Below are positions 1 to 64,000 of a DNA stretch of 64,000 nucleotides, in pieces (position 1 is the first letter of the stretch; each line of letters begins with the position of its first letter). The DNA comes from Burkholderiales bacterium GJ-E10. Its GTDB lineage: Bacteria; Pseudomonadota; Gammaproteobacteria; Burkholderiales; Burkholderiaceae_F. The notes below the pieces were generated by a model that was not told the DNA's origin, ran no database searches, and worked only from the letters and a program-made list of their open reading frames with translations. The position numbers and the translations under genes were made by a program. The DNA lies in contig AP014683.1 of the NCBI GenBank assembly GCA_000828975.1, positions 2,189,700-2,253,699 on the forward strand. Direction: 5' to 3'.

Positions 1-1929
1 CTGCTTATAACGCCGCTCCGCGCGTACCCGGACATCGGCGATCAGGAAGACTTTCAAGGAGGCGTCGGGGAACACCACGGTTCCCATGTCGCGCCCGTCG
101 GCCACCAGGCCCGGCGGTCGGCGCTGTGCCCGCTGCAGCGCCAGCAGCGCCGTGCGCAACTCGCCGGCCGTGGCGATCCGCGACGCCGCCCGCCCGACCT
201 CTTCGCGGCGGATGGCCTCGGTGATGTCGCGCGCGCCCAGCGTGATCCGGCCGTCGGCAAAGCGCAGGCGCATCGCGGGATCCTCCGCCGCGGTGAGCGC
301 ATCCGCGACGGCCGCGAGCGCCGGCCCGTCGTCGAGCCCGACGCCCTGCTCGAGCGCCAGCAGGCCGACGATGCGGTAGAGCGCGCCGCTGTCCAGGCAG
401 GCGAACCCCAGTTCCTGGGCGACGCGCTGGGCGACCGCGCCCTTGCCCGAGGCGGTGGGGCCGTCGATGGCGATGACGGGGACACTCGGAGCGGCCACCC
501 TCACCCCCGCCCTCTCCCGCCCCGGCGGGAGAGAGGGTTCTTCCGCTCCCGCCCTCTGCAACCCGGGCGACGAAAATCCGGCGACCGCACCCGCGGCGGT
601 CCGTGTCAACGCGTCGAGCCGGTCGAAATAGTCCGGGTAGGTCTTCGCCACGCAGCCGGGATCCCGCACGTGCACCGGCACGCCCGCCGCCGCCGCCAGC
701 GAAAGGCACATCGCCATGCGGTGGTCGTCATAGGTGTCGATCCACGCCTCGCGGACCTGCTCCGGCGCCGTCACCGCGATCCAGTCGTCGCCGAACTCCA
801 CCTCCGCCCCGAGCTTGGTCAGCTCGGTGGCCATCGCGTGGATGCGATCCGTCTCCTTGACCCGCCAGGAGCCGATCCCCCGCAGCCGGGTCGTGCCGCG
901 GGCGAAAAGCGCCAGCACCGCGACGGTCATCGCGGCATCCGGAATCTCCGAGCAGTCCCAGTCGACGGGCTGAAGGACGAACCGGCCATCGACGCCGGTT
1001 CCTCCGCCCGCGGTCTCGATCCAGTCGTCGCCGATCGCCACCCGCGCGCCCATCTTCTCCAGCACCGTCGTGAATGCCACGTCGCCCTGCAGACTGTCCC
1101 GACCGACGCCACGCACGCGTACCGGACCGCCTGCGATCGCCCCCAGCGCGAGAAAATACGAGGCGCCCGACGCATCGCCCTCCACCGCATAACGGCCGGT
1201 CGGCGCGCAGTAGGCATCCGGGCCGACCACGTACGTGCCCGGCAGCGGTGCGCGCACGTCCGCGCCGAACTGCCGCATCATCGCGATGGTCATCGCCACG
1301 TAGGGCTGCGAGATCAGGTTGCCGTCGATCTCGATGGTCAGGCTTCGCCAGGCCGTGGCGCGCGCATAGCCCGGCGCCGCGAGCAGCAGGCCGGTGACGA
1401 ACTGGCTCGACACGGCCCCGCGTACCCGCACCCGCGGCACCAGCTTCCCGCGATCCGCCGGTTCGACCTGCAGGGGCGGATATCCCGGAGTCCCCGCGTA
1501 CCGCACCCGCGCCCCCATGCCGTTCACCGCGTCGACCAGATCGCCGATCGGCCGCTCGCGCATGCGAGCGACCCCGTCGAGCCGGTAGCGCCCGCCGGCA
1601 AACGCCAGCACCGCCGCCAGGGGACGCATCGCCGTGCCCGCATTGCCCAGGAACAGGTCCGCCTCGCGGTTCGGAAAATCGCCGCCGCAACCCGCCACGC
1701 GCACCCGGTCGCCGTCGACCTCGACCGCCACACCCAAGGTCCGCAGCGCCGCGATCATGACCCGCGTGTCATCGGCGTCGAGCACGCCGGAAAGTTCCGT
1801 CGCACCCTGTGCCAGCGCCGCCAGCAGCAGCGCGCGATTGGAAATGCTCTTCGAACCCGGAAGCCGTACCTCGCCCGCCGCACGGGCGATCGGCTCGACG
1901 GTCCGCACCGCCGCAGGGCTACTTTCCAT
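1..1929 (-). CDS. aroA-cmk: Bifunctional EPSP synthase / cytidylate kinase fusion (AroA-Cmk), 3' end cut by window edge
   Basis: One reading frame stays open from the ATG at 1929 to the left edge (643 codons, no stop). Residues 1-441 are 3-phosphoshikimate 1-carboxyvinyltransferase, the sixth shikimate-pathway enzyme, which joins shikimate-3-phosphate and [12 protein letters not shown] (Lys27) and [11 protein letters not shown] are visible. After a ~36-residue low-complexity linker (442-477) a cytidylate kinase domain starts, with a P-loop GPTASGKG at 490-497 and the later motif [14 protein letters not shown]; it phosphorylates CMP/dCMP. In relatives aroA and cmk are adjacent and usually separate. 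The linker coincides with a GC-rich palindromic repeat, so loss of a stop codon seems to have joined the genes. The repeat also supplies a purine-rich stretch before in-frame GTG codons at 504 and 498, so separate cmk translation is possible. The start lies 2 bp after the tyrA stop. Confidence 0.88.
496..537. repeat. GC-rich palindromic (REP-like) repeat inside the AroA-Cmk linker
   Basis: The core is a palindrome with arms at 510-521 (CCCTCTCCCGCC) and 524-537, flanked by CACCCTCACCC. Read on the minus strand, 496-520 is identical over 25 bases to 54435-54459 inside terC. Here it encodes the proline/glycine/arginine-rich linker between the two enzyme domains. The family resembles short interspersed palindromes found between genes in many proteobacteria; no transposase is nearby. 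Confidence 0.8.
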
Positions 1930-1931
1930 GA

Positions 1932-2825
1932 TCACTCGTCACGCCCATCCTCGACTTCGTTTCGCCCGAAGGCGCCGAACCGCATGCCGCGCCGCACCCG
2001 GCTCGCGTCTTCGAACATTCGTTGCAATGCCGCCCCGTCGGCGTGATCGAGGGCGGCTTGCAGCGCATCCAGCTCGGTCCGGTACGCAGCCAGTTCGCGC
2101 CCCAGCGCCTCCCGGTTGGCCAGCGCGACGTCGCGCCACATCGTCGGGTCGCTCGCGGCGATGCGGGTGAAATCGCGGAACCCGCCACCGGCGAACTGCA
2201 GGCAGCGCGCGCCGTCCGCCCCCGCCGCGACCGCCCGCATCAACGCGAACGCCGCCAGATGCGGCAAATGGCTCACCGCGGCAAAAATCCGGTCGTGCTC
2301 CCGGGCATCCATGCGTTCGACGGCGGCGCCGCAGGCGGTCCATGCGGCCTCGATCCGCCGCAGCGCATCGATCGCGGTTTCCGCCGTCGGCGTGACGATC
2401 ACCCATCGCCCGTCGAAGAGTTCCGAAGTCGCGTTCTCGATGCCGTGGGACTCGGCGCCGGCGATCGGATGCGCCGGCACGAAGCGCGCGAACTTCGCCC
2501 CCAGCGCCGCCCGGGCCGCATCGACGATCCCTTCCTTGGTGCTGCCGACATCGCTCACGATGGCACCGTCGCGCAGATGCGGCGCCAGCGCGTCCAGCAG
2601 CGCCGGCATCGCCCCCACCGGCGTCGCGAGCAGCACGCAGTCGGCGCCCGCGACCGCCTCGGCGAGACTACCCGCCGCGGTATCGATCATTCCCAGCGCG
2701 ACCCCGCGCCGCACCGCGTCCGCATCCCGATCGAAACCGGTTACGGTCGCCGCCGCACCGGCCCTGCGCCATGCCGCCGCGGCCGAGCCGCCCAACAGTC
2801 CGCAGCCCAGCAATGCGAGCTTCAT
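1932..2825 (-). CDS. tyrA: Prephenate dehydrogenase (TyrA)
   Basis: 297 residues. Oxidatively decarboxylates prephenate to 4-hydroxyphenylpyruvate in tyrosine synthesis, using NAD(P). The N-terminus is a Rossmann nucleotide-binding site ([10 protein letters not shown], residues 5-14). [10 protein letters not shown] and [11 protein letters not shown] are typical of the family. The frame is open further upstream, but the Met at 2825 begins the Rossmann strand and overlaps the hisC stop as ATGA, which points to translational coupling. Its stop lies 2 bp before the aroA start. It forms part of the minus-strand gyrA-pheA-hisC-tyrA-aroA-cmk operon. Confidence 0.94.
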
Positions 2826-3940
2826 GTCGCGGCAAGCGCCGCCAGCGCGGCCCGCAGCGCCGCGAGAAAGCGCGCGTTCTCCTGCGGCAGACCCACCGAA
2901 ACCCGCAGGCAATCCGGCAGATCGTAGTTGGCCACCGGCCGCACGATCACGCCGGCGGCGAGCAACGCGCGGTAGACCTGCGCCGCCTTCGGTCCGACCC
3001 GCACCAGCAGGAAGTTGGCATGGCTCGGCACGAATTCGAGGCCCATCTCGTGCAGGCCCGCGCCCAGCGCCGACAACCCGGTGCGATTGAGGTCATAGCT
3101 GCGCTGCAGGAAATCATCGTCCGCGATCGCCGCGCAGGCTGCCGCCTGCGCCGGCGCGGAAACGTTGAACGGCATACGTACGCGATTGAGCAGGCCGGTC
3201 CATTCGGGTTGCGCCACGCCATAGCCCACCCGCAGCCCCGCCAGGCCATAGGCCTTGGAGAAGGTGCGCGTGATGAGCAGGTTCGGGAACCGCCGCACCC
3301 ACTGCGTCGCGTCGAAGCGCAGGGACGGCGGCAGGTATTCGTTGTATGCCTCGTCGAGCACGACGCCGACGTGGCCCGGAACGCGCTCCAGGAACGACTC
3401 CACCTGCGCCGGATCGAGGAACGTGCCGGTCGGATTGTTGGGATTGGCGACATACACCAGCGCCGTGTCGGCCTTGATCGCCGCCGCCATGGCGTCGAGG
3501 TCGTGGCCGTACTCGCGCGCCGGCACGACGATGCCGCGTGCGCCGCGCACCTGCGTCGCGAGCGGGTACACGGCGAAGGAATACTGCGAATAGACGCAAC
3601 TGCGTCCCGGGGCGAGCATTGCCGCCGCTGCCATCTCGAGCAGGTCGTTGCTGCCGCTGCCGACGGTGATCCAGTCCGCGGGAACACCCAGCCGCTGCGC
3701 CAGCGCGTTGCGCAACGCGAACGCGTTGCCGTCGGGATAGCGCGCGCCCTCGGCGAGGCTCTCCACGGCAGCCAGCCGCGCGTCCGGCGGCATGCCGAGC
3801 GGGTTCTCGTTCGACGCGAGCTTGACGATGTCCTGCGGCCGCAGGCCGAATTCCCGCGCCAGTTCCTCGATCGGCTTTCCCGGCACATAGGGCGCGATCG
3901 CGCGAACGGATTCCAGCGCGCCAAGCAAGTTCGTCATCAT
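2822..3940 (-). CDS. hisC: Histidinol-phosphate aminotransferase (HisC)
   Basis: 372 residues, a fold-type I PLP aminotransferase. Converts imidazole-acetol phosphate and glutamate to histidinol phosphate; homologues of this subgroup can also transaminate aromatic keto acids, which fits its place between pheA and tyrA. SNENPLG near the N-terminus, NPNNPTGT at 167-174, DEAYNEY (Asp196) and the PLP lysine in TFSKAYGLAGLR (Lys229) are visible. The start overlaps the pheA stop (ATGATGA), leaving two adjacent Met codons as possible starts. Confidence 0.94.
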   Translation of the reverse strand: MMTNLLGALESVRAIAPYVPGKPIEELAREFGLRPQDIVKLASNENPLGMPPDARLAAVESLAEGARYPDGNAFALRNALAQRLGVPADWITVGSGSNDLLEMAAAAMLAPGRSCVYSQYSFAVYPLATQVRGARGIVVPAREYGHDLDAMAAAIKADTALVYVANPNNPTGTFLDPAQVESFLERVPGHVGVVLDEAYNEYLPPSLRFDATQWVRRFPNLLITRTFSKAYGLAGLRVGYGVAQPEWTGLLNRVRMPFNVSAPAQAAACAAIADDDFLQRSYDLNRTGLSALGAGLHEMGLEFVPSHANFLLVRVGPKAAQVYRALLAAGVIVRPVANYDLPDCLRVSVGLPQENARFLAALRAALAALAAT

Positions 3941-5115
3941 TCGGCTCTCGGATACGAGCCCAGGCAGCGGAAAAACGCGCAGGTACGGCGCAGGTCGTCC
4001 AGCGCCGCCGCCACCGGGGCTTGGTTGGCATGTCCTTCGATGTCCACGAAGAAGAGGTATTCCCAGGCGCCCGTGCGTGCAGGACGCGACTCGAGCCGCG
4101 TCATCGAGACGCCGTGGCGCGCCAGCGGCGACAGCATCTCGTGGACCGCGCCGGCGCGATTGGCCACGGAAAGGATCAACGACGTCTTGTACGAAATCTC
4201 CTCCGCGGCCCCAGCACGCGGCGGAAGGCCCCCCGCCTGCCGCCCCAGCACCACGAAGCGCGTACGGTTGCCGGCCTCGTCCTGAATGAACGCCGCCACG
4301 GTCTGCAGACCGTAGCGTGCAGCAGCCTGCTCACCGGCCACCGCTGCCGCGCTGGGATCCTCCGACGCCCGCCGGGCCGCCTCGCCATTGCTCGCCACCG
4401 GAACGCGTTCGATGCCCGGCACATGGCGGTCGAGCCAGGCGAGGCATTGCGCCATCGCGATCGGAATTCCATAGATCCGGCGGACCGCACCGATATCGGC
4501 CGTGCGGGCAAGGAGGTGCAACTGCACCGGCACGGACACTTCGGCAATGATGAAGAGCGGCGTGTTCACGAGCAGATCGAGCGATCGCGACACCCCGCCC
4601 TCGGTGGAATTCTCCACCGGAACGACGGCATAGTCGGTCTCCCCCGACTCCGCCGCGTGAAACGCCTCGTCGATCGAACCGCAGGAATGCGCCTGCACCC
4701 CGCTGCCGAACTGCTTGAGCATCGCCAGTTCGCAGAACGTCCCTTCGGGGCCGAGGTACGCGACCCGCAACGGCCGCTGCAGGGCCCGGCCCGCCGACAT
4801 GACCTCGCGGAAGATCGCCGTCACCGCCGCATCGGGCAGCGGACCGCCATGAGCGCGGTTGGCGCGCGCGACGCGCTGCAGAACCTGCGCCTCCCGATCC
4901 GGTTGGTAGATGGGGGCGCCGGTGCCATTTTTCAGCCGGCCGACCTCGACGACGTGCCGCATCCGCTCGTTGAGCAATTCGACGAGCCGCGCATCGGCCT
5001 CGTCGATCGCGTCGCGCAACTCCTGCAGACGCTGCGTCCGCCACTCGTCGGCGGCGTCTTCCTGCGCCGCGCCCGCCGGACCGCTGCGCGCGCCATCCCC
5101 CACGTCCGCCGCCAT
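3937..5115 (-). CDS. pheA: Bifunctional chorismate mutase / prephenate dehydratase (P-protein)
   Basis: 392 residues from the chosen start. An N-terminal AroQ-type chorismate mutase helix bundle (ELRDAIDEADARLVELLNER) is followed by a prephenate dehydratase domain (YLGPEGTF; PVENSTEGGV) and a C-terminal ACT regulatory domain with ESRP, which usually mediates phenylalanine feedback. Together they convert chorismate to phenylpyruvate. In-frame Met codons also exist at 5130 and 5142, both overlapping gyrA. I chose 5115 because GGGGAG lies 7 bases upstream, overlapping the gyrA stop. serC, which often sits between gyrA and pheA in Burkholderiales, is absent. Confidence 0.93.
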   Translation of the reverse strand: MAADVGDGARSGPAGAAQEDAADEWRTQRLQELRDAIDEADARLVELLNERMRHVVEVGRLKNGTGAPIYQPDREAQVLQRVARANRAHGGPLPDAAVTAIFREVMSAGRALQRPLRVAYLGPEGTFCELAMLKQFGSGVQAHSCGSIDEAFHAAESGETDYAVVPVENSTEGGVSRSLDLLVNTPLFIIAEVSVPVQLHLLARTADIGAVRRIYGIPIAMAQCLAWLDRHVPGIERVPVASNGEAARRASEDPSAAAVAGEQAAARYGLQTVAAFIQDEAGNRTRFVVLGRQAGGLPPRAGAAEEISYKTSLILSVANRAGAVHEMLSPLARHGVSMTRLESRPARTGAWEYLFFVDIEGHANQAPVAAALDDLRRTCAFFRCLGSYPRAE

Positions 5116-5119
5116 CCCG

Positions 5120-7705
<2,586 letters not shown>

Positions 7706-7753
7706 GGGCGGGCGGGTCCGGAGGCGATGTACGCCGAGAAAGTGCGACCCGCC

Positions 7754-7779
7754 ATTTTACCAGTGCATCGTTTCGATGC
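7754..7779 (-). promoter_or_regulatory. Putative gyrA promoter with upstream palindrome
   Basis: On the minus strand TAAAAT (7754-7759) is a good -10 hexamer, which would give an mRNA leader of roughly 40 bases. Directly upstream lies the 15-bp palindrome GCATCG-TTT-CGATGC (7765-7779), placed where a regulator could touch the promoter. No clear -35 is seen. The remainder of the 217-bp gap to the divergent amidohydrolase gene shows nothing else I can name. Confidence 0.4.
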
Positions 7780-7922
7780 GCTGGCGCCTGCGGCGCCGGC
7801 GCATCCCGGAGCGCCACCCCGCCCGGCGGATCGCCCGGACCGGACTCCGTCCACCCCGGCGCCCCGCCCGCACCCTCGCCCCGGTTCCGTTCGCTCCACG
7901 CTCTTGCTACAGTCCTGCCACC

Positions 7923-9257
7923 ATGCAATCCGCCGACACCGTCCTCGAAGCCCGCTGGGTGGTTCCCGTGGCCCCGCGCGGCGCGGCTCTGGAACACCAT
8001 GCGGTGGCGATCGCCGGCGGCCGCATCGCCGCGGTCTGCCCGATCGCCGAGGCGCGTCACCGTTTTCCCGACGCGCCGCGCGTGGCACTGACCCGGCACC
8101 ACGCGCTGCTGCCGGGCCTGGTCAACGCCCATGCCCATGCCGCCATGTCCCTGCTGCGCGGCGCGGGAGACGACCTTCCCCTGCAACGCTGGCTGCAGGA
8201 ACGCATCTGGCCGCTGGAACGCGAACTGGCCGGCGCCGAATTCGTCCACGACGGCACGCGCCTCGCAGCCGTCGAGATGCTGCGAGGCGGGGTCACCTGC
8301 TGCAACGACATGTACTTCTTCCCCGGCGACGCGGCCCAGGCCCTGCGCAGCGTCGGCATGCGCGCCGTCGTCGGGATCATCGCGATCGAATTCCCGACCC
8401 GCTACGCCGCCGACGCCGATGAATACCTGCGCAAGGGGCTGGCGGCGCGCGACGCGCTGGGCGACGATGCGCTGGTCCACTTCACCCTAGCGCCGCACGC
8501 GCCCTATTCGGTGCGCGATGCCACCTTCGAACGGATCGCGATCCTGGCTGAGGAACTCGACCTGCCCGTCCACCTGCATGTCCATGAGACGCAAGAGGAG
8601 ATCGCCCAGTCGCTCGCCCAGCACGGCTGCCGGCCTCTCGCCCGCCTCGACCGGCTCGGGCTGGTGGGCGAACGCCTGTTGGCGGTGCACGCGGTCCACT
8701 GCACCGACGACGAACTCGCCCTGCTCGCCGAGCGCGGCGCCCACGTTGCGCATTGCCCGGCTTCCAACCTCAAACTCGCCAGCGGCATCGCGCCGGTCGC
8801 CGCCATGCTGCGCCACGGCATCAACGTGGCGATCGGCACCGATGGGGCGGCGAGCAACAACCGCCTCGACGTGCTGGGGGAAACCCGGCTTGCCGCCCTG
8901 CTGGCCAAGGGTGCCGGCGAGGACGCCACCGCCCTGCCGGCGGCCCGGGCGATCGAGTGCGCGACGCTCGCGGGCGCGCGCGCACTCGGGCTGGACGATC
9001 GCATCGGATCCATCGAGCCCGGGAAGGATGCCGACCTGATCGCGCTCGACCTCTCCGCCCCGGAACATCAACCGTGCTACGACGTCCTCTCGCAGATTGC
9101 ATACAGCGTCGGGCGCGAAGCGGTCACCCATGCCTGGGTCGCGGGCCGCGCCGTCCTCGCCGAGCGGACGCTGACGGTTGCGCACGCCGCCGAGGATGCA
9201 GTTCTCGCCGCCGCCCCGTGGCAAAATCAGGCTCTCCAATGGTTACGACAGCAATGA
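7923..9257 (+). CDS. TRZ/ATZ-type amidohydrolase, probable 5-methylthioadenosine / S-adenosylhomocysteine deaminase
   Basis: 444 residues. A cytosolic metal-dependent deaminase of the amidohydrolase superfamily. [15 protein letters not shown] carries the first metal-binding HxH, HLHVHET and HAVHCTDDE contain further metal/substrate histidines, and [12 protein letters not shown] has the catalytic aspartate; this set is typical of MtaD/ATZ-TRZ nucleoside deaminases. I infer a role in recycling adenosine-type by-products. The neighbour ubiG releases S-adenosylhomocysteine, which fits. The open frame extends upstream, but the Met at 7923 begins the conserved beta-strand region; a TACAGT hexamer ends only 9 bp before it and no Shine-Dalgarno is seen. 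It overlaps ubiG by 4 bp. The exact substrate is not provable from sequence. Confidence 0.82.
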
Positions 9258-9976
9258 CCCCCTCCCCGGACGGCGTGAACGCCGACCCCGCCGAACTGAA
9301 GAAATTCAGCGACCTCGCCAGCCGCTGGTGGGATCCGCATGGCGCGTTCCGCCCCCTGCACGAACTCAACCCGGTGCGGCTGGCATGGATCGAACGGCAC
9401 GTTGGCCTGCGCGGGTCGACGGTGGTCGACGTGGGCTGCGGCGGCGGCATCCTGGCCGAAGCGATGGCCGGCAAGGGCGCGCAGGTGCTCGGCATCGACC
9501 TCGCCGGAAAGTCCCTGCAGGTGGCCCGCCTGCACGCCCTGGAGAGCGGCGCTCCGGTGGAGTACCGCGCCGTGGCGACGGAAGACCTGGCGCGGGAGAA
9601 GCCCGGCGCGTTCGACGTGGTCACCTGCATGGAGATGCTCGAACACGTTCCCGACCCGGCGAGCACGATCGGCGCGTGCGCGCAACTCGTCCGCCCCGGC
9701 GGCTGGGTGCTGTTCTCGACGATCAACCGCAACCTGAAATCGTTCCTGCTGGCGATCGTCGGCGCCGAATACGTGCTGCGCCTGCTGCCGCAGGGCACGC
9801 ACGAATATGCCCGCTTCCTGCGTCCGAGCGAACTGGCGCGCGGCGCGCGAGCGGGCGGCCTCGATCTGCGCGACTGCATGGGCATGCGCTACAACCCGGT
9901 GACGAAGCGCTTTTCCCTTGTGAGCGAGACGGACGTCAACTATCTGATGGCCTTCCAGCGGCCGCGGCAATCCTGA
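9254..9976 (+). CDS. ubiG: UbiG, ubiquinone biosynthesis O-methyltransferase
   Basis: 240 residues. SAM-dependent methyltransferase that carries out both O-methylations in ubiquinone synthesis. The SAM-binding motif [16 protein letters not shown], the LGIDLA acidic loop and the post-I motif [15 protein letters not shown] are visible; N-terminal LASRWWDP and C-terminal GMRYNP are typical of UbiG. The Met at 9254 overlaps the upstream stop as ATGA; an in-frame Met at 9239 is an alternative. The gene order amidohydrolase-ubiG-gph recurs in betaproteobacteria. Confidence 0.93.
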
Positions 9977-10077
9977 CGGCCCCGCGCGCCCCCGGGAACC
10001 CGGCATGGCGTGCGGGGCCAAGGACGCCCGCGCCGATTCCGAGTCCCTCCCCCGGCTTCACCCCAGGTGCCAACGCG

Positions 10078-10755
10078 ATGACCCCTCCGCCTTCCTCGAT
10101 CCAACTCGTCCTCTTCGATCTCGACGGCACGCTCGCCGATACGGCGCCCGACCTCGTCGACGCCATCAACGCCTGCCTTACCGAACGCGGCATGGCGCCG
10201 CGTCCGCTGGCGGAACTGCGCCCCTACATCAGCCGCGGCGCCCGCGGGCTGATCGAGCGTACGTTCGGATTCGGACCCGAGCATCCCGAGTTCGAGGCGC
10301 TCCGCGCCGAGTTCGTCGACCGCTATGAAGCCGGCCTCTGCCGCCACTCGCGCCTCTTCCCCGGCGTGACCGAAACGCTCGCCGGCATCGAAGCCGCCGG
10401 GCTGCGCTGGGGCATCGTCACCAACAAGATTTCCCGGCTGACCGACCCGCTGGTACGCCTGCTCGACCTCGACACGCGCGCCGCCTGCATCGTGAGCGGC
10501 GACACCGCCGCCCGCGCCAAGCCCCACCCCGACCCGATCCACTACGCCCTGGAACGCTGCGGCTGCGAGGCAGCGGCCGCGGTCTACGTCGGCGACGACC
10601 GCCGCGACATCGACGCCGGACGCGCAGCCGGCGTCGGAACGCTCGCCGCCGCCTACGGCTACTCGGTGGAAATGGACGACATCGCCGACTGGCGGGCCGA
10701 CCACATCATCCAGGAACCCACCGACGTGCTCCGACTGGTCCTTCCGGCGGCCTGA
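10078..10755 (+). CDS. gph: HAD-superfamily phosphatase, phosphoglycolate phosphatase type
   Basis: 225 residues. The HAD motif I nucleophile is Asp in LFDLDGTLADTAPDL (residues ~12-20); motif II T is in GIVTNK; the motif III lysine is in AKPHPDP; motif IV is YVGDDRRDIDAGRAAG. An alpha-helical cap lies between motifs I and II. The expected reaction is dephosphorylation of 2-phosphoglycolate, a by-product of DNA repair, although related HAD-IA enzymes are promiscuous. It is 101 bp downstream of ubiG and probably in the same transcript. UbiG-linked members are commonly annotated Gph. Confidence 0.85.
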   Translation: MTPPPSSIQLVLFDLDGTLADTAPDLVDAINACLTERGMAPRPLAELRPYISRGARGLIERTFGFGPEHPEFEALRAEFVDRYEAGLCRHSRLFPGVTETLAGIEAAGLRWGIVTNKISRLTDPLVRLLDLDTRAACIVSGDTAARAKPHPDPIHYALERCGCEAAAAVYVGDDRRDIDAGRAAGVGTLAAAYGYSVEMDDIADWRADHIIQEPTDVLRLVLPAA

Positions 10756-10877
10756 CGCATTCCCCGCCCTCCCGGCGCCGGCATCCCGGAACTTTTCCCG
10801 CCGACATCCCTCCAATCGCAGGTCCGGCAACGCCCCTTTCGGAGCGGACCGGGATACAATCGTCGAGCATCTTCTCT

Positions 10878-11240
10878 GGGGGCGACCTGGCTTCGACGCG
10901 GGTCGTGAAACAGTGCGGTGCGTGCCGAGGCCCAGTCACCTCGTAAATCCGCTGGAACACTACAAACGCCAACGACGAGCGTTTCGCTCTCGCCGCCTAA
11001 CCCCGGTGAGACGCTGCACTAGCCTGCCATTGGGCTAGGCCGGGCAACTGGCAGCAGCGCCAGATTCAATGGCTGGATGCGCGTGAAGTCACGGCGCACG
11101 CATCGAGAACCCAGTGGCTGGTCGCGCGTCGGCCCGTCGGACGGCTAAGCGCGCGATGAGACAAAAATAGTCCGGCTACGCACGTAGAACCGTCTGCGGA
11201 TCATTCGCGGACGCGGGTTCGATTCCCGCCGCCTCCACCA
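10878..11240 (+). ncRNA. ssrA: tmRNA (ssrA)
   Basis: 363 bases. Starts GGGGGCGACCTGGCTTCGAC and ends in the tRNA-like GGGTTCGATTCCCGCC...CCA. The tag reading frame begins at 10968 and encodes ANDERFALAA followed by TAA (10998-11000). The RNA rescues stalled ribosomes with SmpB and tags the nascent chain for degradation. TACAAT at 10855-10860 may be its -10 element, implying a short processed 5' leader. The 3' end is a classic integration site for genomic islands; see the 19-bp repeat flanking the neighbouring fic gene. Confidence 0.97.
11208..11226 (+). repeat. Direct repeat copy 1 within the tmRNA 3' end (possible attachment-site core)
   Basis: CGGACGCGGGTTCGATTCC, the T-arm part of ssrA, recurs exactly at 12675-12693, 1.45 kb away on the other side of the fic gene. 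Such repeats form when an integrase uses the 3' end of a tRNA or tmRNA gene. Confidence 0.65.
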
Positions 11241-11249
11241 ATACCGAAG

Positions 11250-11278
11250 CCCCAACCGTTCTCGGTTGGGGTCTTTTC
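11250..11278 (+). terminator. Rho-independent terminator after ssrA
   Basis: The stem CCCCAACCG / CGGTTGGGG with loop TTCT is followed by a TCTTTTCTT tract, 9 bases past the tmRNA CCA end. Confidence 0.92.
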
Positions 11279-11404
11279 TTGCCTGATCGCGCCAGTTCCC
11301 GCGTACTCATGCGGGCTCCTGCGGAGGACTGCGGACTTCCCCCATCACTCGAAGTGGCCGTTCCCAGCTGTTCGGCCGGGCAGCCAAGTCATTCCGAGGA
11401 GCAC

Positions 11405-12532
11405 TCACACTGCCGGCGGCTCGTTCAACTCGTAGCTGGTGCTGCGCCCGCCCGCATCTGATTTCCGTAGCACGCCGCGCGCCAGCAGGTCGTTGATGTC
11501 GCGCAGGGCGGTGTCCGGCGAGCACTTGGCGATGGCCGCCCACTTGCTGCTGGTGAGCTTGCCTTCGAACCTGTCGAGTAGCCGGTTGAGCAGCTTCACC
11601 TGTCGCGCGTTCAAGGGTGTGGCCGCCCAGCGCTGCCAGAAACGCGCCTTGGCCAGAACGGCGTCCAGCGTATGTTGCGCCTGATCGACAGCGCGATGGA
11701 GCGCGTCGAGGAACCAGGCGAGCCACTCTGTGACGTCCATGGAGCGCTTCTGGGTCCGCTCCAGGATGTCGTAGTAGGCCTTACGCTCCCGCTGAATCTG
11801 CGCCGACAGGCTGTAGAAGCGTTGCGGGCTGCCGTCGGCGCGCGCCAACAGCAGGTCGCCGATGGCCCGGGCGATGCGACCGTTGCCGTCGTCGAACGGG
11901 TGCAGGGTGGCGAACCATAGGTGGCCAAGACCAGCTTTGAGCAGCAGCGGTTCGCTTGATGCGCCATTGAGCCAGTTCAGGAACCGGCTGGTTTCCGCTT
12001 CCAGACGATCGGCGGGCGGCGCCTCGAAATGCACGCGCTGGCGGCCGATGGGACCGGACACCACCTGCATCGGACCGCTGGCATCGTCTCGCCAGCCGCC
12101 GACCTTGATCTTGGAAAGGCCTGAGTAGCCGGTGGGAAACAGCGCGGCATGCCAGCCGAACAGTCGTTCCCGCGTGGCCGACGCCGCGCAGTTGGCGGTG
12201 GCATCGAGCACCATCTCGACCACGCCTTCGACGTGCCGATCCACCGGGGCCAGGGCGCCGATGTCCACACCCAATCGGCGCGCGATGCTCGAACGCACTG
12301 ATTCGACGTTGAGCAGCTCGCCTTCGATCTCGCTGGTCTTGACCACGTCCTCGGTGAGCGCCGCGAGGCTCGCCTGATCGCGCAGCGCCATGCCGACGTC
12401 GGCCAAGCGCCCCATCAAGAGCCCCTGGGCACGACTGACCTCGGCCATCGGCCCGGCCAGCACTACTAGGTCGAAGCGCCAGTTCGGCCAGTCGCTGGCC
12501 TGCCAGATGTACCTGTAATCGCCGCTGTTCAT
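11405..12532 (-). CDS. Fic-family protein (class II, DUF4172-Fic-winged helix)
   Basis: 375 residues. Fic proteins transfer AMP or another nucleotide from NTP to a target hydroxyl. The active site HPFDDGNGRIAR (His211 to Arg222) fits HPFxDGNGRxxR exactly. An N-terminal inhibitory motif TSEIEG (66-71, [S/T]xxxE[G/N]) marks a self-inhibited class II enzyme. The C-terminal ~90 residues resemble a winged helix (NARQVKLLNRLL...TALRDINDLLARGVLRK), suggesting DNA binding, possibly autoregulation. No partner antitoxin gene is adjacent. It lies alone between two copies of a tmRNA-derived repeat and looks acquired. The target is unknown. Confidence 0.9.
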   Translation of the reverse strand: MNSGDYRYIWQASDWPNWRFDLVVLAGPMAEVSRAQGLLMGRLADVGMALRDQASLAALTEDVVKTSEIEGELLNVESVRSSIARRLGVDIGALAPVDRHVEGVVEMVLDATANCAASATRERLFGWHAALFPTGYSGLSKIKVGGWRDDASGPMQVVSGPIGRQRVHFEAPPADRLEAETSRFLNWLNGASSEPLLLKAGLGHLWFATLHPFDDGNGRIARAIGDLLLARADGSPQRFYSLSAQIQRERKAYYDILERTQKRSMDVTEWLAWFLDALHRAVDQAQHTLDAVLAKARFWQRWAATPLNARQVKLLNRLLDRFEGKLTSSKWAAIAKCSPDTALRDINDLLARGVLRKSDAGGRSTSYELNEPPAV

Positions 12533-12538
12533 GCGGAG

Positions 12539-12567
12539 ATTATGGGGTCCTTTCTCCGCAGGCGCAA
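12539..12567 (-). promoter_or_regulatory. Putative fic promoter giving a leaderless transcript
   Basis: On the minus strand TTGCGC (12562-12567), a 17-bp spacer and CATAAT (12539-12544) precede the fic ATG by only 6 bases. No Shine-Dalgarno fits in this space, so transcription probably starts at or next to the start codon. Confidence 0.55.
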
Positions 12568-12575
12568 GTTATTCA

Positions 12576-12590
12576 CCGCATATAATGCGG
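12576..12590. promoter_or_regulatory. 15-bp palindrome upstream of the fic -35 element
   Basis: CCGCAT-ATA-ATGCGG sits just upstream of the putative -35. Further TCTCCGCA(T) half-sites occur at about 12531-12540 and 12552-12559. This could be an operator, perhaps for the winged-helix domain of Fic itself; that link is inference. Confidence 0.4.
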
Positions 12591-12674
12591 CGATAAGGGA
12601 GTGCCATTCGCCGCCCGCCAGCCCATGCCACCCGGGAATGCGTGCAAATGGGTGCATTTTTGGTCGGCGCGGGA

Positions 12675-12693
12675 CGGACGCGGGTTCGATTCC
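12675..12693 (+). repeat. Direct repeat copy 2, tmRNA 3'-end fragment
   Basis: An exact 19-base copy of 11208-11226. The bases that complete the tmRNA acceptor stem are missing after it, so this is not a functional tRNA or tmRNA end. It ends 30 bp before the stop codon of the WXXGXW-repeat gene. It marks the likely far boundary of the fic-bearing segment. Confidence 0.65.
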
Positions 12694-12723
12694 GGTTTTG
12701 GGTGCAAAGAGTACTGGCAGACT

Positions 12724-14019
12724 TTACGGACGCCGCTCCCCAACCGCGGGATGCCCGCCCTCCCGCTCGGGCGGCCGCGCCACCGGCCGCGGCGCGGTGT
12801 TGCGCGGCGGCGCAAACCGCCGTTGTTGCTCCCGCACCCGCGGCGGAGCCGACGGGACCGCGCCGGGTTGCATGCGCCGCGCCGGCACGCCCTCGGACCG
12901 GAACCGCTGCGGCGGGAACCCCTGCGACGGCGGCGCGGTCCCGGCCCCGCCCGGACTTCGCATCGGTTGCTGCGGCGCGCGCTGCAACCACCCCGGGCGA
13001 GTCACCTGCGGGCGCACGAGTCGTGCCGGCGGCAACCGCGGCGGCCCTTCGCGCAGGGAAAATCCGCGCATCGGGGTTCGCACCGCGGGCGGCGGCGCCA
13101 GCATGCGCACGACCGGATGCTGGGCCGCCGCGAGGCGGGCCTCGGCGGGTGCCAGAAGCGACACCGGGCGCCCGCTTTTGACGACTCCCGCCGGTGCGGT
13201 GATGCGTACCCGTCCATCCCCCGCGAACGCGACGCGCATGCCGGCCCGGATGATGGGCGGCGCACCAATGACCACGGCCGGCGCCGTACCGATCGGCGCC
13301 GCAACGATCAAACCGGGGCGCGACCCGGGCGGCGCCGGAACGAAACAACCGTTGGGGCCAATGGGCCGGAGCCCGACGATCACGCCCGGCGCGATATGGA
13401 CCACGGGAACCACGGCGCCAAGGGGAGGCGGCATGAAAACCGCCCCCGGACCGCGCCAGTAGCCCGGAATGAAGATCACCATGCCATTGCGGTTTTCGTA
13501 GTACGGCTGCGTCCAGAAGTATCCCGCCATCGGTGGGGCCATCCAACGCCCCGCCGCCCAGACCCACTGGCCCTGCCAAGCCCAGTAGCCGCCGGTCCAT
13601 ATGGCGCCATAGAACGGCATGGGCGGCGGCACCTCCACCAGCATCGGAGGCGGCGCCCACGGAATCGCGATCGGCACAGGCTCCACCAGCGCCGGCTGCA
13701 GATACACGCTCACAACCGGCATGGCCGCCGGTACGTAGCCGTATCCCCCATCCCCGAATTCCGGCACGGCATCGCCTGGGGTCGCCGGTACCTGGTCCAT
13801 CGATGTGATCGACGGGTAGTAGGACTCGTCGTATCCGGGATCGGGCAGCGGCGGCGGCGGAGGGTAGTTGTCCTCCGTCGGGATCGGCGGCGGTGGCGGC
13901 AAGGTCTGGTAGGTGTAGCCGTTGTCATATGCCGAATCCGCCTGCGCCACCGAACCGGCCAAGGCGGTCATGATCAGGCCGGCCAGGCCCGCAAGTCGAA
14001 AGCTGGCATTCCGTTTCAC
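12724..14019 (-). CDS. Secreted proline-rich WXXGXW (YXWGXW) repeat protein
   Basis: 431 residues. An N-terminal signal peptide (MKRNASFRLAGLAGLIMTAL...AQA, cleavage near residue 27) indicates export. A PPPPP-rich stretch follows (40-65), then aromatic repeats of the WXXGXW type: GGYWAWQGQWVWAAGRW and, after a gap, FIPGYWRGPG. The C-terminal third is rich in Pro, Arg and Ala with no recognised fold. WXXGXW proteins are common in Burkholderiales envelopes but their function is unknown. Its stop codon lies close to the tmRNA-derived repeat, so the presumed insertion would have landed just downstream without breaking it. Confidence 0.75.
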   Translation of the reverse strand: MKRNASFRLAGLAGLIMTALAGSVAQADSAYDNGYTYQTLPPPPPIPTEDNYPPPPPLPDPGYDESYYPSITSMDQVPATPGDAVPEFGDGGYGYVPAAMPVVSVYLQPALVEPVPIAIPWAPPPMLVEVPPPMPFYGAIWTGGYWAWQGQWVWAAGRWMAPPMAGYFWTQPYYENRNGMVIFIPGYWRGPGAVFMPPPLGAVVPVVHIAPGVIVGLRPIGPNGCFVPAPPGSRPGLIVAAPIGTAPAVVIGAPPIIRAGMRVAFAGDGRVRITAPAGVVKSGRPVSLLAPAEARLAAAQHPVVRMLAPPPAVRTPMRGFSLREGPPRLPPARLVRPQVTRPGWLQRAPQQPMRSPGGAGTAPPSQGFPPQRFRSEGVPARRMQPGAVPSAPPRVREQQRRFAPPRNTAPRPVARPPEREGGHPAVGERRP

Positions 14020-14095
14020 GTGATGATTCCTCCGCCACGGTTCCGGACCGGATCATCCGCTTGGCTCGCCGTCAGCACAAGTCCGCCGGCGGACG

Positions 14096-16156
14096 TCAAC
14101 CCGATGCGTTTGCGGCGATCTCATCCAGCCATACCTGCGTGAACCCGTCGATGATGCCGACGCGGGCCCTCGCCCGCGCAGCGGCGCCCGAGGCAAAGTG
14201 CTCGTCGATCAGCCCGGCCAGCTCCGACCGCTCCAGGCCGCGATGGGCAAGGAACGTCTTCACGCCCTGCCTGCGGTCCACCGCGGCGCCGCTGCCGTCC
14301 GCGCGGCGGGTGTCGACCTCGAGATCCCAGAGCATGTAGGTCGCCATCGCTCCCAGCGTCGTCTCCGGAAAATCCGGCTTGAGATCGTGGCGGAACTGCC
14401 GGATCCAGCCCGGAATCGCACTCATCGGCATCGGCTTCGCAATGCCGAATCCCTGCCCCTGATCGGCACCGAGAATGCAGGCGGCCTCGATCAATCCGCG
14501 GTGCTCCAGTCCCTCCACCGTCAGGCGCATCCCGAAGGAGTGGCTCAGGCGGGCGAGGTACAGCATGAACTCGAGGGCGCGTTGGGGACGGCTCACCGAC
14601 CCGCGCACCAATGCCTGGTCCATCTTGACTTCGTCGAACGCATACCGGTCCAGCCGCAGCAGGGAACTATGCCCGGAACCCAGATCGTCCTCGGCGATGG
14701 CGACCCCGGCGTCGCGCAGCCGCTGCAAGAACGCCTGCTGCCGCCCGATGGGGTCGCTGCCTTCGCGACTCTCCAGGATCTCGAGGGTCAGCCGGCCGTC
14801 CCCGAAACCAAACCGCTCGATGGCGTCGAAAACGGCGCGCTCATAGCGCGCGTCGCCGACCCCTTCGGCGGGAAAGTTCAACGCGACCGACATGTCCAGC
14901 CCCGCCTGCGCCCAGGCCGCGCGATCTTCCCCGGCGCGCTGCAGGCCGACCTGCAGCAACGTGAACAGTTCCTCCGACCCGCATGCCGGCAGAAACTGGT
15001 CCGGCATCACCATCCCTCCGCCGTCGTCGATCAGCCGCGCCAGCGCCTCGACCTTGGTGACGGTGCCGGTGCGCAAATCGACGATCGGTTGATAGAAGAG
15101 GGCGACGCGCCCCTCCGCGATCCATCCGCGATACGCCTGGCGCAGGGAAAGCGCGACGACCGGCGCCGTATTGAGCCGGCTTACCGCGTGGCTGAGGGCG
15201 GTCTGCACGTAATTGAAGAAACTGCTCATCCGCGGCGTCGAAAAGTATCCGGGCCATGGGCTGTACCAGCTGAGCAATGCGATGGACTCTCCGTCGCCAT
15301 CGAGGAGCGGGATCGCCGCGCTGGCGCGGAACCCCAATTCGACCCCCAGTTTTTTCCAGGGATCATTGCGCGGCTCCAGCGCCCACGCATCCGAAACCAC
15401 CATCTTGCCGCTGCGCCACGCCGTGCCGCCCGGGCCCCGGCCGGCTTCCCGGTTGGCATTGATGCTGATCCGCGGAATCTCGCCGCGCATCATCCCCTGA
15501 TGGTATCGATGTCCGGCCATTCCTTGCGACGCCTCGATCCGCAGGTCGCCGGATTGATCGACCCGTGCAAAGAAGCCGGAAGAATTTCCTTCGAGGTTGC
15601 CAATGACGGCCATCACGCCGCGGATCAGATCCGAGAAATTGCCGGTGGCATGGATCAATTGATCGATTTCCGCAATCGCGCGGGAGACCTCGGCATCGAT
15701 CCGCCGATAACTGAGTGCCTGCCCCCGCAGATCCGTCAGGATCCTCCGTATGATCGCCCGCATGAACGCATCCCGGCGGGACGGCTCGATCTTCGGCAGC
15801 AATTCGTCCTGCAGGAATTGCTGGTAGAGCGTGTACGCCTCCGACACCATCAGCAGGTCGACGCCGATCAGCGCATGGACGCTCCCCGCCTGCTGCGCGG
15901 CGGCCAGATGACGCTGCGGCGTCAGATGGGGATCGAAGAGCATCGTGAAATGCTCGGTCTGGCGGGCCTGGAGATGCGTGAACTCCTCGGGCAACAGACG
16001 CCCCAGGATCGGGCCGCCCTCAGGCGTCGCGGCGAAACTGGCATAGAAATACGGCACGAACTCCCGCGCCGCCTGCTGCAGAAGCGCCTCCGGGGCGGCA
16101 GCGAGATCCGATACCGCAAGCGCCCCGTATACGGATTCGACGTCGAGCTTCAGCAC
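14096..16156 (-). CDS. Globin-coupled c-di-GMP phosphodiesterase (sensor globin-GAF-EAL)
   Basis: 686 residues, no membrane segment. Residues ~25-155 resemble a sensor globin (protoglobin-type), with GSVHALIGVDL offering His94 as candidate proximal haem ligand. A GAF-like domain spans ~165-330. The EAL domain starts at ~345 with FYQPIVDLRTG and VEALAR (Glu370), then LEILESRE, EDDLGSGHSS, VKMDQALV and QGFGIAKP, so the metal and catalytic residues look largely intact; EGLEH replaces the usual EGVE. It would hydrolyse c-di-GMP in response to O2 or another haem ligand. It lies 61 bp downstream of a second c-di-GMP gene on the same strand. The globin call is the least certain part. Confidence 0.78.
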   Translation of the reverse strand: MLKLDVESVYGALAVSDLAAAPEALLQQAAREFVPYFYASFAATPEGGPILGRLLPEEFTHLQARQTEHFTMLFDPHLTPQRHLAAAQQAGSVHALIGVDLLMVSEAYTLYQQFLQDELLPKIEPSRRDAFMRAIIRRILTDLRGQALSYRRIDAEVSRAIAEIDQLIHATGNFSDLIRGVMAVIGNLEGNSSGFFARVDQSGDLRIEASQGMAGHRYHQGMMRGEIPRISINANREAGRGPGGTAWRSGKMVVSDAWALEPRNDPWKKLGVELGFRASAAIPLLDGDGESIALLSWYSPWPGYFSTPRMSSFFNYVQTALSHAVSRLNTAPVVALSLRQAYRGWIAEGRVALFYQPIVDLRTGTVTKVEALARLIDDGGGMVMPDQFLPACGSEELFTLLQVGLQRAGEDRAAWAQAGLDMSVALNFPAEGVGDARYERAVFDAIERFGFGDGRLTLEILESREGSDPIGRQQAFLQRLRDAGVAIAEDDLGSGHSSLLRLDRYAFDEVKMDQALVRGSVSRPQRALEFMLYLARLSHSFGMRLTVEGLEHRGLIEAACILGADQGQGFGIAKPMPMSAIPGWIRQFRHDLKPDFPETTLGAMATYMLWDLEVDTRRADGSGAAVDRRQGVKTFLAHRGLERSELAGLIDEHFASGAAARARARVGIIDGFTQVWLDEIAANASG

Positions 16157-16217
16157 GAGGCCGATTCCTTACGATTGGGAACATCCGTTCCGCCGCATCG
16201 CGAGTACGCCATGACGA

Positions 16218-18167
16218 TCAGACCGCTAGCTGGAAAATGGGGACGGCTTCGTTCCGGACAATGGTTGCATGCATGAGATGGTTTTCGAATTCCTCGATCG
16301 CGGCAGGTCTCCCGAACCGGTAGCCTTGATATACGTCGCAACCCAACCCGGAGAGGATCCGCTGCTGCGCTTCGGTCTCCACCCCCTCGGCGATCACGCG
16401 CAGACCCAGATTCTGCGCCATTTGGATGATCGTCCGCACGATCGTCTTGCTGTTTTCGTTGGCGCCGAGATCCAGAACGAAACTTCGATCGATTTTCACC
16501 ACGTCCAGCGGGAGCTTCCGCAAATAGGAAAGCGACGAGTATCCGGTACCGAAGTCGTCCAATGCAAACGTAATACCCAATTTCCGCAATGCCATCATCT
16601 TTTCGATGGCGTCGTCGACGTTTTCGAGCAACACCGTTTCCGTCAGTTCCAGTTCCAGCAAGGCGGGATTCACTTCGCTTGCCCGCACCAGCTCGACAAG
16701 ATCGGACACGAACGAATCGCTCGCGAACTGCTTGGCGCTGATGTTGACCGAGAGCCGCAGATTCCGCATTGCCGGAATCCCCTGCCAGCGACGCAGTTGT
16801 TCGCAGGCGCTCTGCAACACCCACCGGCCGATGGAGACGATCACCCCGGTCTCTTCGGCCACCGGGATGAATTCCGCTGGAGAAACGGCACCGCGTTCCG
16901 GGTCATTCCAGCGCAATAGCGCCTCCGCGCCCCGCACTGCGCCGTCCCCCTGCACCTGCAGTTGAAAATACAGCTGGAACTGCCTCCGTTGCAGGGCGGT
17001 ACGCAATCGATTCTCCAGCCGCGCCTGGTTCTCGATCGCGCTCTGAATCGCGGGATCGAAGAATCGCACCGTATTGCGACCGGCCCGCTTCGCCTCGTAC
17101 ATTGCGACGTCGGCCTGCTTGAGCAATTCGCTCGCACCACCGGGAAACTCGCCATGCCAAAGAGTGATGCGGATGCTCGCCGGACATGAGAATTCCTGGT
17201 TTGCGAGCCAGTACGGCTCCGACATCCTCGCGATCAGTTTCTCGCACACCGCTCTTGCCATGAACGCTGCGTCCTCGTGGATCGCCCCCAGATTCTCCAG
17301 CACGATCACGAACTCGTCTCCGCCCAGGCGCGCAACCGTGTCCCCTTCGCGCACGGCTTCCTGCAGGCGGCGGCCCGCCTCGCGCAGAAGCCGGTCCCCT
17401 TCCTCGTGGCCGAGCGTATCGTTGACGATCTTGAACTTGTCCAGATCGATATACAGCAACGCGCCGTATTGCTGATTGCGCGCGTTGGCCGACAGCGCGT
17501 GCCGCAGGCGGTCCATGAAGAGATGCCGATTGGGGAGGCCCGTCAAGGCATCGTAGTAGGCGAGTTGCGCGATTTTTGCCGCCGCCTCCTTGCGCTCGGA
17601 AAGATCGGTGAAGCCGCCCACGTAGTGGGTGACACGACCATCCGCCCCGAATACGCCGGCGATCGACAGCCATTTGGGATAGATCGATCCGTCCTTGCGT
17701 TTGTCCCAGATCTCGCCTTGCCATTGTCCGGATGCGCGAATGCTCTCCCACATCTGCAGATAGAAGTCGCTGGTATGCCGCCCCGACTGCATGACGCGTG
17801 GATTCTTCCCGATGACGTCGTCGACACCGTATCCGGTCTCGCGCGTAAACGCCTCATTGATCCGGAGAATGGTGCCAGTCGCGTCGGTCACGAGCATCGG
17901 CTCCTGCGACTGGAAGACGATTTCCGAGATGCGCAACTCGCGTACGATTTGCCGCCGTTGCAGATTGAGGTCCAGCAGCCACCCGGAAAGGATGATCATC
18001 AGCAGATAGACGCCCACGATGCTGACGACCAGCTGGGATGGCGTGATGCCCTCGAAACCGCGCTGGAGGATACGCAGGATGAACGCGGTCGATACGACCA
18101 CGAATGCCGCGTACACGCTCCACGCGGCGGTGGCGGTAAAGACGATGGGACGCCAGTTCCGCTTCAT
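16218..18167 (-). CDS. Membrane-anchored PAS-GGDEF-EAL c-di-GMP signalling protein
   Basis: 649 residues. Two N-terminal transmembrane helices (~10-33 and ~44-66) are followed by a PAS domain (~80-195), a GGDEF domain with intact LGGDEF (282-286) and an RxxD inhibitory site (REGD, 273-276) five residues upstream, and an EAL domain with EALLRW (Glu415), ELTETVLLEN, DDFGTGYSS, KIDRSFV and AEGVET. Both catalytic sites look active, so direction of net c-di-GMP change cannot be told. The short periplasmic loop between the helices gives little room for a sensor, so PAS is the likely input. Probably cotranscribed with the globin-EAL gene. Confidence 0.9.
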   Translation of the reverse strand: MKRNWRPIVFTATAAWSVYAAFVVVSTAFILRILQRGFEGITPSQLVVSIVGVYLLMIILSGWLLDLNLQRRQIVRELRISEIVFQSQEPMLVTDATGTILRINEAFTRETGYGVDDVIGKNPRVMQSGRHTSDFYLQMWESIRASGQWQGEIWDKRKDGSIYPKWLSIAGVFGADGRVTHYVGGFTDLSERKEAAAKIAQLAYYDALTGLPNRHLFMDRLRHALSANARNQQYGALLYIDLDKFKIVNDTLGHEEGDRLLREAGRRLQEAVREGDTVARLGGDEFVIVLENLGAIHEDAAFMARAVCEKLIARMSEPYWLANQEFSCPASIRITLWHGEFPGGASELLKQADVAMYEAKRAGRNTVRFFDPAIQSAIENQARLENRLRTALQRRQFQLYFQLQVQGDGAVRGAEALLRWNDPERGAVSPAEFIPVAEETGVIVSIGRWVLQSACEQLRRWQGIPAMRNLRLSVNISAKQFASDSFVSDLVELVRASEVNPALLELELTETVLLENVDDAIEKMMALRKLGITFALDDFGTGYSSLSYLRKLPLDVVKIDRSFVLDLGANENSKTIVRTIIQMAQNLGLRVIAEGVETEAQQRILSGLGCDVYQGYRFGRPAAIEEFENHLMHATIVRNEAVPIFQLAV

Positions 18168-18295
18168 TCTCGGCTTCGTTGAATCGGATAGACTGGGGGT
18201 CGGGGCGTTTTATCAAAACGAGAATCAAGATCTATTTTTGATTCATCTCTGACAATCGGATCCCTCGATAAACACCCAAATACCCTGCCACCTTC

Positions 18296-18958
18296 ATGGG
18301 GTACGGTCAACCACAAATGCGCGATACGGCACGAGGTCGGCATACCCCGGAACACGGCGCCCCGCCATGGCGACATCGGCAAACCGCGGCGACCGCCGCG
18401 GTCCTGATCGCCGCTGCGGCACTGGGCGCTTGCGCGACCACTCCGCAACAACGCTATCAGTCCGATCTCGCGGCCATGAATGCCGCCTGCGACTTCCATT
18501 CCCGTCCGGCATTGCAGCCGATCGTGGGGAAAATCCCCCTCAGCCCGGCGGAACTCGACGACATTCCGCTCTCGATGCTGGCCGACGACGCCACTCCCAC
18601 GCCGCCGGAACGCGCGGCGATCGACGCGTACTGGCACGCCTGGCGCAGCACGTGCAAGCCGATCAAGGACCGGTTCCTCGCCACGTATTTCGGCGGCGAA
18701 CCAAGCGTGATTTCCGTTGCCCGGCTGGCGACCGCGGCACGCAGGCACACGCTCATCGACCTGGCCGCCGGACGACAGACCTACGCGCAGGCGAACCGGA
18801 CCTTGCAGCAGATCGGCGCCGCCGAAACCGCCGCGGTCGCCCTACTGCGATCGTCGGGCGAAACGCCGCAGCAGGCGGCGGCAATCCAGGCGCTCGGCGT
18901 CATCGCAAGCATGGAGGCGGATTCCCCGCCTTCGCCGGACCCGCAACCGTTCCCGTAA
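18296..18958 (+). CDS. Predicted lipoprotein of unknown function
   Basis: 220 residues. A hydrophobic segment AVLIAAAALGAC ends in a lipobox (LGAC), so the mature protein would start at that cysteine (about residue 46) and be lipid-anchored. The n-region is unusually long; the Met at 18317 is an alternative start. The mature part is mainly alpha-helical with cysteines in NAACDFHSR and WRSTCKPIKD that might pair. No recognised domain. It lies 64 bp before the glutathione transferase gene. Confidence 0.6.
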   Translation: MGYGQPQMRDTARGRHTPEHGAPPWRHRQTAATAAVLIAAAALGACATTPQQRYQSDLAAMNAACDFHSRPALQPIVGKIPLSPAELDDIPLSMLADDATPTPPERAAIDAYWHAWRSTCKPIKDRFLATYFGGEPSVISVARLATAARRHTLIDLAAGRQTYAQANRTLQQIGAAETAAVALLRSSGETPQQAAAIQALGVIASMEADSPPSPDPQPFP

Positions 18959-19022
18959 ACCCGGTCCGCCGCCCTGCCTGGGGGCCGGTGATGGCACCGT
19001 GAAAGAGCTGGAGGCTGAAATC

Positions 19023-19895
19023 ATGAACGATCCTGCCGATTACACTCCCCCGCGCGTCTGGACATGGGACAAGCCCAACGGCGGCAAGTTCGCCAGCACC
19101 AATCGGCCCGTGGCGGGTCCGACGCACGATCGCGAACTGCCGGTCGGCCGGCATCCGTTGCAGCTCTATTCGATGGCCACGCCCAACGGAGTGAAGGTCA
19201 CCATCCTGCTGGAAGAACTCCTCGCACTCGGACACGTCGGCGCGGAGTACGACGCCTGGCTGATCCGCATCGGCGAGGGCGACCAGTTCGGCAGCGGCTT
19301 CGTCGCCGTCAACCCGAATTCGAAGATTCCGGCACTGCTGGACCGCAGCGCGGCCGAGCCGGTGCGCGTCTTCGAGTCCGGCGCCATCCTGCTTCATCTC
19401 GCGGAAAAATTCGGCGCGTTCCTGCCTGGCGGGCCCGGTCGGGCGGAATGCCTGTCGTGGCTCTTCTGGCAGGTTGGCGCCGCACCGTATCTGGGCGGCG
19501 GATTCGGACACTTCTATTCCTACGCGCCGACGAAGATCGCATACGCGATCGATCGTTTTGCAATGGAGGCCAAGCGGCAGTTGGACGTGCTCGACCGCCG
19601 GCTTGGGGAAAGCCGCTACCTTGCGGGAGAGGACTACACCATTGCCGATATCGCGACCTGGCCGTGGTACGGCGCGCTGGTGCTGGGCCAGCTCTACGAC
19701 GCCGGGGAATTCCTGTCGGTGCAGGAATACCGGCACGTCATCCGATGGGCCGAGGAAATCGCTCGCCGCCCCGCCGTACGGCGCGGCCGGATGGTCAACC
19801 GCACCTGGGGACCGGCAACCGATCAGCTACCGGAACGCCATGATGCCGGCGATTTCGCTGCGGTCGCGCAGCAGCGGTCTTCCGAAGCCCCGTAG
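19023..19895 (+). CDS. yghU: YghU-type glutathione S-transferase / disulfide-bond oxidoreductase
   Basis: 290 residues. Closely follows E. coli YghU along its length: VWTWDKPNGGKFA, PVAGPTHDRELPVG, QLYSMATPNGVKVTILLEEL, NPNSKIPAL and GGGFGHFYSYAP. The thioredoxin-like N-domain (~45-130, with the TPN site used instead of a catalytic Tyr/Ser) and all-helical C-domain (~140-270) are present. YghU binds two glutathione molecules and has disulfide reductase and organic-hydroperoxide activity. A Shine-Dalgarno GGAGG ends 8 bases before the ATG and settles the start within a longer open frame. Confidence 0.92.
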   Translation: MNDPADYTPPRVWTWDKPNGGKFASTNRPVAGPTHDRELPVGRHPLQLYSMATPNGVKVTILLEELLALGHVGAEYDAWLIRIGEGDQFGSGFVAVNPNSKIPALLDRSAAEPVRVFESGAILLHLAEKFGAFLPGGPGRAECLSWLFWQVGAAPYLGGGFGHFYSYAPTKIAYAIDRFAMEAKRQLDVLDRRLGESRYLAGEDYTIADIATWPWYGALVLGQLYDAGEFLSVQEYRHVIRWAEEIARRPAVRRGRMVNRTWGPATDQLPERHDAGDFAAVAQQRSSEAP

Positions 19896-19918
19896 TAGAA
19901 AACCGCCCGACGCGAAGC

Positions 19919-20101
19919 CTACTCGTCCCAGGCCCGACCGGCGGTAACCCAGTTCTCGCGTTTGACTTCGGTGATGATGATGTCCACCGCTGCCGGCGGG
20001 ACGTCGAGCACCTTGCATGTCGTCTCGGTGATCGCCTTGGCGAGGCGCTGGCGTTCGTCGCGACTGCGGCCTTCCAGCATCTGGATCTGGATATTGGGCA
20101 T
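19919..20101 (-). CDS. 4-oxalocrotonate tautomerase family protein
   Basis: 60 residues, family-typical length. The N-terminal proline exposed after Met removal (MPNIQIQMLEGRS) is the catalytic base of the family. Members assemble into hexamers and interconvert keto and enol acids; the physiological substrate here is unknown. It lies tail-to-tail with yghU and downstream of a terminator that separates it from the small membrane-protein gene. Confidence 0.85.
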   Translation of the reverse strand: MPNIQIQMLEGRSRDERQRLAKAITETTCKVLDVPPAAVDIIITEVKRENWVTAGRAWDE

Positions 20102-20177
20102 GGCGGGCTTCCTGCTCCGTTCGGGGAAAACTCAAAGCGTACCGCGCGATGGATTGCACGAAAAAGGATCCTGGAAG

Positions 20178-20213
20178 CAAAAACGCCCCCGAGGTTCCTC
20201 GGAGGCGTTTTTG
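20178..20213 (-). terminator. Rho-independent terminator, downstream of the 38-codon gene
   Basis: The stem pairs AAAACGCC with GGCGTTTT and CCGAGG with CCTCGG, with a one-base mismatch, and has a T5 tract on the minus strand. It may work on both strands. Confidence 0.85.
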
Positions 20214-20231
20214 CTGCGGAACCGCGGAGCC

Positions 20232-20348
20232 TTACTGTTCCTGGCCCTTCTTGCCGCGCACCCAAACGGCGTCGTCGCCGAGAATGCACAGCGCCGGAAC
20301 GACGAAGGTAAAGAGAATGAAGATGCCCATCCACCAATGCGTGTCCAT
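20232..20348 (-). CDS. Small single-span membrane protein (38 residues)
   Basis: A short frame, MDTHWWMGIFILF...GKKGQEQ, with one hydrophobic helix (about residues 5-23) and a charged C-terminus (VRGKKGQEQ). The Shine-Dalgarno AGGAG is 8 bases upstream and a strong terminator lies 19-54 bases past the stop, so it looks like a complete monocistronic gene. The helix starts after HWW and ends before GDD. By the positive-inside rule the C-terminus should be cytoplasmic. I do not recognise the family; the neighbouring copper chaperone and tautomerase do not define its role. Confidence 0.65.
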   Translation of the reverse strand: MDTHWWMGIFILFTFVVPALCILGDDAVWVRGKKGQEQ

Positions 20349-20432
20349 TTGTCAGTCTCCTGTCGATAAAATGACCGTTTCCGAATTGGAACGTCGCGAA
20401 TCGTTCTCCTCAATCGCGTACGCACTCATTTT

Positions 20433-20446
20433 GAGGTGAACACCTC
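20433..20446. promoter_or_regulatory. 14-bp perfect palindrome between divergent genes
   Basis: GAGGTG-AA-CACCTC lies in the AT-richer 284-bp gap between the 38-codon gene and the PCu(A)C gene, a plausible operator for a dimeric regulator. The rest of the gap has no gene. Confidence 0.35.
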
Positions 20447-20583
20447 TGAGCAATTTGACAATGGTCAACAACTCCGGTTCCCAGATCGAAATCAGGCGTA
20501 TTGGCAACAGCATTTCAGTTTGCAAATACGAATGAGGTACGTTTCTAAGTCCCTTATGCGCGGCACTCGGCCCTAACACCCAG

Positions 20584-20602
20584 AAAAACGATTCTCAATA
20601 CC
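20584..20602 (+). promoter_or_regulatory. Fur-box-like site before the copper chaperone gene
   Basis: AAAAACGATTCTCAATACC matches the 19-bp Fur consensus GATAATGATTCTCATTATC at 14 positions, including the central GATTCTCA. It lies 30 bp before the chosen start codon. Confidence 0.4.
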
Positions 20603-20632
20603 ATGAACAAGCCCAACGACAAGGAGTTCCCC

Positions 20633-21139
20633 ATGGATCGTCGCATGTGGTTGACCACGGCCTCGACGCTCGCGATTCTCGCGGCGGCCGGCCTGCCGCC
20701 GGGTTTCCAATCCGCCGCCCGCGCGGCGGAGTTCCCCGTGACGGTGCGCGACGCCTGGGTCCGGGCGCCCGTGGCGGGACAGACCGACGCCGGCGTATTC
20801 CTCCGCATCGTCAGCCGCGACAATGCTGCGCTCGTCGGCGCAACCTCGCCGGTTGCCGCCATGGCGAAAATCCACGCCATGCGCATGGCGAATGGGGAGA
20901 TGACGATGCGCGCCATTCCACGCCTCCCGTTGCCCGCCGGGGTCGAAGTTTCCCTCGAGCACCGCTATCACCTGATGCTGATGGGCCTGAAGAGACCGCT
21001 CCACGTCGGCGACACGGTGCCGCTCACCCTCCTTGTCGTGGACGCGTCGGGCGTGCAGCATCGCATTCCGGTCGCAGCGACGGTTCGCCCCCTCGATGCG
21101 ATGGAACCGCCGGCCACGATGACGATGCCGATGCCCTAG
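20633..21139 (+). CDS. Periplasmic PCu(A)C-type copper chaperone
   Basis: 168 residues from the chosen start. Signal sequence MDRRMWLTTASTLAILAA...RAA, then a DUF461/PCu(A)C cupredoxin-like domain: VRDAWVRAPVAGQ at its start, then KIHAMRM...MTMRAI...LEHRYHLMLMGL, which supplies the His/Met copper(I) ligands. These proteins deliver Cu(I) to cytochrome oxidase. The extreme C-terminus MTMTMPMP adds methionines that might also bind copper. AAGGAG 6 bases before the ATG at 20633 favours this start over the in-frame Met at 20603. Confidence 0.9.
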   Translation: MDRRMWLTTASTLAILAAAGLPPGFQSAARAAEFPVTVRDAWVRAPVAGQTDAGVFLRIVSRDNAALVGATSPVAAMAKIHAMRMANGEMTMRAIPRLPLPAGVEVSLEHRYHLMLMGLKRPLHVGDTVPLTLLVVDASGVQHRIPVAATVRPLDAMEPPATMTMPMP

Positions 21140-21237
21140 CCGCCAAGGCGCGCCGCAAGCCCGGACGACCGACGACATTGCGCGGACGTCCCGGGCAATC
21201 CGAGCGAAATGCCAGCGGACGCGCGACTGCAAAACAG

Positions 21238-21243
21238 TAGAAT
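21238..21243 (+). promoter_or_regulatory. Putative -10 element (TAGAAT) of pepN
   Basis: Its end is 8 bp before the pepN ATG and there is no Shine-Dalgarno, so the message may be leaderless. No good -35 is visible. Confidence 0.4.
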
Positions 21244-21251
21244 CGCCGCCT

Positions 21252-23960
21252 ATGCAACCGCCTGCGCCCCAGCGCGTTCTCCGGTCCGGATATCGGCCCC
21301 CCCCCTTTCTTCTCGACCGGATCGAACTCGAATTCGATCTGGACCCCGACAGCACGGAAGTGCTGTCGGTCATGCGCCTGCGCCGCAACCCGGACGCCGT
21401 GGAGACCGAACTCCGGCTCGATGGCGAGCAACTCCAACTGCTTGGCATCGAACTCGACGGGCGCGCGCTGGCACCGGAGGAATACCGCATCGATGCGACC
21501 GCGCTATCGCTGCCGGCGCCGGATGCCCCCGCCTTCACGCTGCGCATCCGCAATCGCATCCGGCCGCGGGAGAACACGACCCTGATGGGGCTGTACGTCT
21601 CCAACGAAGCGCTGTTCACGCAGTGCGAAGCGGAGGGCATGCGGCGCATCACCTGGATTCCGGACCGCCCCGACGTCCTTGCGCGGTATCGGGTCCTGCT
21701 GCGCGCCGACCGCGCCCGTTTTCCCGTGCTCCTGTCCAATGGCAATCGGATCGCCGCGGGGGAACTCGATGGCGGACGGCACTTCGCGCTGTGGGAGGAT
21801 CCGCACCCCAAGCCTTGTTATCTCTTCGCCATCGTCGCCGGAACGTTATCCAGCCGCGACGAGACCTTCCACACCCAAAGCGGCCGCGAGGCGCTGCTGC
21901 AGGTCTGGGCAGATGCGGCAAACCTCCCCCGCCTGGAGCACGCCATGGCGAGCCTCCGACGCGCCATCGCCTGGGACGAACGACGCTTCGGCTGCGAGCT
22001 CGACCTCGACCGCTACATGGTGGTCGCCGCGGCCGACTTCAACATGGGGGCGATGGAGAACAAGGGCCTCAACATCTTCAACACGAAGTACGTGCTGGCC
22101 AGCCCCGACGTCGCCACGGACACGGACTATGCGGCGATCGAATCGATCATCGGCCATGAATACTTTCACAACTGGTCCGGCAACCGGGTTACCTGCCGCG
22201 ACTGGTTCCAATTGAGTCTCAAGGAGGGCCTCACCGTCTTCCGCGATCAGGAGTTCACGCGCGACCGCCTCGCCGAGGAGGCGGTCGCCGAAGGCACCGA
22301 CCCGGCATCGGCTCGCGCGATCGTGCGGATCGACGACGTACGCATGCTGCGTGCCACGCAGTTCCCCGAGGATGCCGGACCGATGGCGCATCCGATCCGT
22401 CCCGACTCGTACGTCGAAATCAGCAATTTCTATACCGCAACGGTGTACGAGAAGGGCGCCGAGGTCGTCCGCATGCTGCAGACCTTGTTGGGGCCGGAGA
22501 CCTTCCGTCGCGGCCTGCGGCGATATTTCGATCGGTATGACGGTCAGGCGGCGACTTGCGACCAGTTCGTCGCCGCCATGGCCGAAGCCTCGGGCCGCGA
22601 TCTGCACCAGTTCCTCCGCTGGTATGCCCAGGCGGGAACGCCGCGCGTGTTCGTGGAACGCCGCCATGACGCCGGTACCGGCACCCTCGACCTTTCCATC
22701 ACCCAGAGCACGCCGCCCACACCCGGTCAACCGGAAAAACAACCCCTGGTGATTCCCTTTGCCATCGGCCTGGTGGGACCCGACGGCACCGATCTTCCGG
22801 TCCGTTTCGATGGCGAAACGGCCGAGGAAGCGGCCGCCCACGGGCGCACGCGAATCGTCGCCCTGGACCGGGGATCCCAGTCCCTGCGCTTGCACGACGT
22901 GCCGCCAGGAACGGTTCCCTCCCTTCTGCGGGACTTCTCGGCGCCGGTGATCCTCGAGCACCGGTACTCCGAGGAAGAGCTTGCGGTGCTCGCCGCGCAT
23001 GATTCGGACGGATTCAATCGGTGGGAGGCAGGACAGAAGATCGCACTCGCCGCGCTGGTCGACGCGACCAATGCCGCCGAATCGGGCGATGCGATCCCGC
23101 TCGCCCGAAGCCTGCTGCGGCTGTTCGAAGCCACCCTTGCCGACGATACGGTATCGGCGGCATTCCGCGAGCGCAGCCTGCAGCTTCCGAGCGAAATCGT
23201 ACTGGCGGAACAGCGGCCTGTCGTCGATCCGCAGGCCATCCATGAAGCCCGCGATGCCCTGCGGCGCAACCTCGGCGCCGCCCTGGCCGCATCCTGGCGG
23301 TCGACCTACCATGCGCATCATCGGTCCGAACCCTATCGGCCGGACCCGGCCGCATCGGGGCGGCGGGCGCTCAAGAACCTCGCCCTCGCGTATCTGACCA
23401 GTGCCGGGGATTCGGAAGCATTCGATCTCGCTCGCGCGCAACTCGACCGCGCCGACAACCTCACCGAGCGCCATGGAGCGCTGGTGGCGATCCTGCACAG
23501 CCCGGCGCCGTTCAAGGAAGCAGTGCTGGCCGAAGTCGAACGGGCATGGCGAGGCGAACCGCTGCTGATGAACAAGTGGCTTGCGCTGCAGGCCACCGCG
23601 CCGGCACAGCCCAACGAACGCCCCGTGCTGGAACGGGTCCGCCGCCTGCTCCGGCACGATGCCTATTCCGAGAAGAATCCGAACAGCGTCTATGCCCTGG
23701 TGCTTGGGTTCGTCAACAACAATCCGGCGGAATTCCATCGCGCCGACGGCTCGGGCTACGCGTTCTGGACGGAACAGGTGCTTCGGCTCGACCGCCTCAA
23801 TCCGATCGTGGCCGCTCGCGTAGCGCGCGCGCTCGATCGTTGGCGCCGCTACGCCCCGGAACGGCGGGACCGCATGCACGACGCGCTGCGGGAAGTCAGC
23901 CGCCACGGCGCCCTGTCGCGCGACACGCGGGAAATCGTCGACAAGGCGCTCGCACCCTGA
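21252..23960 (+). CDS. pepN: Aminopeptidase N (M1 family)
   Basis: 902 residues. Zinc aminopeptidase that trims N-terminal residues from cytosolic peptides. The substrate-recognition motif GAMEN is at 266-270; the zinc site is HEYFH (302-306) with Glu325 in LSLKEG, exactly the HEXXH-X18-E spacing. [13 protein letters not shown] is typical of the proteobacterial PepN branch. An M1 catalytic domain is followed by beta-sandwich and helical C-terminal domains, full length. No signal peptide. The stop lies 4 bp from the convergent GT39 gene end. Confidence 0.97.
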
Positions 23961-23964
23961 CCGA

Positions 23965-25515
23965 CTAGCCCCCGATCTCCCACAACGCCATATCGACGTT
24001 CTCTCCCAGCAGGCGTACGGCAGGCCGGCCGGGCGCACTGCGCGCAGCCTGCTCCACCAGGCCCTTTTCGCCGGGGTTCGTCACCAGATACACGGCGTGC
24101 GCACCGTCCGCGCCGTGCAAGGCGAGTGCAAGGTTCGGCTCCGCCGCCACCGCGCCGCGCGAGTAATACCGCAGCGATGCCGGCGCCTTGCGCCCCCAAT
24201 AGCGCAGCGGACCGGGCTCGGTGCGTGCCTGCGCGCGCCAGCGCGCCACCAGCGCGACCGCCGTATGCCGCAGCACATGGTGCGGAACCCAGGTGAAGAT
24301 CGCCACCACGAGCACCAGCCACGCCGCGCCGATCGTCGTCCAAACGGAGGCCCGCCAGATCGCCGCACGGCCCATCGCCCGCGCGCCCCACGCCCCGACC
24401 AGGACCGCGATCGGCCCCAGCGAATGCAGAACGTAGGTCCAGATGATGTTGGCGGCAAACGTGAAGAACGCCACGGGAAACAAGGCGCAGAGCAGCAGGA
24501 ACGCGCGAGCCCCATCGACGCGCGCATCCGCCGCCCCCTGCAGCCGCGCCCGCAGCGCCGCGATCGCACCGGCCACCGACAACAGGGTGGCGACCCCGAG
24601 CGAGCCCGCCAGTTCGAGCCATATCGAACCCAGGGGTTCGATATGCGGGTGACCATAGAGATCGCCCTTCCACCCCGGCTTGAGAAACCGCATGATGTGC
24701 TCGCCGATCAGGAAGTAGCGGAGATAGCCGGGGGTGCGGATCTCGGCCAGCACATACCAGGGAACACAGATCGCCAGGCCGAGGGCCATCCCCGGGACCC
24801 AGGGCATCGCCTTCCAGGTGTAGGCGATCTTGCGCTGCCAGAGCGCCCAGAGCGCGATCGGGCCGCCCACGTACATCAGGATGACGGGGCCCTTGGCGAG
24901 CATGCCGAACCCCGCCGCAATGAAAAAGGCGTATCCCCAGGCGCGTCGCCGCCGCTCGGGCAGCGCGTCGCCGCGAACCACCGCCTGGTGGAATGCCAGC
25001 CACATCGCGGTGATCGACAGATCCAGACTCGGATCGGTCATCACGGCGCCAGCGGACACGAAGAAAAGGACCGAGGTCGACAGCAGCGCGGTTGCCAGCC
25101 ACGGCGCGATCCGCGCGGCGGTGTCCTCCGCGGCACCCGTCCGGCGATCGTCCTCGAACAGGGTGCGCGTCCAGAGGAAGCACAGGGCGAGGATGCCCAG
25201 CGAGCAGAGGAAGGACGGCAGGCGCAGGGCGAACTCATTGACGCCCAGCAGCCGGATCGAGATCGCGCTCAGCCAGACATACAAGGGCGGCTTGGCCCAG
25301 AACGGCACGCCCGGGATCTCCTGCGGCGTGATGTAGTTGCCGGTGACCAGCATCACGCGGGCGATCTCGCCGTACCGCGCCTCCGTGGTGTCCATCAGCG
25401 CATAGGTGCCGAGGGTGACCAGCCGCACCGCGAGGATGCTGAAGACCACCAGTGCCAGGATCCACCGTACCCGCCGGCCGCGGGCCTCTTCATCCGTCAT
25501 GGAAAAATCCGTCAT
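23965..25515 (-). CDS. GT39 (ArnT/PMT-type) membrane glycosyltransferase
   Basis: 516 residues from the Met at 25515 (in-frame Mets at 25500 and 25581 are alternatives). An N-terminal membrane helix is followed by the acidic loop [14 protein letters not shown], the GT-C catalytic signature seen in ArnT-like enzymes, then many hydrophobic helices and a soluble C-terminal ~90 residues. Such enzymes use undecaprenyl-phosphate-linked sugars on the periplasmic face, often on lipid A (giving polymyxin resistance when the sugar is L-Ara4N) or other glycans. No arn sugar-synthesis genes are present here, so the donor is undefined. Confidence 0.83.
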
Positions 25516-25692
25516 CGAGGAAAACGCGAACATCGGCGTCCGGAACCACCCACAGCCGGCTGTCCGGCTGCCCGGCATCATACCGGGCGGGTCATCGCCG
25601 CCGGCTGCGAACCCCCGTACGGACGGACCATCCCGACGGTGCTAGTATTTCCGCCCCGCAGATTCTTCCGCACTCGACAGGTTAGGACTTCC

Positions 25693-26415
25693 ATGGCCGG
25701 GCATTCCAAATGGGCCAACATCCAGCATCGCAAAGGCCGGCAGGACGCCAAGCGCGGCCAGATCTGGACCAAGATCATCCGGGAGATCACCGTCGCCGCG
25801 CGTCAGGGCGGCGACCCGACGATGAACTCCCGCCTGCGCCTGGCGCTGGACAAGGCGTCGGCGGCGAACGTCCCCAAGGACACCGTCAACAAGGCGATCG
25901 CGCGGGGCAGCGGCAAGCTCGACGGCGCCAACTATGAAGAGGTCCGCTACGAGGGCTACGGCATCGGCGGCGCCGCGCTCATCATCGACGCGATGACCGA
26001 CAACCGCACCCGTACGGTCGCGGAAGTGCGCCATGCACTCTCCAAGCACGGCGGCAACCTCGGCACCGAAGGGTCGGTCGAGTTCCAGTTCCGGCACTGC
26101 GGCCACTTCCTGTTCGCGCCCGGAACCAGCGAGGACAAGGTCATGGAAGCGGCGCTCGAGGCGGGCGCGGAGGACGTCGTCACCAACGACGACGGGTCGA
26201 TCGAGGTCATCAGCGCACCCGCCGACTTCGAAGCGGTCAAGCACGCGCTGGAAGGCGCCGGACTCCACGCCGAGATCGCCGACATCACCATGAAGGCGCT
26301 CAACGAGATCGCCCTGCATGGCGAAGACGCGGAAAAGATGCGCCGCCTGATCGAGGTGCTCGAAGACCTGGACGACGTGCAGCACGTGTATACGTCGGCG
26401 GCGCTCGACGAATGA
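25693..26415 (+). CDS. yebC: YebC/PmpR-family protein
   Basis: 240 residues. [20 protein letters not shown] is the conserved N-terminus; [16 protein letters not shown] and the acidic NDDGS region also match. Family members have been described as DNA-binding regulators and, more recently, as translation factors easing ribosome stalling; which applies here is unknown. The start codon begins the invariant MAGHSKW. The gene overlaps purD by 4 bp (ATGA), an order common in betaproteobacteria. Confidence 0.95.
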
Positions 26416-27683
26416 AGACCCTGGTCATCGGTTCGGGCGGCCGCGAGCACGCCCTGGCGTGGAAGCTTGCGCAAGCCCCCGGCATGCGTCGGGTCCATGT
26501 CGCGCCCGGCAACGGCGGCACGGGGCGCGACCGGCATCTGCAGAACGTTCCGCTTGCGGGACACGAAGAACTCATTGCCTTCGCCAGGGCCGAGCAGGTC
26601 GACTTCACGGTGGTCGGCCCCGAAGCGCCCCTGGCAGCCGGCGTCGTCGACGCCTTCCGCGCCGCAGGGCTGCGGATCTTCGGTCCGACCCGGGCCGCCG
26701 CGCAACTCGAATCCTCGAAGGATTTCGCCAAGGCGTTCATGGCGCGCCACGGCATTCCCACCGCCGCCTACCGCACGTTCGAGGACGCGCAGGACGCGCA
26801 CGACTACGTGCGCGAACGCGGCGCACCCATCGTCGTCAAGGCCGACGGACTCGCGGCGGGCAAGGGCGTCGTGGTCGCTCAGACGGTCGACGAAGCGCAC
26901 GCGGCGATCGACGCCATGCTGGGCGGCGAGATGGTCGGTGCCGCCGGCGCACGGGTCGTGATCGAGGAGTTCCTGCCTGGCGAAGAAGCGAGTTTCATCG
27001 TGCTCTGTGATGGCACCCATGTCGCGGCACTGGCGAGTTCGCAGGACCACAAGCGCCTGCTCGATGGCGACGAAGGACCCAACACCGGCGGCATGGGGGC
27101 CTATTCCCCCGCGCCGGTGGTCACGCCCGAGGTGCATGCCCGCGTGATGCGCGAAATCATCGACCCGACCATCGCCGGCCTTGCCGCCGAAGGGATCCGG
27201 TACACCGGGTTCCTCTACGCCGGACTGATGATCGGAGCCGACGGGCAGCCGCGCGTGCTGGAATTCAACTGTCGCCTGGGCGATCCCGAGACGCAACCGA
27301 TCCTGATGCGCATGAAATCCGATCTGGCCGAAGTGCTGGACGCCGCGATCGACGGCCGGCTCGATCAGATCGAGATCGCCTGGGACCGGCGTGCTGCGCT
27401 CGGCGTCGTCGTCGCCGCGCAGGACTACCCGGACCGTCCCCGGCGTGGGGATGCGATCGAAGCCCTGCCGGCGAACACGGACGATTGCATGGTGTTCCAC
27501 GCCGGCACCCAGCAGGTCGGCGACCAGCTCGTCACCAGCGGTGGCCGGGTGCTCTGCGTCACCGCCCTCGGTGAAACCCTCCGCCTTGCCCGCCGCCGGG
27601 CGTACGAGGCGGTGTCGGCGGTACGTTTTGCGGGCATGCAGTATCGCAGCGATATCGGGAATCGCGCGCTGAAAGACTACTGA
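26412..27683 (+). CDS. purD: Phosphoribosylamine-glycine ligase (GARS)
   Basis: 423 residues. Second step of purine synthesis: 5-phosphoribosylamine + glycine + ATP to GAR. The N-terminal [13 protein letters not shown], the ATP-grasp glycine-rich stretch ([13 protein letters not shown]) and the metal-site region [13 protein letters not shown] are intact. Full length. Coupled to yebC; 139 bp of GC-rich sequence without a gene separates it from hemF. Confidence 0.97.
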
Positions 27684-27822
27684 TCGAAGGAATCGCCGGC
27701 CCCTCCGGGGGAACGGCCGGTTCGGCGCGCCGCCGCGGCCCCGCGGAACGCAGCGAGACGCCGAAGCAATCGCCGCTCCTCCGCCGGGAGGGCCGGCCGA
27801 GTTAGGGGGAGATGAAAACACC

Positions 27823-28767
27823 ATGCAAGAAACCATTGCCATCGAGCCGGTGCGCGAATACCTGCTGGATCTCCAGCGGCGCATCGTCGAAGAACTCGAA
27901 CGCCTCGACGGCGGCCGCTTCGCCCGCAGCGAATGGAAAAAGGCGCCCGGCGAACCGCTCCGCGGCGACGGCCTGACCTGCATCCTCGAAGGAAGTACGC
28001 TGTTCGAGCGGGCGGGAATCGGGTTCTCCCACGTCTCGGGCGACCGCCTTCCGCCCTCGGCGAGCGCGGCGCATCCGGAGGTTGCCGGCTGCGGCTTCGA
28101 TGCGGCGGGCGTCTCGATGGTGCTCCACCCGCGCAATCCCTATGTGCCGACCGTGCACATGAACGTCCGCCTGTTCCGCGCGCAGCCGGCGCCGGGCGCC
28201 GCGGCGGGCGCGCAAGGGCCCGGAAGCTGGTGGTTCGGCGGCGGCATGGACCTCACCCCCTACTACGGGTTCGAAGAGGACGCGCGGCATTTCCACGCCT
28301 GCTGCCGCGACGCGCTTGCGCCCTTCGGCCCGGACTACCACCCGCGCTTCAAGCGCTGGTGCGACGAATACTTTTTCCTCAAACACCGCGGCGAAGCGCG
28401 CGGCGTGGGCGGAATCTTCTTCGACGACTTCCGCGAACTCGGCGCCGACCGCAGCTTCGCCCTGCTGCGGTCGGTCGGAGATCATTTCCTCCCGGCCTAC
28501 GTTCCGATCGTCGAGCGCCGCAAGGATCACCCCTACGGCGAGCGCCAGCGGGAATTCCAGGCCTTGCGCCGGGGGCGCTATGTCGAATTCAACCTGGTCT
28601 ACGACCGCGGCACCCTGTTCGGGCTGCAATCCGGCGGCCGCGCGGAATCGATCCTGATGTCGATGCCGCCCCAGGTGCAATGGCGGTACGAGTGGGCACC
28701 GGAAGCGGGAAGCGAGGAAGCACGGCTCTACACCGACTTCCTGCCGGCGCGCGATTGGCTTGCATGA
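27823..28767 (+). CDS. hemF: Oxygen-dependent coproporphyrinogen III oxidase
   Basis: 314 residues. Decarboxylates two propionates of coproporphyrinogen III to form protoporphyrinogen IX, using O2, in haem synthesis; cytosolic homodimer. Motifs: SSLFERAG equivalent [49 protein letters not shown] and [10 protein letters not shown]. Its presence implies aerobic haem synthesis in this organism. A 25-base gap separates it from nadD. Confidence 0.96.
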
Positions 28768-28792
28768 CCGATCTGTCCATGTCGGCGTTCCG

Positions 28793-29461
28793 ATGAACCG
28801 CCTGCCCCCGATCGGGCTGCTGGGCGGCTCATTCGATCCGGTCCACGCCGGGCACCTGCAACTGGCGCAGGACGCCCAGGCCGCGCTCGGCCTGGCGGAA
28901 GTGGTGTTCGTACCGGCCGGCCGACCCTGGCAAAAGGACCGCGTCACCCCCGCCGCCGACCGCATGCGCATGGTCGAGCGCGCCCTCTCGGGACACGCCG
29001 GCTGGCGGGTCGACGATTGCGAAATCGCGCGCCCCGGTCCGAGCTACACCATCGAAACCCTGCGCGATTGGCGTGCACAGATCGGCGCGGACCGCCCCCT
29101 CGTCTGGATTCTCGGCTTCGACCAATTGCGGCAGCTCGATACCTGGCACCGCTGGGAAGAGCTCACGCAATGCGCGCATCTCGCCTTCGCGCAGCGGGCG
29201 GGGCTCGCCGCGTCGGCACTCCCGCCGACGGTACGGGACTGGATCGCCGCACGGCGTGGCACGCCCGCCGACCTGCGAAACGCCCCGAACGGGACCGTCG
29301 TCGAATTTGCCATGCGCCCGATCGATTGTTCGGCGACGCAGCTCCGGCAAGCCCTCGCGGAGGACCCGTCGGCCACCGCCCTCGCGCGCTGCCTGCCGCC
29401 CGACGTACTGGCGTACATTCGCGCCCACGGCCTGTATTCCGCCCAGGCGCTGCCGCGCTGA
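28793..29461 (+). CDS. nadD: Nicotinate-nucleotide adenylyltransferase
   Basis: 222 residues. Makes deamido-NAD from nicotinate mononucleotide and ATP. The nucleotidyltransferase loop GLLGGSFDPVHAGHLQ (with HxGH) and the C-terminal IDCSATQLRQAL (SxTxxR-like ISATxIR signature) are visible. The open frame extends upstream by 11 codons, but MNRLPPIGLLGGSF is the natural start. First gene of the nadD-rsfS-rlmH-maf unit. Confidence 0.95.
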   Translation: MNRLPPIGLLGGSFDPVHAGHLQLAQDAQAALGLAEVVFVPAGRPWQKDRVTPAADRMRMVERALSGHAGWRVDDCEIARPGPSYTIETLRDWRAQIGADRPLVWILGFDQLRQLDTWHRWEELTQCAHLAFAQRAGLAASALPPTVRDWIAARRGTPADLRNAPNGTVVEFAMRPIDCSATQLRQALAEDPSATALARCLPPDVLAYIRAHGLYSAQALPR

Positions 29462-29533
29462 AAAACCAGCCATCCGACCAATGACCGGCGTCCGCATCGC
29501 CCCCCCGCCCCTTTCCGATTGAGTTTCCCAGCC

Positions 29534-30157
29534 ATGGACATCAAAAAACTGCAGCGCGTGGTCGTCGACGCCCTGGAAGACGTCAAAGCGCAGGACATCG
29601 CCGTCTTCAACACCACCGCGCTCTCCGACCTCTTCGACCGCGTCATCCTCGCCAGCGGGACATCCAACCGTCAGACCCGTGCGCTGGCCGCACGCGTCGT
29701 GGAGAAGGTCAAGGAAGCCGGCGGCGAAGTCGTCAGCGTCGAAGGCCAGGACACCGGCGAATGGGTGCTCGTCGATCTGGGCGATGCCGTGGTGCACGTC
29801 ATGCAACCGGCGGTACGGGCGTACTACGGCCTGGAGGAGATCTGGGGCGGAAAGCCGGTGCGGATGAAGCGCGCGGAGGAGGCACCGGCAGCACCGGGCA
29901 AAGGCGCGCCCACCCGAGCGTCCGCGGCGGAATCGGAAAAGGAGCCGGCCAACGCTGCGCCGACGCCCCGCAAATCCGCGGCCCGGAAATCGTCGACGGC
30001 GACTTCCGCTGCAGGAACGGCGGCGAGCGCGGCCAAGAGCACCGCCGCCAGGAAGACGGCGGCAAGGAAGACCACGGCGAAGAAGACCGCGACCAAGACC
30101 GCCACGGCCAGACCGGCGGCGAAGCGCGCCGCGAAGAAAGCGGCCTCGCGCGCGTGA
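29534..30157 (+). CDS. rsfS: Ribosomal silencing factor RsfS with long Lys/Ala-rich tail
   Basis: 207 residues against ~105-120 for the plain family. Residues 1-115 are RsfS (VVDALEDVKAQDIAVFNT; DRVILASGTSNRQTRALA; EWVLVDLGDAVVHVMQP; YYGLEEIWG), which binds uL14 on the 50S subunit and blocks subunit joining. Residues ~116-207 are a low-complexity Ala/Lys/Thr tail with repeated AAKK/ARKT units like histone H1 tails, likely disordered and nucleic-acid binding. Overlaps rlmH by 4 bp (GTGA). Confidence 0.93.
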   Translation: MDIKKLQRVVVDALEDVKAQDIAVFNTTALSDLFDRVILASGTSNRQTRALAARVVEKVKEAGGEVVSVEGQDTGEWVLVDLGDAVVHVMQPAVRAYYGLEEIWGGKPVRMKRAEEAPAAPGKGAPTRASAAESEKEPANAAPTPRKSAARKSSTATSAAGTAASAAKSTAARKTAARKTTAKKTATKTATARPAAKRAAKKAASRA

Positions 30158-30621
30158 AGATCCTGGTCGCCGCGGTCGGCCAGAAACTGCCCGGGTGGGC
30201 CGAAGCCGCCGTACGCGATTATCTGGATCGATTTCCCCGCGACTTCCGCGTCGAGGTGCGCGCCATCAAGCCTGAAGCGCGCACCGGCGCCGAAGCCGCG
30301 CGTGTGCAATCCCTGGAAGCCGCCCGCCTGCGCGCATGCATCGCACCGGGCGCCCATCTGGTCGCAATGGATGAAACCGGGGTCGATTGGACCACCGATC
30401 AATTCGCGTCAGCACTCGGAACGTGGCGCGACACGGCGCGCGATCCGGTATTCGTGATCGGCGGCGCCGATGGTCTGGACGCGGAATTCAAACGCCAGGC
30501 CGCGCTGCGCCTGCGCCTCTCGAGCCTGACCTTGCCCCACGCGCTGGCGCGGGTGCTGCTGGTCGAGCAGCTCTATCGGGCATGGTCCATCCTTGCTTCG
30601 CATCCCTATCACCGCGCATAA
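30154..30621 (+). CDS. rlmH: RlmH, 23S rRNA pseudouridine-1915 N3-methyltransferase
   Basis: 155 residues, the exact usual length. A SPOUT-fold enzyme that methylates pseudouridine 1915 in helix 69 of 23S rRNA using SAM. FVIGGADGLD and the C-terminal knot LPHALARVLLVEQLYRAW...HPYHRA are diagnostic. GTG start overlapping the rsfS stop, so the two ribosome-related genes are translationally coupled. Confidence 0.95.
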   Translation: MKILVAAVGQKLPGWAEAAVRDYLDRFPRDFRVEVRAIKPEARTGAEAARVQSLEAARLRACIAPGAHLVAMDETGVDWTTDQFASALGTWRDTARDPVFVIGGADGLDAEFKRQAALRLRLSSLTLPHALARVLLVEQLYRAWSILASHPYHRA

Positions 30622-30648
30622 TGACCATCCCACCTTCGCGGTAGCAAT

Positions 30649-31275
30649 ATGACCCCTCCGCGCTTCTATCTCGCCTCCATGAGTCCGCGGCGCAAGGAAT
30701 TGCTGGACCAGATCGGCGCGCCGTTCACCGTACTGCCCCTGCGCTCCCACCCGCCGCGCGGCCCGGAAGTCGACGAAACGCAGCACGAGGGCGAGGCCCC
30801 CGCCGACTACGTCCTGCGGATCGCCCGGGACAAGGCGGAACTTGGCGCGAAGGTCCTGAGTCTGCGCGGCCTGCCGCTATGGCCGGTGCTGGGGGCGGAC
30901 ACGACGGTGATCCTGGACGGCGACGTCCTGGGCAAGCCGAGCGACCCGCAAGAGGCCGCACGCACGCTCGCGCGCCTGTCCGGGCGCACCCATGAGGTCC
31001 GCACCGCGGTGGCGCTGTCGCGCATCCGCAGCGGATTCGTCATGACCGAAACCCGCGTCTGTGTGACCCAGGTGACGATGCGCGCGATCGAGCCGCAGGA
31101 AATCGAACGCTACTGCGCGACCCGGGAACCCTATGACAAGGCCGGCAGCTATGCCATCCAGGGGGTCGCCGCGATCTTCATCGAACGGATCGAAGGCAGT
31201 TATTCGGGCGTGATGGGCCTGCCGTTGGCGGATACGGCGGCGCTGCTGGCATCGGCCGGGATCCCCGTGCTGTAA
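30649..31275 (+). CDS. Maf-family nucleotide pyrophosphatase (dTTPase/UTPase type)
   Basis: 208 residues. Hydrolyses non-canonical or excess nucleoside triphosphates to monophosphates. YLASMSPRRKELL, GADTTVILDG, GRTHEVRTAVAL and EPYDKAGSYAIQG are the family landmarks, the last favouring the YhdE (dTTP/UTP) branch. 27 bp after rlmH, same transcript likely. In relatives rng usually follows directly; here two other genes intervene. Confidence 0.93.
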   Translation: MTPPRFYLASMSPRRKELLDQIGAPFTVLPLRSHPPRGPEVDETQHEGEAPADYVLRIARDKAELGAKVLSLRGLPLWPVLGADTTVILDGDVLGKPSDPQEAARTLARLSGRTHEVRTAVALSRIRSGFVMTETRVCVTQVTMRAIEPQEIERYCATREPYDKAGSYAIQGVAAIFIERIEGSYSGVMGLPLADTAALLASAGIPVL

Positions 31276-31312
31276 CCGGAATCACGGCGCCGGGACCGGA
31301 AAGGGATTCTTC

Positions 31313-31897
31313 ATGCAACCCGCGGAACGGCTCACGACCCGGTTCATCGCGGCATCGGCCCTCATCCTGCTGTGCTCCTGCAGTTCCATGCTGCCGAAGG
31401 GAGCGAAACAGATGCCGCTGCCCTGGGCGAACTACGACCAAGCCATGGCCGCGATCAACCGGATCGTCCCCTACAAGACGACCCGCGCCGACCTGCGCGC
31501 GATGCACATCGACCCGGCGACGAACCCTTCGATCACGATTCTGACCTACACCGATCTGCTGGCGCGCTTTCCGGCCGCGTCTGCCGTTCCGGCGGGAAAA
31601 CTGGACCCCGGAATCGCCGATTGCCTGGCGTCGGGAAAACGCTGCAGCGCATATTGGATATCCGTGCGCCAGTTGAAGACGAAGCGGGTCGGCAATTTCT
31701 GGCTGGACCTGTTCGCGTTCCGCCAGCATACGATCACCACCGGGTGGACGTTCCGCGCAATGATCCTGTTCATCGGCGATACCGCCGTCTATGCGCTGGG
31801 CAGCGGCCGTCCCAGGATCGACAACGAGCAATTTGTCCACAACCCGCTGGGACCCTTGCAAGGGATCGGCGGCGCACTGCTGCCGAAAGGGCTGTAG
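31313..31897 (+). CDS. Predicted lipoprotein of unknown function
   Basis: 194 residues. Signal sequence TTRFIAASALILLCSC with lipobox LCSC puts the lipidated cysteine near residue 22. The mature domain contains NRIVPYKTTRADLRAMHIDP and a hydrophobic segment near GWTFRAMILFIGDTAVYAL. The opening KGAKQMPLPWANYDQAM suggests an outer-membrane small assembly-type lipoprotein, but I recognise no family. It is 37 bp after maf and followed by a strong hairpin; it may have been inserted together with the neighbouring receptor gene. Confidence 0.7.
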   Translation: MQPAERLTTRFIAASALILLCSCSSMLPKGAKQMPLPWANYDQAMAAINRIVPYKTTRADLRAMHIDPATNPSITILTYTDLLARFPAASAVPAGKLDPGIADCLASGKRCSAYWISVRQLKTKRVGNFWLDLFAFRQHTITTGWTFRAMILFIGDTAVYALGSGRPRIDNEQFVHNPLGPLQGIGGALLPKGL

Positions 31898-31906
31898 AAA
31901 TGCGCA

Positions 31907-31937
31907 AGGCGGGAAGGAGCTTCCCCCTTCCCGCCTT
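31907..31937. terminator. Hairpin between convergent lipoprotein and TonB-receptor genes
   Basis: A perfect 11-bp stem AAGGCGGGAAG / CTTCCCGCCTT with a 9-base loop in the 79-bp gap. The T tract is weak, so it is probably a bidirectional attenuator or terminator. Confidence 0.7.
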
Positions 31938-31976
31938 GTTCCGATCGGAGGGCCCGAGGCCCTCTGCGGAACCCGA

Positions 31977-34232
31977 TCAGAAGTCCACCGACCCGCCCAG
32001 CATGTACGAACGGCCCGGCAAGGTCATGAACATGTCCGTGCCGCTCAGCGTTGCGCCGTATACGTAGTAGATCGACTCGTTGTTCGACAGATCCGAAACC
32101 AGGAACCGGAGCTTCACGTCCTTGACGCCGGCCGTCGGATTCGGGATCGTGTAGCCCAGCGCCAGGTTGGTGATCGTGTATCCCGGAATCTGATACACGC
32201 CGCCCGGCAACGGACCATTGTTGCCGCCCTGGTAGGTCGAGCCGATGTGCTTGGCGATCACCGATCCATACCAGCCGCGCTTGTCATAGATCAGACCGGC
32301 GGTGTACATGTTGTTGGGCGCGAATTGCACCGGCGTGCCATCGGCATAGTTCTGCTTGTTGTAGCTGTAGTTGCCATAGAAGCTGAACCCGTAGCCGAGC
32401 ACGTACGTGCCTTCGAGCTCCACGCCCTTGAACACCGTATTGCCGAACTGGTTGACCTTCGTCCCCGCGCCATTCAGTTGCGCGAAGTTGTTGGCCCGGA
32501 TGTAGTAGATGTCGCCGGAAAGGGTGAACTTGTTGGTCTTCCAGGTGCTGCCCGCCTGCAGGTTGTTCGTCGTTTCCGCCCCCGGATCGGCGACGGTCAC
32601 ACCGGTACCCTGATTCTTGACGTCGTAGAACACGCTGGCATCCTTCGGCGCCAGGAAGCCGCGCGCCCACTGTGCATAGGCGCTGGCGTCGGGAGCAATG
32701 CGGTAGTTGGCGTAGATCGACGGCTGCACGCCGTCGTAGGTCTTGCTCAAGCTGCCCGGGCCGCCGGTGCTCGGCAGTACGGCGCCGCTGACGTTGCGGT
32801 TGAACGACATGTACCGCATGCCCGGGGTGATCGTCCAGGCGTCGGTCGGGTGATATTCATATTCGACGAACGGGTCGATCGTCGTCATGTCGTCGCGCAG
32901 GTTGCGCTGCACGCCGTTGGGACCGTCCGGCCCCTGCAGGTCCGGTACGCCGCCCAAGGTCCAGTTCACATCCTGGAGGAAGCGGAAATTCCACTGATAG
33001 TCGACCCAGAGGCCGCCGCGCAAGGTTCCCTTGCCGACGGTTCCCTCCGCCTTGAACACGTCACCCCAGGAGCGGTAGTCCATTGCGCCGCTCTGGCCTG
33101 CGACGTCGTTGTAGATCGGGCTGCTCGTGGGCAGTCCGTCGTACACCCCCAACGAACCTTGCGCGAGGCTCGGGTCGTTGGTGTTGTTCATCGAGTGGTA
33201 ATAGGCGTAGGTGTAGACCTTGTTGTCGATCTGCACGCCGTCGGCCTGGGTATGCAGGCCGACATATTCGAAATCCGTATGGATGTTGTCGAAGTTGTAG
33301 CCGTAGTAGCTGTCGCTCGACGGATTGGTGCTCAGGCTGTAGTGGGGCCCGTATGCCGCCATCTGGGCCAGCGTCGTGCCGAACTGCGACACGTTCTGAT
33401 GCACGGTGTCGTACATCGCCACCGCCGTGACGGTCGTATCCTGGTTGATCGGCTGGATGTACTTGATGAACGCGTTCTTGCGCCGTTGGGCGTTGTTGGT
33501 CATCGCGCCGGCCGTGTTGATGTCGGTCAGCGTGATCATGGCGCGGCCGCCGTTCTTCATCGTGCCGGTGTCGAACTCGGTACTCAGGTCGTTGGTGTTC
33601 CAGGTTCCGAACATCGCCGAGGCGTTGAGATTCGCCTTGTCCAAGGGGTCCTTGGATTGCACCGCAACCGTACCGCCGAAGGTCGCATAGCCGAGCTGGG
33701 ATGCCGTGCCCGGGCCGCGGTCGACGAGGATGTTGCCAACGGTGTCGGTGGTGAAATACGAGGTCGAGTGGTGCGTGAAGTCGTTGGAGTCCTGGAACGG
33801 GATGCCGTCGAACGTGACGTTGAACTGGCCGTCCTGGAAGCCGCGAATCGACATCTGCAGCGCTTCGGCATTGCCCGGGCCGTTCGGCGTGACTTCCGAA
33901 ACGCTGGGCGCGATGTTGATGATGTCGGTGTAGTTCTCCGCCGGCGCGACGTTGTTCTCGATATAGTGCTGGCCGATGACCGACTGGGGCTCGCCGGCAT
34001 CGAGGGTGCCCTGGGTGGGCGCCTCGTACGATGCGGTGCCGGTCTTCTCACCCTGCACGACGATGCTCTCCAACTGCTGCGTACCCTGGCCTTGCGGAGT
34101 CTGGTCCTGGGCTTGGGACGACGGAACCTGGGTGTCGTCGGCATAGGCCGGCGCCGCAAAGGCCACGGTCCCTGCCAGCGCGCAGGCCCCGATCGACGTC
34201 CAGTGCCTGCCCTTGTGCTTGCGTACTTTCAT
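31977..34232 (-). CDS. TonB-dependent outer-membrane receptor
   Basis: 751 residues. Signal peptide ending ...AAPAYA, then a TonB-box-like region before LESIVVQGEKTG, a plug domain (QSVIGQHYIENNVAP; IRGFQDGQFNVTFDGIPF) and a long beta-barrel ending in the outer-membrane signature ...GGSVDF with C-terminal Phe. Such receptors import siderophores, haem, cobalamin or sugars by TonB-ExbBD energy. The substrate is unknown; no siderophore genes are adjacent. GAGG-containing Shine-Dalgarno favours the Met at 34232 over 34280. It lies on the opposite strand between maf and rng, so it looks like an insertion into a conserved block. Confidence 0.9.
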   Translation of the reverse strand: MKVRKHKGRHWTSIGACALAGTVAFAAPAYADDTQVPSSQAQDQTPQGQGTQQLESIVVQGEKTGTASYEAPTQGTLDAGEPQSVIGQHYIENNVAPAENYTDIINIAPSVSEVTPNGPGNAEALQMSIRGFQDGQFNVTFDGIPFQDSNDFTHHSTSYFTTDTVGNILVDRGPGTASQLGYATFGGTVAVQSKDPLDKANLNASAMFGTWNTNDLSTEFDTGTMKNGGRAMITLTDINTAGAMTNNAQRRKNAFIKYIQPINQDTTVTAVAMYDTVHQNVSQFGTTLAQMAAYGPHYSLSTNPSSDSYYGYNFDNIHTDFEYVGLHTQADGVQIDNKVYTYAYYHSMNNTNDPSLAQGSLGVYDGLPTSSPIYNDVAGQSGAMDYRSWGDVFKAEGTVGKGTLRGGLWVDYQWNFRFLQDVNWTLGGVPDLQGPDGPNGVQRNLRDDMTTIDPFVEYEYHPTDAWTITPGMRYMSFNRNVSGAVLPSTGGPGSLSKTYDGVQPSIYANYRIAPDASAYAQWARGFLAPKDASVFYDVKNQGTGVTVADPGAETTNNLQAGSTWKTNKFTLSGDIYYIRANNFAQLNGAGTKVNQFGNTVFKGVELEGTYVLGYGFSFYGNYSYNKQNYADGTPVQFAPNNMYTAGLIYDKRGWYGSVIAKHIGSTYQGGNNGPLPGGVYQIPGYTITNLALGYTIPNPTAGVKDVKLRFLVSDLSNNESIYYVYGATLSGTDMFMTLPGRSYMLGGSVDF

Positions 34233-34286
34233 TTCCCTCTTCCTCGTTGTCGATGGAAACGCGGAAGGTACGAAGCGCACGTTTCA

Positions 34287-34321
34287 GGAACATTACGGTT
34301 CCCCAAGAAATATTGCATTTC
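34287..34321. promoter_or_regulatory. Two inverted repeats in the TonB-receptor / rng divergent promoter region
   Basis: GGAAC-ATTACG-GTTCC (34287-34302) and GAAAT-ATTGC-ATTTC (34307-34321) lie in the 113-bp gap between the divergent genes. They could be operators of the receptor. Neither matches a Fur box well. Confidence 0.35.
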
Positions 34322-34345
34322 CCTTACGTGTGGTAACTTGGCAAC

Positions 34346-35806
34346 ATGTCCAGCGAAGACATCCTCGTCAACATCACGCCGCAAGAAACCCGTGTAGCGG
34401 TGCTCCTTGCCGGTGCCGTGCAGGAACTGCACATCGAGCGGACCGCCAACTGCGGCATCGTCGGCAACGTCTATGTCGGAAAGGTTGCCCGGGTGCTTCC
34501 GGGCATGCAGTCGGCATTCGTCGACATCGGCCTGGAACGCGCCGCGTTCCTGCACATCGCCGACATCTGGGAAACCCGGCAGTACACAAACGAGCGCCCG
34601 CCGATCGAGCGGATCGTCCACGAAGGCGACCGGCTCCTCGTCCAGGTGATCAAGGATCCGATCGGAACCAAGGGCGCGCGGCTCTCCACCCAGATCAGCC
34701 TGGCCGGGCGCAACCTCGTCTATCTGCCGCAGGACCCGCACATCGGCGTGTCGCAGCGCATCGAGGACGAAGCCGAACGGGCGCAATTGCGCGAGCGTCT
34801 GGCGCGCCTCATCCCGATCGAGGAGACGGGCGGGTTCATCATCCGCACGAGCGCAGAGGACGCCAGCGAAGACGACCTGCGAACCGACATCGAGTACCTG
34901 CGCAAGCGCTGGGGACAGATCCACGCCGACAGCGGGACGGTCGCACCGCCGGCGCTGCTGTACCGGGAGCTTTCGCTCGCGCAGCGCGTGTTGCGCGACC
35001 TCGTCTGGGAGCAGACGACGAGCGTCCAGATCGACTCCCGCGAGAATTACGTCGCGCTGCGGACGTTTGCCGAGCAGTTCGTCCCGGGCGTCGCGTGCCG
35101 GCTCTTCCATTACACCGGGGAGCGACCGCTCTTCGACCTGCATTCGATCGACGAGGAGATCGAAAAGGCGCTGGCGCGGCGTGTCGACCTCAAAAGCGGC
35201 GGCTATCTGGTGATCGACCAGACCGAGGCGATGACGACGATCGACGTCAACACCGGCGGGTTCGTCGGCACCCGCAACTTCGACGACACGATCTTCAAGA
35301 CCAATCTCGAAGCGGCGCACGCGATCGCCCGCCAGCTGCGGCTACGCAACCTCGGCGGCATCATCGTGGTGGATTTCATCGACATGTCCTCGGCGGAGCA
35401 TCGCGACGCCGTGCTCTCCGAATTCCGGCGCGCCCTGGGTCGCGACCGCACGCGCATGACGGTGAGCGAGTTCACCGAACTGGGACTCGTCGAGATGACG
35501 CGCAAGCGCACGCGCGAATCGCTCGCCCACGTGCTGTGCGAGCCCTGTCCGGTCTGCGGCGGGCGGGGCGAGTTGAAGACCGCGCGCACGGTCTGCTACG
35601 ACATCCTGCGGGAGATCCTGCGCGAGGCGCGCCAGTTCGGCGATGCCAAGGAGTTCCGGATCCTCGCTTCCCAGAAGGTGATCGACCTGTTCCTCGAGGA
35701 GGAGTCGCAGTCGCTGGCGATGCTGTCGGATTTCATCGGCAAGCCGATTTCGATGCAAGTCGAGACGATGTACCACCAGGAGCAGTACGACGTGGTGCTG
35801 ATCTGA
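34346..35806 (+). CDS. rng: Ribonuclease G
   Basis: 486 residues. Endoribonuclease that matures the 5' end of 16S rRNA and degrades mRNA. An S1-like domain (NVYVGKVARVLPGMQSAFVDIGL, ~38-120), an RNase H-like middle, the catalytic IDVNTGGFVG and the zinc-link cysteines CEPCPVCGGRG are present. It lacks the long RNase E C-terminal scaffold, so it is RNase G. A TAACTT hexamer (34334-34339) ends 6 bp before the ATG with no Shine-Dalgarno, so its mRNA may be leaderless. Confidence 0.96.
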   Translation: MSSEDILVNITPQETRVAVLLAGAVQELHIERTANCGIVGNVYVGKVARVLPGMQSAFVDIGLERAAFLHIADIWETRQYTNERPPIERIVHEGDRLLVQVIKDPIGTKGARLSTQISLAGRNLVYLPQDPHIGVSQRIEDEAERAQLRERLARLIPIEETGGFIIRTSAEDASEDDLRTDIEYLRKRWGQIHADSGTVAPPALLYRELSLAQRVLRDLVWEQTTSVQIDSRENYVALRTFAEQFVPGVACRLFHYTGERPLFDLHSIDEEIEKALARRVDLKSGGYLVIDQTEAMTTIDVNTGGFVGTRNFDDTIFKTNLEAAHAIARQLRLRNLGGIIVVDFIDMSSAEHRDAVLSEFRRALGRDRTRMTVSEFTELGLVEMTRKRTRESLAHVLCEPCPVCGGRGELKTARTVCYDILREILREARQFGDAKEFRILASQKVIDLFLEEESQSLAMLSDFIGKPISMQVETMYHQEQYDVVLI

Positions 35807-35913
35807 CCGCCTGCTTGCCATGCCGCGACGTTTGCCGCGAGATCCGGCGCGCACGGACGACATGCCCCAACACGCGCGAAGCACTCTTGCTCCAAACAGA
35901 ATGAAGCACTCCA

Positions 35914-36867
35914 CTAGCGTGCGGAAATCCTCGTATCCAGCTCCTCGCTCACCGCTGCCGCGACCTCCTCGTACCCCGGCCAACCCGTCGAGCCGCCCAC
36001 CAATCGCACCCGCGCCCCGATCGGCCGGGTCTTGGCCGGATCGGTGACGCCGAACACGCCGACGAGGCGGGCGCCGACCGCCCCCGCCAGGTGTCCCGGA
36101 CCGCTGTCGTTGGCCACGACCAGACGGCTCCCCGCCAGCAGCGCGGCAAAGGCGCCGAGATCCAGCGGTTCGACGAACACCGCATCCGGGCAAGCGGCGC
36201 GTGCACCCGCCTCTTCGCCCGGCCCCGGACACACCACGGGCGTCTCGCCGGCGGCGCGCAATGCGCCGGCCAACCGTCCGAAACCGTCCCATGCCTTGAC
36301 CTTCCCGTGATGCTGCCCCCGCACCGTCGGGCACAGCACGACATAGGCATCCGCCACCCCCGCGCGATCGAGGGCCGCGCACGCGCGGGCCGACGCCGCA
36401 TCGGGAACGCGCAACACCGGCGCCGCCGTCTCCGGCACGTCGCCGGACAAGCCCAGCCGCGTCCGGGCGAGGTGCAGGTAATACGCACTGGTATGCATGT
36501 CGCCATGCCACTGCGCCGGCACCGCCACCGGCGCGGCCAGCAGCCAGCCCCGCCCGTCGGTGCGGTACCCCGCCGCGCGCATGCCCGCGCGGCGGAACTC
36601 CCAGGCCGAGGAAAACGAATTCGGGAACAGCAGCGCCTCCCCCCGTCCGGTCTCGGCAAAGCGCCAGGCCCGCAAGGCCGCAATCCGCGCCCCGCGCTGC
36701 GCCGCCCAGGGCAGCACCGGCCAGGCGTAGCCGGCAAACAACTCGGCAGTCCAGGGCCGCCCGAAAAGGGTCAAGGATGCGCCGTGCTCCGCCAGGAGAT
36801 CGAGCGCCGGCAGCGTCATGCAGGCGTCACCGAGGTGGTTCGGCAGGCGAACGAGTAGAGAACGCAA
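35914..36867 (-). CDS. GT9 glycosyltransferase, ADP-heptose:LPS heptosyltransferase-like
   Basis: 317 residues from a TTG start. N-terminal LLVRLPNHLGDACMTLPAL (the GT9 opening that contacts acceptor and sugar), then NDSGPGHLAGAVGARLVGVFG, the nucleotide-sugar site near the C-terminus. Probably adds heptose to the LPS inner core. There is no ATG in frame nearby; GGGAGG lies 8-9 bases before TTG at 36867, which also begins the conserved LRSLLVRLP strand. It is transcribed away from the msbA gene. Confidence 0.78.
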   Translation of the reverse strand: MRSLLVRLPNHLGDACMTLPALDLLAEHGASLTLFGRPWTAELFAGYAWPVLPWAAQRGARIAALRAWRFAETGRGEALLFPNSFSSAWEFRRAGMRAAGYRTDGRGWLLAAPVAVPAQWHGDMHTSAYYLHLARTRLGLSGDVPETAAPVLRVPDAASARACAALDRAGVADAYVVLCPTVRGQHHGKVKAWDGFGRLAGALRAAGETPVVCPGPGEEAGARAACPDAVFVEPLDLGAFAALLAGSRLVVANDSGPGHLAGAVGARLVGVFGVTDPAKTRPIGARVRLVGGSTGWPGYEEVAAAVSEELDTRISAR

Positions 36868-36965
36868 TGCGTCATTCCTCCCAATTCCGATGGTGGAAGC
36901 CCGGCAACCGCGGCACCGGTTTCCCTCGCATGCCGCCGATCCGCGCAATCTGCCAGAATACCGCC

Positions 36966-37070
36966 ATGTCCGCCCCGCCATTCGACCCGAACGCGCTGGG
37001 AGCGCGGGTCGACGTCGCGCGGGCCGAGGCCCCGCGGGTTGCGGCCCGGAGCAGCGGTTCAACGCACTGA
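36966..37070 (+). CDS. Possible 34-codon leader frame upstream of msbA
   Basis: ATG at 36966 opens a short frame (MSAPPFDPNALGARV...) ending 19 bp before the msbA start. A CAGAAT hexamer ends 6 bp before the ATG, which suggests a leaderless transcript start. No known domain. It could be a leader peptide, a remnant of a lost gene, or chance. Confidence 0.25.
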   Translation: MSAPPFDPNALGARVDVARAEAPRVAARSSGSTH

Positions 37071-37089
37071 ACGGAACGTCCATTCCCTG

Positions 37090-38892
37090 ATGCCCCCTGC
37101 AACCGCCGTACCGCGCTCCGGCCCCTTCCCCCGTCTCGCCGACCCGAACCTGCGCCGTATGGTCGCCCTGGTGTGGGCGCACCGCCCCATCCTCGGGCTG
37201 GCAACCGTCACGATGGCCATCGACGCATCCTGCCAGGGGCTGATCGCCAAACTCACCGCGATGCTGCTCGGGCACGGCATCATCCGCAACGATCCGCGGT
37301 TTGGCTACTGGATGCCCCTCGCCTTCATCGGCGTGTTCGTCGTGCGCGGCGTGGCGAACTTCTCGAGTTCCTACCTCGTGAACGTGGCGTCCCAGAACGT
37401 CCTGGTCGGTCTACGCGGCGAAATGTTCCAGCGCCTGCTCCACTGGCCGCAGGCCACCATCGAGAACACGCCGTCCGGAATCGTCATCTCCAAGTTCCTC
37501 AACGAAGCGAGCAATGCCCTCTCGCTCACCGCCGAGGTGCTGCTCACCGCCGTGCGCGAGTCGTTCACGACCATCGCGCTGCTGGGGCTGCTGCTCTTCG
37601 ATAACTGGCGGCTCACGCTCCTCACCGTGGTCGTCGGCCCGACCATCGCCACGGTGCTGCGCTCGATCGGCAAACGGCTGCATCGGCTGAACCGCGAAAG
37701 CCAGGCCATGCTGGGCGAAATGACGCGCGCCGTGCAGGAGGCGCACGACGCCGGGCGCATCGTCAAGGTCTACGGCGGCCAGGCCTATGAAACGCACCGG
37801 TTCGAGGCCATCAACCAACGGCTGCGCCGGTTCGCGATCAAGATGCAGATCGCGGTCGGCGCATCGACTCCCGCAACCCAGATCGTCGCCGCGACCGGCA
37901 TTGCCATCGTCATCACCATCGCGATGTGGCAGGCCCGCCACGGGCAACTCACCGGCAACCAGTTCATCGAGTTTCTGACGGCCGCGCTGATGGTGCTACA
38001 GCCGCTGCGACGCCTGTCGTCGATCAACAGCGCCACCGCGCGCATGGCGGCCGCGGCGGAAAGCGTGTTCGGGATGATCGATTCGGCCCAGGAAACGGAA
38101 ACCGGCACGCGCGAACTGGCGCGCGCCGCCGGTGCGATCACGTTCCGCGACGTCTCCTTCGAATATCCCGGTGCCGCGGCGGCGGCGCTGCACCACGTCA
38201 ATCTCTCCGTCCGCGCCGGCGAGACGATCGCGCTGGTCGGCCACTCCGGCGCCGGCAAGACGACGCTCCTCAACCTGCTGCCGCGCTTCCTGCGTCCCAC
38301 CGAGGGAGATATCCTGCTCGACGGCATCCCGATCGTAGACCTGACGCTCGAGAGCCTGCGCCGCCAGATCGCCCTGGTTTCCCAGGACGTGGTGCTCTTC
38401 GACGATACGATCCGCGCCAACATCGCCTACGGCGCCGGCATCCCCGAAGGCGAGATCGATCTGGAACGGATCCGCGCCGCCGCGGAAGCGGCCTATCTGC
38501 TGCCGCTGATCGAATCCCTGCCCAATGGATTCGAAACCCGCATCGGCGAAAACGCCGTCAAGCTCTCGGGCGGGCAGCGCCAGCGTCTCTCGATCGCGCG
38601 TGCCCTGCTCAAGGATGCGCCCATCCTGCTGCTCGACGAGGCGACCTCCGCGCTGGACTCGGAATCCGAGCGAACGATCCAGATGTCGCTCGAACGCCTG
38701 ATGCGCGGCCGCACGACCTTCGTCGTCGCCCACCGGCTGTCGACCATCGAACATGCCGACCGTATCGTAGCGATGGAACACGGCCGGATCGCCGAAGTCG
38801 GCACGCATGCGGAGCTGCTGGCCCATAACGGGCTCTACGCCAATCTGCACCGGATCCAGTTCTCCGCTGCCCGGGCGCCCGAGGCGGCATGA
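37090..38892 (+). CDS. msbA: MsbA-type lipid A export ABC transporter
   Basis: 600 residues. A six-helix exporter domain (~25-320) is fused to an ABC ATPase: Walker A GHSGAGKT (384-391), signature LSGGQRQRL, Walker B ILLLDEATSALD, H-loop AHRLS. Flips lipid A-core (or another lipid-linked glycan) across the inner membrane. A longer frame starts upstream, but Met37090 begins the sequence typical of MsbA. Followed after 141 bp by the WecA gene, matching its role in LPS export. Confidence 0.93.
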   Translation: MPPATAVPRSGPFPRLADPNLRRMVALVWAHRPILGLATVTMAIDASCQGLIAKLTAMLLGHGIIRNDPRFGYWMPLAFIGVFVVRGVANFSSSYLVNVASQNVLVGLRGEMFQRLLHWPQATIENTPSGIVISKFLNEASNALSLTAEVLLTAVRESFTTIALLGLLLFDNWRLTLLTVVVGPTIATVLRSIGKRLHRLNRESQAMLGEMTRAVQEAHDAGRIVKVYGGQAYETHRFEAINQRLRRFAIKMQIAVGASTPATQIVAATGIAIVITIAMWQARHGQLTGNQFIEFLTAALMVLQPLRRLSSINSATARMAAAAESVFGMIDSAQETETGTRELARAAGAITFRDVSFEYPGAAAAALHHVNLSVRAGETIALVGHSGAGKTTLLNLLPRFLRPTEGDILLDGIPIVDLTLESLRRQIALVSQDVVLFDDTIRANIAYGAGIPEGEIDLERIRAAAEAAYLLPLIESLPNGFETRIGENAVKLSGGQRQRLSIARALLKDAPILLLDEATSALDSESERTIQMSLERLMRGRTTFVVAHRLSTIEHADRIVAMEHGRIAEVGTHAELLAHNGLYANLHRIQFSAARAPEAA

Positions 38893-38997
38893 CCCGCGTC
38901 GGCGCGAGATGGCGGAATCGGGCCGCCGTTTCGCACCGATTTTCTGATGCAGCGCTAATCGTCGCAGCACCGCCCGCGCTGCGGATTGCCTAAACTA

Positions 38998-39013
38998 CCG
39001 TACTTTCGTACGG
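38998..39013. repeat. Short hairpin before the wecA start
   Basis: CCGTAC-TTTC-GTACGG, in the 141-bp msbA-wecA gap, 20 bp before the wecA ATG. TAAACT (38991-38996) just upstream resembles a -10, so the hairpin could sit in the 5' leader. Confidence 0.35.
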
Positions 39014-39033
39014 GTTCAACGACACGCTCCGCA

Positions 39034-40113
39034 ATGACGTTCCTCATCGAAGCGCTTCTCTCCTGCCTGCTGACCGCCGGGCTGATCGTCTGGCTGCGTC
39101 GGCCCGCACTCCGCTTCGGACTGGTCGATCACGACGGGGGGCGCAAGCGGCATGGGGGGGCGGTACCGCGGATCGGCGGGCTGTCCCTGACCCTCGGATT
39201 CTCGGTGGTGCTGCTGTTCTCCGCCTCCGTCCTGTCCCATTACGCGATTGCGCTCGTCGCCGTCGCCGCGCTTGCCGCAGTCGGACTCCTCGACGACATG
39301 GGGGAGGTGTCCGCGCGGACGAAACTCGCCGTGCAGGCGCTCGCCGCCCTGCTGATGACCTCCTGGGCCAACCTGTTCCTGACCAATCTCGGAAACCTGT
39401 TCGGGCACGGCCCGGTCGAACTGCGCAACTGGGGCATTCCGCTCACCCTCTTCGCCACGGTGGCGGTGATCAACGGCCTCAACATGCTCGACGGGCTCGA
39501 CGGCCTGGCAGGCGGAGTCGCGTTTTCCAATCTCGGCTTCTTTGCATGCCTCGCCGCATTCCTCGGCGATCTCGACGCCGTCAAGCTGCTCACGGTGCTG
39601 CTCGGCGCCATCGCCGGCTTCCTGGTGTTCAACCTGCCGCATCCGTGGCGCAGCGCCCAGCGCCGAACCTTTCTCGGCGACACCGGTAGCCTGGTTCTCG
39701 GTTTCTTCGTCGCCTGGTTCTCCGTGGCCCTGACGCAGCGGCCTGCGGCCCACGTTCCGCCCATCGTCATGCCCTGGGTTCTTGGCGTCATCCTGCTGGA
39801 CACGTTCACCGTCACGATCCGCCGCGCGCTGCGCCGGCGCGACCCGACCGTGCCCGACCGCGGGCACATCCACCACCTACTGCTGCGGCGCGGATTCACC
39901 GAACGGCAAACGCTGGCGATCCTGCTGGGCGGCAATGCGCTGCTGGGCCTGACCGGCATCTTGCTCTGGCGCTCCGGAGTCCCGGACCGGGTCAGTTTCC
40001 TGCTGTTTCTCGGCGTCATCGCCGCGTACGTGGCGGCGTTTCTGTTTCCCAACCGGCTGTTCCGCCGGCGCGGCCGGGCCATGGGAGGCGCCGGAAGCCC
40101 CCATTCCCGGTAG
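39034..40113 (+). CDS. wecA: WecA-type undecaprenyl-phosphate sugar-1-phosphate transferase
   Basis: 359 residues, about eleven membrane helices. Transfers GlcNAc-1-phosphate (or a similar sugar phosphate) to undecaprenyl phosphate to start a lipid-linked glycan such as O-antigen. KRHGGAVPRIGG, the LLDDMGE aspartates, NGLNMLDGLDGLAGG, FLGDTGSLVLG and the HIHH motif are all conserved. The frame extends 16 codons upstream; Met39034 fits the first helix. Confidence 0.85.
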   Translation: MTFLIEALLSCLLTAGLIVWLRRPALRFGLVDHDGGRKRHGGAVPRIGGLSLTLGFSVVLLFSASVLSHYAIALVAVAALAAVGLLDDMGEVSARTKLAVQALAALLMTSWANLFLTNLGNLFGHGPVELRNWGIPLTLFATVAVINGLNMLDGLDGLAGGVAFSNLGFFACLAAFLGDLDAVKLLTVLLGAIAGFLVFNLPHPWRSAQRRTFLGDTGSLVLGFFVAWFSVALTQRPAAHVPPIVMPWVLGVILLDTFTVTIRRALRRRDPTVPDRGHIHHLLLRRGFTERQTLAILLGGNALLGLTGILLWRSGVPDRVSFLLFLGVIAAYVAAFLFPNRLFRRRGRAMGGAGSPHSR

Positions 40114-40222
40114 CGCGCGGAGGCGGAACGTCCCCCCCGGGATTTCCCGACATTCCGCGCTTCCGAGCGATCTGCCAAAATCCCACCGCGCGGGCAGCCA
40201 GCCGGCGGACTCGACCTCCCCC

Positions 40223-41215
40223 ATGTTCAGCATCCTCATCCCCACCTGGAACAATCTGCCGTTCCTGCAACTGTGCGTCGAAAGCATCCGCCGGCACTCG
40301 GCGTTCGATCACGAGATCCTCATCCACGTCAACGACGGTTCGGACGGCACGCTGGAGTGGGTGCGCAGCCAAGGACTGCGCCATACCCGCAGCACCGGGA
40401 ACGTCGGCATCTGCTTCGCGCTCAACCAGTTGAGCCGTCTGGCCACCCGCGACTGGCTGCTCTATCTCAACGACGACATGGTCTGCACGCCGGGCTGGGA
40501 CACCGCCCTGCTGGCCGCGACATCGCGGCTCGCGACCCCGCTCTGCTTTCTTTCCGCACTCGTCATCGAGCCCAACGAAGGCACGAACGCCAACGTCCTG
40601 TGCCGCGATTTTGGAACGGGACCGGAATCCTTCGACGAGGCGGGATTACTGGCCTACGCCGCCTCCCTGCGCGAAGCCGACCGCAGCGGCGTCGCCAGCC
40701 AGCCGACGCTCGTGCGGCGGGAACTCTGGCACCTGGTGGGCGGATACAGCATCGAGTTCGGCCCCGGCATGAGCAGCGATGACGACTTCCTGATGAAACT
40801 CTGGATCGCCGGGTGCCGCGATTTCCACATCGTCGGCGGCAGCCTCCTCTACCACTTTGCCTGCCGCAGCACCGGCCGCGTGCGCCGCAACCGGGGAAAC
40901 CGCGAATTCCTGATGAAATGGGGCATCACCTGGCGGGAGTTCCAGCGGGACTATCTGCGGCGGTCCGCCACCGTCCCGTCCGACGCGCTACCGGCCGTGC
41001 CCGTGCCCAGCGCGCAAGGCCGGATGAAGCGGATGTTCCATGGTGCAAAGGGATTCCCGCTCGAAGATCTCCGCGCCTGGGACGAAAACCCCAGCCGGCA
41101 CCTGGTTCTGGAATCGCCAAACGCCCGGGAAGGCCGGACACCGGCGAATCCGGCTTCCGGGGTGATCGACCATTCGTGTCCCCCGCTCCCGCAGGGAAGC
41201 GCGGGGCAGGGGTGA
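40223..41215 (+). CDS. GT2 glycosyltransferase (paralogue 1)
   Basis: 330 residues. A GT-A domain: FSILIPTWNN at the N-terminus, VNDGSDGTLEW, LNDDMVCTPGWD with the metal-binding acidic pair and a C-terminal YHFACRSTGRVRRN. Adds a sugar to a polysaccharide or core. Clearly paralogous to the gene at 43251: MFSILIPTWNN, NDDMVC and HFACRSTGR recur at the same places. The last ~35 residues are low-complexity and absent from the paralogue. A CAAAAT hexamer at 40176 may be a promoter. Confidence 0.85.
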   Translation: MFSILIPTWNNLPFLQLCVESIRRHSAFDHEILIHVNDGSDGTLEWVRSQGLRHTRSTGNVGICFALNQLSRLATRDWLLYLNDDMVCTPGWDTALLAATSRLATPLCFLSALVIEPNEGTNANVLCRDFGTGPESFDEAGLLAYAASLREADRSGVASQPTLVRRELWHLVGGYSIEFGPGMSSDDDFLMKLWIAGCRDFHIVGGSLLYHFACRSTGRVRRNRGNREFLMKWGITWREFQRDYLRRSATVPSDALPAVPVPSAQGRMKRMFHGAKGFPLEDLRAWDENPSRHLVLESPNAREGRTPANPASGVIDHSCPPLPQGSAGQG

Positions 41216-41224
41216 AGGCGCGGC

Positions 41225-41986
41225 ATGCCGCCGATATCCGCCGTCCTCATCACCCGCAACGCCGCATCCCAACTGGAAGCGTGCCTCGACGCGGTTTCAT
41301 TCTGCGACGAGGTTCTGGTCGTCGATAGCGGCAGCACTGACGAAACCGTGACGATCGCCCAGCGCCACGGCGCCCGCGTGATCCAAACCCACTGGCGGGG
41401 ATTCGGGCCGCAGAAGCAATTTGCCGTGGAGCAGGCAGGAAACGACTGGGTGCTCTGCATCGATGCTGACGAACGGGTGAGCAAGCGTCTGCAGGGCGCC
41501 ATTCGCGCGGCACTCGCCGCGCCGGCCTTCAGCGCCTATGCATTTCCCCGCTGCAACCGCTTCCTGGGGCGCTACCTGCGCCATGGCGAAGGCTATCCGG
41601 ACTGGAGTCTGCGGCTCTTCGACCGCCGCCACGCGCGGTGGTCGGACGACGCGGTCCACGAAAAGGTGGTCGCCGACGGCGCGGTCGGACGCCTGCACGG
41701 CGATCTGGTCCATGACTCGGCGGAGACCCTGGAACACTATCTGGAAAAGCAGAACCGCTACACGACCCTGGCGGCGCAAGCCGCCCATGCGCGCGGCAAG
41801 CAGGCCGGCGCGGCGCAGTTGCTGCTTTCCCCGACGTTGCGGTTCTTCAAGTTCTATGTGCTGCGACTCGGCTTCCTCGACGGCGTCCCGGGCCTGATCC
41901 ACATCCTGATCGGCTGCGGCAGCAGCTTCCTCAAGTATGCGAAGCTCCGGGCGCTGCAGGATCGGACCTCCGCGCCACGGCAATGA
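41225..41986 (+). CDS. WaaE/KdtX-like GT2 glycosyltransferase
   Basis: 253 residues. ISAVLITRNAASQLEACLDAV, VVDSGSTDETV, CIDADERVS (DxD-like) and FLGRYLRHGEGYPDWSLRLF are typical of LPS-core WaaE/KdtX enzymes, which add a hexose to inner-core heptose. A C-terminal hydrophobic stretch (FYVLRLGFLDGVPGLIHIL) may touch the membrane. Overlaps the next gene by 4 bp. Confidence 0.85.
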   Translation: MPPISAVLITRNAASQLEACLDAVSFCDEVLVVDSGSTDETVTIAQRHGARVIQTHWRGFGPQKQFAVEQAGNDWVLCIDADERVSKRLQGAIRAALAAPAFSAYAFPRCNRFLGRYLRHGEGYPDWSLRLFDRRHARWSDDAVHEKVVADGAVGRLHGDLVHDSAETLEHYLEKQNRYTTLAAQAAHARGKQAGAAQLLLSPTLRFFKFYVLRLGFLDGVPGLIHILIGCGSSFLKYAKLRALQDRTSAPRQ

Positions 41987-43209
41987 TGCACTTCCGGAAA
42001 CGACTCAAGAACTCGCCGATTTATCACCTGGAGTGCCTGCGGCGAATGCTGCGCATCCTGGCGATCAATGCCACGCTCCCGCGCCCAGCGCGCCACCAGA
42101 AGCGCCGCGGCATCAAGATCGGCCTGCTCAAGCGCGGCGGGATCGGCGACTGGGTCCTGTTTTCCCCGGCGCTCGAAGCCCTGCGCAACGGCTTGCCTGC
42201 GCAGGACACCGAGATCGTCGTCTACACCGAGGCGCGTACTGCCGAAATCGCGCGAATGACCGGGCTCGCCGACCGCATCGTCGTGTTCGACCACCACGCT
42301 GCGCGCAAGCGCGCACGTGTCCGCCATGACCTGCTGTCCGGCGTGCGCCGAGAGGCGTTCGACATCTGGATCGACGCCGACATTTCGCGCACCAGCATCG
42401 GCGATGCATTCGCCCTGGCCAGCGCTGCACCGATCCGTATCGGATATGCAGCGAGCGCCCTGGAACGCTGTCACGCCCAAATCGAGCGGCGCGCGTACAC
42501 CGATCTGCTTCCGGACGTGACCGGCAAGGTTCACATGTCGGTACGATTCGATCGGCTGCTCCGACACACGATCGCCCTCGCATCGTCGCGCTTCGGCGAC
42601 GGCAACGCCTGCGACCGCACCGACGCCGGACGGCAATCCGGCTTGCGGCGACATACCTGGCAGGGGCGGGACAGCAGGATCCTGGTGATCGCACCGGCAA
42701 CCAGTTCACCGATCCGAAACTGGCCCGCCGAACGTTTTGCCGCGCTGGGCTCCGCCCTCTCGCGCAACCACGCTCTGCAGCCGATTGTCGTCGGCGACAC
42801 CGAAGATGCGGCGCTGTGCGCGCGGATCGCTGCACAATTGGCCGAGTTCGGAGCGCAGTGTCTGGCGGGCCGGCACAGCCTTGACGACCTCTTCGATCTG
42901 ATCGGCAACGCGCGTCTTCTCCTCACCAGCGAAAGCGCACCGATGCACATCGGCTACCTGACCGGCACGCCAACCTTGGCGATGGTATCCGGCGCGGACT
43001 TCACGAGCTACTCCAACTACCCACCAGCCAGGCACTTCGCCGTTGCCAGCCATCCGGATCGCAGTTGCTTCGATTGCCGGTGGTATTGTGTCCACCCGAT
43101 CGTCGCCCCCGATGCCAACCGGAAATGCCTAGCCGAGGTGGAAGTCGAGTCGGCAGCCGCCTTGGCAGAACTCCTGCTGCAAAGCGGTCCAAGCGGGACG
43201 CACCCGTGA
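41983..43209 (+). CDS. GT9 glycosyltransferase, heptosyltransferase-like
   Basis: 408 residues. GLLKRGGIGDWVLFSPALEAL is the GT9 N-terminal signature; TSESAPMHIGYLTGTPTLAMV is the donor site. The N-terminal ~45 residues are basic, and a cysteine-containing C-terminal RSCFDCRWYCVHP resembles clusters in some GT9 enzymes. Start overlaps the upstream stop as ATGATG. Function probably inner- or outer-core heptose addition. Confidence 0.8.
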   Translation: MMHFRKRLKNSPIYHLECLRRMLRILAINATLPRPARHQKRRGIKIGLLKRGGIGDWVLFSPALEALRNGLPAQDTEIVVYTEARTAEIARMTGLADRIVVFDHHAARKRARVRHDLLSGVRREAFDIWIDADISRTSIGDAFALASAAPIRIGYAASALERCHAQIERRAYTDLLPDVTGKVHMSVRFDRLLRHTIALASSRFGDGNACDRTDAGRQSGLRRHTWQGRDSRILVIAPATSSPIRNWPAERFAALGSALSRNHALQPIVVGDTEDAALCARIAAQLAEFGAQCLAGRHSLDDLFDLIGNARLLLTSESAPMHIGYLTGTPTLAMVSGADFTSYSNYPPARHFAVASHPDRSCFDCRWYCVHPIVAPDANRKCLAEVEVESAAALAELLLQSGPSGTHP

Positions 43210-43250
43210 ATTTCCCATGCCGTTAGCCGGACTGCACTCAGAGGACTATC

Positions 43251-44132
43251 GTGTTCAGCATCCTGATCCCGACCTGGAACAACCTGGACTATCTCAAGCT
43301 CGCGATTTCCAGCATCCGGCAGCACTCCGCCCACGACCACGAGATCCTGGTGCATGTGAACGAAGGCCACGACGGAACACTGCGATGGCTTGAGGAGCAG
43401 GGTATCCGCCACACGCATTCCGCGAGAAATCTCGGCGTCTGCATGGCCGTCAACCAGTTGGCTGGAATCGCCGGCCGCGACTGGATCGTCTTCATGAATG
43501 ACGACATGGTGTGCTGCCCAGGCTGGGACGCCGCACTTGTCGACGCGATCGAAAAGTCATCCACCGACCTGATCTTGCTGTCCTCGCGGCTGATCGAACC
43601 GACGAACACGGGCAACCGAATCGTCCTGGTTCACGACTGCGGTCGCAGTCCGTCCGAATTCGATGAGCAGGAACTTCTGCGCGTTCATGCCACCGACACC
43701 CAAGGCGACACAAGCGGCGCCACCGCGCAACCGACCGTCATCGCCAAGCGATGGTGGCAGATCGTAGGCGGATACAGCCTGGAGTTCAGTCCCGGAATGG
43801 CCAGCGATATCGACCTCCTCATCAAGCTCTGGATCGTAGGTTTCCGGCAATTCCGTATCGTCGACGCCAGCCGCATCTACCACTTCGCGTGCCGCAGCAC
43901 CGGACGGATCCGGAAAAACAAGGGCGACCGGGCGTTCGTCATGAAATGGGGACTTACCGAATCCGAGTTCCGGCGTCGCTATCTCTCGAGGGACGGCAGC
44001 GGATATCAGGTCGGCTCATTTCCCCGTGCGACCCTGCTTGGCCGGTTGAAACGCGTCGTGTACGGCCTCACCGGTAACTTTCCTCTGGAGGATTTCGAGG
44101 CATGGGACCCGGCGCCCGCAAGATCGCGTTGA
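43251..44132 (+). CDS. GT2 glycosyltransferase (paralogue 2)
   Basis: 293 residues, GTG start matching MFSILIPTWNN of its paralogue at 40223. GT-A motifs HVNEGHDGTLRW, MNDDMVCCPGWD and YHFACRSTGRIRKN are shared. The two copies flank a WaaE-like and a GT9 gene, consistent with duplication inside the cluster. Base composition begins to drop in AT direction from here to ~46.4 kb by eye. Confidence 0.83.
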   Translation: MFSILIPTWNNLDYLKLAISSIRQHSAHDHEILVHVNEGHDGTLRWLEEQGIRHTHSARNLGVCMAVNQLAGIAGRDWIVFMNDDMVCCPGWDAALVDAIEKSSTDLILLSSRLIEPTNTGNRIVLVHDCGRSPSEFDEQELLRVHATDTQGDTSGATAQPTVIAKRWWQIVGGYSLEFSPGMASDIDLLIKLWIVGFRQFRIVDASRIYHFACRSTGRIRKNKGDRAFVMKWGLTESEFRRRYLSRDGSGYQVGSFPRATLLGRLKRVVYGLTGNFPLEDFEAWDPAPARSR

Positions 44133-44185
44133 TGCGTTCTTCCAAGAAAGCGGGCCGTCCTCATCGATTGACGATTCCATAGCGG

Positions 44186-45412
44186 ATGTTTGCGTTGACG
44201 GTCTACACCCCCATTGGATATCTCGTCGTATCCGTAATTTTGCTCGGCGTTGCCGCCAGCCCGCTTTTTCGGGCGGCGGACGCCTCCTGGCATGCGCAAA
44301 CCGATCGCGCCTCCACGATCGACGGCTTGCGAGGATTTCTGGCCCTCGCTGTATTCTTTCACCACGCCACGATCTACCATCGCTATCTCACGAATGGCGT
44401 ATGGGAAATTCCGCCGTCGGTCTTTTACACCCAACTGGGGCAATCCGCCGTGATCCTGTTTTTCATGATCACCGGATACCTGTTCTGGGGAAAGGCGATT
44501 GCGAAAGAGGGGAAGATCGACTGGCGATCGCTGTATATCGGCCGAATATTCCGTATCGGGCCGATGTACTACCTGGTCACGGTCGCAATGCTGGCGCTCG
44601 TACTCCGGCAAACCGGACTTCACCTCAGGGAACCCGTGTCCGCGGTTGTGCACGAGTTCACACATTTATCACTACTGGGATATTACGGACCCGGTTCATT
44701 GAACGGCTACCCGAATTCCTGGGTGATTCTTGCCGGCGTGACATGGACCCTTCACTACGAGTGGCTCTTCTACCTTCTCGTACTGCCGATCTCGGCGGTC
44801 TTTTTCGCTCGCCGAAACGTTCATCTGCCCTATGCGACCACCGGATTCGCGATCGCGATCCTGATGCTCTTTCGCCACCCCACCCTCAATTCTTCCGCCT
44901 ATGCGGCGTTTTTTTCGGGAATGCTCTGTTCGTCCCTCCGCACAACCGGATTTTGCATCGGTCCGCAACGGCATGTGAATCTCGTTGCATCGGGCATTAC
45001 GATCCTGCTGCTCGGCGTTCTCGCAAGGATGCCGAGTGCATACTCCGCGATCCCGATTTTGCTGCTTGCCGCCATTTTCTTCCTATGCAGTTCCGGATGC
45101 TCCGTTTTTGGCCTCCTGAACTGGCGCGCGTCGAAACGGCTCGGCGAAATCAGCTACGGGATTTACCTGCTGCAAGGATTGGTTCTTTATGCCTTCCTCC
45201 GTCCGCACAGTCTTCGCACCTTCGCGCTCGGCTCGGCATCGGCCTATTGGGCGCTCGTGCTTCTTGCCGCGCTCACGCTGATCACTTCCGCGTTGATTGC
45301 CCATGTCGTCATTGAAAAACCGGGAATCCGGGCAGGCCGCCGGATTGCGCTTTCCCTGAATCCGTCATCCCCGGCGAAAGCCCCAACTACCGGTTCCGGA
45401 GCATCCGTTTGA
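44186..45412 (+). CDS. Acyltransferase 3 family membrane protein (OafA/YrhL-type)
   Basis: 408 residues, ~10 membrane helices. DGLRGFLALAVFFHHATIY contains the His-His of the family, and FFMITGYLFW and GEISYGIYLLQG also match. Such proteins acetylate O-antigen or other surface sugars. Less GC-rich than its neighbours by eye. Its 3' end overlaps the convergent GT2 gene by 26 bp. Confidence 0.85.
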   Translation: MFALTVYTPIGYLVVSVILLGVAASPLFRAADASWHAQTDRASTIDGLRGFLALAVFFHHATIYHRYLTNGVWEIPPSVFYTQLGQSAVILFFMITGYLFWGKAIAKEGKIDWRSLYIGRIFRIGPMYYLVTVAMLALVLRQTGLHLREPVSAVVHEFTHLSLLGYYGPGSLNGYPNSWVILAGVTWTLHYEWLFYLLVLPISAVFFARRNVHLPYATTGFAIAILMLFRHPTLNSSAYAAFFSGMLCSSLRTTGFCIGPQRHVNLVASGITILLLGVLARMPSAYSAIPILLLAAIFFLCSSGCSVFGLLNWRASKRLGEISYGIYLLQGLVLYAFLRPHSLRTFALGSASAYWALVLLAALTLITSALIAHVVIEKPGIRAGRRIALSLNPSSPAKAPTTGSGASV

Positions 45413-46388
45413 TGAACAGCACGGGCGCATACACCTGGGGAAATTCCGTAATTAGTACCATTCGCAACCGGAGCCCGGCCTTTACCCCCCGCTGCCGGAA
45501 TGCGAGCGAAAGCCGTTCGCGCAAGTCCGACGCGGCAAACATCGCGCCGATGAATTGCTCGCGGGCTTGCTGCCCCGCCAGCGCCGACCGCATCGGCTCG
45601 CCAAGGCCGGCAACCGCCGCGTCGCGCTGCAATTGCCCGATTTCCGCGAGCGCAAACCGGTTTCCGCGTTGAAACCGGGACTGCATTTCGGCCACGGAGA
45701 AGGAAGTCCGCTTTCCCGACAAGCCGCCCCGGCGGTAGTAAACCAGGGGCTTCCGAAGATTTCCTGCTCCGCCGGACACGATTGCCCGAAATGTCATGAT
45801 TTGATCCTCCGCCGCCGCACCCGGCATCATGGGACCGAACCGATCAAACAATCGTCGCGACCAGGCATGCGCTGCCCCGATGACAAAGGGTCGCTTCGCT
45901 GCCCAGTCCGGCAGACCGCGATAGGCCGCAAGGTCGTCGGGTACGATCCGTCCATGCAAGGCCCCGGCGCTGTCCATGTCGATCAGATCGGTTGTGATCA
46001 GATCGCATTGCCGTCCGCGCTCGACCCAGAACCGAACCACCTCTTCGCAACGTTCGGGAGCGGAAATGTCGTCCCCTGCCGCCACGAAGAGCAACTCGCC
46101 TCGTGCCATTCCGGCGAGCCGCGACAGGTGCGCGCTGATGCCCTCGTTCGATTCATTGCGGCGAACGATTACGCGGTGCGGCCCGCGGTAGTCACGCACC
46201 GTCGATTCGATCACGGCATAGGTGCCATCCGTCGACGCATCGTCGGAGATCAGGATCTCGGTCGGCTCCCAAGTCTGGGCAAGTACGCTGCGCACCGCAT
46301 CGGCGATGAGCTGCTCCTGGTTGTAGGCAACCAGCAGGATCGACACCAACGGGCGATCCGCTTCCGCATCAAATTTCGGTTGCTCCAT
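45387..46388 (-). CDS. GT2 glycosyltransferase
   Basis: 333 residues. VSILLVAYNQEQLIADAV, ISDDASTDGT and VAAGDDIS fit a GT-A glycosyltransferase; later AEDQIMTFRAI suggests the catalytic base region. The only minus-strand sugar transferase between 37 and 47 kb, tail-to-tail with the acyltransferase gene. Acceptor unknown. Confidence 0.82.
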   Translation of the reverse strand: MEQPKFDAEADRPLVSILLVAYNQEQLIADAVRSVLAQTWEPTEILISDDASTDGTYAVIESTVRDYRGPHRVIVRRNESNEGISAHLSRLAGMARGELLFVAAGDDISAPERCEEVVRFWVERGRQCDLITTDLIDMDSAGALHGRIVPDDLAAYRGLPDWAAKRPFVIGAAHAWSRRLFDRFGPMMPGAAAEDQIMTFRAIVSGGAGNLRKPLVYYRRGGLSGKRTSFSVAEMQSRFQRGNRFALAEIGQLQRDAAVAGLGEPMRSALAGQQAREQFIGAMFAASDLRERLSLAFRQRGVKAGLRLRMVLITEFPQVYAPVLFIKRMLRNR

Positions 46389-46455
46389 TCCCGGTGCCGC
46401 TCATCCTTCCGGCGCATGCCTAAAAATGCGAGATAGTACCGAAATGCCGGTCCCG

Positions 46456-46461
46456 TAGAAT
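46456..46461 (+). promoter_or_regulatory. Putative -10 element (TAGAAT) of the GT4 gene
   Basis: Ends 7 bp before the ATG at 46469, and no Shine-Dalgarno is present, suggesting a leaderless mRNA. No clear -35. Confidence 0.4.
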
Positions 46462-46468
46462 TCGCCGT

Positions 46469-47572
46469 ATGGCCAATATCGACATCGCCATCACAGCCCA
46501 GGCTTTTAAGAATGCCGGCGGCGCAGAGCGCTACACGCGCGACGTGGTCAGCGGTTTGCACCGGTTGGGGATCCGGCCGAAACTGTTCGCGCGCGAGATC
46601 GACTGCGAACTGGTCGAATCCGGCTGGATCGACGCCCAAGCGCTCGACGTGCGCTGGGCGCCGCGCCCGCTGCGCAATCTCGCGTTCAACTGGATGCTGG
46701 GGCGCCGTCTGCGCGGCCACCACCCCGGTTGCCTCTTCGCGATCAATCATTCGCCCTATGCCGATGTCTCACTGTGCGGCGGAACCCACCCGGGTTTTCT
46801 CGAAAGCATGGCGCAGCGGGCACGCCATCGCGACCTCTGGCAGATCGCACTGGAACAGAAAACCTACGCGAATGCACGCGCGATCGTCGCGCACTCGCAC
46901 TTGGTGGCCGGGGAACTGCGGCGCTTTTACGGCATTCCCGACGCAAAGATCCACGTCTTGTACCCCCCCGTCGACACAGCACGGTTCCGCCCGCTCGATC
47001 CGGCCGAACGGCTGGCGGCACGCCGGCAACTCGGCCTCCCGGAAGACCGCATCGTCTTCGGGTTTTCCTCGACTGGCCACGAACGGAAAGGCTACGGCCT
47101 GCTCGAGCCGTTCTTCGCCGAGACCCGTTTGCCGATCTGCCTCGCCGTCGCCGGCCGGCCGATTCCGCGCGAGTGCGCGACGATCCGCTACGTCGGCTAC
47201 CAGAAGGACATCGAACGGTTTTTTGCCGCCGTCGATTTCACCGTCGTCGCCTCGATCTACGAGCCCTTTGGCCTGGTCGCGGTGGAATCGGTTCTCTGTG
47301 GAACGCCGCTGGTCATCGCGGACAACGTCGGATCGGCGGAAGCGGTGGCGGACGATGCGAAGATCGCATTCTCGCGGAAGAAGCCAGGAGATTTCGCACG
47401 CGCGATCGACCTCGCCGTCGACCAGGCGCGCGGCGGGAATGGCCGAATCGCCCGTCCGATCGACCTTCTGCGCTATGCACCCGACGTAGACACCCATGTC
47501 GCCGCGTTGGTTCGCATTCTTGCACCGGGGTGGCAAGACCATGCGACCACCGAACTCGCTCCAACCGGCTGA
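46469..47572 (+). CDS. GT4 glycosyltransferase (WaaG-like)
   Basis: 367 residues, GT-B fold. N-terminal AFKNAGGAERYTRDVVSGL (donor/acceptor loop), AHSHLVAGELRRFYG and the C-terminal EPFGLVAVESVLCGTPLV with the two glutamates that hold nucleotide sugar. WaaG adds the first glucose to the LPS outer core. Separated from the convergent ligase gene by 69 bp. Confidence 0.85.
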   Translation: MANIDIAITAQAFKNAGGAERYTRDVVSGLHRLGIRPKLFAREIDCELVESGWIDAQALDVRWAPRPLRNLAFNWMLGRRLRGHHPGCLFAINHSPYADVSLCGGTHPGFLESMAQRARHRDLWQIALEQKTYANARAIVAHSHLVAGELRRFYGIPDAKIHVLYPPVDTARFRPLDPAERLAARRQLGLPEDRIVFGFSSTGHERKGYGLLEPFFAETRLPICLAVAGRPIPRECATIRYVGYQKDIERFFAAVDFTVVASIYEPFGLVAVESVLCGTPLVIADNVGSAEAVADDAKIAFSRKKPGDFARAIDLAVDQARGGNGRIARPIDLLRYAPDVDTHVAALVRILAPGWQDHATTELAPTG

Positions 47573-47641
47573 ATCCTTGGAGCCCGACCCGGCGACTCCA
47601 ATTGCACCGGCACGAAGCCATGATCCGAGATCACCGAGTCA

Positions 47642-48967
47642 TCATCTCTCATCGCCGTTGTCAGGCCCTTCGCAATTGCCCTGAACAACCACGGACATCG
47701 CCAATTCCCGCGTCCGCGCCTCGATCATGGCAAGAAGGCCTGCGTACAACAGCGCCAGCAAGGTGACTTGCATGATCGGCACCAGAACATCGATGGTCAA
47801 CCCGAAGATCACGGTGCTCAGGGTCGCGACGAGCCCCGCCCAGGACGCCGTGCGGATCACCCCGTCATCCGACCGCCGGCTTCGCCAGAATGCCGTGACC
47901 GTACCGGCATAGAAAAGCAGCAATGCGGCGGCGCCCACCGTCCCGGCCTCGGCGATCGCCGAGAAGAAATCGCTATGCGCCCGGGCATTCACGATCGCGG
48001 GATCCACTTCTCCGCGCTTGGCCAGGGCGCCAAACGCATCGGTGAGCTTGCCTTTTCCCACTCCCCAGACCGGATGGGCTCGAAACAACAGGACGGACGC
48101 CCGCCAAAGTTGCAGTCGTAATCCGAGCGAGGTGTCCTTGCTGCCGTGCTGAAACAGCACCATGTCGGATCGGGCCGCCGCGATCCGCGACCGCACCCGC
48201 TCCGTCGAAAGGGCCGCGGTCATCGCCACCACCACGATCAGCGCGCCGACGGCCAGGCGCTTCCAATCGGCAAGCCATCGGTATTCGAACGCCAGCAGCG
48301 CGACAAAGACCGGGATGGCGATCCAGCCGCCGCGCGCCCCCGAGAGATACGACACATAGGCGCCGGCGATCAGGGCAGCCCCCTTGGCGATCCACGAACC
48401 CATCCGGCCGCGCCCGCCGTCCCAGCCCAGGGTCGCCACCGACAGGAAACCCAGCAGCAGGGCCGTGTCGCCGAACGGGATCGGGTTGGTGTAGTAGTTT
48501 CCCAATCGGACCGTATCGGTCCACCCTCCGGCCGGCCGATCGATGACCGCCCAGATCACCGCCGCCACGGCGCCCGCCGCGCAACCCCAGCCGATCGCCT
48601 TGAGGTAGCGCACCCGCACATCGCAGAGCAGCAGAAAGATCGGCAGCGCCAGCACGAACCGCAACGGCGCGTCGAATTCGCGCGGTCGCCATGCGTGCTG
48701 CACCGCTTCCTGCGCCACCACCACGGTGAGCAGAACCACCATCGCGGCCGTGAATGTTGGATACCGTCGCAGCGGCGCGAAATATGCGCGGTCATGGCGT
48801 CGCTGGTACGCGGTGTACAGCGACAGGGCGAGGAGCAGGAAGAAGCCGATCCCGCTGCCGTGATGCACCACCAGATTCGTCGCGGGCGTCCAGAACAGGC
48901 AGGCGGCGACGAGCATGTCGCGCCAGGCGCCTTTCCCGGATTCCCCGGCTCCTCTCGTATTCGTCAT
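47642..48967 (-). CDS. O-antigen ligase / polymerase family membrane protein (WaaL-like)
   Basis: 441 residues, ~11 hydrophobic segments. Wzy_C-type pattern: a large periplasmic loop with ARSDMVLFQ and HPVWGVGKGK...NARAHSDFFSAIAEAG, with the conserved His in ARAHSDF that is essential in O-antigen ligases. Would join undecaprenyl-linked O-antigen to lipid A-core. Start set at 48967, with AGAGGA close upstream; a TTG 15 bases earlier is an alternative. Confidence 0.85.
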   Translation of the reverse strand: MTNTRGAGESGKGAWRDMLVAACLFWTPATNLVVHHGSGIGFFLLLALSLYTAYQRRHDRAYFAPLRRYPTFTAAMVVLLTVVVAQEAVQHAWRPREFDAPLRFVLALPIFLLLCDVRVRYLKAIGWGCAAGAVAAVIWAVIDRPAGGWTDTVRLGNYYTNPIPFGDTALLLGFLSVATLGWDGGRGRMGSWIAKGAALIAGAYVSYLSGARGGWIAIPVFVALLAFEYRWLADWKRLAVGALIVVVAMTAALSTERVRSRIAAARSDMVLFQHGSKDTSLGLRLQLWRASVLLFRAHPVWGVGKGKLTDAFGALAKRGEVDPAIVNARAHSDFFSAIAEAGTVGAAALLLFYAGTVTAFWRSRRSDDGVIRTASWAGLVATLSTVIFGLTIDVLVPIMQVTLLALLYAGLLAMIEARTRELAMSVVVQGNCEGPDNGDER

Positions 48968-48982
48968 CCGATCCTCTGACAA

Positions 48983-49105
48983 TCAGGCTGCCAGTGCCGC
49001 GAGCCATGCGGCCGCGGCCTCGATGGCGATTTTCCCGCGCGGCTCCGGCTGGCGCAGATCCCGGACGACCCGCATCAAGTCGAAAATTTTCTTTTTTCCT
49101 TGGAA
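48983..49105 (-). other. Possible C-terminal gene remnant upstream of the O-antigen ligase gene
   Basis: In the 158-bp gap between vapC and the ligase gene, a 40-codon stretch ending at 48983 has a natural-looking amino acid pattern (KKKIFDLMRVVRDLRQPEP followed by an Ala-rich helix). It has no credible upstream part, so it may be the tail of a gene mostly lost when the neighbouring module arrived, or chance. Confidence 0.2.
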
Positions 49106-49140
49106 ATCGTCAATACGCGACCCCGCCGCCACCGAGCGGT

Positions 49141-49575
49141 TCATGCCTCCAGCAGCGGATTCTCCCAGCGCAAACCCGGAAACCGCGCGAAATCTCCATC
49201 CGTGGAGCAAAGTTGCAAACCGTGCTCGATCGCCAGCGCGGCCAGGTGCGCATCGGGCACGAGGTTCGCCGCCGCCTGCGTACGCAGCAGGAGATCGCCG
49301 ACGATTGCCGCGTGGCGTTCTCCGGGACCGGGCACCCACACCGGGCGACAGGCGAGCCACTCGGTAACCTGCCGCCAGGCAGCTTCGGTGGATAGCGGGT
49401 GTTCCAGGACCCGCCGGTTCGTGACGATGCGCAGAAACCCGAGCAGAACTTCCCACGGCAACGCGACGGGGGCGTCGCCGTTCAAGCGCGCGTCGAGCCA
49501 CGCGTGCGCCCTGGGGTGTTGCGGAAACGAACGTAGCCGCGCATAGAGAAGCAGGTTCGTGTCGACCAGGATCAC
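49141..49575 (-). CDS. vapC: VapC-type PIN-domain toxin
   Basis: 144 residues, GTG start. PIN-domain ribonuclease; acidic residues in LVDTNLLLYA (Asp5), in the mid Glu of WEVLLGFL, and LVPDAHLAALA plus CSTDGDFARF form the Mg2+ site. VapC toxins cleave initiator tRNA or rRNA. Overlaps its antitoxin gene by 4 bp (GTGA), the usual vapBC order. Confidence 0.88.
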   Translation of the reverse strand: MILVDTNLLLYARLRSFPQHPRAHAWLDARLNGDAPVALPWEVLLGFLRIVTNRRVLEHPLSTEAAWRQVTEWLACRPVWVPGPGERHAAIVGDLLLRTQAAANLVPDAHLAALAIEHGLQLCSTDGDFARFPGLRWENPLLEA

Positions 49576-49826
49576 GAATTGAAATCCTCACCTTCCGCGC
49601 GTGCCAGCACCTCCGCGGTGTCGTCCAGATTTCCGACGAGGCAGCGCCCGGCGTCCGACACCGGCGTGCAATAAACCGGCGGCGCGGGTTCTCTGGCCGA
49701 CAACATCTGCTGCAGACCGCGGCGCAAGGCGTCATTGACGAGATCCCGGTATTTGGCGTCCCCCCGCTTGCGCAGGCGTTCTAGTGCCGCGGCCACGTCC
49801 TGGTCCAGGGTGAGGGTCGTACGCAT
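49572..49826 (-). CDS. vapB: VapB-type ribbon-helix-helix antitoxin
   Basis: 84 residues. MRTTLTLDQDVAAALERLRK is a ribbon-helix-helix N-terminus that would bind the operon operator; the acidic C-terminus (AEVLARAEGEDFNS) would neutralise VapC. Begins an AT-richer 69-bp gap to the dnaE 3' end. Confidence 0.83.
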   Translation of the reverse strand: MRTTLTLDQDVAAALERLRKRGDAKYRDLVNDALRRGLQQMLSAREPAPPVYCTPVSDAGRCLVGNLDDTAEVLARAEGEDFNS

Positions 49827-49895
49827 GATGCATCAAAGCATAATTCACCTGATGCGTTGATGTCAACGACCAAACCCCAATCCATCACATTTCAG

Positions 49896-52800
49896 TCAAC
49901 ATCCGAACCGCGCCTCCACCCCTGCCTGGCTCCGAAGATCTTCGATCAGGCGCTGCTCGCCGCGCACGCGCCACGCGTCCGGCAGATGGAGATCGGCCGA
50001 CGCGCGGCCGTTGGCATAGGGCAGGACCACCCGGCAGCCCGGACCGGCCTCGGCATCCATCGCATCGCCTCCTGGGGTCGCGCGATACGCGCCCAGCACG
50101 CGCTCCAGCGCCGCGACGTCGACCTGCGCGCCGATCGGCGCGATCAGCGTCGCCTGCGCCTGGGCGCGGGCACCCGCGAGATCGAGCACGTCGTCGGCGC
50201 TCAAGGCGAGGCGCTGCGAGAACTCGTCATAGCGGGCGCGTCCGATGACGAAGACAAGTTGGTCTTCCTTGCAAACCGCGCGCCGACGGTCGAAAAGTTC
50301 GGAAAATACGGTCACTTCCAACTGCGCGCTGGCGTCGTCGAGCAGGAGCACGCACATGCGCCCGCGCCGCGTGTTCTGGCTGCGCACCGAGACGACGATG
50401 CCGCTGATCCGCACACTCTCCCGCGCCTGCTTGAGGTCGACGAGACGGGTGGGCGCGATGCGCCGGGCTTCCTCCTCGAACTCGGTGAAAAGGTGGCCGC
50501 TGAAACAGAACCCGAGCGCGGTTCGTTCGTTGGCGAGCCGCTCGCGTTCGCTCCAGGGCGTATATGCGACGTCGATGGCCGGCGCGGCGGCGCCGGTCGC
50601 ACCCGGCGCCGGATCGCCGAAGAGGCTCTCCTGCCCGGCGTGCGCCAGCGCGTGCTCGGCCGCCTCCAAGCTCGGGCCCAAGGCGGCCAGCAGGCGGGCA
50701 CGATCCTCGTCGAGGCAGTCGAACGCGCCCGCGCGGATCAGCGCCTCGATCACCCGCCGGTTGACCCGCTGCTTGTCGACGCGCGCGCAGAAATCCGCGA
50801 GGCTCGTGAACGCTCCAGCCTCCCGCAATGCGACGATCGATTCGATCGCCGCCTGCCCCGTCCCCTTGATCGCGCCCAGGCCGTAGCGGATGGTCGCGGT
50901 ATCCACCGGAACGAACCGGTACGCACCGAGGTTGACGTCCGGGGGAAGGATCGTCAGGCCGCCGGTGCGCGCATCCGCGACGAGATCCTGCACCTTGTCG
51001 GTGTCGTCCATCACCGTCGACAAGTTGGCGGCGAAAAACGCCGCCGGGTGATGCACCTTGCAGTAGGCCGTCTGGTATGCGACGTAGGAATACGCCGCGG
51101 CGTGCGACTTGTTGAAACCATACCCGGCGAACTTCTCCATCAGATCGAAGAGTTCGGTCGCGGCTTTTTCCGGCACGCCGTTCTTCGCCGCGCCTTCGCA
51201 GAAGATCGTCCGGTGCTCGGCCATCTCCTCGGGCTTCTTCTTGCCCATCGCGCGGCGCAGCAGGTCGGCGGCGCCCAGCGAGTAGCCGCCGATCGCCTGC
51301 GCGATCTGCATCACCTGCTCCTGGTACACCATGATGCCGTAGGTCGAGCCCAGGATCGGTTCGAGCCGCGGGTCCAGGTAATGCGCGCGCTTGCCGTGCT
51401 TGCGATCGCAGAACTCCGGGATCAGGTCCATCGGGCCGGGCCGGAACAGGGCGTTCAAGGCGATGAGATCGTCGAAACGATCCGGCTTGGCGCGCTTCAG
51501 AAGGTCGCGCATGCCGCGCGACTCGAACTGGAAGATCGCGGTGGTATTCCCGACGCGAAACAGTTCGAACACGGCCGGATCGTCGAGCGGGATCGTGTCG
51601 AGCGAAAAGGTGCTCGCCGGATCGAGCTCGTGCACATAGCGCACGGCGAGCGCCAGAATGGTGAGCGTGGTCAGTCCCAGGAAGTCGAACTTGACCAGGC
51701 CCGCCTTCTCGACGTCGTCCTTGTCGAACTGGCTCACCACCGCGTCCGTGCCCTGGGCGCAATAGAGCGGACAGAAGTCGGTGAGCCGGCCAGGCGCGAT
51801 GAGCACCCCGCCGGCGTGCATGCCGACGTTGCGCACCAGGCCTTCCAGCGGCCGGGCCAGTTCCACGATTTCCCCGGCCTCCTCGTCGCCGCCCACCGCC
51901 TCGGCGAACGCAGGCTCTTCGCGCAGCGCGCGTTCGAGCGTCCAGGGATCCGCCGGATTGTGCGGAATCAGCTTGGAGAGGAAATCGCACTTGCTGTATG
52001 GCATGTCGAGGACGCGGCCGGCGTCGCGCACCACCGCCTTGGCGCCCAGCGTGCCGAAGGTGGCGATCTGCGACACCGCATCGGCACCGTACTTGCGTTT
52101 GACGTAGTCGATGACCCGGTCGCGCCCGTCCTGGCAGAAGTCGATATCGAAGTCGGGCATCGAAACCCGCTCGGGATTGAGAAACCGCTCGAAGAGCAGG
52201 TCGTAGCGCAACGGGTCGAGATCGGTGATGCTCAGGGCATAAGCGACGAGCGAGCCGGCGCCCGAGCCGCGTCCGGGGCCGACCGGAACGCCATTTCCCT
52301 TGGCCCAGTTGATGAAGTCCGCGACGATGAGGAAGTAGCCCGAAAACCCCATCTTGGCGATGGTCGTGAGCTCCATCTCCAGGCGGGATTCGTACTCGGG
52401 CCGTTTGACCTCGCGCAGCGCCGCATCCGGGTAGAGCGCCTCGAGGCGCCGCGCCAGACCGGCCTGGGAAAGATCCCGGCAATGCTGATCCAGGGACACG
52501 CCGGGCGGCGTCGGGTAATCGGGCAGGCGCGGCTTGCCCAGTTGCAGTTGCAGATTGCAGCGGCGCGCGATCTCCACCGCATTGTCGAGCGCCGCGGGCA
52601 GATCGGCGAACCGCTCGCGCATCTGCGCCACCGACAGGAACACCTGCTCGGCGGTGAAATTGCGCGGGCGGCGCGGGTCCGCGAGGGTCCGGCCCTCGGC
52701 GATGCACACCCGCGCCTCGTGGGCGCGAAAGTCCTCGGCGCGGAGAAACTGAACCGGGTGGGTGGCGACGAGCGGCAGGCCCATGCGCACGGCAAGCGCC

Positions 52801-53357
52801 GCCGTGGCGCGGCAGCAGGGTTCGTCGTGCGGGCGGCCGGCACGCTGCACCTCCAGGTAGAACCGCCCGGGAAACTGTGCGGCAAGGCGTTGCGCCGCCG
52901 CCTCCGCCGCCTCGGCTTGCCCGGAACACAGCGCCGCGCCGACCTCGCCCGCCGCAGCACCCGACAGCGCGATCAGGCCGCCCGTCCCCTCGCTTTCGAA
53001 CCATTCCGGCCGCATCATCGCGCGGTTCAGGTGCTGGTTCTCCAACCACGCGCGGGAAATGAGGCGGCACAGGCGCAGATAGCCCTCGCGATCCTGCACC
53101 AGCAGCAGCAGACGGTGCGGCTGGTCCCGGTCGACAGGGTTCTCGACCCAGGCGTCGCACCCCAGGATGGGCTTGACGCCCGCCTTGCGCGCGGCACTGT
53201 AGAACCGCACCGCGCCGAACAGGTTCGCGCTGTCGGTCAGGGCGACGGCCCCCTGCCCGTCCGCCGCGGCGGCGCGGACGAGATCGTCGATCCGGGTCAG
53301 ACCGTCGACGATCGAAAATTCGGAGTGAACGCGGAGGTGGATGAAGCCGGCGGACAT
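49896..53357 (-). CDS. dnaE: DNA polymerase III alpha subunit
   Basis: 1153 residues. N-terminal PHP domain (FIHLRVHSEFSIVDGL), polymerase core with GPGRGSGAGSLVAYALSI and the catalytic MPDFDIDF aspartates, helix-hairpin-helix region (~KQRVNRRVIEALIRAGAFD) and OB-fold near the C-terminus (VRISGIVVSVRSQNTRRG). The replicative polymerase. Full length. Divergent from terC across a 150-bp gap holding a long inverted repeat. Confidence 0.97.
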   Translation of the reverse strand: MSAGFIHLRVHSEFSIVDGLTRIDDLVRAAAADGQGAVALTDSANLFGAVRFYSAARKAGVKPILGCDAWVENPVDRDQPHRLLLLVQDREGYLRLCRLISRAWLENQHLNRAMMRPEWFESEGTGGLIALSGAAAGEVGAALCSGQAEAAEAAAQRLAAQFPGRFYLEVQRAGRPHDEPCCRATAALAVRMGLPLVATHPVQFLRAEDFRAHEARVCIAEGRTLADPRRPRNFTAEQVFLSVAQMRERFADLPAALDNAVEIARRCNLQLQLGKPRLPDYPTPPGVSLDQHCRDLSQAGLARRLEALYPDAALREVKRPEYESRLEMELTTIAKMGFSGYFLIVADFINWAKGNGVPVGPGRGSGAGSLVAYALSITDLDPLRYDLLFERFLNPERVSMPDFDIDFCQDGRDRVIDYVKRKYGADAVSQIATFGTLGAKAVVRDAGRVLDMPYSKCDFLSKLIPHNPADPWTLERALREEPAFAEAVGGDEEAGEIVELARPLEGLVRNVGMHAGGVLIAPGRLTDFCPLYCAQGTDAVVSQFDKDDVEKAGLVKFDFLGLTTLTILALAVRYVHELDPASTFSLDTIPLDDPAVFELFRVGNTTAIFQFESRGMRDLLKRAKPDRFDDLIALNALFRPGPMDLIPEFCDRKHGKRAHYLDPRLEPILGSTYGIMVYQEQVMQIAQAIGGYSLGAADLLRRAMGKKKPEEMAEHRTIFCEGAAKNGVPEKAATELFDLMEKFAGYGFNKSHAAAYSYVAYQTAYCKVHHPAAFFAANLSTVMDDTDKVQDLVADARTGGLTILPPDVNLGAYRFVPVDTATIRYGLGAIKGTGQAAIESIVALREAGAFTSLADFCARVDKQRVNRRVIEALIRAGAFDCLDEDRARLLAALGPSLEAAEHALAHAGQESLFGDPAPGATGAAAPAIDVAYTPWSERERLANERTALGFCFSGHLFTEFEEEARRIAPTRLVDLKQARESVRISGIVVSVRSQNTRRGRMCVLLLDDASAQLEVTVFSELFDRRRAVCKEDQLVFVIGRARYDEFSQRLALSADDVLDLAGARAQAQATLIAPIGAQVDVAALERVLGAYRATPGGDAMDAEAGPGCRVVLPYANGRASADLHLPDAWRVRGEQRLIEDLRSQAGVEARFGC

Positions 53358-53401
53358 GGGGGCGGATTGTAGGCTGTTACCATCCGAGGTTTGGGCGGAG
53401 T

Positions 53402-53484
53402 CGCTCCCGCGGATGTCCGGTCCGCGCGCTCCTCCGCGCCCGATCTCGCTCCGATCGCACGCGGACCGGACATCCGCGGGAGCG
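53402..53484. repeat. 25-bp perfect inverted repeat between dnaE and terC
   Basis: Arms at 53402-53426 and 53460-53484 are exact reverse complements (the left arm begins CGCTCCCGCGGATGTCC), separated by a 33-base spacer. This lies in the intergenic region, 45 bp from the dnaE start and 24 bp from the terC start. A stem this long is unusual for a terminator and may be an operator, a mobile-element footprint or a genome-specific palindromic repeat. Confidence 0.85.
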
Positions 53485-53507
53485 GCAACGTTCGTCGGAC
53501 AGGCAGC

Positions 53508-54641
53508 GTGGACTTTTTATCGAGCTTCGACTACATCGCGCCCATCCTGCAGATCACCCTGATCGATCTGCTGCTGAGCGGCGACAACGCACTGGTCATC
53601 GCGATGGCCTGCGCCCACCTGCCGTCGGATGTCCGTCGCCGGGCGATGGTGCTCGGCACCTTCGCGGCAATCTTCTTCCGCGTGATCCTCACGCTCGTCG
53701 CCACCGTGGTGTTGCGAGTTCCCTACCTGAAGCTCGTCGGCGCCCTGGCGCTGTTGTGGATCGGCATCTCGCTGCTCGCGGACGACGAGGATGCCCGGCA
53801 GGCCTCCAAGGCCCGCAGCGCGGCGGCCGGACTCGGCAAGGCCATCGCCATCATCGTGAGCGCGGATCTGGTGATGAGCCTGGACAACGTCATCGCAGTC
53901 GCCGCCGCCGCGGAGGGTCATCTGTGGTTCCTGATCCTGGGCCTGCTCGGCAGCATTCCCGTGCTCCTCGTATCGAGCGTCCTCATCTCGCGGCTGCTCG
54001 ATGCCTACCCCTTCCTCATCCGCGCGGGCGGCGGATTGCTGGGATGGATCGCCGGGCGCACCGCGGTTTCCGACCCGGCCTATGCCGCCGCGCTCAACAC
54101 CAGTTCCTGGGGGCTGGTGGTCGCCGCGCCGGTGCTGGGCGCGGTCTACGTGCTGGGGCAGGCGCGGCTGCTGCGGCGCGAGCCGGGCGGCGCCCCTGCC
54201 CCCGCGCGCGCCGTGCCGGCGCAGAAGGAATCGGCTCCTCCGCCGCAGGAGCAGGAAACGCCGCTGCGCGGCGCCCCCCTCACCCTGCCCTCTCCCCCCG
54301 ATGGGGGGAGAGGGGGGAGTGCCTGGCCGAGATCCGCGAGCCACTCAACCCTGCCCTTTCCCCCCGATGGGGAGAGAGGAGGGAACGAAGCTGGGGCCGA
54401 GTTGCCAAGCGGCGAGCGACCCCCTCTCCCGCACGCGGGAGAGGGCGGGGGTGAGGGTGCGGAAACGAGGGCGAGCGCGGACTTTGCCCCCGACACGTCG
54501 GAGCCCGCCGCGCCCCCCCCGATCGCCCTACCGAAAAAACTCTCCCGGATGGATATGGCGATCATGGCCGGCATCGCGGTCCCGGTGCTGCTGTTTCTTG
54601 GCATGATCCTGTTTTTTGTCTGGAAAGCGGTTCGCCCGTAA
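53508..54641 (+). CDS. TerC-family membrane protein with repeat-derived insertion
   Basis: 377 residues, GTG start. Residues 1-225 form the TerC core: LIDLLLSGDNALVIAMA and SADLVMSLDNVIAVAAA carry the two Asp-Asn motifs of this cation exporter family, which has been linked to manganese/metal handling. Residues ~257-318 are encoded by three copies of the palindromic repeat, in frame. A final membrane helix (MDMAIMAGIAVPVLLFLG, ~351-372) closes the protein, so the insert would lie in a loop. The core begins at Met-less VDFLSSFDYIAPILQ; no strong Shine-Dalgarno. Confidence 0.82.
   Translation: MDFLSSFDYIAPILQITLIDLLLSGDNALVIAMACAHLPSDVRRRAMVLGTFAAIFFRVILTLVATVVLRVPYLKLVGALALLWIGISLLADDEDARQASKARSAAAGLGKAIAIIVSADLVMSLDNVIAVAAAAEGHLWFLILGLLGSIPVLLVSSVLISRLLDAYPFLIRAGGGLLGWIAGRTAVSDPAYAAALNTSSWGLVVAAPVLGAVYVLGQARLLRREPGGAPAPARAVPAQKESAPPPQEQETPLRGAPLTLPSPPDGGRGGSAWPRSASHSTLPFPPDGERGGNEAGAELPSGERPPLPHAGEGGGEGAETRASADFAPDTSEPAAPPPIALPKKLSRMDMAIMAGIAVPVLLFLGMILFFVWKAVRP
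54277..54459. repeat. Three GC-rich palindromic (REP-like) repeats inside terC
   Basis: Copy 1 (~54277-54319) and copy 2 (~54349-54392) share CCCTGCCCT..TCCCCCCGATGGGG; copy 3 (54421-54459) is in inverted orientation and includes 25 bases identical to the AroA-Cmk linker repeat. The cluster encodes a Pro/Gly/Arg-rich stretch without stop codons. Confidence 0.8.
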
Positions 54642-54668
54642 CCTCCCCTCGAACCCGGAACGATCCTG

Positions 54669-55844
54669 ATGCAAGCAAGCGCCCCCGATCCCGAAACCCC
54701 GGTACCGACGCCACCCGATACCGAGGCGCCGACGCCCCGGATCGTCCTCGTGTTCCGCAGCATCTCTGCCGGATTCCAGTCCGTCCTGGAATCCCTCGGT
54801 TGGGCCGGCAAAGGCCGCCATCTCGTGGTCGGCATCCTCATCGCCGCATGGGTCGTCTCCGGCGTCTATCGCGTCAATCCGAACCAGCAGGGTGTCGTCC
54901 TGCGTTTCGGGAAATGGGTCGAGACCACGGGGCCGGGCCTGCACTACCACCTTCCCTTCCCGGTCGAAACGGTGCTCGAACCGGCAGTCACCCAGGTCCA
55001 CCAGCTGATCCTGGGGGTCATGAACACGGCCCCCGCCGGCACCCCGACGATCATCATCCCGCTTCCGTCGATCGGCGGAGCGCCGGCCGTCGGGCTCTCG
55101 CAGACCGACGTCGCCTACCAGATGCTCACCGGCGACGAAAACGTGGTGCTCGCCAACTACACCATCTTCTGGCGGATCAAGAGCGCGAAGGACTACCTTT
55201 TCAATATCCAGGATCCGGTCCAGACGGTGAGCCTGGCGGCGCAAAGCGCCATGCACCAGATCATCAGCCAGTACCCCATCCAGGCGGCGCTGTCGGACAA
55301 GCGCATGGAAATTGCGCAGAAGGCGCAGGACCTCACCCAGCAGATCCTCGACGGCTATCACGCCGGCATCCTCATCCTGCAGGTGCAGCTCCAGCGCGTC
55401 GACCCTCCCAGCGCAGTCATCGACGCGTTCAACGACGTGCAGCGTGCCAAGGCCGACCAGGTCCGCTCGCGCAACAACGCCGAGGCGTACGCCAACTCGA
55501 TCCTGCCGCAGGCGCGAGGGCAGGCGGTGCGGATCGTGCAGGACGCCGAGGCCTACCAGTCCCAGGTCGTGAACACGGCCCAGGGGGAAGCGCAGCGCTT
55601 CCTCGCGGTGTACAAGGCCTACAAACAGGCCAAGGATGTGACGGCTTGGCGCATGTATCTGGACAGCATGGATCAACTGTTGAAGAAGTCGGGAAAAGTC
55701 ATCATCGACACCTCCGGCAAGGGGCTGGGGAGCGTCGTTCCGTACATGCCGGTGGCACCCAGCCGGCTGCCCGGCGGCGGCGCGGCACAAGCCGCACCGG
55801 CAGCGGGCAGCAGTTCGGGAAGCGGTTCGGGAGGCGGACAATGA
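54669..55844 (+). CDS. hflK: HflK, FtsH modulator subunit
   Basis: 391 residues. An N-terminal helix (~60-75) anchors it in the membrane; the rest is periplasmic SPFH/band-7 domain (YRVNPNQQGVVLRFGKW; TGDENVVLANYTIFWRI) and a coiled coil. The C-terminal GGG/GSSSGSG stretch is low-complexity. HflK-HflC form a cage around the FtsH protease. ATGA overlap with hflC. Confidence 0.95.
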   Translation: MQASAPDPETPVPTPPDTEAPTPRIVLVFRSISAGFQSVLESLGWAGKGRHLVVGILIAAWVVSGVYRVNPNQQGVVLRFGKWVETTGPGLHYHLPFPVETVLEPAVTQVHQLILGVMNTAPAGTPTIIIPLPSIGGAPAVGLSQTDVAYQMLTGDENVVLANYTIFWRIKSAKDYLFNIQDPVQTVSLAAQSAMHQIISQYPIQAALSDKRMEIAQKAQDLTQQILDGYHAGILILQVQLQRVDPPSAVIDAFNDVQRAKADQVRSRNNAEAYANSILPQARGQAVRIVQDAEAYQSQVVNTAQGEAQRFLAVYKAYKQAKDVTAWRMYLDSMDQLLKKSGKVIIDTSGKGLGSVVPYMPVAPSRLPGGGAAQAAPAAGSSSGSGSGGGQ

Positions 55845-56752
55845 CGCCACCCCCGATCAAGCGCGCGGCGTTGTGGGCGGCGGCCGGCATCGGCGCGCTG
55901 GCCTTCCTCTCGCTCTATACGGTGAACCAGACCGAGGAGGCGCTGGTGGTGCGCCTGGGCAAGCCGGTGCGCGCGGTACACAGCCCCGGCCTGCACTGGA
56001 AGATGCCGCTGATCGACTCCGTCGTGTACTACGACGCGCGCCTGCTGCACCTCGAGCCGCCCCTCGAACAGGTCATCCTCGGCGACCAGAAACGCCTGCT
56101 GGTGCAGGTGTATGCGCGCTACCGGATCACCGATCCGCTGCTCTACTACCAGTCGGTGCAGACCATCGCGCAGGGCCAGGCGCAGCTCTCGCAGATCATC
56201 AGCTCGGCGACGCGGCGCTCCCTCGGCCAGGTGCCCCTCACATCCCTGCTCACCCCCGACCGGGTCAGGGCAACGACGGCGATCCTGACCGAGTCGGCGG
56301 CGCGGTCGCTGTCACTCGGCGTGACGGTGACCGACGTGCGGCTGCGCCGCGCCGACCTCCCACCCGAAACCAGCCAGGCGATCTACGACCGGATGAAGTC
56401 GGAGCGCAACCGGATGGCGAAGGAACTGCGCGCGCAGGGGATTCAATGGCAGCAGGAAATCGAGGCCAAGGCCGACCGCGAACGCACGGTGATCCTCTCC
56501 GAAGCGCAGAAACAGGCGCTGGCCATCCACGGCGACGCCGATGCCCAGGCGACGAACATCTACGCGCAGGCGTACGGCAAGGACCCGGCGTTCTACAAGT
56601 TCTACCGGGCGCTGCGCACCTACCAGGGTTCGCTCGCCGACTCGACGCCCACGCTCATGCTGTCGCCGAATTCCGATCTGCTCCGGTATTTCGACAAGGG
56701 GTCGGCCGGTGCAGCGGCGCATGACCGCAAATCGCGGGCCGCCGCCCAATGA
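55841..56752 (+). CDS. hflC: HflC, FtsH modulator subunit
   Basis: 303 residues. A membrane helix (~8-25) then an SPFH domain (VNQTEEALVVRLGKPV; GLHWKMPLIDSVVYYDARLL) and coiled coil (ERNRMAKELRAQG...EAKADRERTVILSEAQKQA). Partner of HflK; the expected neighbours hflX or hisZ/purA are not here, terC and HU being adjacent instead. Confidence 0.95.
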   Translation: MTPPPIKRAALWAAAGIGALAFLSLYTVNQTEEALVVRLGKPVRAVHSPGLHWKMPLIDSVVYYDARLLHLEPPLEQVILGDQKRLLVQVYARYRITDPLLYYQSVQTIAQGQAQLSQIISSATRRSLGQVPLTSLLTPDRVRATTAILTESAARSLSLGVTVTDVRLRRADLPPETSQAIYDRMKSERNRMAKELRAQGIQWQQEIEAKADRERTVILSEAQKQALAIHGDADAQATNIYAQAYGKDPAFYKFYRALRTYQGSLADSTPTLMLSPNSDLLRYFDKGSAGAAAHDRKSRAAAQ

Positions 56753-56808
56753 TTTGATGTCGAATCGCTTCGCGTACACTCCGCGTTTTCATCGAAAGGA
56801 TGCCTGTC

Positions 56809-57111
56809 ATGAATCGTCTCGAGCTCGCTGAAAAAATCGCCCAAGAACACGATCTGTCGCGCGCGCAGGCGGAACGGATCCTGAAGACCGTCACCGACAC
56901 GATCGTCGGCGTGGTCAAGAAGGGTGGAACGGTCGGCATCGTCGGGTTCGGCACGTTCAAGCAGACATCCCGCGGCGCGCGCAAGGGCCGCAACCCGGCC
57001 ACCGGCGAAGCGGTCAAGATCCCCGCCCGCAAGGTGCCGAAGTTCCTCGCCGGTGCCGGATTCAAGGACGCCGTCGACCCGAAGGCGGCGGCCCGCCGGC
57101 GCGCGAAGTAA
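56809..57111 (+). CDS. HU/IHF-family DNA-binding protein
   Basis: 100 residues. N-terminal helices (MNRLELAEKIAQEHDLSRAQAE), the DNA-binding beta-arm GRNPATGEAVKIPARKVPKF and a basic tail AAARRRAK. A histone-like protein that bends DNA. AAGGA 8 bases upstream chooses Met56809 over Met56800. Confidence 0.92.
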   Translation: MNRLELAEKIAQEHDLSRAQAERILKTVTDTIVGVVKKGGTVGIVGFGTFKQTSRGARKGRNPATGEAVKIPARKVPKFLAGAGFKDAVDPKAAARRRAK

Positions 57112-57130
57112 CCCGCCGAAGAAAAGAACG

Positions 57131-57159
57131 GGATGCGATCCCCCGAGGGGAGCGCATCC
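57131..57159 (+). terminator. Hairpin after the HU gene
   Basis: GGATGCG...CGCATCC arms with an inner TCCCC/GGGGA stem; no T tract follows, so termination is only possible. Confidence 0.5.
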
Positions 57160-57186
57160 GCGGACCGGGATCTGCCCCGCTCCCGG

Positions 57187-59874
57187 TCACGGACGCGGCA
57201 TAGCAGCGCCGCCCGCCGCAGGGATCGTCCCGAAGTCTTCCAGCGACCTCTGCCGCACGCCGAGATCCCGCCAGTTTTCCGGATGACAGGAAAACAGCAG
57301 GATCTGGTGGCGCGTCGCCGCGTCGAACAGCACCCGCTTCATCCGCTCCAGGCGCGTCGCATCGCTGTGCACCAGCGCGTCGTCGAGCATGATCAAGGTG
57401 GGCCGTCCCGCCTCCTTGAGCAGGTCGGCGTACGCCAGCCGGCTGATCACTCCCATCTGTTCGCGCGCGCCGAAACTCAGTAGCGCAAAGTCGGCGGACC
57501 CCGCCTCGGGCGCCGTTCCCGGGCGAATCAGGAGACGCGGCGCAAAGTCGTCACCCAGCTCGAGCACGGCCTGCGGGAAGAGCATCCGCACGTAGCGGTC
57601 GAGATGGCGCTGCAGCGGCGCACGCAGGCGCTGCGTGAACGCGGTGCGCCGGGCATCCAGCAGTTCGAGCAGGTGATCGAGGGCGGCGGCGCGGCGGCGC
57701 AGCGCCGCGGCATGCCGGGAGACCTGTTCGTGCTCGCGCACGAGATCGGCGTGCCGTTCGTCCAGCCCCTGCGCACCCAGCGCCGCCAACTCGGACTCCA
57801 GCGCGGCGATCTGGAGCCGGCGCTCGCCCTGCGCCCGTTCGGCCGTTTCGGCGCTGGCCCGGTACCGAGCGGCATCCTGGGCGAGCAGTTCCGGCCGTGC
57901 CGCATCGATCGCCTGTCGCAGCGTTTCGATCTTGCGGGCGAGCGCGGCACGCTCGGCGTTGACGTCATGCCATTCGTCCTGTGCCTTGCGCAAGCGCTCG
58001 GCGCGATCCGGAGCGTCGAGCCGCGACCGCAAGACCCGGCGTTCCCGCTCGGCCGCATCGAGTGCAGCCTGGGCGTTGGCGGCGGCCAGCCCCGCCTGGT
58101 TCCATTGCGCGGCAACGGCGTCGCGCTCGGTCCGCGCGCCTGCCTCGTCGGATTCCGCCTGGGCGGCCGAGGGTCGATCTGCCGCCGCATCGGCCGGGGG
58201 CGGCAACGCGGCGAGGATCGCCTCCTCCTGCCCGATGCGGATTGCCGCTTCCGCCAGGGCGGCGCGCAGGACGTCGATTCCCTTCGGCGCCAGTGCGCGC
58301 AGCGTCGCCTCGCGCATCGCGCATTCCGCCAGATGCTCGCGGTATTGCCGCTGACGGACCTCGGCATCCTCCCACGACGCGAGGCCGAGCGCACGCAACG
58401 CCGCATCCTGATGCGCCCGCAACGCATCGAGTTCGGACCGCAGCTCCGCGAGGTCGGCTCCGCCGGGCGCGATTTCGATGCGGCCCACACCCGGCACCGT
58501 CACCACGATCGGGGCGACGATCAAGCGCTCTCCCGCCCCGCGGCACTCGGTGTCGCCGACCTGGATGCTGCGGCCGGACTCGATGTCGTAGCGCACCCGC
58601 GTCGCCGCCGCCGTCAGCCGGATCTCGATCTCGCGCAGCCGCGCATGCCGATCGCGCAGCGATCGCCAATCCTCCTCGCGCACCTCGGTCTCGGCGGCAT
58701 GCCGCCGCGCCACCAGCAGCGCCGCCTGCTCGGCTTCGGCCGCGCGCAGCACCTCCTCGCCCTGGACACGCTGGGCGCGCAGTTCCTCGACGCGGCCCGC
58801 CGAGGCACGCCGCTGGTCCTCCCGGCGCGCGAGGGCCAGCGCCGCAGCCGCCGCATCGACCCGGGACTGCGCCTGTTCGCGGCGCGCCTGCCAGGACGCC
58901 ACTGCCGCCAGCGCGGACTCCTGCGCGGCGCGCGCAGCCTCGCACGCCGCGGCACGCGCTGCGAATTCCCGCTCTTCCTGCGCGAACACTTCCAGGCGCT
59001 CGCGCAACAGGGCATGGCGCCGCTCGAGTTGTTGCGCGGTGTCCTGCTCGGTGCGCAATTCGCGCTCGATGCGCTGCACCGATTCCAGTTCGGCGATCGT
59101 CTTTCGCTCCTGGGCGCGCATCGCCACCCAGGGCTGCTCCGCCGCCTCGCGCTCGTACTCGGCACGCAGCGCGGCAATCCGATCCACCTTGCCGCGATAG
59201 GAATCCAGGGTCGCCTCGATCGCCTGGATTTCCCGCCGCAGCGCATCCGCCCGCGCCAGCGCCTGCGCGTAATCGCCCCGCGGTTCGCCGCGGGACGCGG
59301 TGAGCAAAGCGTTGCGCTCCGCGGCGACCCGCTCGCGCACCGCATCGCCGACGCCACCGGCAACGGCGCCCAGGGCATCGCCGAGCGCGCGGTTCAGATG
59401 ATCCGCGGCGTTGGCCACCGGCTCGCCGATCTCCTGTGCCATTCCCTGCTCGATCCAGAGCAGTCCGGGAATGCCCCAGTGCTTCGCATTGCTCTCGCCG
59501 CGGCCGGGGAATCCAAACCCCAGCATCGCCGCGAGATGATCCTCTGCGTCCGCGCCGTCGAGCGTGCGGCCGTCGATGTCGAGCTCGCAGCGCTTCTGGT
59601 GCAGGAACCGCTTGCGCAGCCGCGCGGTGTGACCACCCAGGGTGAAATCGATTTCGATCGACGGCGACGCGGAGGGATCTCCCCAGGGCCGCAAGGCCTC
59701 GACGCTGCCCGAGCGGTGGCGCTCGAAAAACGCGGCGCGGATCGCCGCGGCGATCGTGCTCTTGCCGGCTTCGTTCGGCCCAACGAACAGGTTGAGCCCC
59801 TCGTCGAAATCGCCGATCTCGATCGGCGCGCGGAATTTCCGCAACTGCTCGATGCGCAGGCGCGTGATGTTCAC
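57187..59874 (-). CDS. SbcC/YhaN-like AAA-type ATPase with coiled coils
   Basis: 895 residues. Walker A GPNEAGKST (residues 32-40) and the C-terminal LSFGAREQMG signature and PTLIMLDDALVHSD Walker B make up a split SMC-type ATPase, with long coiled-coil segments between (~180-460 and ~560-770) flanking a small middle domain. In SbcC/Rad50 proteins the halves combine; with the nuclease encoded upstream, they cleave DNA ends or hairpins. No zinc-hook CxxC is visible. This form resembles YhaN, paired with YhaO. Overlaps the nuclease gene by 4 bp. Confidence 0.83.
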   Translation of the reverse strand: MNITRLRIEQLRKFRAPIEIGDFDEGLNLFVGPNEAGKSTIAAAIRAAFFERHRSGSVEALRPWGDPSASPSIEIDFTLGGHTARLRKRFLHQKRCELDIDGRTLDGADAEDHLAAMLGFGFPGRGESNAKHWGIPGLLWIEQGMAQEIGEPVANAADHLNRALGDALGAVAGGVGDAVRERVAAERNALLTASRGEPRGDYAQALARADALRREIQAIEATLDSYRGKVDRIAALRAEYEREAAEQPWVAMRAQERKTIAELESVQRIERELRTEQDTAQQLERRHALLRERLEVFAQEEREFAARAAACEAARAAQESALAAVASWQARREQAQSRVDAAAAALALARREDQRRASAGRVEELRAQRVQGEEVLRAAEAEQAALLVARRHAAETEVREEDWRSLRDRHARLREIEIRLTAAATRVRYDIESGRSIQVGDTECRGAGERLIVAPIVVTVPGVGRIEIAPGGADLAELRSELDALRAHQDAALRALGLASWEDAEVRQRQYREHLAECAMREATLRALAPKGIDVLRAALAEAAIRIGQEEAILAALPPPADAAADRPSAAQAESDEAGARTERDAVAAQWNQAGLAAANAQAALDAAERERRVLRSRLDAPDRAERLRKAQDEWHDVNAERAALARKIETLRQAIDAARPELLAQDAARYRASAETAERAQGERRLQIAALESELAALGAQGLDERHADLVREHEQVSRHAAALRRRAAALDHLLELLDARRTAFTQRLRAPLQRHLDRYVRMLFPQAVLELGDDFAPRLLIRPGTAPEAGSADFALLSFGAREQMGVISRLAYADLLKEAGRPTLIMLDDALVHSDATRLERMKRVLFDAATRHQILLFSCHPENWRDLGVRQRSLEDFGTIPAAGGAAMPRP

Positions 59875-60995
59875 CGCGCCGCTCCCACCGGCGGGCGGAC
59901 CTCGTCGAGCAGCGCCGCGAGCAACGCAAGCGCGTCGCGTGCGCGCTCGGCGTCGCCGGTCTGCTCTTCGGCGCGCAGCGCGTCGATCACGTCGCCGAGA
60001 TAGCCCTCCGCGTGCAAGGCCTGGATGTCCGCCGGCGTGGGATGCAAGCGCAGGGCGTCGAGATCGGCGATCAGGCTACGCGTGCGGGCGCGCGCAGCGC
60101 CCAGCGCCCGATCCAACGCCAACCGGCCCGCCAGATCGATCTGACCACGCACGGCGAGCGCCACGACATCGTCGGGTCCCAGCCCCTCGAACTCGCGCGT
60201 CAACGCATCGAGATCGCCGGCCACCCGCAATTCACGCTCCAGCATCCGCCAACGATATCTTCCGGTTGCCACCGGCCGGACGTGGGGCAGCGCGCCGGGG
60301 TGGGCGATCTCGACCACCAGCGCCTGTCCCGAATCGTTGTTGCGGAAGCGATCCGTTTCCGGAGTTCCGCTGTACCAGGTGCGCGGGTCGATCTGCCGGG
60401 TGCCGTGCCAGTCGCCCAGCGCCAGATAGTCGAGCCGCGCCGAGGCCGCCCGGTCGAGCGCGATCGGGTTGGTCGAATCGATCTCCGGCGCCAGGATTCC
60501 CTGCACGCTGCCGTGCGCGATTCCGATGCGCGGCATCCCCACCGGCGTCACGGCAGCGTCGAACCAATCGGTACAGTCGGTGTAGGTATGCCGTTGCGTC
60601 AGAGGAGCCGGCAGGATCGCCACCGCGGGACCATCGAGCACCAGCGGCTCCGAGCGCAGGCAGACATGCACGTGGGGCGGAATCGCGCCGAGGCGTTCGG
60701 CGCGCGTCCAGACCGATTCGGCCAGGCTCGCGTCGTGATTTCCCGGAATCAGGACCCAAGGACCGTGAAAGCCTTCCATGCTCTGGAAGAGCCGAAACAC
60801 CGTGCGATCGGAAACGCCTTGGGCATCGAACACGTCCCCGGCCACCAGCACCATGTCGGCATCTTCGCGGCCGGCCAGGTCGGCGATGCGCGCGACGGCG
60901 CCGAACCGTTCCTCCGCAAGCAGCGCCGCCTCGTCGGCATCGAATTGTCCATAGCGCTTGCCGATCTGCCAATCGGCGGTGTGTACCAACCTCAA
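59871..60995 (-). CDS. SbcD/YhaO-like metallophosphoesterase nuclease
   Basis: 374 residues, TTG start (MRLVHTADWQIGK). Calcineurin-like motifs: DWQIG (Gln in place of the usual His), GDVFDAQ, IPGNHD, IAHGS and LALGDWHG. A Mre11/SbcD-type nuclease or exonuclease; the Gln variant is, as far as I recall, usual in the YhaO branch. Its start overlaps the RND stop (TTGA). Confidence 0.85.
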   Translation of the reverse strand: MRLVHTADWQIGKRYGQFDADEAALLAEERFGAVARIADLAGREDADMVLVAGDVFDAQGVSDRTVFRLFQSMEGFHGPWVLIPGNHDASLAESVWTRAERLGAIPPHVHVCLRSEPLVLDGPAVAILPAPLTQRHTYTDCTDWFDAAVTPVGMPRIGIAHGSVQGILAPEIDSTNPIALDRAASARLDYLALGDWHGTRQIDPRTWYSGTPETDRFRNNDSGQALVVEIAHPGALPHVRPVATGRYRWRMLERELRVAGDLDALTREFEGLGPDDVVALAVRGQIDLAGRLALDRALGAARARTRSLIADLDALRLHPTPADIQALHAEGYLGDVIDALRAEEQTGDAERARDALALLAALLDEVRPPVGAAR

Positions 60996-63900
60996 GTCCG
61001 GTCACCCACCAGTCGGCGTACGGTCACATAGAACACCGGAATCAGCAGCAGGCCGAACACGGTGGCGAACAGCATCCCGCCGATGACGCCGGTGCCGATC
61101 TCATGCCGCGCCACGGCCCCGGCGCCGGTCGACAGCACCAGGGGCAGCACACCGAGGATGAACGCGAACGAGGTCATCAGGATCGGACGCAAGCGCAGCC
61201 GCGCCGCGTGAACGACGGCATCGAGCAGCGATATGCCCTCCGCCTGCCGCTGCACCGCGAACTCGACGATCAGGATGGCGTTCTTGGCCGCGAGACCGAT
61301 CACCGTCACGAGCCCGATCTTGAAATAGATGTCGTTCGGGAAATCGCGCAGCAGGCAGAACGTGAGCATGCCCAGCAGCCCCATCGGGACGACCAGCAGG
61401 ACTGCGACGGGAATCGACCAGCTCTCGTACAACGCCGCCAGACACAGGAATACGACCAGAATCGACAGCCCCAGCAGCGCCGACGTCGAACTTCCGCTCA
61501 ACAGTTCCTGATACGACTGACCGGTCCAGTCCGCGCCATAGCCCGGCGGCAGTGCCTGGTCGACGATGTTCTGCACGGCCTGCATCGCCTGGCCGGTGGT
61601 ATAGCCGGGCCGGGGGTTGCCGACGACCTCGACCGCCGGATAGCCGTTGTAGCGCTGCAGCAGAATCGGGCCGACGCCCCAGTTGGCCTTGATCACGCTG
61701 GACAGCGGAACCATGTCGTACGGGCTGATCGCGGTATTGGCTGCCGACGGATCGACCGGCGCGGTACCGGACACCCCTCCCGTCGCCGCGGCCGCGGTCG
61801 CACCGCCCGCCGGCGTGTAGAGATGCCGCAGCGCATCGAGCCCCATCCGATACTTCGCATCGTCCTGGATGAATACCCGTTTGATCCGCCCGCCATAGGC
61901 CATCTGGTTGACATAGAACGGCGCCATCTCGGCTTCGATGGTGGCGTAGACGTCGGCGAGCGACAAGCCCATCGATGCCGCCTGCTGGCGGTCGAGCGCG
62001 ATGTCGAGCTGCGGCGCGGGCGGGAGCGCATTCTCACGAACCTGATAGAGCATCGGATTCTTGGCGGCGTCGGCGACCAGGGTTTGCGCCGCCCCGTTGA
62101 GCTGCTGGTGCGACTGCCCGGTGCGTGCCAGCAGATACAGGTCGATCCCGCCGAACCGGCTCAGCCCGCGGATCGTCGGCAGATTGACCGCGAACATGCG
62201 GGCGTCCGGGATCGTCATCAGGATCCCGTTGATCCGCGGGATCAACTGCATCGCCGTTTCGGCGCGCGCATCCCAGTCCTTGAGCTTGATGAACGCCATG
62301 CCGACGTTTTCGCTCGAACCGACGAAGCTGAATCCCTCCGGCTGGAACACGCCCGCGATATCCTTCGCGACGGGGCTGTGCAGCAGCGCATGCCGCATCT
62401 CCGCCAGGACCTGATCGGTGCGCTGCAAGGTCGCCCCGGGCGGCAGATTGACCAGCACGAGCACGAAACCCTGATCTTCGTCCGGCACGAAGCTGGTCGG
62501 CATCCGCGTGTACAGGAATCCCGCCAGCACGGTCACCAGCGCGAACAGCACCATCCAGCGCGGGGCGTGCCGAACCGCCCGGCCGACGTGTCCCTCATAG
62601 CCATGCGCCGCACCGTTGTAGGCGCGGTCGAACCAGCGGAACACCACATTGCGCCCCTCGTGGTGCTCGGGCTTGAGCAGCGCCCCGCATAGCGCCGGCG
62701 TGAACGACAGGGCCAGAAACGCCGAAAATGCCATCGAAATCGCGATGGTCAATGCGAACTGCGCATAGATGATCCCGGTGGCACCGGGTTGCAGCGCGGA
62801 CGGTACGAACACTGCCGTCAGCACGAGGGTGATCGCGATGATTGCCCCGGTGATCTGGCGCATCGCCTTGCGCGTCGCCTCCTTGGGATCGAGGCGCTCC
62901 GCGGTCATGATGCGCTCGACGTTCTCGATGACGACGATCGCATCGTCGACGACGATGCCGATGGCCAGCACCATGCCGAACAGCGTGAGCTGGTTGATCG
63001 TGTAGTGCAAGAGCGACAGCCCGATGAAGGTGCCAAGCAGCGCGACCGGGATCACCAGGGTCGGGATCAGGGTCGCGCGCAGGTTCTGCAGAAACACCAG
63101 CATCACCAGGAACACCAGCACGATCGCCTCAGCGAGCGTGAACAGGACCTCCTTCATCGATGCGGTGATGAACGGCGTCGTGTCATACGGCACCGACCAT
63201 TTCACCCCCTCGGGCAGGCTGCGCGCGAGGGTCGCCATCTCGGCTTTCACCGCCGATGCGACCGACAGCGCGTTCGCCCCCGGCGACAGGAATACGCCCA
63301 TGCCGCCCGCCGCCTTGCCGTCGAAATTCGTCGCCGTGCCGTAGCTCTGGGCGCCGAACGAAATGCGCGCGACATCGCGCAACCGGACCGTCGTGCCGTT
63401 GCGATCGGCCCGCAGGATGACGTTGCGGAACTGGTCGAGCGACGAGAACAGCGTGTCTCCGGAGACCGTCGCCGTGAACTCCTGGCCCTTCACCGCCGGG
63501 TCCGAGCCGATGGCACCGGCCGCGAATTGCCCGTCCTGCGCATTGACCGCGTTGAGCACCTGGGTCGTCGACAGTCCGTAGGCCTGCAGCTTGTCCGGGT
63601 CGAGCCAGATGCGCACTGCGTACTCGGAGCCCAGCAGGAATGTGTTGCCGACGCCGTTGACGCGCGCGATCTCCGGCTGGATCTCCGATGCCATGATGTC
63701 GGCGAGCCGCTTGTCGTCGATCGCCGGATTGTTCGACTGCAAGCCGATGAACAGCAGGATGTCGGGCGTCGCCTTCGCGACCGTGATGCCCTCCTGGATG
63801 ACCTGGGCGGGCAGCAGCGGCGCGGCCAGGTTGACCTTGTTCTGCACCTGGACCTGGGCGATGTCGGGATTGGTGCCGGTGGCGAAGGTCAGGGTGATGA

Positions 63901-64000
63901 CCGTCTGGCCGTTGGAGCCCGAGGTCGAGCTGAAGTACAGCAGGTTGTCGATTCCGGTGAGCTGCTGCTCGATGACCTGGGTGACCGTCGCCTCCATGGT
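60992..64000 (-). CDS. HAE1-family RND multidrug efflux permease, N-terminus beyond window
   Basis: 1002 codons are in the window; about 55 N-terminal residues lie past 64000, since the sequence starts at TVTQVIEQQLTGIDN, AcrB residues ~60. Proton-relay helix GIVVDDAIVVIENVER carries the paired Asp of transmembrane 4. The permease is the inner-membrane part of a tripartite drug/proton antiporter. An unusual low-complexity insertion, PAGGATAAAATGGVSG..., lies in the second periplasmic half (~61720-61815). The adaptor gene, expected upstream, is off-window. Overlaps the nuclease gene by 4 bp. Confidence 0.92.
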   Translation of the reverse strand, partial: TMEATVTQVIEQQLTGIDNLLYFSSTSGSNGQTVITLTFATGTNPDIAQVQVQNKVNLAAPLLPAQVIQEGITVAKATPDILLFIGLQSNNPAIDDKRLADIMASEIQPEIARVNGVGNTFLLGSEYAVRIWLDPDKLQAYGLSTTQVLNAVNAQDGQFAAGAIGSDPAVKGQEFTATVSGDTLFSSLDQFRNVILRADRNGTTVRLRDVARISFGAQSYGTATNFDGKAAGGMGVFLSPGANALSVASAVKAEMATLARSLPEGVKWSVPYDTTPFITASMKEVLFTLAEAIVLVFLVMLVFLQNLRATLIPTLVIPVALLGTFIGLSLLHYTINQLTLFGMVLAIGIVVDDAIVVIENVERIMTAERLDPKEATRKAMRQITGAIIAITLVLTAVFVPSALQPGATGIIYAQFALTIAISMAFSAFLALSFTPALCGALLKPEHHEGRNVVFRWFDRAYNGAAHGYEGHVGRAVRHAPRWMVLFALVTVLAGFLYTRMPTSFVPDEDQGFVLVLVNLPPGATLQRTDQVLAEMRHALLHSPVAKDIAGVFQPEGFSFVGSSENVGMAFIKLKDWDARAETAMQLIPRINGILMTIPDARMFAVNLPTIRGLSRFGGIDLYLLARTGQSHQQLNGAAQTLVADAAKNPMLYQVRENALPPAPQLDIALDRQQAASMGLSLADVYATIEAEMAPFYVNQMAYGGRIKRVFIQDDAKYRMGLDALRHLYTPAGGATAAAATGGVSGTAPVDPSAANTAISPYDMVPLSSVIKANWGVGPILLQRYNGYPAVEVVGNPRPGYTTGQAMQAVQNIVDQALPPGYGADWTGQSYQELLSGSSTSALLGLSILVVFLCLAALYESWSIPVAVLLVVPMGLLGMLTFCLLRDFPNDIYFKIGLVTVIGLAAKNAILIVEFAVQRQAEGISLLDAVVHAARLRLRPILMTSFAFILGVLPLVLSTGAGAVARHEIGTGVIGGMLFATVFGLLLIPVFYVTVRRLVGDRT

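Follow-up and report, generated by a model that had tools for sequence, protein, structure and literature searches.

Short palindromic repeats residing within protein-coding genes have been described before. GTAG and CGTC REPs were found inside unrelated genes, notably uvrA and other replication and repair genes, with the GTAG REPs going together with RAYTs and the CGTC REPs reported without a dedicated transposase (Di Nocera et al. 2013, PMC3733652). Rickettsia palindromic elements (RPEs), which are about 150 bp long, likewise lie in frame in unrelated genes (PMC10969869). A separate line of work concerns VsrA, a DUF559 protein of Caulobacter that has been assigned to the PD-(D/E)XK superfamily, that a methylase mutant needs for its response to DNA damage, and that has been proposed to be a mismatch-repair endonuclease (PMC12907096).

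The repeat described here was recognized in a window of 64,000 nucleotides, the whole stretch of DNA that was analyzed, which corresponds to positions 2189700-2253699 of a closed 3.28-Mb genome. Like the GTAG and CGTC REPs (PMC3733652), it is a multicopy short palindrome with intragenic copies, and here too uvrA (at two sites) and dnaX are among the genes hit; unlike them, it has a DUF559 gene as its partner, and neither the GTAG nor the CGTC unpaired tag was seen in its consensus, CACCCTCACCCCCGCCCTCTCCCGC-nn-GCGGGAGAGGGGG. It shares with the RPEs, as these are described (PMC10969869), the residence of palindromes in frame within unrelated genes, but the unit is only ~40 bp long, the genome has a GC content of 67%, and a nuclease-bearing form was identified. 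In-frame intragenic repeats as such are therefore a new example of a known phenomenon, since REPs lying in frame within genes, uvrA among them, were reported in 2013 (PMC3733652) and RPEs earlier (PMC10969869). The new part is that the repeat flanks DUF559 nuclease genes.

An earlier note had counted three copies in terC and one in aroA-cmk, sharing a 25-base identity on opposite strands. This proved correct: the sequence GCGGGAGAGGGCGGGGGTGAGGGTG occurs at 54435-54459 on the plus strand and at 496-520 on the minus strand, and a 21-base pattern spanning the head and one arm matches twice in the window, where dinucleotide shuffles predict 0.04 matches. In the whole genome a tolerant pattern (at most 2 mismatches) gave 71 matches, about 65 of which are convincing copies with a head and a hairpin, so that the family is a short imperfect palindrome with many copies per genome, as is characteristic of REPs and REPINs. 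The alignment of 60 copies defined a unit of ~40 bp, with little or no conservation beyond it, in which the head CACCCTCACCCCCG is followed by the hairpin CCCTCTCCCGC-nn-GCGGGAGAGGG (the 60-copy unit can also be written CACCCTCACCCCCG-CCCTCTCCCGC-nn-GCGGGAGAGGGGG). An Rfam scan of five REP-rich loci matched no family, and none of the papers listed by a literature search with the sequence CCCTCTCCC dealt with the repeat.

The loci of all copies were fetched and their genes were predicted with a self-trained caller based on codon usage. By this count, 28 of the 71 pattern matches overlap a gene and 43 do not, although the coding density across the fetched loci is ~88%. The REPs thus avoid genes and do not target them, and in-gene insertions are underrepresented, as expected if most of them are harmful. 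Intergenic copies, which form the majority, lie near gene ends, and their hairpin is strong. The proposal that the repeat "tolerates or exploits" protein linkers is supported in its first half, given copies in frame in many unrelated genes, and not in its second, given the overlap of 28/71 at ~88% coding density.

The genes that carry REPs include uvrA, bioA, malQ, hypF, dnaX, a polyketide synthase (PKS) gene and an OppDF-like ABC gene, among others. A double-length uvrA-like gene has two REP sites and the PKS gene six copies; in hypF the repeat lies inside the YrdC-like domain, in dnaX between domains III and V, in bioA and malQ deep within the gene, and it is also found within the genes for the OppDF-like double ABC protein and an exosortase-DUF3485 protein. 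Further copies mark the ends of rluD-like and MFS genes and the junction of a fused pair, exosortase-associated hydrolase 2 and hydrolase 1. The names bioA, rluD, oppDF and MFS are our reading of the sequence where no family match is cited. Directly after the REP in the uvrA-like open reading frame (L036), residues ~980 to 1050 form about five tandem 14-residue units, GEGVQxTDxGISYA, against about three copies of the unit in the sister genome G001.

The occupied sites differ between sister species. Within the genus, strict-pattern counts are 0 in G003 and G004 and range from 10 to 43 in the other species (10 in G002 and 24 in G005). The bioA gene has a 63-nt in-frame insert that is absent from three sisters, including G001, and the linkers of dnaX, uvrA, hypF and the ABC gene are hypervariable, with different REPs in different species. 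Empty sites in relatives (comparisons of bioA, aroA-cmk and terC) bear out that one palindrome resides in frame in unrelated genes, the pattern that typifies the RPEs.

The terC gene (53508..54641, plus strand; the GTG start is the gene caller's choice and is uncertain) encodes a YjbE/TerC-family membrane protein consisting of a TerC domain (residues 54 to 223 of the open reading frame opening at 53391; PF03741, E 2.5e-41), a variable REP-bearing linker and a C-terminal transmembrane segment that is kept in 6/6 sister species. All three copies lie between the domain and the segment and are open in the terC frame. Copy 1 (54277-54317, plus strand) is the subvariant CCCTCACCCTGCCCTCTCCCCCCGATGGGGGGAGAGGGG, read as PLTLPSPPDGGRGG; copy 2 (54342-54383, plus strand) is degenerate and read as STLPFPPDGERGG; and copy 3 (54420-54459, minus strand) has the full consensus in the opposite orientation, with a 15-residue reading. 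G001 has copy 1 as well, and G005 has a diverged form of it; neither species has a counterpart of copy 2 or copy 3. G002 has a different, diverged REP-like stretch at the place of copy 3, and in G003, G004 and G006 the linker is rich in Ala and Pro and free of repeats. The sister sequences thus show a terC that gains repeats inside a variable linker. Upstream of terC, at 53403-53490 of the window, is a long inverted repeat (CGCGGATGTCCGGTCCGCG...) whose translation matches further places in the source and sister genomes; it is possibly a second dispersed palindrome family.

The earlier observation that the copies are stop-free in the frame of the gene is true but is weak evidence by itself, since the consensus has no stop in 5 of its 6 frames; for this reason stop-free frames were dropped as a sign of selection. 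The weight for in-frame residence is carried by the comparison of sister sequences. Among independent antisense intragenic copies, 12 of 13 use the GGGEG frame (one 12-residue peptide or near it), and only the copy in aroA-cmk gives the Arg-rich reading ...RERAGVRV (two-sided P = 0.003 for the choice of frame), a preference in keeping with selection for mild linker peptides. The intragenic REPs encode Pro/Gly/Ala/Glu-rich segments in linkers and loops.

The aroA-cmk copy (496..537, plus strand and antisense to the gene, with a 13-residue reading in the rarely used frame) lies in a continuous minus-strand frame between EPSP synthase (residues 12 to 438; aroA, 616..1929) and cytidylate kinase (residues 486 to 642; cmk, 1..474, cut by the window edge). 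In every sister whose junction was read (G001, G002, G003, G005 and G006), aroA and cmk are separate frames. In the three closest of these, G001, G002 and G005, whose aroA is ~80 to 90% identical, aroA abuts cmk in a different frame, the repeat is absent, and two conserved motifs are 74 nt apart, against 180 nt here. Relative to these three sisters, the fused frame coincides with a 106-nt REP-containing insert, and the insert, which coincides with the loss of the abutting stop and start, joins the two genes in one frame. The suggestion that the repeat helps gene fusion gains from this coincidence and from the second fused junction, that of the exosortase-associated hydrolases, where a REP is present both here and in G002. 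A separate start for cmk is a live alternative, because the repeat places a Shine-Dalgarno-like GAGAGGG, along with GTG codons, immediately before cmk: the REP would then make no fused protein and would provide cmk with its own ribosome binding site and GTG start while the AroA tail reads on. The GTG codons stand roughly where the ATG of the sister cmk genes stands, and this is the only antisense intragenic copy in the AGVRV frame, the 12 independent others being in GGGEG (P = 0.003). However, the aroA-cmk frame is continuous, without a stop, and bifunctional AroA-CMK is a recognized NCBIfam family (NF008816), which the protein matches with 778 bits, below the cutoff of 943. We regard the separate start as quite possible, if somewhat less probable than its opposite; it involves a single copy and does not conflict with an origin of the repeats from the elements described below.

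Pairs of REPs spaced ~465 bp apart led to DUF559. Three elements of ~592 bp, 95 to 99.7% identical, lie at different sites in the genome, and each encloses one small gene encoding a DUF559 protein (PF04480, E 7.4e-41, 138.9 bits against a cutoff of 20.6). The REPs are inverted around the gene, with their heads inward and hairpins outward. The 12-bp inverted sequences CGGGGGTGAGGG/CCCTCACCCCCG stand around DUF559, and the hairpin is present on both sides. In two relatives, G017 and G016 (L201 and L203), a whole DUF559 element with REP-coded linkers lies in frame in metG, the gene for methionyl-tRNA synthetase, ahead of the C-terminal tRNA-binding domain. MITEs have terminal inverted repeats and a target-site duplication and are moved by a transposase acting in trans. 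No clean target-site duplication was established at the DUF559 element site for which the orthologous place in G001 was compared, which lacks a larger segment of ~1.5 kb. The true ends of the elements are uncertain, because the near-identity of the three copies runs ~30 to 40 bp past the REPs and because headless hairpins with the outer flanks of the DUF559 elements occur without DUF559 (L298 and L299; G000 666735-666833 and 2647056-2647151). These headless hairpins may be empty sites or may form a second family of repeats, and the hairpin may belong to the element or be its target. Another REP pair (L050; G000 1342605-1343164) surrounds an IS1182-like transposase fragment and not DUF559.

An AlphaFold model of DUF559 (29 sequences) had a pLDDT of 87, and Foldseek matched it to a DUF559-like protein (3hrl, E 7e-9), to I-Bth0305I (3r3p, E 1e-5, TM 0.70) and to Vsr (1cw0, E 0.01). 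Alignment columns D42, E53, D55 and H59 are conserved at 97 to 100% in the 29 sequences. DUF559 is thus predicted from the model to be a PD-(D/E)XK nuclease domain of the Vsr/I-Bth0305I fold type. As in I-Bth0305I and other Vsr-fold homing endonucleases, this nuclease fold would go together with the proposed selfish spread of a gene; unlike those enzymes, DUF559 is bounded by hairpins and present at several sites per genome, and no intron or intein was seen around it. The DUF559 and PD-(D/E)XK assignment is common to VsrA, for which the accessible part of the report proposes mismatch repair and contains no repeat association that we could find; the requirement for VsrA in Caulobacter suggests that DUF559 proteins are active in vivo (PMC12907096). 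The openly accessible literature on DUF559 and COG2852, to which most subscription journals do not belong, yielded no report that links the family to REP-like palindromes. We know of no demonstration that DUF559 cleaves REPs.

The flanks of DUF559 genes were compared in loci taken from a collection of bacterial and archaeal species; these loci were the 80 best matches to the subfamily and not a random sample; one locus with a run of Ns was excluded and 79 were scored. By their record titles the hosts include Proteobacteria, Chloroflexi, Desulfobacterota-type, Nitrospira-type, Elusimicrobia and others. Stems of at least 9 bp were present within 200 bp of DUF559 on the left in 63/79 loci, on the right in 57/79 and on both sides in 49/79, against 5/73, 3/73 and 0/73 in control windows 900 bp away. 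The left and right flanks align with each other as inverted repeats in 52/79 loci, against 0/76 controls, and mismatched pairs of loci reach the same score in ~10% of cases. The repeat sequences vary between lineages, and the DUF559 reading frames commonly continue into the right-hand repeat, with tails such as PHPNPLPQAGEG.

Among 61 related genomes, other genera and families also have DUF559 with an inverted repeat nearby, as in G011, with distances of 24 bp and 9 bp between the repeat and the gene match. Both DUF559 (E < 1e-25) and the REP were found in 9 of these genomes, DUF559 only in 5, the REP only in 6 and neither in 41 (P = 3e-4, or P = 0.003 without the genus, for species that are not independent of one another). 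In G002, with its 10 REPs, there was no DUF559 hit, and in G005, with its 24, the only hit was weak and fell within a larger protein; either REPs can therefore persist without DUF559 or DUF559 is not needed. A clean one-to-one correspondence between DUF559 and repeat variants (the CCTTCTCCCC type, 11 genomes) did not emerge: the repeats are multicopy, but variants are shared between genomes. In G016 and G011 (L186 and L202), another DUF559 subfamily is flanked by PPFGKGGQGGF-type peptides, which suggests that one more family of palindromes is linked with DUF559.

We hypothesize, with a probability of roughly two in three, that the REP is a nonautonomous relative of a small mobile element made up of the gene for a DUF559 nuclease and two inverted copies that enclose it, and we infer that DUF559 cuts DNA and drives the mobility. 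DUF559 would nick or cut at the hairpin or close to it, and the unit would be copied into the break, which would spread both full, DUF559-bearing units and solo ones. REPs landing in coding DNA would mostly destroy the gene and be lost; the survivors would be those that keep the frame, lie in a linker or at a gene junction and add a mild Pro/Gly/Ala/Glu peptide. Less probably, DUF559 is a passenger and the palindromes spread through active insertion sequences, by recombination or by template switching between hairpins, as the REP pair around the IS1182-like fragment and the persistence of REPs in G002 without a DUF559 hit might indicate. A chance passenger is nevertheless unlikely, because DUF559 with hairpins on both sides is found repeatedly, in several phyla and with differing repeat sequences, and because flanks match within a locus in 52/79 cases, compared with ~10% between loci.

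A mobilization of the repeats by the Y1/HUH transposase of the genome, as in classical REP/RAYT systems, appears more doubtful still. The earlier note had suggested looking for a RAYT-type transposase, and the genome does contain one Y1_Tnp gene (PF01797, E 4e-11) with a weak match of 70.7 bits to a REP transposase model. However, this score is below the NF047646 cutoff of 80, the gene is not flanked by REPs (the nearest copy is ~1.65 kb away, beyond another gene), and the repeat consensus has no GTAG or CGTC tag. Nor do such genes track the repeats within the genus: G003 and G004 have them but lack the repeats, and none was found in G005, with its 24 repeats. A RAYT is therefore not supported as the mobilizer. 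Least probable of all is that the repeats serve purely as intrinsic terminators or mRNA-stability hairpins, maintained for regulation; the strong hairpin and the location of most copies between genes, near gene ends, would agree with this, but many copies lie midgene and in both orientations, and the set of occupied sites changes from one sister species to another.

A wider reading has about even odds: that DUF559 represents a widespread class of mobile elements, comprising a nuclease of the Vsr/I-Bth0305I fold between inverted hairpins and 40-bp nonautonomous REP-like families in several phyla. Since both the unit and the nuclease would be read as tolerated in-frame linkers, such an element could spread through coding DNA, even that of the essential metG. 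DUF559 is a common bacterial family that is still listed as being of unknown function, and a systematic association with hairpins would give it a role. If the association is systematic, palindromes without a dedicated transposase, such as the CGTC REPs, would gain a candidate mobilizer, and both propositions are directly testable. It would also explain the odd Pro/Gly/Glu-rich inserts that recur in bacterial proteins, and aroA-cmk provides a case in which a new fused frame goes together with a 40-bp repeat.
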